This document shows, piece after piece, positions 1 through 36,344 of a DNA stretch of 36,344 nucleotides. The stretch lies in NCBI GenBank assembly GCA_021811615.1, contig JAJZNW010000058.1:1-36344 (forward strand), in the 5' to 3' direction. The position numbers and the translations under genes were made by a program. Numbering within the stretch: position 1 is the first letter of the stretch; each line of letters opens with the position of its first letter. This stretch comes from Bacteroidota bacterium. Its GTDB lineage: Bacteria; Bacteroidota; Ignavibacteria; Kryptoniales; JAKASW01. A model generated the notes under the pieces. It did no database searches. It saw nothing but the letters and a program-made list of their open reading frames with translations, and was not told the DNA's origin.

Positions 1-855
1 AAGTCCGCTATCAGAGAACATCGGTTCGCTCCTCGCATTGGATACCTTGCCACCGACCCAGATCGACACACCGTCGTTCAGCGGATCGTTAAGCTTCATC
101 GCCGGGCATACCGTGTAGCAGTTCGCGCAGAACATGCACCTTTCTTCGATAACTTCCACGGAAGGTAAGCCTTCTATGGTGGCCGGCCTGATGGCTGCCG
201 TCGGGCATGCAGATACGACCGAGGGTATCTCGCACATCGCTTTCAGCTTATCGCGCTCGACTTTGGGAGGCCGGCGGTGAATCCCGAGAATGGCGATGTC
301 GGAACAGTGGACCGCGCCGCACATATTCAGACAGCAGGCAAGCGCTATCCTGAGTTTGCCCGGGAGCTTCATATCCGTGAAATACCCGACGAGCTCGTCC
401 ATCACAGACTTGACGACACCGGACGCGTCAGTCGCCGCCGAATGGCAGTGGACCCATCCCTGTGTATGGACTATGCTCGAAATAGAGTTTCCCATCCCGC
501 CGACCGGATGGCCGAGCGCACGCAGGTCCGCAATCAACGGATCGATCTTCGACGCGTCGGTCACGAGGAACTCGACGTTGTTGCGGCTGGTGAACCTCAG
601 GTAGCCGTCCGAATATTTGTCCGCGAGGTCCGCGTAGGCTCGAATCTTCTCGATGCTCAGAAGCCTCGGCGAGCCGGCCCGAACGGTGTACAGTTTTGCT
701 CCCGTTTCGGACACCGTCACCATGACGCCTGGCTTCAGGATCTCGTGGTATTTCCATTTCCCGTAGTTTTGCTTTATGATAGGCGGCAAAAATTTCTCGT
801 AATGCGGCGGACCGATATCGGTTTTTCTTTGCGGTTTCGGTTGAACTTCAGGCAT
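1..855 (-). CDS. dsrB: Dissimilatory sulfite reductase beta subunit DsrB (3' end beyond window)
   Basis: Beta subunit of the cytoplasmic siroheme sulfite reductase that pairs with DsrA to reduce sulfite, delivering sulfur onto DsrC. The frame is open from an ATG at 855 (SD AAGGAG, 5 nt upstream) to the left edge, giving 285 codons, so roughly the last quarter is missing. Visible motifs are [12 protein letters not shown] followed by [14 protein letters not shown], which supply the Cys ... Cys-Cys-x3-Cys ligands of the siroheme-coupled [4Fe-4S] cluster, and a ferredoxin insert [12 protein letters not shown] (C-x2-C-x2-C-x3-C). It lies downstream of dsrA on the same strand, but across a 166-nt gap that carries a periodic repeat. 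dsrC and other dsr genes, if present, would lie past the left edge. Identity is very secure; direction of catalysis is inferred from DsrA. Confidence 0.97.
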
Positions 856-895
856 TTCAGCTCCTTAGAGAGACTTGTTTGTAAGCATTTAAGAA

Positions 896-950
896 AATAC
901 TAAGCTCTAAATCCCAAACTCGAAACAATCACGAAATCCAAAATCGCAAC
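896..950. repeat. T/G-rich track with about 7-nt periodicity in the dsrA-dsrB gap
   Basis: In dsr orientation this reads as degenerate units about 7 nt long, such as GATTTTG, GATTTCG, TTCGAGT, TTGGGAT, TTAGAGC and TTAGTAT. It fills the middle of an unusually wide dsrA-dsrB gap; these genes are normally separated by only tens of bases. The composition looks like the short tandem tracks found between genes in many environmental bacterial genomes. The exact boundaries are uncertain because the units are imperfect. Confidence 0.5.
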
Positions 951-1021
951 CTGAAAGACAGGAGGACTCTTTTCCGGCGTAGTGGTTTTCTGCATTTCTA
1001 AACTCGTTCATTTGAATTTGT

Positions 1022-2233
1022 TTAGGGTTTAGGATTTTCTTCAGATTCGTCTTCTTCAAAATATTCTTCATAAAACACGTAAGGGTTCTCCCTCGGATGG
1101 GCGACCATTTCCGGAGTCGGCTCCACGCCGATCGCCTCGAGGAAATTTCCCATCCCGACCCTTTGAATAAATTCGCCGACTCTCTCCCGGTTCTTCCCGT
1201 TCTCCGACCAGACTTCATGAATTTTGTCGACGAGCTCGATCAGCTCGGTGTATGGCGGTACAAGTTTGATGAACGGTATAAGGACCGAAGAGAGAAGAGC
1301 TCCTTCCACGATGGGTGCCTTTGCGCCGATAAGTATGCAGGCACCGCGATCCTTGCCGGGGGCGAGCGCCTTCGGCATGGCGTTTATGCAGTGCATGCAT
1401 TTGACACACGCCTTGTTGTCTATCTTCAGCTTCTTTCCATCCCATTCCATGCATTTCGCCGGACAGTTCCCGACGACATCCTTCTGTATGTCCATCCCTG
1501 CTTTAGCATACTCGGTCACGGCAGCTTCGTCGACCTGGATGTCGTCTCTCCAGGTCCCGATGATCGACATATCCGAGCGCGCGATTGCTGCCACGCAGTC
1601 GTTCGGGCAGCCCGACATCTTGAATTTCCATTTGTATGGAAACGCCGGCCTGTGGAGCTCATCCTGGTAATGCATCGTGAGGAAATAGGTAAGTGCCATA
1701 GTATCGTAGCATGCCCACTCGCACCGCGCCATTCCGCAGCAACAGCTCGGAGTCCTGACGTCAGAACCGGAGCCACCGAGATCGAAACCGAGATCCGTCA
1801 ACTCTTTGAAAGTCGGTTCGAGCTCTTCGGTCCTCGTGCCCAGGAAGACAAGGTCACCGGTGGAGCCGTGCATGTTCGTCAGGCCAGACCCATGCTTCTC
1901 CCATATGTCGCACAGCTTTCTCAGCACGTCGGATGTGTAGAACCATCCAGCCGGCTGGTTGATGCGCATCGTGTGGAAATGAGAAACGTTCGGGAACTCG
2001 TCCGGCAGATCGGAATATCTTCCGATGACCCCGCCACCATACCCGAGCACGCCGACGATCCCGCCATGCTTCCAGTGTCCGATCTTCTCCTCGTAGGAAC
2101 GCTCGAGCTGGCCCAACAAATCGTTAGCCATCGCATTCTTGTCCGCAGCACTCTTTATCTCCTTGACAAAACTTGGCCATTCTCCCTTTTCAAGTTCATC
2201 CAGCTTCGGGGTCTTTCTTTTTTTGTCAGGCAT
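1022..2233 (-). CDS. dsrA: Dissimilatory sulfite reductase alpha subunit DsrA
   Basis: Catalytic alpha subunit (403 aa) of the DsrAB siroheme sulfite reductase. The siroheme-[4Fe-4S] ligands are C165-x5-C171 ([15 protein letters not shown]) and C209-x3-C213 (SGCPNDC). The ferredoxin domain shows NCPAKC near residue 257 and CVKCMHC at 276-282. Segments such as [20 protein letters not shown] and NMHGSTGD match my memory of reductive bacterial DsrA (Desulfovibrio type) better than of oxidative Allochromatium-type DsrA, so I read it as a sulfite reducer. It is slightly shorter than the roughly 437 aa of Desulfovibrio, mainly at the C-terminus. The ATG at 2233 has SD AAAGGAG. A hairpin and a promoter-like element upstream suggest its own transcript, separate from the transposase-like gene. 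No frameshift is seen. Confidence 0.98.
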
Positions 2234-2306
2234 TTTCGCTCCTTTGTTTGACTGATTTCATTGAGAACATAAACGGGAGTCGATGTGGAAACAAGAAACG
2301 GAGGGG

Positions 2307-2325
2307 TTTTTGTATTCTACGTGTT
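2307..2325 (-). promoter_or_regulatory. Promoter-like element A upstream of dsrA
   Basis: The plus strand carries TTGTATTC at 2310-2317 (in gene direction GAATACAA), about 77 nt before the dsrA ATG. The same 8-mer, TTGTAT[C/T]C, occurs in the same orientation upstream of the HdrD-like gene, the 122-aa membrane protein gene and the second GH3 gene. Matching with element B extends leftwards through GAAACAA and GGAGG blocks. It may be an extended -10 region (TACAAA/T) or an operator. No convincing -35 is visible here. Confidence 0.4.
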
Positions 2326-2383
2326 GAGTCGGGACGACATCACTCAAAGTGAAGAAGGTGTAACAGCGCGATGATGTGGGTCA

Positions 2384-2410
2384 GAAAACAGTCCGTCGCC
2401 CCGCGGACTG
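2384..2410 (-). terminator. Probable terminator between the transposase-like gene and dsrA
   Basis: CAGTCCG (2389-2395) and CGGACTG (2404-2410) form a perfect 7-bp stem with an 8-nt loop. In the minus direction the stem is followed by TTTTCTG, a short U-tract. It lies between the transposase-like gene (stop at 2578) and dsrA, so it would end readthrough from that gene or act in the dsrA leader. The rest of the 344-nt gap 2234-2577 holds element A and no other gene that I can support. Confidence 0.45.
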
Positions 2411-2577
2411 CGACATGCCACTTCAAGAATTAACGACCGGAATTGAAATCAGGCCGTGTAGGATACAATCACGTCACGGAGTAAGCACGTTCATGACAAT
2501 TCCAACGCGGCATTATCGATCGCGCCGTTGGCGATATCGCACTTTCATCTTCAGCAGGAGCTTGCCGGCAATGCAGG

Positions 2578-3708
2578 TTACTTGACCGGGATCTGGAGCG
2601 ACCTCACCGCAAGCTCGACGACAAAGTTCCTGGTGGCTGGATCGTCGAGAGGCAACCGAAGCGGCCGCGGGAGCGTCCCGCAATTGAAATTTCTGAAGTG
2701 AGTCTCACACGGATACTGAAGATAAAGCGAGAGCCTGCTGAAGCCTATTGGCAGCGGCTCGAGCATCCACCACGCTATCCACGCATTGACCACCGGATAA
2801 GGATCGTATTTAATCATATGAAATTTTTCAAACCTCTTCTCGAAGGCCCCCAGCAATCCTTCAAATCGCGTACAAGGCTGCTGTACCATCCTTTCCTGGA
2901 GACGCTTCAGAAAGTACTCCTTCGAATTCAGAACTATCTGTTTCATGCGCTTGTCCTTGAAAATTACCAGGTAGTCCTCCAGCCTGCACGAACCGTCATT
3001 TATGTGGTCTCTCACCGCCTCAAGAATCAACTTCCGGGTATCGAACGAGTGGCTCAGTTCTTCCTTCAGTTGTTTGTCGTAACATGTTCTCGTGAAATTG
3101 TGAAGGGTCTCGGAGTACGGGAATACGACCTTCAGCGCATCTTCGACCACCTTGAATCCATAGGACATGAAAGTGGGACAGGCAAATCCCCTGCAATTCA
3201 TCCTGTCAAGCAAGGACAACCAGACATTCTCAGATTCGCAATCGCCGATCTCGAACCCGAGCACGACAGTCGAGAGGGCGTCTATCGCAAGCGCGAGATA
3301 CATCGAATGCTCGCTGCTGTCGCTCACCTTCGCTTTGAATTTCTTCCCGACAAGATGTATGAGGCGCGATTCATGCTTGGGAGTACAAGCATCCAGGTAT
3401 TCCTCCCACGATGAACAACCTGCCAGGTATTCCCTTATCTTCTGATTGATCCTGATGGGAGAACTTCGAAATATCGATCTCAAATCTCTGTAGGAACTGC
3501 CGTTGAGATAAGATTCCGCCAAAGCTCCGACATCTGGACCCGGCCTGCTGCAGCCGTTCTTTACCCAGGTCCTTTTACAGGAGAGACATCTGTAGCGAAG
3601 AGTATTCGCCGAAGTCCTTCCATGCTTCACTATTCTCGAACTGCGACAGAAAGGACAAACCTGACGGGTTTGAGTCTCCAACAATTCCGTTGGCAATTGT
3701 AATGTCAT
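2578..3708 (-). CDS. IS256/Mutator-like transposase homologue with missing catalytic residues
   Basis: 376 aa. The N-terminus is a zinc ribbon (CPFC near residue 18, CLSC near 43), followed by a probable helix-turn-helix and a core resembling IS256/MULE transposases: LGFEIGDCESENVWLSLLD, then a segment ending EDALKVVFP, as in the family pattern LGfwlG.ESa.fW...L and sDGl.Gl.eAi..vFP. By this by-eye alignment the first Asp position reads HLVGKKF rather than xxDATYf, and the second reads MSYGFK rather than xSDGLK, so two DDE carboxylates appear lost although the frame is intact. The ATG at 3708 has a strong SD (GGAGG). It separates the membrane complex from dsrAB. I saw no clear terminal inverted repeats or target duplication. 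It could be a decayed insertion, a domesticated DNA-binding protein, or a family that I have misaligned. Confidence 0.6.
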   Translation of the reverse strand: MTLQLPTELLETQTRQVCPFCRSSRIVKHGRTSANTLRYRCLSCKRTWVKNGCSRPGPDVGALAESYLNGSSYRDLRSIFRSSPIRINQKIREYLAGCSSWEEYLDACTPKHESRLIHLVGKKFKAKVSDSSEHSMYLALAIDALSTVVLGFEIGDCESENVWLSLLDRMNCRGFACPTFMSYGFKVVEDALKVVFPYSETLHNFTRTCYDKQLKEELSHSFDTRKLILEAVRDHINDGSCRLEDYLVIFKDKRMKQIVLNSKEYFLKRLQERMVQQPCTRFEGLLGAFEKRFEKFHMIKYDPYPVVNAWIAWWMLEPLPIGFSRLSLYLQYPCETHFRNFNCGTLPRPLRLPLDDPATRNFVVELAVRSLQIPVK

Positions 3709-4226
3709 GGATCTTCACCTCCATCTGTCGATACGATTCATCCTGCCCCATTTGATTTCACGATCCGCAGGGCGAACACCTTGTGAAAGTGACGTGTCTC
3801 CCGTAATGTATCTTGAACAAGTGGGCTAATAATCCTTCCTGCATTACCTTCATCGTCGTTCCGCTTCGTTATCTCAAGATGTTCCAATCTTTATGCCGGA
3901 TTTCCCCGCCGAACTTCTCATCGGCATTTCCGATGGACGTGGTAGCCCTGTTCATTTAAACAACACGGTGAGAGGGAGCTTCCGATGCTCCATGCTGGAG
4001 CGAGAAAAGGCTGGACGCGTTTCCCCTTTTTTGCCCGCATTTAGGATGGTCCTGGGATAAGTCCCATTTCACCACTGACCAATCAGAACCGACACCGCTG
4101 ATCCTACTTGCGCACATTGGGGCAAGATGGGCTATCAATCAACCCGCATAGAAGTCAGCGTTCCGATGACTGGACAACCGGGGCGCGTCCGTTATCTCCA
4201 AATGAAATGACGGCGCACGACCTAGT
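3709..4226. other. 518-nt gap without a supported gene
   Basis: It separates the HybB-cytochrome gene from the transposase-like gene. I see a short perfect hairpin at 3987-4001 (GCTCCA, loop TGC, TGGAGC), with no U-tract in the minus direction. ORFs here are short and lack a plausible ribosome-binding site. It may hold the right end of the transposase-derived insertion or an unrecognised intergenic repeat. Confidence 0.4.
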
Positions 4227-6140
4227 TCACTTAACGCCCGGGACCGGCGTCGGAAGAACTACGTTGTCAAAACGCGGCAAGGTAACATCCCACTTCATTC
4301 CGGCCCTCAACCCCGGGGGTGTCCCGGTTCGATGACATGTCGAACACAGCGCTAGATTCGGCTTGTCTTTTAGTACTCGCGATTCAATTGTATGACACGA
4401 CACGCACAGCTTATGCATAGCGTCGACGTAGGACGGTATAAAGTAGGCGTCCGCGCCATTTCCCGCCGTGTCCGCGAAAGTGTAGGACGGGTGACATCCG
4501 GTACACTTCCTGGCCGTCTGCGCTGTCCTGGTCTCGCCGGGAGTGTGGCAGTCGTCGCACTTAAGATTGGCACCGCTGCTGGAGGCATGCCAATCGTGCC
4601 TGAAGAAATCGACTTCACTGTACATGCTCGTGTGACATTCCCAGCAAATGCTCAGTTTCTCTCCGGGCAGATTCAGATGATGGCAGACGAGACAGCTGTC
4701 CGCTCCAGTCCGGAGCACATAATGTATGCTGTCTAATGTCATCGACGATATCTTGCCGTTTCGCATCCAACCGATATGAGCCTGATGAGGAAACTCGACA
4801 TATTGGCTGTCCCTGTTGCCGTTGATGCAGAGCGTATCGATCCCGCTCGCCGGACGAACTGTCACGTTCTCGATCCCTTCGGCGTGAAGTTTCTTCCCGG
4901 AGATCAGGGCCATCCCTATCGCAAAGCTGATCACGAAGGCGAGAGTATGTCTTGTCAAAGCGCTCGTCTTCGGATTGCCGAGCCAGGCACCGGAGACACG
5001 ATCGAAGAGAGGAGGAGTGTGAGCAAGCGCTTCCGGATCGCGCGGCTGGATATCCCAAACGTGGAAAGTCTCGATAAGGAAAATGAAGACCAGCGCCGCC
5101 GTCGAAAGAATGCCGATGCTCAGAACGACCTCCATCCAGGACGGAGTGTACCACAACGTCGCATCGCGCATCGCGAAGCCACCGATGTCTATCCTGTTCA
5201 GCACAACACCGAGGATTCCTATCGATGTCCCTATCCACTGAACCTTTCGATTCGCGCACCACTTCGGCACAACGAACATGACGAAAGGAATGACTGTCGA
5301 CAGAAGCAGTTCACCGACATACAGGTAGCTCCTCCAGCTACCCTCGAACAGGAGACCGACCTTCCCCTCCAACACAACATCCCCGATCTTCACAAGGAAG
5401 TACAGACCGAGTATCCACACACTGAGGCTGCAAAGCAGGCGCACCAGATCTGTTTCCAACTTCCGGCGGTACATCCAGTGGAGTGCCAGCGTCTCGAAAG
5501 CGAGCATCAGGAGTCCGCCCGCAATCGCAGAAATGAAAAACTCGATGGGGATTATGTGCGAATAGAACAACGGGAACAACCGCCGCGGCATGATGAGGAA
5601 TAACGTTCCAAGTGAGGATTGGTGCAAAGTTGAAAGCATTATTCCCAGAAGGACTATCGGGAAACGAAATTTCAGAAGGAACTTCCTGACGGCAGCGTAA
5701 CGGCTCGTACTTTCAAGCGGGACGGGGAGAAGCTCGAGCACCAACACCGTTGTATAAAGCATCACGCACCACCCCACTTCGAAAAGCGGCGAGTGCGGGT
5801 TCCAATAGATTATCATGTGCCATATGTTCCAGGGAAGCCCGAGGTCGAATATCAGGCTTACAACGAACGAGCTGTAGCCGAGGAATGCGGTCAGTATCGC
5901 TATCCTGACGAGAGAGTGGAACTTCTCGCGCTTCATCATATAAAAGATGGCACCTATTACAAATCCACCCGCGGACAAAGCGACCCAGCTGAGTTTGAAA
6001 CCGATCCAAAAACCCCATGGCACTTCGTCGTTCAGGTTTGTGGTCGCACCCAAACCGAAGACGAACCTATTGAGCGCAATAGCCGCTGCCAGCCCGGTGA
6101 TCAGCCAGAGGACGATCTTCGTGTTATGAACCCTATTCAT
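4227..6140 (-). CDS. HybB/NrfD-type quinone membrane subunit fused to a hexahaem cytochrome c
   Basis: 637 aa in two parts. Residues 1 to about 380 form a HybB-type member of the NrfD superfamily with about ten membrane helices (beginning KIVLWLITGLAAAIALNRF), the part that exchanges electrons with menaquinone in DsrP, HmcC and HybB. An eleventh helix (about 398-416) would place the C-terminus in the periplasm. That domain carries six CxxCH haem sites: CLVCH 483, CWECH 499, CDDCH 528, CTGCH 546, CVSCH 579, CSTCH 599. Extra histidines such as FPHQAH and FFRHDWH are candidate distal ligands. DsrP and DsrJ (or HmcC and HmcA) are normally separate proteins; here one frame covers both, with no sign of an internal junction error. 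Its ATG overlaps the HybA-like gene by 8 nt (ATGAATAG), implying translational coupling. The role in a DsrMKJOP/Hmc-like complex is inferred from context. Confidence 0.85.
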   Translation of the reverse strand: MNRVHNTKIVLWLITGLAAAIALNRFVFGLGATTNLNDEVPWGFWIGFKLSWVALSAGGFVIGAIFYMMKREKFHSLVRIAILTAFLGYSSFVVSLIFDLGLPWNIWHMIIYWNPHSPLFEVGWCVMLYTTVLVLELLPVPLESTSRYAAVRKFLLKFRFPIVLLGIMLSTLHQSSLGTLFLIMPRRLFPLFYSHIIPIEFFISAIAGGLLMLAFETLALHWMYRRKLETDLVRLLCSLSVWILGLYFLVKIGDVVLEGKVGLLFEGSWRSYLYVGELLLSTVIPFVMFVVPKWCANRKVQWIGTSIGILGVVLNRIDIGGFAMRDATLWYTPSWMEVVLSIGILSTAALVFIFLIETFHVWDIQPRDPEALAHTPPLFDRVSGAWLGNPKTSALTRHTLAFVISFAIGMALISGKKLHAEGIENVTVRPASGIDTLCINGNRDSQYVEFPHQAHIGWMRNGKISSMTLDSIHYVLRTGADSCLVCHHLNLPGEKLSICWECHTSMYSEVDFFRHDWHASSSGANLKCDDCHTPGETRTAQTARKCTGCHPSYTFADTAGNGADAYFIPSYVDAMHKLCVSCHTIESRVLKDKPNLALCSTCHRTGTPPGLRAGMKWDVTLPRFDNVVLPTPVPGVK

Positions 6141-6903
6141 GTGTGGAATCCTCTTTCTTGCTTTTCTCCTCGCTCAACTTCATTCTTCGCTTGATAATCC
6201 AGCTGAGTCCGAGCATGACACCGCCCATGCCGAAGAAGGCGTACGGGACCGCATCCATAGCAGGCGAAGTCTCTTTCGGAAGGGGCATGTCGACTGGACG
6301 GGTTTGATACGAAAGGAAATCTAGATCGATATCGGAGATATAAAGCACCGAGGTCCCGCCGACTTCGCTTTCTCCCCAGACCCTGTCTATATACTTTCCA
6401 GGATGTTCTCTAATTCTCTTGTGGGCTTCTTTCAACAGAGCATCCCGATCGCCGAAGATCGTGGCGTGCTCGGGACACGACTCCGTACACGCAGGCTGTT
6501 TGCCCTCTTTAATCCTGTCGTAACAAAGGATGCACTTCTCGACATGAGGCACGGTCTGGTCCCAATCGTAGCGGGGGATACCGAACGGACATGCCATCAT
6601 ACAGTAACGGCAGCCCATGCACTTTGCGCTGTCGTAAATCACCGCGCCTATTTCAGTCTTATGCAATGCGCCGACGGGACACACCGACACGCAAGCCGGC
6701 TCGAGACAATGACGGCATTGCTTCCGGACATAATGGTCGCCAGGCTTCTGTATGATCGAAGTCCAGTTTTCAGCTGACAATCCGTCGTTCTTGTCCCAGA
6801 CTCTCGGCACATCCGCTTCGAGGTGATTCACCTCTTTGCACGCCTCCACGCACTTAAGGCAGCCGATACATTTAGTGACATCAGTCAGAATAGCTTTGCT
6901 CAA
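6133..6903 (-). CDS. HybA/HmcB/DsrO-like ferredoxin subunit with C-terminal membrane helix
   Basis: 256 aa, with four ferredoxin-type Cys groups: CIGCLKCVEAC (12-22), CRHCLEPACVSVCP, CMGCRYCMMACPFG and CILCYDRIKEG...CTESCP. This is the layout of the four-cluster electron-wire subunits HybA, FdnH, HmcB and DsrO. A single hydrophobic helix near residues 215-235 is followed by the basic tail KRRMK. Unlike typical DsrO and HybA there is no N-terminal Tat signal; the protein begins MSKAILTDVTKCIGC. The start is TTG at 6903, supported by SD GGGAGG five nt upstream. It is coupled by overlap to the HybB-cytochrome gene and probably passes electrons between the haem domain and the quinone module. The side of the membrane it occupies is uncertain. 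Confidence 0.88.
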   Translation of the reverse strand: MSKAILTDVTKCIGCLKCVEACKEVNHLEADVPRVWDKNDGLSAENWTSIIQKPGDHYVRKQCRHCLEPACVSVCPVGALHKTEIGAVIYDSAKCMGCRYCMMACPFGIPRYDWDQTVPHVEKCILCYDRIKEGKQPACTESCPEHATIFGDRDALLKEAHKRIREHPGKYIDRVWGESEVGGTSVLYISDIDLDFLSYQTRPVDMPLPKETSPAMDAVPYAFFGMGGVMLGLSWIIKRRMKLSEEKSKKEDSTHE

Positions 6904-6996
6904 AGTGGCCTCCCGTTTTCGTACGCCACGAATTCCATGGAGGACGAAACAGTTTTGTAGTATTGATACTCATTGACATGCCTGGAATGAGAAATA

Positions 6997-7036
6997 GTCA
7001 TCCGTTGTCATTCGTTGTCATCCGTTGTCATTCGTG
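6997..7036 (+). repeat. Four tandem 10-bp units, left of the four-helix-bundle gene
   Basis: Four exact-length decamers, GTCATCCGTT, GTCATTCGTT, GTCATCCGTT and GTCATTCGTG. The stop codon of the adjacent gene lies inside the array. It is the inverted counterpart of the array at 7419-7458. Confidence 0.85.
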
Positions 7037-7401
7037 GGACTCGCGGTTTTGCCGATGGACTTTATGTAATTGTTTAGTTTTACACCCAAGGTTTCCAGGT
7101 CATCTCCGAGATTCAGATAAGCTTTTTCTTCAATCAGTTTTCTGTCGAATGATTTCTTCAGCCAGGTCTTCGTCTCCGACAGCGAACCTCTCGAGTAGTA
7201 ACAGAATTGTTCGTTTTCCTTATAGAAATATCTTCCGAACCCTTCGCTGATGTTTGCGGCAACAGAATCCGCTGCTCTGGTAAACTGCTTCCCAATAGTA
7301 TCCTTTTCAAAGTAGGTCCAGCTCGCCACCACATCCCAGATCCTTTCTCCCATGTCCATGGCAAGTTGATACACCTGCAAATCGTCCAGTTTCTTCGGCA
7401 T
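7018..7401 (-). CDS. Four-helix-bundle protein (23S rRNA IVS-encoded family)
   Basis: About 127 aa, helical, with the family signature DLQVYQLAMDMGERIWD at the N-terminus and FTRAADSVAANISEGFGR in the middle, as in the four-helix-bundle/IVS family (TIGR02436 type). Relatives are encoded inside 23S rRNA intervening sequences or free in genomes, and related Avd proteins serve retroelements; no enzymatic activity is known. I prefer the ATG at 7401 (upstream GAGGTGA) over an in-frame TTG at 7434, because the latter lies inside the flanking repeat array. The gene sits between the NarI-like and HybA-like genes of one complex and is bracketed by inverted 10-bp repeat arrays, so it looks inserted. 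It probably plays no part in electron transfer. Confidence 0.85.
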   Translation of the reverse strand: MPKKLDDLQVYQLAMDMGERIWDVVASWTYFEKDTIGKQFTRAADSVAANISEGFGRYFYKENEQFCYYSRGSLSETKTWLKKSFDRKLIEEKAYLNLGDDLETLGVKLNNYIKSIGKTASPTNDNG

Positions 7402-7418
7402 CCTGCTCACCTCATGTT

Positions 7419-7458
7419 TATTAGTGACGACCAATGACCACCAGTGACCATTAGTGAC
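7419..7458 (-). repeat. Four tandem 10-bp units, right of the four-helix-bundle gene
   Basis: TATTAGTGAC, GACCAATGAC, CACCAGTGAC and CATTAGTGAC. Each unit ends in TGAC at a strict 10-nt step. In reverse complement the units begin GTCA, like the left array, so the two arrays are inverted relative to each other around the gene. Confidence 0.85.
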
Positions 7459-7490
7459 TTCTTGTATATCTCTCTATCTCGCACACTTTC

Positions 7491-8192
7491 TCATTTGAAT
7501 CTGTATAGTGTTTCCACTATTTCCTGGTCCGTTGCCGGAGGAAATTTCCAGGCAAGCGCATCTACGATCTGGGAAAACGGGGCAAGCACACAGTGAGCTA
7601 TTTTCGTAAACGGTATAAGCAGAAATATCAAATCACCCGAAAGAACATGTACGAGCATCAGAAACCGGTACAGCCCGGCACTGATGTTCAGATTCGCACA
7701 TACAAATCCAGTTATGAATGGGAAGAGAAGTAGAACCAACCAGAAGTAATCCTGGCCGCGGCTCAGCGAATGTATCGATTTCACGAACAAACGCTCGATG
7801 AGGAGAACGGCGGCAAAACACATCGTGCTTATGGTCAGCCAGAGGGCCCACCGGAACGGAAGCGCGGGCCATGAAATGCCGACCGCCTTTTTCCAGAGAC
7901 CGATATGTGCGAATAGGAATACCGGGACGACGATCAACCCGATATGGAACAGTATGGAGGCTATGGAATACAACTGTGGGTTACGTGAGACCCGTTTGAC
8001 GGGAAATGCCCACTCGAGGCTGCGGCGCACAATCAGTCTCCAGGGCATTTTCTTGTCGCCTGCTCTCCGGTAGGCTCTGTATGCCTCCCATAGATCGAGG
8101 AACAGTATGCGTGCCAGTCCGAGAAGCATTATCATCAGACAGAAGCGAAAGAGCGGGCCGCGGGCGAAATGCAGCAGAGATTCCATGCTCAC
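7491..8192 (-). CDS. NarI/DsrM/HmcE-like cytochrome b membrane anchor
   Basis: 233 aa, almost entirely membrane-embedded with about five to six helices, for example FCLMIMLLGLARILFLDLW, SIASILFHIGLIVVPVFLF and MLVHVLSGDLIFLLIPFTKI. Histidines in helices (FHIG, LVHVL, KIAH) are candidate haem b ligands, as in the NarI family. Related subunits DsrM, TmcC and HmcE oxidise or reduce menaquinone for an HdrD-like partner. The length fits HmcE/TmcC (about 225 aa) better than DsrM (about 330 aa). The start is either GTG at 8192, overlapping the upstream stop by 4 nt, or ATG at 8186; both follow the same GGAGGGG. The immediate partner is the HdrD-like protein encoded upstream. Confidence 0.85.
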   Translation of the reverse strand: MSMESLLHFARGPLFRFCLMIMLLGLARILFLDLWEAYRAYRRAGDKKMPWRLIVRRSLEWAFPVKRVSRNPQLYSIASILFHIGLIVVPVFLFAHIGLWKKAVGISWPALPFRWALWLTISTMCFAAVLLIERLFVKSIHSLSRGQDYFWLVLLLFPFITGFVCANLNISAGLYRFLMLVHVLSGDLIFLLIPFTKIAHCVLAPFSQIVDALAWKFPPATDQEIVETLYRFK

Positions 8193-9685
8193 TTCCCCTC
8201 CCCGTCCGAAGGCCGGCCTTGACCGTTCTTGACCTGGTCTACCCCTTCTTCTTGTTCCACTTTTAACGAGTCGTCGAATTCGATGGCTTTGTAAATCAGG
8301 TCGTGGAATCCGACAACGCGGCAGTTGAGTCCCTGGTCTTCGACAAGTTCACGGAGCTGCTTTTTGCAGTTTGCGCAAGGCGCCACGAGTATCTCGCATC
8401 CGGATTTCCTGATTTGGTCGGCCTTCAGCTTCCCGCCTATCGTCGTCCTGTAGGGCCTTATCTCATCGATTGACACCGTACCGCCGCCTCCACCGCAGCA
8501 AATATTGTCTTCACCTTTCGGGGTCATCTCGACGTAATTTCTGCAGAACGACCTAAGGACTTCCCGCGGCTGATTTACGATCCACCTGTTCCTGGCAAGA
8601 TTGCACGGATCATGGTACGCGACTTTCTCTGTAACGACGTCGGGGTTGAGCTTCAGTTTACCCTCCTTCCACACTTTGTGAGTGTACTCCAGGATGTTCA
8701 TCACCGGTAACGAATCGCTGCCGCCGCAAAACGTCGGGAGGAAATTCTTAGCCGTGCGTGACGCGTGGCCGCATTCTCCTATCAGAACCCGCTTCCCGTT
8801 AAGTCTCCTTGTTTCACTGTCGACCTTCTTAATGACCCTTTCCATGATCCTGTCATTGTAGAAGAGGCCGTAATTGATCGCGTCGAAATCTTCAGTGCCG
8901 ATGGTCCAAGAATCGCCTGTCGCGGCAAAGACCGACGCAATCCCCATGAGAGTGTCAGCTTCCATCAGGTAATCGCTGACAGGGGCGAAGAAGACGTAAT
9001 CGCTTCCTTCGACATCCGTCGGGAATTTTATTCTCACCGATTTCTCTTCGAACATGTCGTCTTCGAGAAATTCCAGCGTGTCTTTCAATGCCGGGACCGG
9101 CACTGCGGACGTGTTGTGGTACGGGCCTTCTAACTGTGCCCGCACGCTTACGACTAGAGCCCTCGGGACAATACCTATTTCGCTCAGTATGTAACGGCCG
9201 AGATGCGTAATAAGGCCGTGGTCTAGTCCAAGCGGGCACTCAAGCGCGCATCTCCTGCATGCGGTGCAGTTGTAAAAGCTATCCGCCATTTCTTCTATCT
9301 TCTCGTCCGTGAGGTATCCGGCTCCTGTCACCCGCCCCCTGACCATGCCTCCGAGTGTGAAATGGCGGCGGTAGACGTCGAGAAGCAATCCGGACCGGTA
9401 ACAAGGGATGTCCTTCGGATCGCCGGTTGCCTGATAAATATGACAGGCGACCGCACACCTGGAACATCTCGCTGTCATGCGGATGAAATGATCGAGGACC
9501 ATTTTGTAATTGGAGTGCTTGAGTATTGCAGCGAACGCCTCCAGGAAGCGGCGAGGGCGGTCGCTCACATCGAAATCCTCGACGTGATACCTGACATTCA
9601 GCTTCTGCCTCTCGATCACTTCCGGTTTCTTAATTGTTGCGAGAGCTTTTTCGCGCTCCTGATCGGTTATGACGGTAGTTTTCAT
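8189..9685 (-). CDS. HdrD-like iron-sulfur oxidoreductase (DsrK/HmcF/TmcB type)
   Basis: 498 aa, cytoplasmic, no signal peptide. Residues 74-95 hold an atypical ferredoxin motif, C74-x2-C77-x3-C81 with the next Cys at 95 (DIPC). Residues 140-150 hold a regular one, CTACRRCALECP. The C-terminal half carries a CCG domain: HDPC, 34 residues, ICCGGGGG, 39 residues, CANC, the fold that binds the noncubane [4Fe-4S] cluster of HdrD and DsrK. DsrK proteins are proposed to act on the DsrC trisulfide or disulfide, which fits a locus with dsrAB. The start is ATG at 9685 with SD GGGA; the longer TTG start at 9700 has none. It is the first gene of the membrane-complex operon, and element B lies about 180 nt upstream. 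Confidence 0.88.
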   Translation of the reverse strand: MKTTVITDQEREKALATIKKPEVIERQKLNVRYHVEDFDVSDRPRRFLEAFAAILKHSNYKMVLDHFIRMTARCSRCAVACHIYQATGDPKDIPCYRSGLLLDVYRRHFTLGGMVRGRVTGAGYLTDEKIEEMADSFYNCTACRRCALECPLGLDHGLITHLGRYILSEIGIVPRALVVSVRAQLEGPYHNTSAVPVPALKDTLEFLEDDMFEEKSVRIKFPTDVEGSDYVFFAPVSDYLMEADTLMGIASVFAATGDSWTIGTEDFDAINYGLFYNDRIMERVIKKVDSETRRLNGKRVLIGECGHASRTAKNFLPTFCGGSDSLPVMNILEYTHKVWKEGKLKLNPDVVTEKVAYHDPCNLARNRWIVNQPREVLRSFCRNYVEMTPKGEDNICCGGGGGTVSIDEIRPYRTTIGGKLKADQIRKSGCEILVAPCANCKKQLRELVEDQGLNCRVVGFHDLIYKAIEFDDSLKVEQEEGVDQVKNGQGRPSDGEGK

Positions 9686-9860
9686 TTGTTCCCTGTGCAA
9701 TAGAGATTTAGACCTGGCGAGATGCCTTCCCCCCGGAGGATGATTTCTGAAATCGAAGATCGATTCTCAATGTTTATCGCTGCAACATTCACTTCTCGTT
9801 CGTACGAAAGGTTGCAAGAAATTAGAGTCGGGTGGAATTAGAAACAAAGAATGGGAGGTT

Positions 9861-9900
9861 TATTGTATCCGGGATGTGTCTTCAAGCCGTCCGAAACGGC
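9861..9900 (-). promoter_or_regulatory. Promoter-like element B upstream of the HdrD-like gene
   Basis: The plus strand reads TTGTATCC at 9863-9870, continuing CGGGATGTGT. Element C matches this 18-nt stretch with one mismatch; element A shares the core and also GAAACAA and GGAGG blocks to its left. A small inverted repeat GCCGT/ACGGC (9886-9900) lies beside it and may instead end the upstream 122-aa gene. The roughly 300-nt gap 9686-9985 holds nothing else that I can support. Confidence 0.4.
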
Positions 9901-9985
9901 CTGTAGTGTGAGTCTGTAGCCGACTGGTCTTCACAGGATTGCCTGATGATGCTGACCCCGGCTTCTGCTGACGGCAGCGCCTGAC

Positions 9986-10354
9986 TTACGCGCCTTCTCG
10001 CCGCCCCGATTTCGAGAATAGTCTCCTTAGCCACGCGGGAGGTTCACAGAGGCATGATGTCTCCGGGAAGACACCGGTGCGACACAACACGAAAAGGACT
10101 GCAAGCACAGCAATGAACAGGAGAATGCCGATGATGTCTGCAAGCGATATCGCCCCTTCGCCTGCCGATGCGGAGACGATTCTCGCGTTCCTGCCTGGGA
10201 CATCGTGAGGGTGTACAGGCTGCATAGATAGGACAAGTGTTGCGATACCCGGTACGGAGGCCAACCGACTCTGCGTGAAGCCGTACGATGCAAAGGCCGT
10301 CGACACACTTGAAAGGCCGACGATAACCACGATTGTAGTTAATGCTCTTCTCAT
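9986..10354 (-). CDS. Small exported membrane protein of unknown function
   Basis: 122 aa from ATG 10354, which has a strong SD (GGAGGG, 6 nt). An in-frame TTG at 10360 sits on top of the SD and is rejected. The N-terminus MRRALTTIVVIVGLSSVSTAFAS looks like a cleavable signal peptide. A second hydrophobic helix, DIIGILLFIAVLAVLFVLC (about residues 75-93), precedes a short basic tail with CLCEPP and KSGRR. I do not recognise a family. It lies between enolase and the electron-transfer operon and shares the upstream element C with the latter's element B, so it could be co-regulated with the sulfur genes. This is inference. Confidence 0.6.
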   Translation of the reverse strand: MRRALTTIVVIVGLSSVSTAFASYGFTQSRLASVPGIATLVLSMQPVHPHDVPGRNARIVSASAGEGAISLADIIGILLFIAVLAVLFVLCRTGVFPETSCLCEPPAWLRRLFSKSGRREGA

Positions 10355-10402
10355 CTCCAACCCTCCTTCAATCAGAAAAATAGAACAGCCGGATTGGAGT
10401 TA

Positions 10403-10465
10403 CAACTGGAGACCGTTCGTTGTATCCGGGGTGTGTAAGGGTGTCAGGGGCTGCAATTGACGCGA
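10403..10465 (-). promoter_or_regulatory. Promoter-like element C upstream of the 122-aa gene
   Basis: TTGTATCC at 10420-10427, followed by GGGGTGTGT. Read in gene direction it gives CTGACA, 17 nt, then TACAAC, a passable sigma-70 type -35/-10 pair about 66 nt before the ATG. This is the best promoter reading among the four related elements. Confidence 0.45.
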
Positions 10466-10555
10466 GGAGAGGATGAGATTCTTTTCGATCCGGGAGTAAA
10501 AGGGACACTCAGGAGAGCGATATTGGCTGGCTGAAGGGTTTAGGTCAGCTCACAA

Positions 10556-10591
10556 CGTAAAATAGAGAGGGCTGCCGGTTGACCCGGCAGT
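10556..10591 (-). terminator. Terminator of enolase
   Basis: CTGCCGG (10572-10578), loop TTGAC, CCGGCAG (10584-10590): a 7-bp GC-rich stem followed in the minus direction by CCTCTCTATTTTA. It begins about 20 nt after the enolase stop codon. Confidence 0.7.
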
Positions 10592-10611
10592 CCTCATAGC
10601 TTCTCCTCAGA

Positions 10612-12398
<1,787 letters not shown>

Positions 12399-14237
12399 TC
12401 AAATGGAACGAAGGTGGAAACTCAAACCGGCAAACAGCGTCCTCCCCGGCATGGGATAACCGTAAATGGTCTGGTAGCTGGCGTTGAACAAGTTCTCCGC
12501 TGTGACGAGAACCTGAAGAAACCCGGTCGCATCATACGCGACATGTGCGCCGAGAAGAGTATAGTCCGGCAATCTTTTCTGGTGGTTCATAGCGCCGTAC
12601 AGGCCGGCAATGTGTTCGAGCGCCAGGTTAATCTCCGCTTTCTCAAAAGAATAATTGAATCCGACGAAGAGCTTCCTGCCGGGAGTCGAGTAAGTCTGGC
12701 TGCCGGGATCGATATAGCTGAAACCGGCATCGAGCCTCAGGACATTCATTGCGGTGTAGTGGCCACTGAACTCCAAGCCGGCGTGTGTGAACCCTTCGGA
12801 GTTAAGCAGTTGCACGTTCGGGTAAACTCCCTGGGCAAGAATAAGGTTACTCACCTCCGCGATGAAGCCTGTAAGCTCCAGGCTGATTTGAGGAGTAACA
12901 GAATGAAGAAGGCCCGCTTCATAATTCCAGAGTCTCTCCGGCTGCAAATTCGGATTCGGTGCCGGGAACAGGTACAGCTCACGGATCGTCGGACTTCTGA
13001 AGCCTTTCGACACGGATGCCTTGATGGTAGTAGAAGATGTTGCCGTCCACGCGATGCCTGCCTGAGGTACCAGTTCATCGCCGTGAACGTTCGTGTGCTC
13101 CAATCTGGCGCCGGCATTCAACATGACCTGATTCCAAAGGAGCTGTTCCACTAAAGCGTAAGCTCCCATTTCATCCTTATAATGCTTTCCATAATTCAAC
13201 CGGGCGATGTCGTTTGCCGCCGTCCCGCCGAAGTGCCGGTAATCGCCGCCGATTGTGAGCACGTTTCCTTCAAACGCATGAAAATTCTGGTAGATGATTA
13301 CACCGGTGTTCCTATCGAGGGAATGAAAACCGTCATAGACTGAATGGTCCCCATAGGAATAATAGAACTTCAAAGAGCCGTCGAACTGAGGAGACTCATT
13401 GCTGATGGATAAACCGCTCGTGAATCGAAGGACGTCGACCCAGTTGTCGGTAAGCGGTAAATACGTTGTGCCAGGGTCATAAGTCCTGAACTCATTTATG
13501 ACTCCATTGAGAACGAGGCCGACATTCTCGTCTATCCGGCATCTGGCGTTGAGATACCCGTCATTTGAGTTGAAACCGGAGTTCGGCCTGTGCCCATCCG
13601 TCCGGTCGTGATCGCCGGACAGAAGAACATTGAGATTCCCCATCCCGTATCCGACTGCGGCATTGTATTCCTGAGTATCATAGGAACCGTAAGTCATGCC
13701 TGCTTTCAGCGAGGTGCCGGTATGGTCGTTTCTCTTCGTGATAATATTGATGACTCCGCCCATAGCGTTGCTGCCGTACAGAACGCTTGCGGGTCCTCTG
13801 ATCACTTCAACCCGCTCTGCATTTTCGCTCATATACGAATCGGGAAGCGGATGGCCGAAGAGTCCCATCAACTGCGGGACTCCGTCGATCATGAGAAGGA
13901 CCTGTGTATTCGGGCTCCCACCAAGACCTCGTATCGTGATCGTTCCCGCCTGGTTATTGATGCCGTAGCCTATTACGCCTCTCCGCGCCACAAATAGATC
14001 GGGGACCTTCTGGCTCAGTGCGTCGAGGAGAGATATTTGTCCACTCGATTTGAGCTCCTTCGCAGTTACAATCGAGATAGTTGCAGGAACAAATCTCTCG
14101 CTCATTGCCTCGTGTGTTCCTGTCACCACTACTGGCCGGCCGTAGTAAGTCTTTGTGGAATCGGGATTCGATGCCTGAGCGAATGCGTTCAGAAAAGAAA
14201 ATGCAAATGCCCAAACGGTATAACCAGCTCCCTTCAT
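12399..14237 (-). CDS. TonB-dependent outer-membrane receptor, probable nickel uptake
   Basis: 612 aa. Signal peptide about 1-22, then a plug domain with VVVTGTHE (TonB-box-like), TITIRGLGGSPNTQVLLMIDG, ERVEVIRGPASVLYGSNAMGGVINIIT, and a 22-strand-type beta-barrel ending in an aromatic-rich strand (LFAGLSFHLRSI). Start ATG 14237 with SD GGGAG. Such receptors import chelated metals, cobalamin or siderophores using TonB energy. The gene lies 80 nt downstream of and co-directional with nikR, the nickel-responsive repressor, so nickel (or cobalt) chelate is the likely substrate. The substrate cannot be read from the sequence itself. Confidence 0.9.
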   Translation of the reverse strand: MKGAGYTVWAFAFSFLNAFAQASNPDSTKTYYGRPVVVTGTHEAMSERFVPATISIVTAKELKSSGQISLLDALSQKVPDLFVARRGVIGYGINNQAGTITIRGLGGSPNTQVLLMIDGVPQLMGLFGHPLPDSYMSENAERVEVIRGPASVLYGSNAMGGVINIITKRNDHTGTSLKAGMTYGSYDTQEYNAAVGYGMGNLNVLLSGDHDRTDGHRPNSGFNSNDGYLNARCRIDENVGLVLNGVINEFRTYDPGTTYLPLTDNWVDVLRFTSGLSISNESPQFDGSLKFYYSYGDHSVYDGFHSLDRNTGVIIYQNFHAFEGNVLTIGGDYRHFGGTAANDIARLNYGKHYKDEMGAYALVEQLLWNQVMLNAGARLEHTNVHGDELVPQAGIAWTATSSTTIKASVSKGFRSPTIRELYLFPAPNPNLQPERLWNYEAGLLHSVTPQISLELTGFIAEVSNLILAQGVYPNVQLLNSEGFTHAGLEFSGHYTAMNVLRLDAGFSYIDPGSQTYSTPGRKLFVGFNYSFEKAEINLALEHIAGLYGAMNHQKRLPDYTLLGAHVAYDATGFLQVLVTAENLFNASYQTIYGYPMPGRTLFAGLSFHLRSI

Positions 14238-14317
14238 ACTGACTCCCTTCGATTTTTAGACCGGCATGTCCAGCTGAGCAGCCCAGCCCTGGAAAACGAC
14301 CACGTGACGGATGCGAT

Positions 14318-14746
14318 TCATGGCTCTTTTTCCGCCGGCGTCAGACTCAGGTTTCCGTGTTTGACCCCCTTGTAGCTCAAGATCTTACTCGCGATGTCGT
14401 TTATTCTACCCGCCTTGTCCTTCAGAATTATTACTTCGAGGCAATTGTCGTGGTCGATATGGACGTGGGAAGTCGAGACGATACTTTCATAATGATTGTG
14501 CTGGAATCCGGTCAGCTTCGCTTCCAGCTCGCGCACATGGTGATCATAAACGAACGACAGTACCCCGAAGGCTGGGGCATCTCCGGCACGCATCCCTTCT
14601 TCGACGAGTTCATTTCTTACGAAATCGCGGATCGCTTCGGACCGGCTCGTGTAGCCGCGCTTATTGATTAGCCTGTCGAACTTTTCGAGAAGCGCGTCTT
14701 CCATCGACACGCCGAAACGTATCAGTTTGCCCTTCACTCGTGCCAC
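14318..14746 (-). CDS. nikR: Nickel-responsive transcriptional regulator NikR
   Basis: 142 aa. An N-terminal ribbon-helix-helix DNA-binding domain (KLIRFGVSMEDALLEKFD) is followed by an ACT-like nickel-sensing domain. The four high-affinity Ni ligands of E. coli NikR (H76, H87, H89, C95) map exactly with a +7 offset to H83, H94, H96 and C102 here (FQHNH, SHVHIDHDNC). It should repress nickel-uptake genes when Ni(II) is sufficient. It is probably co-transcribed with the downstream TonB receptor. The start is GTG at 14746 and lies inside a NikR-like inverted repeat, which suggests autoregulation. Confidence 0.96.
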   Translation of the reverse strand: MARVKGKLIRFGVSMEDALLEKFDRLINKRGYTSRSEAIRDFVRNELVEEGMRAGDAPAFGVLSFVYDHHVRELEAKLTGFQHNHYESIVSTSHVHIDHDNCLEVIILKDKAGRINDIASKILSYKGVKHGNLSLTPAEKEP

Positions 14747-14766
14747 CTTTTTTACAAAAGTAGCAC
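14740..14766 (-). promoter_or_regulatory. Candidate NikR operator overlapping the nikR start
   Basis: GTGCCAC (14740-14746) and GTAGCAC (14760-14766) form an inverted repeat with one mismatch, separated by 13 nt. NikR of delta-proteobacterial and Geobacter type is known to bind GTGTTAC-N14/15-GTAACAC; this is close in half-site and slightly shorter in spacing. One half-site includes the GTG start codon. Confidence 0.5.
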
Positions 14767-14854
14767 CAGCTCTTCAGAAAGTCAAACTCTGGAAAGAGGT
14801 CGATCTCAAGGCCGGAGCAGCAAGCGGTATCGAATCATTATCCGCCCGGCGGGA

Positions 14855-14889
14855 TTGCAGACGTGAAGTGTCTCTTTCACCGTCTGCAA
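14855..14889 (-). terminator. Strong inverted repeat, possible terminator of the phospholipase D gene
   Basis: TTGCAGACG and CGTCTGCAA pair over 9 bp, extended inward by TGAA/TTCA with one bulge, starting about 32 nt after the stop codon. There is no U-run; a further GC palindrome (CCCGCCGGGCGG) follows instead, so termination would be atypical. Confidence 0.45.
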
Positions 14890-14920
14890 CGACGACAAAG
14901 AAATCAATACCCGATTTTTC

Positions 14921-16174
14921 TCATCGTATCTTTGGCGGCGAGTAGGTACGGCCGGCCTCCAGTCTGGTAACGTATGGGCCGTCCCAGTCGCGCTCGAAAA
15001 TCTTCGTAAGTGTCTCGGCCGGACCGCGGCCGCTAATGAAGACCGAAGCGTCGATTGTAGTGTTGAAATAGCTCCAGCTCCAATTGCCTGTGCCGATAAA
15101 CGACCGGTCCCGGTCGGCAACGGCGTATTTACAGTGCTCGACCCGTGCATACGGGATGAACCCCTCAGGCGCCGGCGGCAAAGTGCTGAATTTTACCGTA
15201 ATGTTCGGGAGCACAGCAAGACTCTCGAGATAAGCCTGCATCGGCTCTCGAAGCGCCCAGTCGGCGACAATGATCTCCACCCTCACTCCGCGCGCCGCAG
15301 CATCGCGCAACGCGTTGTCCAGGGCGGGCCAGTAACCCTTCGGGCCGTAGTCCATAAATCCCGACAATGTCATCACCTGAATTCGAAGTGTGTCGCGGGC
15401 CGATTCGATGAAGCGAACGAGCGCGGGCTGTTCGTGGGTCACCCACCGTGGGACCAAGGAAGGCGGACTGAAGGCCGGAAAGGCGACGATCGGAGAGCCG
15501 CTATCATCGTGTAAAATGATGGGATCGCCCTCGGTAACCGGCGCGAAATTCGGCGGCGTCACAGCTACCTTCTCTGCGGCCGGCAGGTCAGGATGGCCCG
15601 CGATGCGCCAGTCAAAGTTGAACACTCCCTCGAAGGTGCGGGCGAATCGCCGGTTGTCGATCCGTGCTCCTATCTCATGGATCTGGTCAAGCGCTCGCCA
15701 GTCCCAGTTCTGGCTTCCTACGAAAACGCTCCGGCCGTCGACAATGAAATATTTTGCATGCAATACGCCGCCGGTAAGACTGTCCACTGGAAGCACACGG
15801 ATTTCCAAATTGGGCACGCCACGAAGCGGCTTGATGCTGCTTTCGCTTTCCCTGAGAAACGTCCTGTCAAGAAGTATGCGTACCCTGACGCCTGCTTTGG
15901 CAGAAGCCACGAGTGTATCGATCACCGGCGCCAGCGACTCTCCGGGCTTGTTCGAAATGTAGAAGGCAGCGATATCGATCGAATGTCTTGCTCGGCGAAG
16001 CATGTCGATCCAGGCCTTTTGAGTTCGCGGCACACCAGGCTGGCCGTAAATGGTAGCGACAGGCACGCTCTCTACAATTTGAAACGAAGTGTCCGCCGCA
16101 TTGACGGCAGCATGAGCGCTGCAGAGTGTGACGGAAAGAATTGCGGTGACAATAGTGAACCGCAAGAGTCTCAT
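14921..16174 (-). CDS. Secreted phospholipase D-family protein with two HKD motifs
   Basis: 417 aa. Signal peptide MRLLRFTIVTAILSVTLCSA. Two PLD half-domains each carry an intact HxKx4D motif: H139-K141-D146 (HAKYFIVD) and H347-K349-D354 (HCKYAVAD), each followed by the family's G(S/T)xNW (FVGSQNWD, FIGTGNWS). Members hydrolyse phosphodiester bonds in phospholipids or nucleic acid, or make cardiolipin; the secreted location and lack of membrane helices favour a periplasmic or extracellular phospholipase or nuclease. ATG 16174 with SD GGAG. Its neighbours (nikR, GH31) give no clear clue to the substrate. Confidence 0.9.
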   Translation of the reverse strand: MRLLRFTIVTAILSVTLCSAHAAVNAADTSFQIVESVPVATIYGQPGVPRTQKAWIDMLRRARHSIDIAAFYISNKPGESLAPVIDTLVASAKAGVRVRILLDRTFLRESESSIKPLRGVPNLEIRVLPVDSLTGGVLHAKYFIVDGRSVFVGSQNWDWRALDQIHEIGARIDNRRFARTFEGVFNFDWRIAGHPDLPAAEKVAVTPPNFAPVTEGDPIILHDDSGSPIVAFPAFSPPSLVPRWVTHEQPALVRFIESARDTLRIQVMTLSGFMDYGPKGYWPALDNALRDAAARGVRVEIIVADWALREPMQAYLESLAVLPNITVKFSTLPPAPEGFIPYARVEHCKYAVADRDRSFIGTGNWSWSYFNTTIDASVFISGRGPAETLTKIFERDWDGPYVTRLEAGRTYSPPKIR

Positions 16175-16310
16175 ACTATTCTCCTAACGGGGCCGGTAGA
16201 AAGACAGGCCCGACTCATATCTCTGAAAATCATTTTGCTCTCCGATGTGAAGATTATTCCACACTTCCGGTTCTGCGGGCCCGGAATCAGTCCCTCCTCT
16301 GAACACGCTT

Positions 16311-19085
16311 TCACTTCGGCCCTTTTACCACGACGGCAGCTCCGTCATAGTGAACCACGACATCGGCCCTTCGAGTCGATCCGACCCCCGTACCATGGCC
16401 GGCCGATACCCAGACGATGCGGAACGTCCGGTCCTTCGGCATCCCCGGATACTTGCCGGAGCTCTTCCCAATCTCGAGCGTGTGCGCCGCTTCGTTCCAA
16501 GTTATGGGGATCGTCTGGTATTCACCTTTTTCATAGTCGTAGTTATCGCCTTCGTCTTCGTAGAGTGTGAACTTCCCGTTTGCGCCCCGGTATACGCGCA
16601 GGTCCATCGGGTTGTCACCCTCCGTCGCATACTGAACTGACGGCCCGTATGGTATGATAGAGCCGGCCCGCACGAACAACGGAAGCGTCTTGAGCGGAGC
16701 GGGCGCTGCAATCGTACGCCCTCCCTCATAAGTTTGGCCGGTCCAGAAGTTCGTCCATCTTGTGCCTGCCGGCAGATATACCATGCGTTTTGTAGCGCCT
16801 TCGGTTGTAACGGGGCAGACCATAAGCGACGGGCCAAACATATATTGATTTGTAATGTCGTAAACTCCGGGGTCGTGGCGGAAATCCATTACGAGTGGGC
16901 GCATCATTGTATAGCTGTCGTGGGTCACCATCCAGGAAACCGAGTAGATATAAGGGATCAGATGATAACGGAGGTTGTCATACTCGATCAGGATTTTTCG
17001 GGTAGCGGGCGGGAACCTGAATATCGCCTTGTTGTGGTTGCCGTGTATGCGCAACATCGGGCAAAACGCGCTGAACTGGAACCAGCGGGTAAAAAGCGGA
17101 TCATAGGAAGCATCGCTGGGGCTGAAGTCGAAGAAGCCGCCGGTATCGGTGTTCCAGTAAGGAATGCCGCTGATGGAGAAGTTCAAGCCTGCCGGAATTT
17201 GTTCAGCAAAGACCTTCCATGTCGCCCGAATATCACCCGACCAGGTAACCGCTGCGTTGCGTTGCTGGCCGGCATAGGCGGATCGTGTGAGGATGAATAC
17301 CCGCTTCTTCGATGTCTGAGCTCGCTGTCCCTGGTAGACTCCTTCGGTGTGCATTAACGGATATGCGTTATATACAAGGAAACCCGGCCCGTCGTAAGTT
17401 GTGTAATCCTGAAACTCCCCCCAGTTCCCGCTCAATTCCGGCTCACTTGCGTCGAGCCACCAGCCGTCGATGCCTTTTGAGAAGAGGTTTGTGGAAAGCT
17501 GGTGCCAGAAAATTCTCCGGCCGACAGGATTGAATGCATCATACCACTGGCCCACACCTTTGGGGTAGACATTCTCCACTAACTCCGGATAGAGAGCACC
17601 CGCATCTTTCAGCTCGCGCCAGTTTGAACATCCCGTGTCGAAACGCGCCCATACCGAAATGATCATGTGCACATGCTCGCGGTGCAGCTCGCGCATCATC
17701 TCAGTCACGTCCGGATACCGTGTAGTGTCGAAGCGATCGGAGCCCCACGGATTCGGAGTCCAGTACTGCCAGTCCTGAATCACATTGTCCAGAGGGATGT
17801 GCATCCTTCGATAGCTCGCCGCCACATCGAGAATCTGTTTCTGGGTTTCGTAATGGTTCCTGCACTGCCACAGGCCCCAAGCCCATCGTCCGAACATCGG
17901 GGCCGCACCTGTCAAATGCCGGTAATCGGCAACCACCGAATCGAGCGCCGGACCGTACATGAAGTAGTAATCGACAGCCTTCGCCGCGTCGGAATTCCAT
18001 GTCACGAGATTTTTTGCCGACTTCGTCGGCGGCGGTTCCCATGCCAGATGCACCGATGCTCCCCCGGCTGCCTGGAAGTAGTCCAGACGGACGCTGTGCC
18101 TGCTGTTGGCGGCGAAGCTGATAACGGCCCTTTCGGTCTGTCGCGCATGCTGTCCCCAGTCATCGATCACTTCACGGCCGTCAATCCAAAGCCGCGATCC
18201 ATCGTCGCTCGAAACTATGAATGCATACTTCCCTCCCTGCCGGACTTTCACATAACCTTCCCAGCGAACGCTGTAGTTGTCGTGAGACAGGCCCGTCGGT
18301 GGCGTCTTGTCCCAATTGTAGTCCACTTGCGCATCGGTGCGCGTTGCCGCGAGCGTGTCGAAATTCATGCCGCGGTAATACCGGGCAGTCAATCCACCGG
18401 GCCGGCCGTTCTCAGTATAGAGTTGAGTTGATGGGATGGTCTCGACTGCTCCTCCCGCTACGTTCACATCTGTAATTGCCGGATTGGCCCAGAACAGCCC
18501 GTAGCCCTTACTTGATACGAGAACCGGCACCGCACTCTCGCCGGGATTGCGCTGCTGCAGCCGGATGGTTGAGCCCCGATAATTCATCATTCCGGTCTGA
18601 TGCTGGCCGAGTCCGTAGATCGCCTCGTCGGGGGCGAGCACAAACTGATCTTTGCTCCGCAGCGTGTTAGACCCGTCTATCACATTCGGGGTGAGCGATT
18701 TCCCGCCCGCCGGATTTTCCGAGAGGATCGGACGACCGGAGTTGTCGAAGAAGGAGACTGCACCTGTTTCCCGGTTAACGCGTGCCTGGATATCATCGGT
18801 GCTCAGGATTATCTCATCCTTCAGCTCGCTCACTTTCCATTTTGTGGGCTGGGGTTTATCAATTACAGCGAGGCTCAGGAGATTCGGGATGGTGTCCTGC
18901 AATGCATATGTCACGCGTATGACTCGAGGCGAATATACCTCCAGACGCATGACTCCGGGCTTCATCTGCATCATTATGCCGAGCGGATCTTTCTTCACGC
19001 TCACTACAGGGATAGGTTCCGCAAATGATTCCGCCGTTAAAGAAAAAAGAATAAGGATGAGGGACGCTTTCAGTAGATATCTCAT
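16311..19085 (-). CDS. GH31 alpha-xylosidase/alpha-glucosidase with inserted PA14 domain
   Basis: 924 aa from ATG 19085; a TTG at 19091 would leave almost no space to the SD. Signal peptide LLKASLILILFSLTAESFA. The N-terminal GH31 beta-domain is interrupted by a PA14 domain (about residues 235-355, with IVSSDDGSRLWIDG). The catalytic barrel has the nucleophile in WWLDASEPE (Asp about 545) and the acid/base in WSGDIRATW (Asp about 618). PA14-bearing GH31 enzymes such as BoGH31A and CjXyl31A are xyloglucan-oligosaccharide alpha-xylosidases that trim side-chain xylose, so this is my preferred activity; alpha-glucosidase remains possible. It fits with the two GH3 enzymes about 12 kb away. Confidence 0.93.
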   Translation of the reverse strand: MRYLLKASLILILFSLTAESFAEPIPVVSVKKDPLGIMMQMKPGVMRLEVYSPRVIRVTYALQDTIPNLLSLAVIDKPQPTKWKVSELKDEIILSTDDIQARVNRETGAVSFFDNSGRPILSENPAGGKSLTPNVIDGSNTLRSKDQFVLAPDEAIYGLGQHQTGMMNYRGSTIRLQQRNPGESAVPVLVSSKGYGLFWANPAITDVNVAGGAVETIPSTQLYTENGRPGGLTARYYRGMNFDTLAATRTDAQVDYNWDKTPPTGLSHDNYSVRWEGYVKVRQGGKYAFIVSSDDGSRLWIDGREVIDDWGQHARQTERAVISFAANSRHSVRLDYFQAAGGASVHLAWEPPPTKSAKNLVTWNSDAAKAVDYYFMYGPALDSVVADYRHLTGAAPMFGRWAWGLWQCRNHYETQKQILDVAASYRRMHIPLDNVIQDWQYWTPNPWGSDRFDTTRYPDVTEMMRELHREHVHMIISVWARFDTGCSNWRELKDAGALYPELVENVYPKGVGQWYDAFNPVGRRIFWHQLSTNLFSKGIDGWWLDASEPELSGNWGEFQDYTTYDGPGFLVYNAYPLMHTEGVYQGQRAQTSKKRVFILTRSAYAGQQRNAAVTWSGDIRATWKVFAEQIPAGLNFSISGIPYWNTDTGGFFDFSPSDASYDPLFTRWFQFSAFCPMLRIHGNHNKAIFRFPPATRKILIEYDNLRYHLIPYIYSVSWMVTHDSYTMMRPLVMDFRHDPGVYDITNQYMFGPSLMVCPVTTEGATKRMVYLPAGTRWTNFWTGQTYEGGRTIAAPAPLKTLPLFVRAGSIIPYGPSVQYATEGDNPMDLRVYRGANGKFTLYEDEGDNYDYEKGEYQTIPITWNEAAHTLEIGKSSGKYPGMPKDRTFRIVWVSAGHGTGVGSTRRADVVVHYDGAAVVVKGPK

Positions 19086-19361
19086 AACCAAAGTCCTATC
19101 AGTTTTTCATTGACCGGGATTCCCATGTCCTTCGATAAAATCGCACATCGACAGGGGATGTCCGCTGGAGCCTCGACAAAGGTAATGACCGGATGTATTC
19201 AATGTCAAGCGGGCGAATGTGAGCTAATCGATCTGCGACCTGTTCGATCTTCCGGCGGCCGAAATCGTCATGGATGTAGGGCAATCGATGAAACACGAAA
19301 GCGAGATGATCTTCCCGTCGCGATCGTCGAACGATCCAGGAGTCCAGTGATGACGGCCCGA

Positions 19362-21467
19362 CTAACCCTGCGGAGGGACGAATGAGGTGATCGGCAGTCC
19401 GATAGCTCTGTCGTTGTAAACGTCTCTCATGAAGATTGCCCATATGGGTGCCGCGGCGTCGGCTCCCTGGCCGTACCAGTTTGTGAAATGTACGCGCTGA
19501 TCGTCAAAACCGACCCATACTCCTGCGACGAGCTGCGGCGTGTAACCCTCGAACCAGGCATCTGCGAAGTCGTTCGTCGTTCCCGTCTTGCCTGCGCAAT
19601 CCAGGTAAAAATATTGCCTGACTGTTTGACCTGTCCCTCCGTTGACGACCCCTTCCAACATGTTGGTCATGGTATATGCAGTCCGGCTACTCAGGATTTC
19701 AGTTGATATGGTGTGATTGCGCCACAGGACGTTTCCATATTTATCTTCGATCTTCACGATCGCTATTGGCTTTGTCAGAATTCCCCGGTCGGCAAAGACG
19801 CCGTATGCGCTCGCGAGTTGGATTGGAATGACAAGGCTGGCGCCCAATGCAATCGATGCGTAAGGAGGAATATAAGTCGTGATTCCCATTTTGTGTGCTA
19901 ACGCAATCACCTTTCTCACAGGTGCTATTTCCTGGATAGCCCTGACCGCTACTGCATTGATCGAATACTTGAGGGCGTCGCTCAACGTCACCTCTCCGCC
20001 GAATTTTCCGTTGGCGTTCTGAGGTGTCCAGTCGCTTCCATCCGGCATTATGATGGTTATCGGCTGGTTGAGCAACTTGTACGAGGGGGAATATCCATCT
20101 TCTACGGCCACCGTATATACGAAGGGCTTGAACGCCGAACCGCATTGACGAACAATCTGAGTCACGTGGTTTAATCCGTAATGGAAATGCTTGTAATTGG
20201 AAGACGCCACCATTGCCTTTATGTAGCCGTTTTTCGGATCGATACAAACGAAACCGACTTGAATTCTTTGTTCGGCCCGCTCGACAGAATCAATGAAGGC
20301 CGAATCGTTCCAGAGACGGCGGTAGATATCATCCTTTTCCACCGTGGTTGAAGCGTCACCGTATGCAGATGAATGCTCGATAGCAGTTTTCACTGCCGAG
20401 TCCAGCGTGGCTCGATTCTCAGCCCAGTTCCAACGTGAGTCGAAAATTTTCTGATAGGCCCTCAAATGCTGGCTCACGGCGCTGTCGGCATACATCTGCA
20501 TTCTAGAGTCGAGCGTGGTATAGACGGTAAGGCCGTCTCTGTAAATATTTATCCCGCGTTTCTTTGCCCACGTATCGAGTTTCTCGCGAACCATTTCGAC
20601 GAAGCCTGATGCAAGCTCTCCCGAAGCCCCCCGATATCTAAGATTGAACGGCTCTCTAAGCGCTCTCTCGTACGCCTGTCTCGATAACTTACCGTTTTTA
20701 TACATATTATGTAGTACGACGTTCTTGATCAGGTGGGCCCGCCCTGGGTGCGCTACCGGATCGAAAAGAGCCGGGTTTCTCAACATCCCTATTAACAGGG
20801 CGGCCTGAGACAAGGTAAGTCGGGACGCGGGTTCGTCGAAATAAATTTCGGAGGCCGATTCAATCCCATAAGCGCCTCGGCCGAAATAAACGTCGTTGAG
20901 ATACATCGAGAGAATCTCACGTTTTGTGTACCTCCTCTCCAGTTCGACAGCCGTTATCGCCTCGCGTATCTTCCTGGTCAGTGTGACACTCTGGTTGAGA
21001 TAGAGATTGCGGGCGAGCTGTTGGGCGATCGTGCTTGCCCCCTGCACCACCCTGAGGTGTATCAGGTCCTCGAAGAACGCGCTCACGATTCTCGCCGGAT
21101 CAAGCCCCCAGTTGGTGTAGAAGGTTCTGTCTTCAGTCGAAATAAGCGCACTGACGACGTACGGGGGAATCTTGCTGAGATGCGTAACGTCCCGGTTTTC
21201 CTGATAAAACCGGCCTATGATCTGCCCATCTTCCGAAAGTATTCTGGTCGTCAAATCAGGCTTAGGGTTTTCCAGCTGTTTTGTGGACGGCAGACCGCTC
21301 ATTACGTAAAAGCCGTATATCAGTACAAGAACAGTGAATGAAGCATAGATCGCTGCGCGAAGGCGCGAATCTTTCGCCGGAGACTTCTTTCTCCGCCTAC
21401 GTGAATTTCTGTATTTCGGGTCCGCGAAGTATCTATCCATCTCTTCGCGCGAGTATTTGTTCTTCAT
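19362..21467 (-). CDS. Class A penicillin-binding protein (PBP1-type)
   Basis: 701 aa bifunctional peptidoglycan synthase. A basic cytoplasmic N-tail (RRRRKK) is followed by one membrane anchor (about 38-58). The GT51 glycosyltransferase has its catalytic Glu at E112 (STEDRTFY) and QGASTIAQQLARN at 142-154. The transpeptidase has SxxK S444-K447 (GSAFKP), SxN 502-504 (SIN) and KTG 627-629 (GKTGTTND). All catalytic motifs are intact. It polymerises and cross-links the cell wall in the periplasm. It appears monocistronic; a 276-nt gap to GH31 holds nothing recognisable. Confidence 0.97.
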   Translation of the reverse strand: MKNKYSREEMDRYFADPKYRNSRRRRKKSPAKDSRLRAAIYASFTVLVLIYGFYVMSGLPSTKQLENPKPDLTTRILSEDGQIIGRFYQENRDVTHLSKIPPYVVSALISTEDRTFYTNWGLDPARIVSAFFEDLIHLRVVQGASTIAQQLARNLYLNQSVTLTRKIREAITAVELERRYTKREILSMYLNDVYFGRGAYGIESASEIYFDEPASRLTLSQAALLIGMLRNPALFDPVAHPGRAHLIKNVVLHNMYKNGKLSRQAYERALREPFNLRYRGASGELASGFVEMVREKLDTWAKKRGINIYRDGLTVYTTLDSRMQMYADSAVSQHLRAYQKIFDSRWNWAENRATLDSAVKTAIEHSSAYGDASTTVEKDDIYRRLWNDSAFIDSVERAEQRIQVGFVCIDPKNGYIKAMVASSNYKHFHYGLNHVTQIVRQCGSAFKPFVYTVAVEDGYSPSYKLLNQPITIIMPDGSDWTPQNANGKFGGEVTLSDALKYSINAVAVRAIQEIAPVRKVIALAHKMGITTYIPPYASIALGASLVIPIQLASAYGVFADRGILTKPIAIVKIEDKYGNVLWRNHTISTEILSSRTAYTMTNMLEGVVNGGTGQTVRQYFYLDCAGKTGTTNDFADAWFEGYTPQLVAGVWVGFDDQRVHFTNWYGQGADAAAPIWAIFMRDVYNDRAIGLPITSFVPPQG

Positions 21468-22065
21468 TGCAGCACTTCCACTAAATGTACAATATGACTA
21501 CAGATATTCTACACCCCTTCCGCCCGGCGGTCAATATCGAAACTCATACCTGTCCGTTGACCGATGCCATCGCCGCTTAGATCTCTCACTGTCCTCGATA
21601 ATGAACTACTCCCTACGGCAAGTGCCCCCAATACAATCTTAAACCTTCTGAAAGCGTTCCCATGTCTCACGGCATATCCGGCATGACAAACTTCGACTCC
21701 TCGTGGTCGGCCACACGGGTTCAACCATCGGTCCTTCTGACGCGTCGAATGAAATAACTAATCGGTCTGTAGATGGCTCTGACAATCGAGGCAATCTTTG
21801 ACCTTTCTTAAATGATAGGAGTAAAACAATGCTAAGGGACGTTGGCAGAACCGCACTGATGTCTTTGGGAAGTGCTGCAATATTGGTTCTAGGGTACCGT
21901 TCAAACCCGCTTTCGAGCAAAGACACACGAGGGGACTTCAATCGAAATGGGCATCTTCTCCGATGGCCCTGATGCCGCCTGTGAATTCAAACGCGACAAA
22001 ACGATCTGCATCTGAAACCAGACCCGTAATCGAGACTTTAACTCAACATAAAGAGAAAGAACACT
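21468..22065. other. 598-nt divergent gap
   Basis: It separates the minus-strand PBP gene from the plus-strand lipoprotein gene, so both promoters should lie here. The only coding candidate is a 47-codon plus-strand ORF at 21829-21972, reported separately. Confidence 0.5.
21829..21972 (+). CDS. Possible 47-aa small exported protein
   Basis: ATG 21829 is preceded by ATAGGAGTAAAACA, a good SD with 8-nt spacing. The product starts MLRDVGRTALMSLGSAAILVLGYRS, which resembles a signal peptide or single membrane helix, and ends after 47 residues. Its TGA overlaps a second ATG (TGATG) that opens a 34-codon frame running just past the start codon of the lipoprotein gene at 22066. This could be a tiny translationally coupled leader, or the broken N-terminus of a longer secreted protein. 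There is no recognisable homology. Confidence 0.3.
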   Translation: MLRDVGRTALMSLGSAAILVLGYRSNPLSSKDTRGDFNRNGHLLRWP

Positions 22066-22524
22066 ATGTACCCTAACTCAGGAGTCCTCATTCTCACTTT
22101 GATCATATTGACGGTCATCGCAGGATGCAGCAGGAATACCAATCCCGTTTCGGATTCGGACACGGTAGGATCGGGCACGCTTCATTATAGATTCTTTTCC
22201 TCGAAGGCGACATACACCCCAGGGGATACGTTACTCGCTGAAGTCACCGTCGAAAACAGCGGTTCTGCTGTTGAGACAATTGCAGTGGGGGACGGATTGT
22301 TTCACTGGGCACTTCTGGATCCCATCGGTGATACCGTGATGTTGGGTGGATCATCGCCAACTTTCGAGGACTTGATCCCGGCAGATTCGGGTAAGACAAT
22401 AATGCTCTATTCAATCGATCGAGTGCTCGAAGCAGGCCAGGGCCAGACATTTGCGGCCGGGATTTATTCTTTGAAAGCCGAAGTGAAGCCACTCTCCTTT
22501 CTACTTAGGCTGTCAATTCAGTAA
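22066..22524 (+). CDS. Lipoprotein with BsuPI-like beta-sandwich domain
   Basis: 152 aa, one of the few plus-strand genes here. The N-terminus has a lipobox, LTVIAGC (Cys21), predicting lipidation. The rest (YTPGDTLLAEVTVENSGSAVETI ... IPADSGKTIMLYS) resembles the immunoglobulin-like fold of the BsuPI intracellular proteinase-inhibitor family, often found in lipoproteins of unknown role. The upstream AAAGAGAAAGA is a modest SD. It converges with the DUF2911 gene. Function is not known; an envelope-surface location is inferred from the lipobox. Confidence 0.75.
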   Translation: MYPNSGVLILTLIILTVIAGCSRNTNPVSDSDTVGSGTLHYRFFSSKATYTPGDTLLAEVTVENSGSAVETIAVGDGLFHWALLDPIGDTVMLGGSSPTFEDLIPADSGKTIMLYSIDRVLEAGQGQTFAAGIYSLKAEVKPLSFLLRLSIQ

Positions 22525-22783
22525 GTGGCTTCCCGTCGACAACTCTCAGTAGCTGTGAATTTGAGCGGTGTTACGAGTCCGACGAGGACCGGCTCAATCG
22601 AGCCTGGTAAATGAGGGTACGATCAGTTGCACCTCCGGCAGTCGGGTCAAGGAGACCACTCCTTTTCAACACACTGACTTCGAACAGGCTCGCTTCACCG
22701 GAGGTGCGTGTGGATCTCTCGCTTCATAAGTGCCGGCGGACCACGACAAAGTTTGTCCTGGCAAGTGTGAAATTCACGAGACT

Positions 22784-23368
22784 TTATTCATTGGCCACCG
22801 CGATCGTAAACGGCACTTTCAAATTATCCCACCAGAGGTATGCAGTAGCGGAAGTTCCTGCGAGATGATCAAAACCATACATCAACCATTCCATATGAGG
22901 CGCTTCGACCGGCTTCACGGTTATCCTGAGAGCATCGTCTGCCTCGTTATAAGAGAAACTTCCCCAGGCCGAGTTGTCCTTACTGAAGATGATGACCCAC
23001 TCTTTCTTCCCGGGGATCATGAAGAGGCCGTATTTCCCTGCCGGCAGTCTATGACCTTCGACAAGCACATCGCGGGAAAATTGTATGGTCGTATTTTCGT
23101 TTGCGCCGGCCCGCCACGGAAATGGCTTCCCTTTTGATTCCTTGATTCCCGGAGCCATGCCATAAGGTACGAGTCCGCCCCATATCTTCCTCCCTTTCAC
23201 TCCGGGCCTGCTGTAATCGATAGTGATATCTGTGTTCACTCCGATTCTCTGCATGACGCTTGCCTTAAGGCTTAGACGGACCTTGTTCTCCTGGGCGGAA
23301 GAGACTGAAGGCAAAATGAAGAGCAAAGACAAGATCAGCAAAGAACTCAGTCTGAAAAGATTCTTCAT
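22784..23368 (-). CDS. Secreted DUF2911 protein
   Basis: 194 aa. Signal peptide MKNLFRLSSLLILSLLFILPSVSSA, then the DUF2911 pattern: ITIDYSRPGVKGRKIWGGLVPYG, PWRAGANENTTIQFSRDVLVEG, LPAGKYGLFMIPGKKEWVIIFSK and WGSFSYNEADDALRI. The family is abundant in Bacteroidota and relatives; its function is unknown. ATG 23368 follows GGAGG. It is probably monocistronic or follows the zinc-ribbon gene, whose stop is 50 nt upstream. Confidence 0.92.
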   Translation of the reverse strand: MKNLFRLSSLLILSLLFILPSVSSAQENKVRLSLKASVMQRIGVNTDITIDYSRPGVKGRKIWGGLVPYGMAPGIKESKGKPFPWRAGANENTTIQFSRDVLVEGHRLPAGKYGLFMIPGKKEWVIIFSKDNSAWGSFSYNEADDALRITVKPVEAPHMEWLMYGFDHLAGTSATAYLWWDNLKVPFTIAVANE

Positions 23369-23418
23369 GGATCCCTCCTTTTTCTGGAATCTAATTCATT
23401 CCAACCATAAAATTCAGC

Positions 23419-23637
23419 TCATGGACGCCGTCTTATGGCTTCCTCAAAGCCGACCTTCCCTTCTTCCACTCTTACTAGCATTGTACGACCGCAGCAGGTG
23501 CACCTTACCACCGGTACAAACAGGCTGAGCAGCCGGTCGCTCCTGAATCGATGTACCCTGCTCATATACCTGCCGCATTCGGAACAATTCCTGTTTTCAC
23601 CCAAGCTGAAGAGCCTGGATAATATCTTCTGTACCAT
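23419..23637 (-). CDS. Small zinc-ribbon protein
   Basis: 72 aa with two Cys pairs, CSECG near residue 18 and CTCCG near 46, separated by a basic segment (SRVHRFRSDRLL): a two-knuckle zinc ribbon. ATG 23637 has a good SD (AAAGGAG), directly behind an 11-bp hairpin. Such small ribbons often bind nucleic acid or act as assembly factors; I cannot name a family. It lies 111 nt downstream of the T9SS cargo gene, on the same strand. Confidence 0.6.
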   Translation of the reverse strand: MVQKILSRLFSLGENRNCSECGRYMSRVHRFRSDRLLSLFVPVVRCTCCGRTMLVRVEEGKVGFEEAIRRRP

Positions 23638-23651
23638 CTTTCATCTCCTTT

Positions 23652-23680
23652 GCTGTGCGGGACCTCATATCCCGCACAGC
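23652..23680 (-). terminator. Perfect 11-bp hairpin between the delta-60 gene and the zinc-ribbon gene
   Basis: GCTGTGCGGGA (23652-23662), 7-nt loop, TCCCGCACAGC (23670-23680). In the minus direction it is followed at once by AAAGGAG, the SD of the zinc-ribbon gene, and not by a U-tract. It may terminate the upstream gene, stabilise an RNA end, or control ribosome access to the small gene. Confidence 0.55.
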
Positions 23681-23748
23681 TCTTGCTTTTCATCACTTTC
23701 TCACCAATCCGGCGCGAAGCCCGGCTTTTTTCCATTTGAATGACTTCG

Positions 23749-25782
23749 TCACTTCAACTCCAGCATTTTCCTGAGCGACACGAACCGGTCTCCTTTGACA
23801 CCGACAGCGGTTATTCGGTAGAAATATACTCCGCTTGCAAAACGGCTCATGTCAAACGACTTGTTATACTCCCCGCTGTTCAATTTCCCGTAGTTCTCTT
23901 CCAGCACTCTCTGTCCAAGAACGTTATATATATCGAGAGTCACATTAGACTGCTCCTTCAGATCGAACCTGATAGTCGTGCTGGGGTTGAATGGATTCGG
24001 GTAGTTCTGATAGAGGGCAAATTCTGTCGGGATACCCACCGTGACTGAAAGTGTGGAGACGGCTTTAGTCGTCCCGTTCGTCGAGACGCTTTCAATTTCG
24101 TACTTATACATCTTACCGGCCTCGACATTGTAGTCCGTGTAGTCATAATCCCTGCCGGTGGAGCTCGTCCCTACCCCGCGAAGTGTTGCGTCGGAAGTAT
24201 AGCTTGCAATGAGCTTAAACTCCGACTTGCCCGGATCCTCACGAAGCACATTGAATCCTGCGTTTTCGACTTCCGAAGCGGTGGTCCACGAAAGCTTGAC
24301 GGCGCCGGAGCTGGAGGTCGCTACGAAGTCTGTTGCCGAGACAAACAGCGAGTTGTCGCTCCCGCTCAGATACCGTGCAACTGCAAATGCATAGTTACCT
24401 CCCCCGGTAGGCTCGGACCGTCCGGCAACGACGATCTTCCCATCGGACTGGATTGCGACCGAGGTGCCCTTGTCCCTTATGCTTCCGCCGCCACTTATGA
24501 AAGATCGCTCCGTCCCGTTTGTGCTGAATGTATTATCGAGGCTCCCGTCACTATTGAGTTGAGCCACCGCAAAGGCATAGTGTCCGGAAGCGTCGTCTGA
24601 ATACCCCGCAGCGTCGATTTTCCCGTTGGACTGAATTGCCACGGCATAGGCTTCATCATCGGTGCTGTCGCCGCCGCTTATGAAATCGCGCACAGTGCCG
24701 TTCGTGCCGAAAGTATTATCGAGACTACCATTGCTGTTGTATCGTGCTACTGCAAAGGCATAGTCGCTCGACGCTTTTCCCGAAGCTCCCGCTACAACGA
24801 TCTTCCCATCGGTCTGTATCGCTACCGATAATCCGTAATCAGAAGTACCGTCGCCGCCAGGTATGTAAGTCCGGACCTCCCCGTCTGTCCCGAAAGTGCT
24901 GTCGATGCTGCCGTTCGTGTCGTACCTCGCCAAAGCAAATGCATAATCGCTCGAGGAGTTTTCTGAAAATCCCCCCAGGACAATCTTGCCATCCGATTGT
25001 ATTGCAACCGAATAGGCTTCGTCATCGAGGCCGCCGCCGCTCAATGCGGTCCGCACCGTGCCATTTGTACCGAAAGTGTTGTCGAGGGTCCCGTTACTGT
25101 CAAATCGCGCAATCGCAAAGGCGTAGTCGCTCGAGGAGTTCTCTGAGACTCCGGCGACAACGATCTTTCCGTCGCTCTGGATCGCCATTGAATAAGGCTT
25201 GTCCCATGCACCGCTGCCGCCGTCTATGGCAGTCACCGTCGATCCGTTTGTTCCGAAAGTACTATCGAGGGTCCCGTTGCTGTTATATCTCGCGACTGCG
25301 AAAGAATAATCATTTGAATTGTTCTCCGACCAGCCTGCAACTACAATCTTGCCATCGGAAAGTATTTGCACCGCCTTTGCTTCATCATAACCGGCGCCTA
25401 TTAAAGTCGTCACGATTCCCGAGGTGCCGAAGGTCGCGTCGAGACTTCCATTCGTATCATACCTCGCCAGGGTAAATCCGAAAGTACTGGTTCCGCTGCC
25501 TGACGTTCCGACGGCAACGATCTTCCCATCCGTCTGGATCGCCACCGCATAAGCTTTGCTGAAGCCGCTTATCACTGTCCGCACTGAGCCGTTAGTTCCG
25601 AAAGTATTATCGAGCATCGACTGCGAGAGGGGGGTAAAACTGTGGCCTCTCGGGCTGAGACTCATCGAACGCAGTTTTATTCTTCTTAGAGCATTTGGTC
25701 CGGATTTCATCTGACCGGCTTCGGCAATTGAAATAAGAAAGACTGTACTCAACAGAACCGTCAGCCAATATATTTTTTTCAT
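23749..25782 (-). CDS. Secreted delta-60 repeat protein with T9SS C-terminal sorting domain
   Basis: 677 aa. Signal peptide, then about seven repeats of 55-60 residues (roughly 58-470) with the cores LDxTFGTNG and VAIQSDGKIVVAG and the spacer YAFAVARY: the delta-60 repeat (TIGR02608), which is predicted to form a beta-propeller-like shell. A fibronectin-like segment follows (AVKLSWTTASEVENAGFNVLRE). Residues 588-677 form a type A sorting domain: FALYQNYPNPFNPSTTIRF, LDIYNVLGQRV, SGVYFYRI, VSLRKMLEL. This domain directs export through the type IX system and surface attachment. ATG 25782, SD GGAGG. Likely a surface adhesin or sugar-binding protein; the ligand is unknown. It is the best taxonomic marker in the window. 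Confidence 0.93.
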   Translation of the reverse strand: MKKIYWLTVLLSTVFLISIAEAGQMKSGPNALRRIKLRSMSLSPRGHSFTPLSQSMLDNTFGTNGSVRTVISGFSKAYAVAIQTDGKIVAVGTSGSGTSTFGFTLARYDTNGSLDATFGTSGIVTTLIGAGYDEAKAVQILSDGKIVVAGWSENNSNDYSFAVARYNSNGTLDSTFGTNGSTVTAIDGGSGAWDKPYSMAIQSDGKIVVAGVSENSSSDYAFAIARFDSNGTLDNTFGTNGTVRTALSGGGLDDEAYSVAIQSDGKIVLGGFSENSSSDYAFALARYDTNGSIDSTFGTDGEVRTYIPGGDGTSDYGLSVAIQTDGKIVVAGASGKASSDYAFAVARYNSNGSLDNTFGTNGTVRDFISGGDSTDDEAYAVAIQSNGKIDAAGYSDDASGHYAFAVAQLNSDGSLDNTFSTNGTERSFISGGGSIRDKGTSVAIQSDGKIVVAGRSEPTGGGNYAFAVARYLSGSDNSLFVSATDFVATSSSGAVKLSWTTASEVENAGFNVLREDPGKSEFKLIASYTSDATLRGVGTSSTGRDYDYTDYNVEAGKMYKYEIESVSTNGTTKAVSTLSVTVGIPTEFALYQNYPNPFNPSTTIRFDLKEQSNVTLDIYNVLGQRVLEENYGKLNSGEYNKSFDMSRFASGVYFYRITAVGVKGDRFVSLRKMLELK

Positions 25783-25841
25783 GACATCTCCTCCTTGTGT
25801 TTTTGTTTAGTGGAACGAAGTCCTCCTCCCGGACTCTTGTT

Positions 25842-26195
25842 CTAACCTCCAATGACTTTTCGGATCAGGCCAGGCAGGTCGGTCAGGTATTCTTTTGAAA
25901 GAAATCCATCTGCGCCCGCCGTCCGCGCCTTCTCCCTGAAATCTTCTGTGTCGTATTGTGTGACGACGATGACCTTTGCATGCGTGCCGGACCGCTTAAT
26001 CATTTCGGTCGTCGTGATTCCATCCACCGGCTGCATCTCGATATCCATCAGTATACAGTCCGGGCTTTCCGCGTTGTGGAGGGCAAGCGCTTCGATGCCG
26101 TTGTTGCATTCCAGAAATGTCGCAGCTGTACCGGCAAGTATTTGTCTTATCATATCGCGCACCTTCTTGTTGTCGTCCACGATGAGAATTTTCAT
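25842..26195 (-). CDS. Receiver-only response regulator (CheY-like)
   Basis: 117 aa from ATG 26195, where the fold begins (MKILIVDDN). An upstream in-frame extension adds 40 residues without structure and is rejected. Acidic pocket DD at 7-8, phospho-acceptor Asp51 (ILMDIEM), Thr in VVTQYD, Lys in LSKEY. There is no output domain. It lies 59 nt upstream of the delta-60 gene and about 300 nt downstream of the NarL-type regulator, all co-directional, so it may relay from the same sensor. The target is unknown. Confidence 0.88.
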   Translation of the reverse strand: MKILIVDDNKKVRDMIRQILAGTAATFLECNNGIEALALHNAESPDCILMDIEMQPVDGITTTEMIKRSGTHAKVIVVTQYDTEDFREKARTAGADGFLSKEYLTDLPGLIRKVIGG

Positions 26196-26492
26196 CAACA
26201 CTTTCCATTTCTTATGATTGTGCAACTTAAGGGGTGGATGGATTGGCATAAATCGGGCGCACGCCCCATTTTGTGTGGGTGTCAGCGACCAGGCCGTATG
26301 GGTCATACGCCCCATGTCGTCGGACAGGAGTTGACAAGCGAAGAAAGATCAAAAGATGTGTAGGAGAAGAGCCGTTTGAGATCCCGGAAGTGGGCGGCGT
26401 CGACTTTCCCGGATTGGATTATTGCGGAGGGCCTTCGGAAAAACCGGGCAAGACCCAGCGGAGTGAGATACCTCTTATGCGAGGTTCATGGT

Positions 26493-27143
26493 TTATAGGT
26501 TTTCCTTGTTCTCGAGAGCGAACTTCAGAAGCATATGACTCCCATGGATGTTAAGCTTGTTCGCGACGTTTTCCCTGTGTCGCGCCACGGTCTTCGGGCT
26601 GATCTTGAGCTCGTCGGCAATTTCGTTGTTTGTCCTGTGTTCCGCGATGAGCGCCAGCACTCGCCTTTCTGCCGGCGTCAGGCCGACGACACTGCACCGC
26701 TTTGACGATGTAGCCGGGTACCCGGCGCGCCTCACAAGGTACTCCGAGATTGATGGGCTGACATAGTACTTCCCTTGCGCGACAGTACGGATGGCACTGA
26801 CAATTTCGATCGCGGCACTTTCTTTGAGAACGTAACCCCGTGCGCCTGTTTCCATGGCCTTGTTGAATACATCCTCCTCCTTGTACATCGTCAGGAAAAT
26901 GATCTCCGTAGCCAGGCCTCTGTTGCGGATCACTCTGGCCACTTCAAGACCGGTTACTTCGGGCATATCGATATCAAGAATGGCGATATCGGGCACTTCG
27001 CGGCAAATCACGCCCAAGGCTTCTTCGCCGTCCGTCGCATCGTATTTCAAATCGAAGCCGCATTCGTTCTCGATGAGCTGCTTGAGTCCGCTCCGGAAGA
27101 GAGGGTGATCGTCAGCTATTACGACTGTTGGCCGGTCTCTCAT
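26493..27143 (-). CDS. NarL/FixJ-family response regulator
   Basis: 216 aa. The receiver domain has D11-D12, phospho-acceptor D57 (IAILDIDMP) and K in VLKES. The C-terminal LuxR-type helix-turn-helix begins GLTPAERRVLALIAEHRTNN and contains ISPKTVARHRENV. ATG 27143 with SD GGAG. It overlaps the 3' end of the sensor kinase gene by 32 nt, so the two are almost certainly a cognate pair. The gap 26196-26492 downstream shows no gene. Confidence 0.96.
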   Translation of the reverse strand: MRDRPTVVIADDHPLFRSGLKQLIENECGFDLKYDATDGEEALGVICREVPDIAILDIDMPEVTGLEVARVIRNRGLATEIIFLTMYKEEDVFNKAMETGARGYVLKESAAIEIVSAIRTVAQGKYYVSPSISEYLVRRAGYPATSSKRCSVVGLTPAERRVLALIAEHRTNNEIADELKISPKTVARHRENVANKLNIHGSHMLLKFALENKENL

Positions 27144-30129
27144 GAATATCTCCTCTTTTCTTTGGAAAGGCGATCGAAATCTTTGTGCCGTTGCCCGGTT
27201 CCGATTTCACGTTGAATACTCCACCGGAAATTCTCGCACGTTCAACCATACCCTGCAAGCCCATGCCGCCATGTCTCACCGTTTGCTCAGTCAGCAACGC
27301 GGGATCAAAACCTGTCCCGTCGTCTTCAATTGTTATTCTTACAGCATCGCTGTCGTTTCTGACATCGACTCTAACGCGTGAAGCGTTCGAATGCTTCACG
27401 ACGTTGTTCAGGCTTTCCTGGACCAACCGATACACGTTGATCTCAAATTCATGAGGGATGAATCGATCGATGTTCTCAACGGCAAATTCGACATTAAGAA
27501 GAGCGGCGTTTGAAAGGTTCTTCAGCATCGAACGCAGCGATTCGCTCAGTCCGAACCGGTCGATCTGGTACGGCCTTAGGTTGTACGAAATCTTCCTGAC
27601 TTCTTCGAGTGTCTCTGAGGCATCCTTCGATATTTCGCGGAGATGAGCCTTTACCGAGGAATCTGTGGAGGGAGAATTCAGTGCCAGCATGGCACGGTTT
27701 TTCATTACCAGAATATTCTGCCCGAGACTGTCATGGAGTTCCGCTGCTATCCTGCTTCGCTCCAGCTCCTGCGACATGATTAACCGTTTCGAGAATTCCT
27801 GCTGTACACTTTTCTCCCTCTTAAGCACGCTTACTCTCCTGTAATATATCAGCGGCCCGATCGCGAGAAACAGTGCTATCGCGATACATCTGAACCATGT
27901 GGTCATCCAGAATGGGGGTAGAATCGTGAATGCGATAGACGCACCTTTCATGTTCCATAAACCGTCATTGTTGCATGCTATTACCCTGAACTCCCAGCGG
28001 CCCGGCGGCAGATCCACGAAATCGGCTGTGCGCCGGGTGCCGGCATGGACCCAATGATGGCCGCTCCCGACAAGCTTATACTTGAATTGCACTTTCTTCG
28101 GGTCGACATAACTCAGCGCCGTGTATCGGATTTGCAGATCGGAGCTGTCATAGGGAACGCTGATGTGTTCCATGTTTATCGGTCTTCCTGCGATGGAGAC
28201 GCTTTCGATGTGGACCGGCGGGATTTGCCTGTTAATCGAGATCTTTCGAGTGTCTACGACCACAAGCCCCTTCACTGTTGGGAAGTAGATTTCCCCCGTC
28301 TTGTCTTTCACTGCGGAAGGCTGAAATCCTCCGTTGGTCTCGGCACTCAGCATGCCGTCCTGCTTACCGTATGAAGTCACAAAAAGCGATTTGAGCTTTC
28401 CCCGGGCGAATTCGTTCAGCTCCTTCCTGCTCACCCTTGAGATACCGTGATTGCTGCCCATCCAGAAATAGCCGGAGTCGTCTTGGACGAGCGTCGAAAC
28501 GATATTGTCGAACAGACCGTCGTTTGTCGTGAATACAGTGTATTTGCTGTTCTTCAACCTGATCAATCCGCCTCCATACGAGCCGAACCACATCACCCCC
28601 TCCTGGTCCTGGTATATGCATCTGATATAGTTGCTGCGTGCACCAGGGATCGAATCGATGGCCACTATTTTGTTTCCCCTTATCTTATTCAAGCCATGCA
28701 CAGTACCGACCCAGAGCGTTCCTCCGGAGTCCTCGAATATGGAACGGATGTTGTCGTCCGAAAGGCCGTCTTTGGTCGAGAATTTGTTAAACGTCCCTTT
28801 CGAGTATTCAAACAATCCATTATTGCACCCGACCCATATATTTCCCGAATGGTCCTGGTATATAGCCTGTATGTAAGCTCCCAAAAATCCGTCCTTCCGG
28901 TTGAAGTGCGTGACTCTTTTTCCGGCAACCATTACCAAGTCGCTGTCACCCCCGTCGAACCACAATCTTTGTTGTGAGTCTTCGTAGATCGACCAAACGC
29001 TCCTGTTGGGAGAGTCGTTATTCAATCCTGGGTAGACGATTTTCCAATCGGCGGAATCGGGTTTAAGCATCTCATAAATGCCGCCGCCATTGGTACCAAT
29101 GAGAAGGTTCCCGTCTTTCTTGAAACATAATGAAAGGAGCTCCTCGGTCTTTAGACCTTGAGCCGCACCGTAAGTGGTGATGATGGCTCTCCTCATTTTG
29201 TCCAGGCCGCCAGTCGACGTTCCCACCCAATAATCGCCTTCCCTGTCCTCCGTAATGTGGTTGATCTCATAATCCGATAGCCCGTCCTTCTCCGTTATGT
29301 TATATATTTCGTCATTGCGGGCAGGATCGATCCGGCTGATTCCTCCCTCTCCGGTCGCCCAGATATAGCCTTCTGAATCGGCCATGACATCCCGGACTAC
29401 GTTTGTACATAGTCCGTCCTTCGTCGTGAAATGCCTAACCTCGTTACCCTGATAGCAGAACAGTCCGCTCTCAAAAGTGGATACCCAGAAAGTTCCTTTC
29501 GGATATTCCGTTACCCATGATGGATCGCCATTGACATGTATTATGCTTACAAGCTTTCCGTCTATCAATCTGACTATTTGACTGTGTCTGCGTACCGGAA
29601 GGGAAAATTGCCCGAACCCTTTAAGTGCAAGGGCGCGCAAAGAATCATTCTCGACGATCTCTTGCGGAATGAAGTGTCCGTGAATGAGCTTCTCAACGTC
29701 GCCTTCACTCGTCAGGACCCAAATGGCACCGCTGCTGTCCTGCACCACTTTCATGATCATATCGCTAAGGAGCCCGTCGGCTTTTGTGTACGTTTTGAAT
29801 GTTCTCCCGGTATAGCAGACTAGTCCGTTCTCCGTTCCGATCCAAAGCCTTCCTTCTTTGTCCTCAAAGAGATTCAGTGTGCGGTCCGCCGACATGCCCG
29901 GCGAGTTGAATCGATTGAACTCGGTAAACTTCACCCCATCGAACCTTATGAGTCCACCGAAAGAAGACAGCCATAAGTAGCCGTCACGAGTTTGCAGAGG
30001 CTGGAGTACAGAACTCTCCGGCAGGCCGTCTTCCATGCCCCAGTGTGTGATTACGTACTTGCACGGGGGTGAGTACTGTGCATACACACGGCAAGCCGAA
30101 AATATCAGCAGAAATAAGAGCGACTTCAA
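27112..30129 (-). CDS. Reg_prop beta-propeller sensor histidine kinase
   Basis: 1005 aa. A signal-peptide-like N-terminus (KSLLFLLIFSACRVYA) is followed by a periplasmic sensor of about 14 Reg_prop blades (cores GxIWVGTxxGLNKI, FTTNDGLxDNIV) forming propellers over about 25-630. Next come a Y_Y_Y immunoglobulin-like domain (PPGRWEFRVIACNNDG), one membrane helix (about 742-763), HisKA_3 with phospho-acceptor His799 (IAAELHDSLGQN), and a HATPase ending GHGGMGLQGM-like (RHGGMGLQGM). This is the architecture of Bacteroidota polysaccharide sensors, but split from its regulator rather than a one-piece HTCS. The start appears to be TTG at 30129; there is no in-frame ATG before the stop at 30178-30180. 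It probably senses a glycan fragment and drives the downstream NarL regulator. Confidence 0.95.
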   Translation of the reverse strand: MKSLLFLLIFSACRVYAQYSPPCKYVITHWGMEDGLPESSVLQPLQTRDGYLWLSSFGGLIRFDGVKFTEFNRFNSPGMSADRTLNLFEDKEGRLWIGTENGLVCYTGRTFKTYTKADGLLSDMIMKVVQDSSGAIWVLTSEGDVEKLIHGHFIPQEIVENDSLRALALKGFGQFSLPVRRHSQIVRLIDGKLVSIIHVNGDPSWVTEYPKGTFWVSTFESGLFCYQGNEVRHFTTKDGLCTNVVRDVMADSEGYIWATGEGGISRIDPARNDEIYNITEKDGLSDYEINHITEDREGDYWVGTSTGGLDKMRRAIITTYGAAQGLKTEELLSLCFKKDGNLLIGTNGGGIYEMLKPDSADWKIVYPGLNNDSPNRSVWSIYEDSQQRLWFDGGDSDLVMVAGKRVTHFNRKDGFLGAYIQAIYQDHSGNIWVGCNNGLFEYSKGTFNKFSTKDGLSDDNIRSIFEDSGGTLWVGTVHGLNKIRGNKIVAIDSIPGARSNYIRCIYQDQEGVMWFGSYGGGLIRLKNSKYTVFTTNDGLFDNIVSTLVQDDSGYFWMGSNHGISRVSRKELNEFARGKLKSLFVTSYGKQDGMLSAETNGGFQPSAVKDKTGEIYFPTVKGLVVVDTRKISINRQIPPVHIESVSIAGRPINMEHISVPYDSSDLQIRYTALSYVDPKKVQFKYKLVGSGHHWVHAGTRRTADFVDLPPGRWEFRVIACNNDGLWNMKGASIAFTILPPFWMTTWFRCIAIALFLAIGPLIYYRRVSVLKREKSVQQEFSKRLIMSQELERSRIAAELHDSLGQNILVMKNRAMLALNSPSTDSSVKAHLREISKDASETLEEVRKISYNLRPYQIDRFGLSESLRSMLKNLSNAALLNVEFAVENIDRFIPHEFEINVYRLVQESLNNVVKHSNASRVRVDVRNDSDAVRITIEDDGTGFDPALLTEQTVRHGGMGLQGMVERARISGGVFNVKSEPGNGTKISIAFPKKRGDIHERPANSRNS

Positions 30130-30775
30130 AGAATGAGACCCAGGGATCGGCGATTGGGTTACGACATGCGAATGGATTTAGAATAATCAGTGCCGTAACG
30201 ACAAAACTGAATAGCTCGTCAGCTCTTCAGTTTTTCGTCGAATGAATCGTTCCGTTGATGATTATCGAGGGTGATGCTTACGCAGCGGGCCGCTGGAGGC
30301 GTATTCGCCTAAGAATAAGGAAAGCCCTGAGAGGTGAGAGGTAAGAACCCGAAGTCTATGTTGCATGATGCCTCCAAGAAAGTTCCGGACATATCTGTGA
30401 TTAACGGACGCTCGTTTCAATTCGAAGCCAGGCAAGAGCAAAAGAGAGAGGTACATTTGCTAAGCGGTCGTAAAAATTCTGACCTTAAAATGACGCTCGG
30501 GGGCTGCGGGGACGCTTGCGCCCAGCCATGAGTGACCGTACCGATATGTCTCTAGATGCCTTTCATCGTTGCGACTAACGCAAGCGAGCCGCGAATGGTT
30601 CCTCCTCATGAAAAAACAATCGGAAGACACGGATGTATCGGCATCATTTAATACATACATCGATTCGCTTGGTGAGAGGGGGCAAAACAAAGACGAACGG
30701 TGTTCTATCCCTGATGTATGTCGTCCTGCGAGAACACCGCGACCCGGCGGCAGATCGGCCTGGAGGAGCCGATAA
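30130..30775. other. 646-nt gap between GH3 and the sensor kinase
   Basis: Short ORFs on both strands lack ribosome-binding sites and family resemblance. A 6-bp inverted repeat (ATCGGC/GCCGAT, 30754-30773) sits directly after the GH3 stop and may aid termination, but has no U-tract. The kinase promoter should be here; I cannot point to it. Confidence 0.45.
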
Positions 30776-33094
30776 TCATTCCTGAATCTCTACCTTGTCG
30801 CTGACAGATATCGAGCGAGGAATACTCACACTGGTCGAAATGACGCTCGCCGAGCTCCCGCCGACCATTATTTCCAGACCGCCCGCCTCGATGACGCGCT
30901 TCATGTGAGCATTGATGAAGGATATCTCATAAGGCGTAAGTTTGAATCGTAAAGTCCTGGTCTGGCCAGGCTCAATTTCCACGCGCTGGAAACCTTCGAG
31001 CTGCTCGACAGGCCTAGTGACAGAGGCGCACTTCTGCCTGATATAGAGCTGCGCGACCTCCACACCGGTTCGCTTCCCCACGTTTTTCACATCCACCGTG
31101 ACTATGAACCCGTCGGTGACATTCGGATCGTGTTTCACACGGAGATTTGAAAACTTGAATTTCGTGTAACTCAGTCCGAATCCGAAAGGATACTGTGGGC
31201 CGATAGGGAGGTCAATGTACTTCGAAGAATAATGGTTGGTCGGCGATGGAGGGCGGCCGGTATTCATATGGTCATAGAAGACAGGGACCTGCCCGACAGT
31301 TCTGGGGAACGAAGCCGTGAGGTGACCGCTCGGATTATAGTCTCCGAACAGCACGTCCGCGATGGCATTCCCTGCCTCGGTTCCCAGAAACCAGGTTTCG
31401 AGAATCGCGGGGACATGAGATGCCGACCACGCGATTGACAGCGGCCGGCCGCTCATCAGAACCTCAACCACGGGCTTGCCGAGGGCCACTATTTTCTTGA
31501 CAAGCTCGACCTGGACACCCGGAATGTTCAGGAAGGCACGCGACTCAGCTTCACCGGTCATGGTGCCGCTCTCCCCAACCGCCATGATTACGACGTCGGC
31601 TTTCTTCGCCGCCTTCAAGGCGTCAGCAAACCCCGCCGTGGAGGTGTCGGTAATGCCGCAACCACGTGCGTAGTACAACTTTGTCTGCGGGGAGAGCTTC
31701 GCCTTGATCCCGTCGAGCAGGCTGACGACCGGTCCCGGCTTTCCCTGGCAGTACCAGCAGCCGAGCATGTCAGGCTTGTCATCGGCAAGAGGACCGATAA
31801 CAGCGATTGACTTCACATCCTTGTTCAGAGGCAGGAGGTGTTTTTCATTTTTGAGTAACACGATAGCTTCACGTGCTTCCTGGCGCGCCAGTTTCAGATA
31901 TGCGGGATGCATGAGCGATTTCTTCGCTTTCGAGACATCGACATAAGGATGCTCGAATAGTCCCATCTTGAATTTGATCCGAAGGATCCTGCGAACCGCA
32001 TCGTTAATGACACTCATGGGAACTTTGCCTGACTTAACCAGCGCTTCGAGGTGATCGTGATAGGGACCTACCATGTCCATGTCTACGCCGGCTTCGACTG
32101 CCTTCTGTGCCGCTTGCGCAGAGTCACAGGCAATGCCTTGATCGATCAGCTCACCGACGGCGTCCCAATCGCTGACGACAAATCCCTTGAAGTGCCACTC
32201 CCCTTTAAGTATGGTTCTGAGTGTAAAAGGATTGGCGCTCGCAGGCACCCCGTTGAGATCATCGAAGGCGCTCATGATCGTCTCGGCTCCGGCGTCGATC
32301 GCAGCTTTGTACGGCGGCAGATAGACATCGCGTAAGGTTATTTGGGGAACGTCCGCAGTGTTATAGTCGCGTCCGCCTTCCGCCGCGCCGTATGCGACAT
32401 AGTGTTTGACACAAGCCAACACCTTGCTCTGAGGTGAGAGACTGTCGCCCTGATATCCGCGTACATACGCCTGTGCCATCACCATATCGAGGTAAGGATC
32501 CTCTCCGGCTCCTTCGGCGATCCTTCCCCATCGTGGATCGCGCGAGATGTTGATCATAGGGGAGAAAACCCATCGGATACCTTGCGACTTTGCCTCCTCG
32601 GCTGCCACCTCAGCGCATCGCTCGACGAGCCCGGGATTCCAGGTGCTCGCTTGCGCGAGTGGAATCGGGAATATCGTGGAATACCCGTGGATGACGTCAA
32701 GACCGAATAGGATCGGTATTCCCAGCCTCGATTCCTTGACTGCGGCCGTCTGGAGCTCCTGGATCTCCTTCGGTGAGACTATGTTAAGAAAAGAGCCAAC
32801 AAGCCCCTCTCTTGCCAGTCTCTTCGATCCTGAGTCAAAACCAGAGTACTGACACATCTGGCCGATCTTTTCTTTGAGAGTCATCCTGTTCAGCAGGTCA
32901 TTGACCCGCTCCTCAACCGGGAGCTTCGGGTCCAAATAAGGCGCGGTATCTGCCTGATGCGAAGTTGCGGACCGTCCAGCGGCAAAAGACACAGTAGACA
33001 CAGCAAAGAACACGACCGCGCCGAAAGCGAACAGAGAACCGCGACGCTTAGCTGATGAGATTGGAATTCTATGGATGATGTGAGCATGATGCAT
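30776..33094 (-). CDS. Secreted GH3 beta-glucosidase (BglX-like)
   Basis: 772 aa from ATG 33094, chosen because GGAG sits 5 nt upstream; an ATG at 33124 has no SD. Signal peptide through about VSFAAG. The GH3 N-domain has SPMINISRDPRWGRIAEGAGEDP, the KH motif (CVKHYVAYGA) and the nucleophile in GFVVSDWDAV (Asp about 309). The C-terminal (alpha/beta) sandwich has MAVGESGTMTGEAESR and a fibronectin-III-like tail. It matches BglX-type enzymes that remove beta-linked glucose (sometimes xylose) from oligosaccharides. It begins 32 nt after the stop of the other GH3, so they form an operon. Confidence 0.94.
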   Translation of the reverse strand: MHHAHIIHRIPISSAKRRGSLFAFGAVVFFAVSTVSFAAGRSATSHQADTAPYLDPKLPVEERVNDLLNRMTLKEKIGQMCQYSGFDSGSKRLAREGLVGSFLNIVSPKEIQELQTAAVKESRLGIPILFGLDVIHGYSTIFPIPLAQASTWNPGLVERCAEVAAEEAKSQGIRWVFSPMINISRDPRWGRIAEGAGEDPYLDMVMAQAYVRGYQGDSLSPQSKVLACVKHYVAYGAAEGGRDYNTADVPQITLRDVYLPPYKAAIDAGAETIMSAFDDLNGVPASANPFTLRTILKGEWHFKGFVVSDWDAVGELIDQGIACDSAQAAQKAVEAGVDMDMVGPYHDHLEALVKSGKVPMSVINDAVRRILRIKFKMGLFEHPYVDVSKAKKSLMHPAYLKLARQEAREAIVLLKNEKHLLPLNKDVKSIAVIGPLADDKPDMLGCWYCQGKPGPVVSLLDGIKAKLSPQTKLYYARGCGITDTSTAGFADALKAAKKADVVIMAVGESGTMTGEAESRAFLNIPGVQVELVKKIVALGKPVVEVLMSGRPLSIAWSASHVPAILETWFLGTEAGNAIADVLFGDYNPSGHLTASFPRTVGQVPVFYDHMNTGRPPSPTNHYSSKYIDLPIGPQYPFGFGLSYTKFKFSNLRVKHDPNVTDGFIVTVDVKNVGKRTGVEVAQLYIRQKCASVTRPVEQLEGFQRVEIEPGQTRTLRFKLTPYEISFINAHMKRVIEAGGLEIMVGGSSASVISTSVSIPRSISVSDKVEIQE

Positions 33095-33126
33095 TTCTTC
33101 TCCACGCAATAAATACTCGGACATTT

Positions 33127-35688
33127 TTACTTGGACACTTCGAAAGAGTCCGTCAACTTTATGTCGGCTGACGAGTTGCCGATCATGATGTTGAACTTAC
33201 CGGGATCTACTTTCCATTTTTTCAAGCTGCCGTTGTAGAACGCGAGTTGGTCTGCCCGAAGGACAAATTTTACCGTCTTCTTTTCGCCAGGTTGAAGGCT
33301 TACTCTTCGGAATCCCTCGAGCTCTTTTATCGGTCGCCGCAAGCCGGGCGCGATATCGTGAACATACAATTCGGCGACAGCGGTACCTTCACGATTGCCG
33401 ACATTCTTCACATCCACACTTACATGAACTATTCCCGTTGGACTGATCACTTTCGGCCCTATTATGAGATTGCTGTATTTGAATCTCGTGTAGCTCAGTC
33501 CGAATCCGAATGGAAACAGCGGCTCATCTTTCAAATACATATAAGTCCTTCCCCTTCTGATGTCGTAATTGTAGAACGGCGGGAGCTGTGCAATCGATTT
33601 GTAAAATGTTATCGGGAGTTTTCCTCCTGGGTTGTAATCCCCAAATATCACGTCCGCGATAGCCTTCCCTCCTTCTTCACCCGGGTACCAGGCTTCGATG
33701 ATCCCGGGTATGTTCGCCTTCGTCCAGTCAATCGACAGAGGAGCTCCGTTGACCAGGACCACTATCGTTTTGGGATTTGCCTCGTAGACCGTCCTGATCA
33801 AATTTTCCTGGAGACCAGGTAGCCTAAGCCTCGACCGGTCGTGACTCTCTTCCTGCACGCTCCTGTCTTCACCCACGATCACGATCGCCATGTCGGCTTC
33901 CTTCGCAACTCTGGCGGCTCTCTCTATGGAAGGCTCGTAGTCCCATCCAAGATGAGCACAGGCGTTGTCCACATCCTGGAAATAATCCATCTCGACTTTG
34001 TACGGATGTCCAGCCTCGAGTCTGATCGACGCTGTATAGGTGTGCGGCGATTGGTCCTGCCACTGGTCGATGAGTAGTTTACCGTCGATGTAAAGCCGGC
34101 CGCCGTCGTCGGTATTCATCTGAAACTGATATGTCCTTGTCACGGGAGGTACGAGGGTGGCAGTCCAACGGGCGGAGTAATTGTTCCGGTGTATACTTGC
34201 GGCAGGTGTGCCCCATCGCCAATTGAAATTGATTTGCCTGTCGATTCTCACAAGAACAGGTTTCCCTGACAATGATTTATTGTCGAAATATTCTCCCCTC
34301 CAGCCATGCCGTCCATCCTTCGAACCAGTCGGAGTCAAATACCTCGACTGGATCGTAGACCAAATCCCACAACCTTTTGCATACAATACTTCTGTTCCCG
34401 AAGAGACTGCATTCTTTATCCCTTGTAATGGAGTTATAGAGTCGGAAGAGACTCCGCTGTAGGTGCCGAATTGACATACAGCAGCGTTCGGCCCAATGAC
34501 AGCAATCGATTTCAGATCTTTGGAAACAGGCAGTATATGATTCTCGTTCTTCAGCAAAACGATCGACTCGAGCGCGGTCTGCAGAGCTAGTTCCTTGTGC
34601 GCTTTGCTATCTACGACGCTGTAAGGAATCTTAGTGTAGGGGACCGTTCCTGGTGGATCAAACATGCCCAACCGGAACTTGACCGTAAGAACTCTGGCCA
34701 GGGCCCTGTCGATTGTCTTTATTGATACCAATCCCTCCTTGACCGCTTTCAACAGGTAACCCTCATATGTACTTCCGCGAAGATCCACATCAACGCCTGC
34801 CTTAAGCGCCACTGCGGCCGCTTCCTCCGGCGATCGAACATACCGGTGCCTCGCATACAGGTCTCTTATGCCTCCCGCATCGGAAATGACATAGCCGTTG
34901 AATCCCCACTCGTGCCTGAGGATGCCGGTCAACAGTTCTTTATTTGCAGTACAAGGGACGCCGTTGATCGAGTTGAATGCCACCATTACGGATTGTGCAT
35001 CCGCGTCGGCGACGCACGCCTTGAACTGTGGAAGATAATAGTCCCTCAGTACGTCGCTGCTGATGTTTGCCGAACTCCAGTGACGTCCCCACTCGGCACT
35101 GTAAACGGCAAAGTGTTTCAACGTGGCTGCAACCTTGAGATACTTATGGTTGTCCCCCTGAAGCCCTTTTACGAAGGACACGCCGATGCGCGAAGTCAGG
35201 TACGGATCTTCTCCATAGGTTTCCTGGACCCTTCCCCACCGAGGGTCTCTCGCCAGGTTGATGACCGGAGCAAAGAAGGTGAGATACCTCGTATTATCAT
35301 ACTTGTTCGCAAGTGCGCGCCCCTCATCTGATATAGCCGAAGCTACTCTGTATATCAGAGCCGGGTCCCATGTGCTTGCCATACCGATAGCCTGCGGGAA
35401 CACCGTGGTAGGCACTCTCGGGTCGGTCGGTACAACTCCGTGAAGACACTCGGTTCCGAATGTGTAGGACTTAATGCCCAGCCGAGGAATGGCCGGCTCA
35501 TCGGATCCCAGCTGTGAAATTTTTTCTTTCAGCGTCATTCGCGAAATCAGGTCACGCACTCTAGCGGCGATCGGCTGATCGGGATTCAAATAGAGCGGCT
35601 CCTTATCCCGGCAAAGGGCTGGAGAACTTAAGCCGGCTAGAAGAATGATGGCCGTGATAAGTATTCTGTTTCGAACGGTGGCAGACAT
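33127..35688 (-). CDS. Secreted GH3 beta-glucosidase/xylosidase with PA14 domain
   Basis: 853 aa from ATG 35688; a GTG at 35694 is possible. Signal peptide RILITAIILLAGLSSPALC. N-terminal GH3 domain with FAPVINLARDPRWGRVQETYGEDP, LKHFAVYSAEWGR and the nucleophile in YVISDAGGI (Asp about 270). The second domain is interrupted by PA14 (about 460-590, with NTDDGGRLYIDGKLLIDQW), then VIVGEDRSVQEESHDR and a fibronectin-III tail. The PA14 insertion in GH3 shapes the active site in plant beta-glucosidase- and xylosidase-like enzymes. It is the first gene of the GH3 pair. Exact specificity (glucose or xylose) cannot be read off. Confidence 0.94.
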   Translation of the reverse strand: MSATVRNRILITAIILLAGLSSPALCRDKEPLYLNPDQPIAARVRDLISRMTLKEKISQLGSDEPAIPRLGIKSYTFGTECLHGVVPTDPRVPTTVFPQAIGMASTWDPALIYRVASAISDEGRALANKYDNTRYLTFFAPVINLARDPRWGRVQETYGEDPYLTSRIGVSFVKGLQGDNHKYLKVAATLKHFAVYSAEWGRHWSSANISSDVLRDYYLPQFKACVADADAQSVMVAFNSINGVPCTANKELLTGILRHEWGFNGYVISDAGGIRDLYARHRYVRSPEEAAAVALKAGVDVDLRGSTYEGYLLKAVKEGLVSIKTIDRALARVLTVKFRLGMFDPPGTVPYTKIPYSVVDSKAHKELALQTALESIVLLKNENHILPVSKDLKSIAVIGPNAAVCQFGTYSGVSSDSITPLQGIKNAVSSGTEVLYAKGCGIWSTIQSRYLTPTGSKDGRHGWRGEYFDNKSLSGKPVLVRIDRQINFNWRWGTPAASIHRNNYSARWTATLVPPVTRTYQFQMNTDDGGRLYIDGKLLIDQWQDQSPHTYTASIRLEAGHPYKVEMDYFQDVDNACAHLGWDYEPSIERAARVAKEADMAIVIVGEDRSVQEESHDRSRLRLPGLQENLIRTVYEANPKTIVVLVNGAPLSIDWTKANIPGIIEAWYPGEEGGKAIADVIFGDYNPGGKLPITFYKSIAQLPPFYNYDIRRGRTYMYLKDEPLFPFGFGLSYTRFKYSNLIIGPKVISPTGIVHVSVDVKNVGNREGTAVAELYVHDIAPGLRRPIKELEGFRRVSLQPGEKKTVKFVLRADQLAFYNGSLKKWKVDPGKFNIMIGNSSADIKLTDSFEVSK

Positions 35689-35760
35689 GATCACCTGGCG
35701 GTTGACTTTATGAAAAGAAATGTATAGCTCTCAGAATTTCGCCGAATGAACGGGCCGTAA

Positions 35761-35778
35761 TTTTTTTGTATTCTGTAA
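35761..35778 (-). promoter_or_regulatory. Promoter-like element D upstream of the PA14-GH3 gene
   Basis: TTGTATTC at 35766-35773 (GAATACAA in gene direction), 78 nt before the ATG: the same distance and sequence as element A before dsrA. Its presence before a glycosidase gene favours a general promoter element over a sulfur-specific operator. Confidence 0.4.
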
Positions 35779-35968
35779 TAGTATTCGATCGGAGGCCGTC
35801 CCAAAAGAAGGTCTCGGACATTGAGCGGAATCGGTCCGTTTCACCAAACGGACTGATGACGCGGCGATCTCCTTAATGAGCAACAGGGACGGGGATCGCC
35901 ACCTCCCGGTCACATGCACAAATTTGACGGGGACTCGCGCTGACATGCACTTTTGAAGAATCCTCATT

Positions 35969-36344
35969 CTACTTCGATTGATGGAAGCCTGCCTTTTGCA
36001 GCGCTGTTTGTACGTAAGGTATTTTCATGAACTCGTTCCAAACTCCGCCGCTTCTGAAATTCTCCAGCATCAGCACCATGTTTCCTTCGTCGATGCCTAT
36101 ATACCCGGCGTCATACCAATTCTCTTTAGGATTGAAAGAGTCCGTGAAACCATACTGTTGCCATATCTTATCGTAATATTTGTCATACATGTATCTGAGT
36201 GTTGGAAGAGCGAGTGCCGGAATGAACGGCATCGACGCGGCTACCGCCGACGGAGCCACGGTTCCGTTGAATGGATCTCCATAGCCCAGATATCCGTTTT
36301 GACCATTGCAGGCAGTCCACCCCCAAAGAAGCGTATCGGCAGAA
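35969..36344 (-). CDS. Glucoamylase-like (GH144-type) protein, C-terminal part
   Basis: Open to the right window edge; the last 124 residues or so are visible. GWTACNGQNGYLGYG, NGTVAPSAVAASMPFIPALA, LRYMYDKYYDKIWQQYGF, FNPKENWYDAGYIGIDEGN and MLENFRSGGVWNEFM match the C-terminus of the glucoamylase-like domain family (PF10091), which includes GH144 endo-beta-1,2-glucanases. The catalytic residues may lie partly outside the window. It is upstream of and co-directional with the GH3 pair but separated by 280 nt that include element D, so it is probably a separate transcript. Beta-1,2-glucan or another beta-glucan is the likely substrate. Confidence 0.87.
   Translation of the reverse strand, partial: SADTLLWGWTACNGQNGYLGYGDPFNGTVAPSAVAASMPFIPALALPTLRYMYDKYYDKIWQQYGFTDSFNPKENWYDAGYIGIDEGNMVLMLENFRSGGVWNEFMKIPYVQTALQKAGFHQSK

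Follow-up and report, generated by a model that had tools for sequence, protein, structure and literature searches.

Beside dsrAB in the 36,344-nucleotide stretch of Bacteroidota DNA analysed here (the window), a single uninterrupted frame joins a membrane-bound quinone protein to a multihaem cytochrome c. Does this join belong to a genuine protein, and if so, is that protein a rearranged part of DsrMKJOP or a subunit of some other complex? The gene order on the minus strand is DsrK-like subunit (K), cytochrome b, a small IVP protein, Fe-S subunit, fusion, transposase-like gene, dsrA and dsrB (Table 1). Four of these genes, for K, cytochrome b, the Fe-S subunit and the fusion, make up the redox module, and the fusion closes the operon. 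Among the loci compared, the IVP gene occurs only in the window and in L037. The transposase-like gene, by contrast, sits between fusion and dsrA throughout the genus; a recent insertion was considered and rejected, as each island has just one copy of the gene and purifying selection acts on it. No further multihaem ORF lies inside the fusion operons examined; at L049, an ORF with ten CxxCH motifs is found 3 kb downstream on the opposite strand.

Table 1. Features of the fusion gene and its neighbours, in window coordinates.
Feature	Position	Strand	Basis
HmcC/HybB-type NrfD quinone protein with C-terminal hexahaem cytochrome c, 637 aa	4227..6140	-	ORF, profiles, AlphaFold2 model
Quinone domain, residues 1-363, ten helices	5052..6140	-	NCBIfam, AlphaFold2, HybB alignment
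Eleventh membrane helix, residues 390-412, predicted to take the chain to the periplasm	4905..4973	-	hydropathy, AlphaFold2, charge count
Hexahaem domain, approximately residues 440-603, with six CxxCH motifs and six other invariant His	4332..4823	-	motifs, profiles
CxxCH 1, residues 483-487, followed by invariant His488	4680..4694	-	motif scan
CxxCH 2, residues 499-503	4632..4646	-	motif scan
CxxCH 3, residues 528-532	4545..4559	-	motif scan
CxxCH 4, residues 546-550	4491..4505	-	motif scan
CxxCH 5, residues 579-583	4392..4406	-	motif scan
CxxCH 6, residues 599-603	4332..4346	-	motif scan
K, DsrK/HmcF/TmcB-like cytoplasmic subunit, HdrD-type CCG cysteine set	8189..9700	-	profiles, alignment
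TmcC/HmcE-like cytochrome b (NarI family), four haem-ligand His candidates	7491..8192	-	profiles, alignment
23S-rRNA-IVP four-helix protein, small	7018-7434	-	profile
HmcB/HybA-like Fe-S subunit, 16 conserved Cys (four probable [4Fe-4S] clusters), C-terminal tail helix	6133..6903	-	profiles
Transposase-derived gene	2578..3708	-	profiles, neighbourhood, dN/dS
dsrA	1022..2233	-	NCBIfam 586.6 bits, cut-off 392.85
dsrB, runs off the window	1..855	-	profile

A preliminary description, made from the letters of the window, had reported one frame of 637 residues with ten membrane helices, an eleventh beyond them and six CxxCH motifs, all of which reappear in the ORF, the motif scan and an AlphaFold2 model. 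The model places the ten helices across residues 2-358, and a hydropathy scan recovers the same helix set plus one weak segment. In the model of the whole fusion the membrane part is usable and the haem domain lies mostly below pLDDT 50; modelled alone, the haem domain is worse still (mean 43.2), and haem geometry supports no claim made here. Had two genes been merged by a mistake in sequencing or assembly, a start codon with a Shine-Dalgarno sequence was expected near residue 395. In-frame starts do occur within residues 375-420 (TTG 395, GTG 403 and ATG 410), but none is preceded at the usual distance by a clear Shine-Dalgarno sequence as judged by eye. Nothing was found in favour of such an error, and it is rejected as vanishingly improbable: 47 distinct unbroken six-haem fusions form one clade, and comparison of the window fusion with two copies gives dN/dS values of 0.054 and 0.058 (two further pairs were saturated and gave no ratio). 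The quinone-haem join is real, old and retained across several phyla. A literature search restricted to open-licence papers, in which absence is not proof, returned no published description of an NrfD-hexahaem fusion in the portions of text available, and none appears in the accessible parts of PMC6338057, PMC10591310, PMC8076601, PMC10504309, PMC6303296, PMC3534657, PMC5317091, PMC7509429, PMC13047784, PMC10924467, PMC4215793 or PMC13059093.

The same description had named the two partners an NrfD-family quinone protein and a hexahaem cytochrome c, and both the profiles and the 47 distinct fusions uphold this identification; the domain it cited, PF14589, is replaced by PF03916 NrfD, which the window protein matches at 49.9 bits (cut-off 25.8). 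Residues 8-363 rank NCBIfam families in the order HmcC (250.7 bits), HybB (221.9), QrcD (126.9) and DsrP (34.0). HmcC, the best of these, is matched below its cut-off of 550, and its profile recognises all 18 fusions scanned. The first Foldseek match of the membrane model is chain C of alternative complex III (7.0e-7). A plasmid search found no place covering 80% of the query, and the best 10 of 15 records reached at most 31% identity over the quinone half only.

Alignment with E. coli HybB shows that the equivalents of Y99, S129, E148, H184 and R329 are kept in all 47 fusions, and that 46 of them have R or K at the position of R89. The position of D58 is more variable (D in 40, N in 4, K in 3), and corresponds to Lys49 in the window protein; the three Lys members are this protein, the second copy in its genome and the copy in G010, and one residue is missing there as well. 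According to the sections of PMC13059093 available, the equivalent Asp70 of QrcD is essential, and the HybB D58A variant loses quinone reduction while retaining H2 evolution. By alignment, then, the fusion family retains the predicted proton and quinone residues, and the window's own clade has altered one of the most important.

Behind the quinone domain, the haem count is nearly all-or-none. Among 80 homologous quinone-domain ORFs, gathered by homology of that domain alone with haems disregarded and including the window twice, 48 carry exactly six CxxCH motifs, 31 carry none and one carries three. The only histidines present in at least 80% of the 47 haem regions number twelve, six in the motifs and six elsewhere, and every one is invariant (47/47); these 47 had been chosen for having six or more CxxCH, and the unselected 80 ORFs give the same six. 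Twelve invariant histidines would suffice for six haems with bis-His ligation, the arrangement to be expected in an electron wire and not at a catalytic site. G408 is an exception, with fusion and Fe-S genes broken and a haem piece bearing seven CxxCH. By profile the haem domain is a class III cytochrome c (PF02085 Cytochrom_CIII, 36.5 bits, cut-off 22.9), and its further profile matches are to the 16-haem cytochrome 1z1n (9.5e-18, in several stretches), the nine-haem cytochrome Nhc (1.3e-8) and HmcA (9e-8), the last of which matches 17 of 18 fusions scanned. In its profile matches the haem half thus resembles the 16-haem Hmc cytochrome, HmcA and NhcA.

The remaining module proteins point to the same families without reaching NCBIfam cut-offs, which all four proteins fall short of. 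The Fe-S subunit scores 247 bits with HmcB, and its 16 cysteines are conserved in 43-44 of 44 sequences, the one gap being a contig end. The cytochrome b scores 117 bits with TmcC and 103 with HmcE (cut-off 275). K scores 282 bits with DsrK (cut-off 400), 210 with HmcF (cut-off 750) and 205 with TmcB, and its HdrD-type cysteines are invariant in the 25 K sequences compared.

Attachment of c-type haem requires a periplasmic location. The loops of the ten-plus-one helices agree, with a median of 17 Lys and Arg inside and 3 outside and an inside excess in 18 of 18 proteins, which argues for a periplasmic haem domain. The side of the membrane occupied by the Fe-S subunit is less straightforward. 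The window protein aligns with the HmcB profile only from its position 36 onwards, with that of HybA from 40 and with that of DsrO from 45, and 17 of 20 fusion-linked Fe-S subunits lack an N-terminal Tat signal, starting at most 22 residues before the first cluster with no twin arginine; in the other three (L008, L044 and L049) the open frame continues upstream and the start is not fixed. The lack of a signal could mean that the subunit is cytoplasmic and links K to the quinone domain, a topology unlike that of Hmc in which the haem domain would serve a periplasmic quinone site alone. The unfused Fe-S partners of the class are likewise unflagged for Tat, and those at L023 and L060 adjoin membrane-anchored GcvH-like proteins (identified by Pfam in L023 only), further points in favour of a cytoplasmic position. 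Against it, the subunit ends in a tail helix with RR/K behind it, an ending shared with tail-anchored periplasmic proteins of the HybA type, and a signal-less, tail-anchored Fe-S protein is proposed, in the part of PMC10924467 available, to hitchhike on a Tat partner. No Tat-borne partner of this kind is seen in the operon. A cytoplasmic Fe-S subunit is considered unlikely. The idea that loss of the Tat signal is a hallmark of the fusion was dropped, given the unflagged unfused relatives.

Searches for the fusion covered the class of the window, the phyla to which the MAGs G104 (Calditrichaeota) and G109 (Myxococcota) belong, and genome contigs, among which only close relatives were found. With the three best candidates per genome scored in the class and in the G109 phylum, counts there are lower bounds: at least 17 of 391 genomes in the class, where the G308 copy is cut at a contig end, and at least 9 of 377 in the G109 phylum. 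The Calditrichaeota phylum has the fusion in 18 of 39 genomes, seven of which also have a divergent paralogue with a split match; three more genomes are outside this count, G402 and G411 with fusions cut by contig ends and G408 with the broken copy. Sixteen of 19 loci from genome contigs are full-length, several of them from the same genomes as in the class and phylum sets. In a quick tree of 79 quinone domains, from which the duplicate window row was removed, the 47 six-haem rows lie on one side of a branch with SH-aLRT 99; no Desulfovibrio HmcC was included, and HybB, DsrP and L061 form long branches. The fusion state changes once on this tree against a mean of 25 after shuffling, a count that omits the three-haem row L140 (tabulated as unfused). 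In L140, from G771, three CxxCH follow the quinone domain; this row groups among unfused ones, and the quinone-haem join therefore seems, from this placement, to have arisen at least twice.

Where the fusion occurs, it follows the genes of sulfate reduction. In the class, 21 of 391 genomes have dsrA over cut-off; 15 have both genes, 2 the fusion only (G260 and G345), 6 dsrA only (G188, G219, G230, G277, G288 and G332) and 368 neither (Fisher 1.6e-20), or 14, 2, 7 and 368 without the cut fusion of G308 (7.6e-19). G332, counted as dsrA only, also has a match at 3.0e-48 outside those listed. The Calditrichaeota phylum gives 17 genomes with both, 1 with the fusion only (G435), 2 with dsrA only (G407 and G413) and 19 with neither (5.8e-8); G402, G408 and G411 are among the last, and counting them as fusions changes the figures to 17, 4, 2 and 16 (1.7e-5). 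All of these Fisher values are uncorrected for shared ancestry of the genomes, and in the G109 phylum dsrA was scored in G109 only. Within the genus, dsrA is over cut-off in all 7 fusion genomes and in none of the 6 others. The co-occurrence with dsrAB that had been suggested as a check is thus found for dsrA, present in 15 of 17 and 17 of 18 fusion genomes, and the fusion itself lies beside dsrAB. Further pathway genes behave similarly: in a 27-genome set, aprA is over cut-off in all 18 genomes with fusion and dsrA and DsrP in 14 of these 18 (exceptions G005, G007, G311 and G105), and both exceed their cut-offs in the six genomes that have dsrA and no fusion. All 15 genomes with fusion and dsrA that were scored for DsrC have it over cut-off, as do G102 (the genome of L041, whose coordinates agree with G260) and G004, a genome without the fusion, and each of five loci inspected has an ORF with a two-cysteine DsrC end, the pattern by which it was searched. 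Full-length fusions without dsrA over cut-off are those of G260, G345, G109 and G435. Neither aprA nor DsrP is over cut-off in the first three; G260 keeps K (L041), and G345 has the fusion without partners across the 14 kb examined.

A place directly beside dsrAB would suit a fusion that supplies the DsrJ/DsrP portion of a DsrMKJOP with rearranged subunits and acts as the sole membrane partner of DsrC, as would the preference of module K for the DsrK profile. A contig of the close relative G010 speaks strongly to the contrary. It carries enolase, the module, a transposase-like gene, dsrAB, a CobB/DsrN-like gene, a gene named dsrL by position, dsrC, dsrM, dsrK, dsrJ, dsrO, dsrP, two genes with Qmo-like domains, sat, aprB and aprA. 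Each canonical subunit exceeds its cut-off (in brackets): dsrM 452 bits (300), dsrK 734 (400), dsrJ 155 (100), dsrO 291 (200) and dsrP 465 (350); dsrJ has three CxxCH and dsrO a twin-arginine N-terminus. An 82-aa ORF (L053:3696-3944), a DsrD candidate by position, matches none of the DsrD models. The module itself fails to qualify as DsrMKJOP. Its quinone domain reaches 34 bits with DsrP (cut-off 350) and 251 with HmcC, a separate triheme DsrJ is replaced by six fused haems, and K falls below the DsrK cut-off; in a K tree, canonical DsrK rows split from module K at a branch of support 100, and the K rows of the module group together (support 84). With DsrP also over cut-off in most genomes that have fusion and dsrA, a rearranged DsrMKJOP is very improbable, and a DsrP-DsrJ fusion replacing the complex is rejected: canonical DsrMKJOP is encoded in the same island of G010, so the fusion does not replace it. 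The reading of the protein as a Dsr component standing in for DsrJ and DsrP thus gives way to an HmcC-like one. To judge from gene content and profile scores, the fusion complex stands beside DsrMKJOP, as Hmc and Tmc do in Desulfovibrio.

Loci that lack K offer a natural control within the fusion family. Four loci of the G109 phylum (L146, L147, L148 and L151) encode cytochrome b, Fe-S subunit and fusion and no K, with more than 5 kb upstream examined; L149 and L049 are likewise without K and are cut by contig ends, and K is present in L145, L152 and L153. In the Calditrichaeota phylum, L155 (G402) and L156 (G408) are also without K in the roughly 4 kb examined upstream. If electrons pass from cytochrome b to K, joint loss of K and the His83/His200 pair is to be expected; by NarI numbering, this pair would presumably bind the haem next to the cytoplasmic partner. 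Among K-less cytochromes b, all six from the G109 phylum have lost His83 and His200 and retained His96 and His182; the L155 protein has lost the same pair and that of L156 His200 alone, such that, over two phyla, the pair is lost in 7 of 8 K-less loci and His200 alone in the eighth. None of the K-less genomes scored (G109, G402 and G408) has dsrA over cut-off, nor does G109 have DsrC over cut-off.

On balance, and by a modest preponderance, the fusion is regarded as the quinone-and-cytochrome subunit of a compact four-protein, Hmc-like complex that would link periplasmic cytochromes, menaquinone and, via K, DsrC. The periplasmic haem domain would exchange electrons with soluble periplasmic cytochromes, and these electrons would reach menaquinone at the NrfD domain, probably via the Fe-S subunit, with uptake of cytoplasmic protons there, as in Qrc. 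Oxidation of the quinol would fall to the two-haem cytochrome b, and reduction of the DsrC trisulfide or disulfide to K. Fusion would fix the cytochrome to the quinone site and make the docking of a separate HmcA unnecessary. Such a path would give sulfite reduction a further point of electron entry in addition to DsrMKJOP, and its direction may be reversible. Counting against this reading are the scores of the four proteins below every NCBIfam cut-off, the missing Tat signal of the Fe-S subunit, the Lys of the window clade (3 of 47 fusions), the four genomes with a full-length fusion and no dsrA over cut-off, and the six dsrA genomes of the class with no fusion among the matches listed.

Electrons might instead flow outward, from menaquinol or from reduced DsrC or other thiols to the haem domain and on to extracellular or periplasmic acceptors, or in sulfide oxidation or disproportionation. 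Members without K and fusion genomes without dsrA are compatible with this direction, for which CbcL of Geobacter provides a precedent, and the Lys of the window clade at the QrcD Asp70 position could favour quinol oxidation, by analogy with HybB D58A in the available part of PMC13059093. The strong tie to dsrA and aprA weighs the other way, as do the relatives QrcD, HybB and, by proposal, HmcC, described as quinone reductases in the text available of PMC6303296. Outward flow is accordingly considered fairly unlikely.

Even for Desulfovibrio there is no agreement on how electrons reach DsrC across the membrane, and knowledge of sulfate reducers in other phyla comes largely from draft genomes. 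A conserved four-gene complex whose cytochrome would be unable to leave its quinone site is a small target for asking whether Hmc/Tmc-type complexes feed menaquinone, DsrC or both, and the fusion is a marker that tracks dsrA in two phyla. A broader proposal is put forward tentatively, at somewhat under even likelihood: one ancient fusion of an HmcA-like mini-cytochrome to HmcC may have founded a previously unnamed family of compact complexes, a main door between periplasmic carriers and DsrC/DsrAB in sulfate reducers outside Desulfobacterota (Bacteroidota-type and Calditrichaeota); four proteins would then contain a complete redox loop of haem wire, menaquinone, b haems and disulfide reductase, and branches in two phyla that lost K and the b-haem pair may have turned to other use.

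Several known systems are close to the module. DsrMKJOP shares a K with HdrD-type cysteines, a four-cluster Fe-S subunit, an NrfD-family subunit and the association with dsrAB, but has a separate triheme DsrJ and only a distant relative in DsrP, and it is encoded in addition to the module. QrcABCD and HybAB (Hyd-2) share the residues tested in QrcD and HybB, save Asp58 in the window clade, but take electrons from a separate cytochrome (QrcA) or from hydrogenase, and have no K or cytochrome b subunit. The CbcL-type cytochromes of Geobacter also fuse a quinone-linked membrane domain to a multihaem cytochrome c; their membrane domain is a dihaem b cytochrome and not NrfD. The DsrOhPh-tetrahaem locus of cable bacteria likewise sets an NrfD-family and Fe-S pair and a small multihaem cytochrome beside the Dsr pathway, but these are separate polypeptides with a tetrahaem cytochrome and a protein of the DsrP-like clade, and no K or b subunit is mentioned in the accessible portion of PMC13047784. 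Tmc (TmcABCD) offers the nearest relative of the cytochrome b in TmcC, an HdrD-like subunit and c3-type haems, and that of D. alaskensis is proposed to pass periplasmic electrons towards DsrC; it is without an NrfD-like subunit in the account available from PMC4215793. Desulfovibrio Hmc (HmcABCDEF) differs in that HmcA is separate and carries 16 haems, here six fused to an HmcC-type protein; in addition, module K scores higher with DsrK than with HmcF, the cytochrome b higher with TmcC than with HmcE, the HmcB-like subunit lacks a Tat signal, and the module stays below all NCBIfam cut-offs. Hmc nonetheless has the corresponding Fe-S (with a C-terminal tail, as here), HybB-like quinone, NarI-like b and HdrD-like subunits and the cytochrome that the haem domain resembles, and it, too, occurs beside DsrMKJOP in sulfate reducers.

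The transposase-like gene beside the dsr island, the set of sulfate-reduction genes around dsrAB, looks domesticated. Within the class to which the window belongs, it is found in all 11 of the tested genomes that carry dsrA over the cut-off and in 0 of the 7 searched that do not; in dsrA-bearing genomes of another phylum the count was 0 of 2. Copy number is one per genome, rising to two in the genome of the window (G000), which also holds two dsr islands. In four comparisons the dN/dS of the gene is 0.03–0.05, and in genome G259 the copy is 44% identical and lies 26 kb away from dsrA. The gene is perhaps a regulator of dsr.

Additional features of the window
Feature	Position	Strand	Remark
Transposase-like gene	2578-3708	(-)	IS1/IS256-type zinc ribbon
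23S-rRNA-IVP four-helix gene	7018-7434	(-)	between cytochrome b and Fe-S

The two dsr islands of G000 are located on C1 (the window) and C39 (locus L053), and their proteins are 87–97% identical, with dS values of 0.56–0.93. They can be read either as the products of an old duplication or as the contributions of two species within one bin.

The operon itself is mosaic when window positions 4263-9883 are compared with L037, the corresponding locus of G002. The DsrK-like protein (92%), cytochrome b (87%), IVP (90%), and Fe-S subunit (83%) are all closely matched, whereas the fusion is only 66–67% identical, a disparity that makes recombination within the operon likely. The 23S-rRNA-IVP gene intervenes between cytochrome b and Fe-S in both of these loci and occupies that place in none of the others tabulated. 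A module without the DsrK-like gene, L156 (G408:C10:17000-29000), has both its Fe-S and fusion genes in pieces, in a genome without dsrA over the cut-off. The breaks perhaps reflect decay of the module, or perhaps errors in the draft.

Unfused HmcC relatives of the class, at loci L023 and L060, adjoin an Fe-S protein without a signal. At L023 this pair is flanked by two GcvH-like proteins. Judged by eye, a sensor-kinase-like ORF lies downstream at both loci, accompanied at L060 by a response-regulator-like ORF; these loci possibly encode a redox-sensing membrane system. A 577-aa NrfD quinone domain protein (L140/L158; G771:C326) carries three CxxCH motifs in its C-terminal part, and its gene is neighbored by one for an Fe-S protein and by an ORF that contains eleven CxxCH motifs. 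Its quinone domain falls among the unfused relatives in the tree, and this quinone-haem join seems to be separate from the six-haem fusion.
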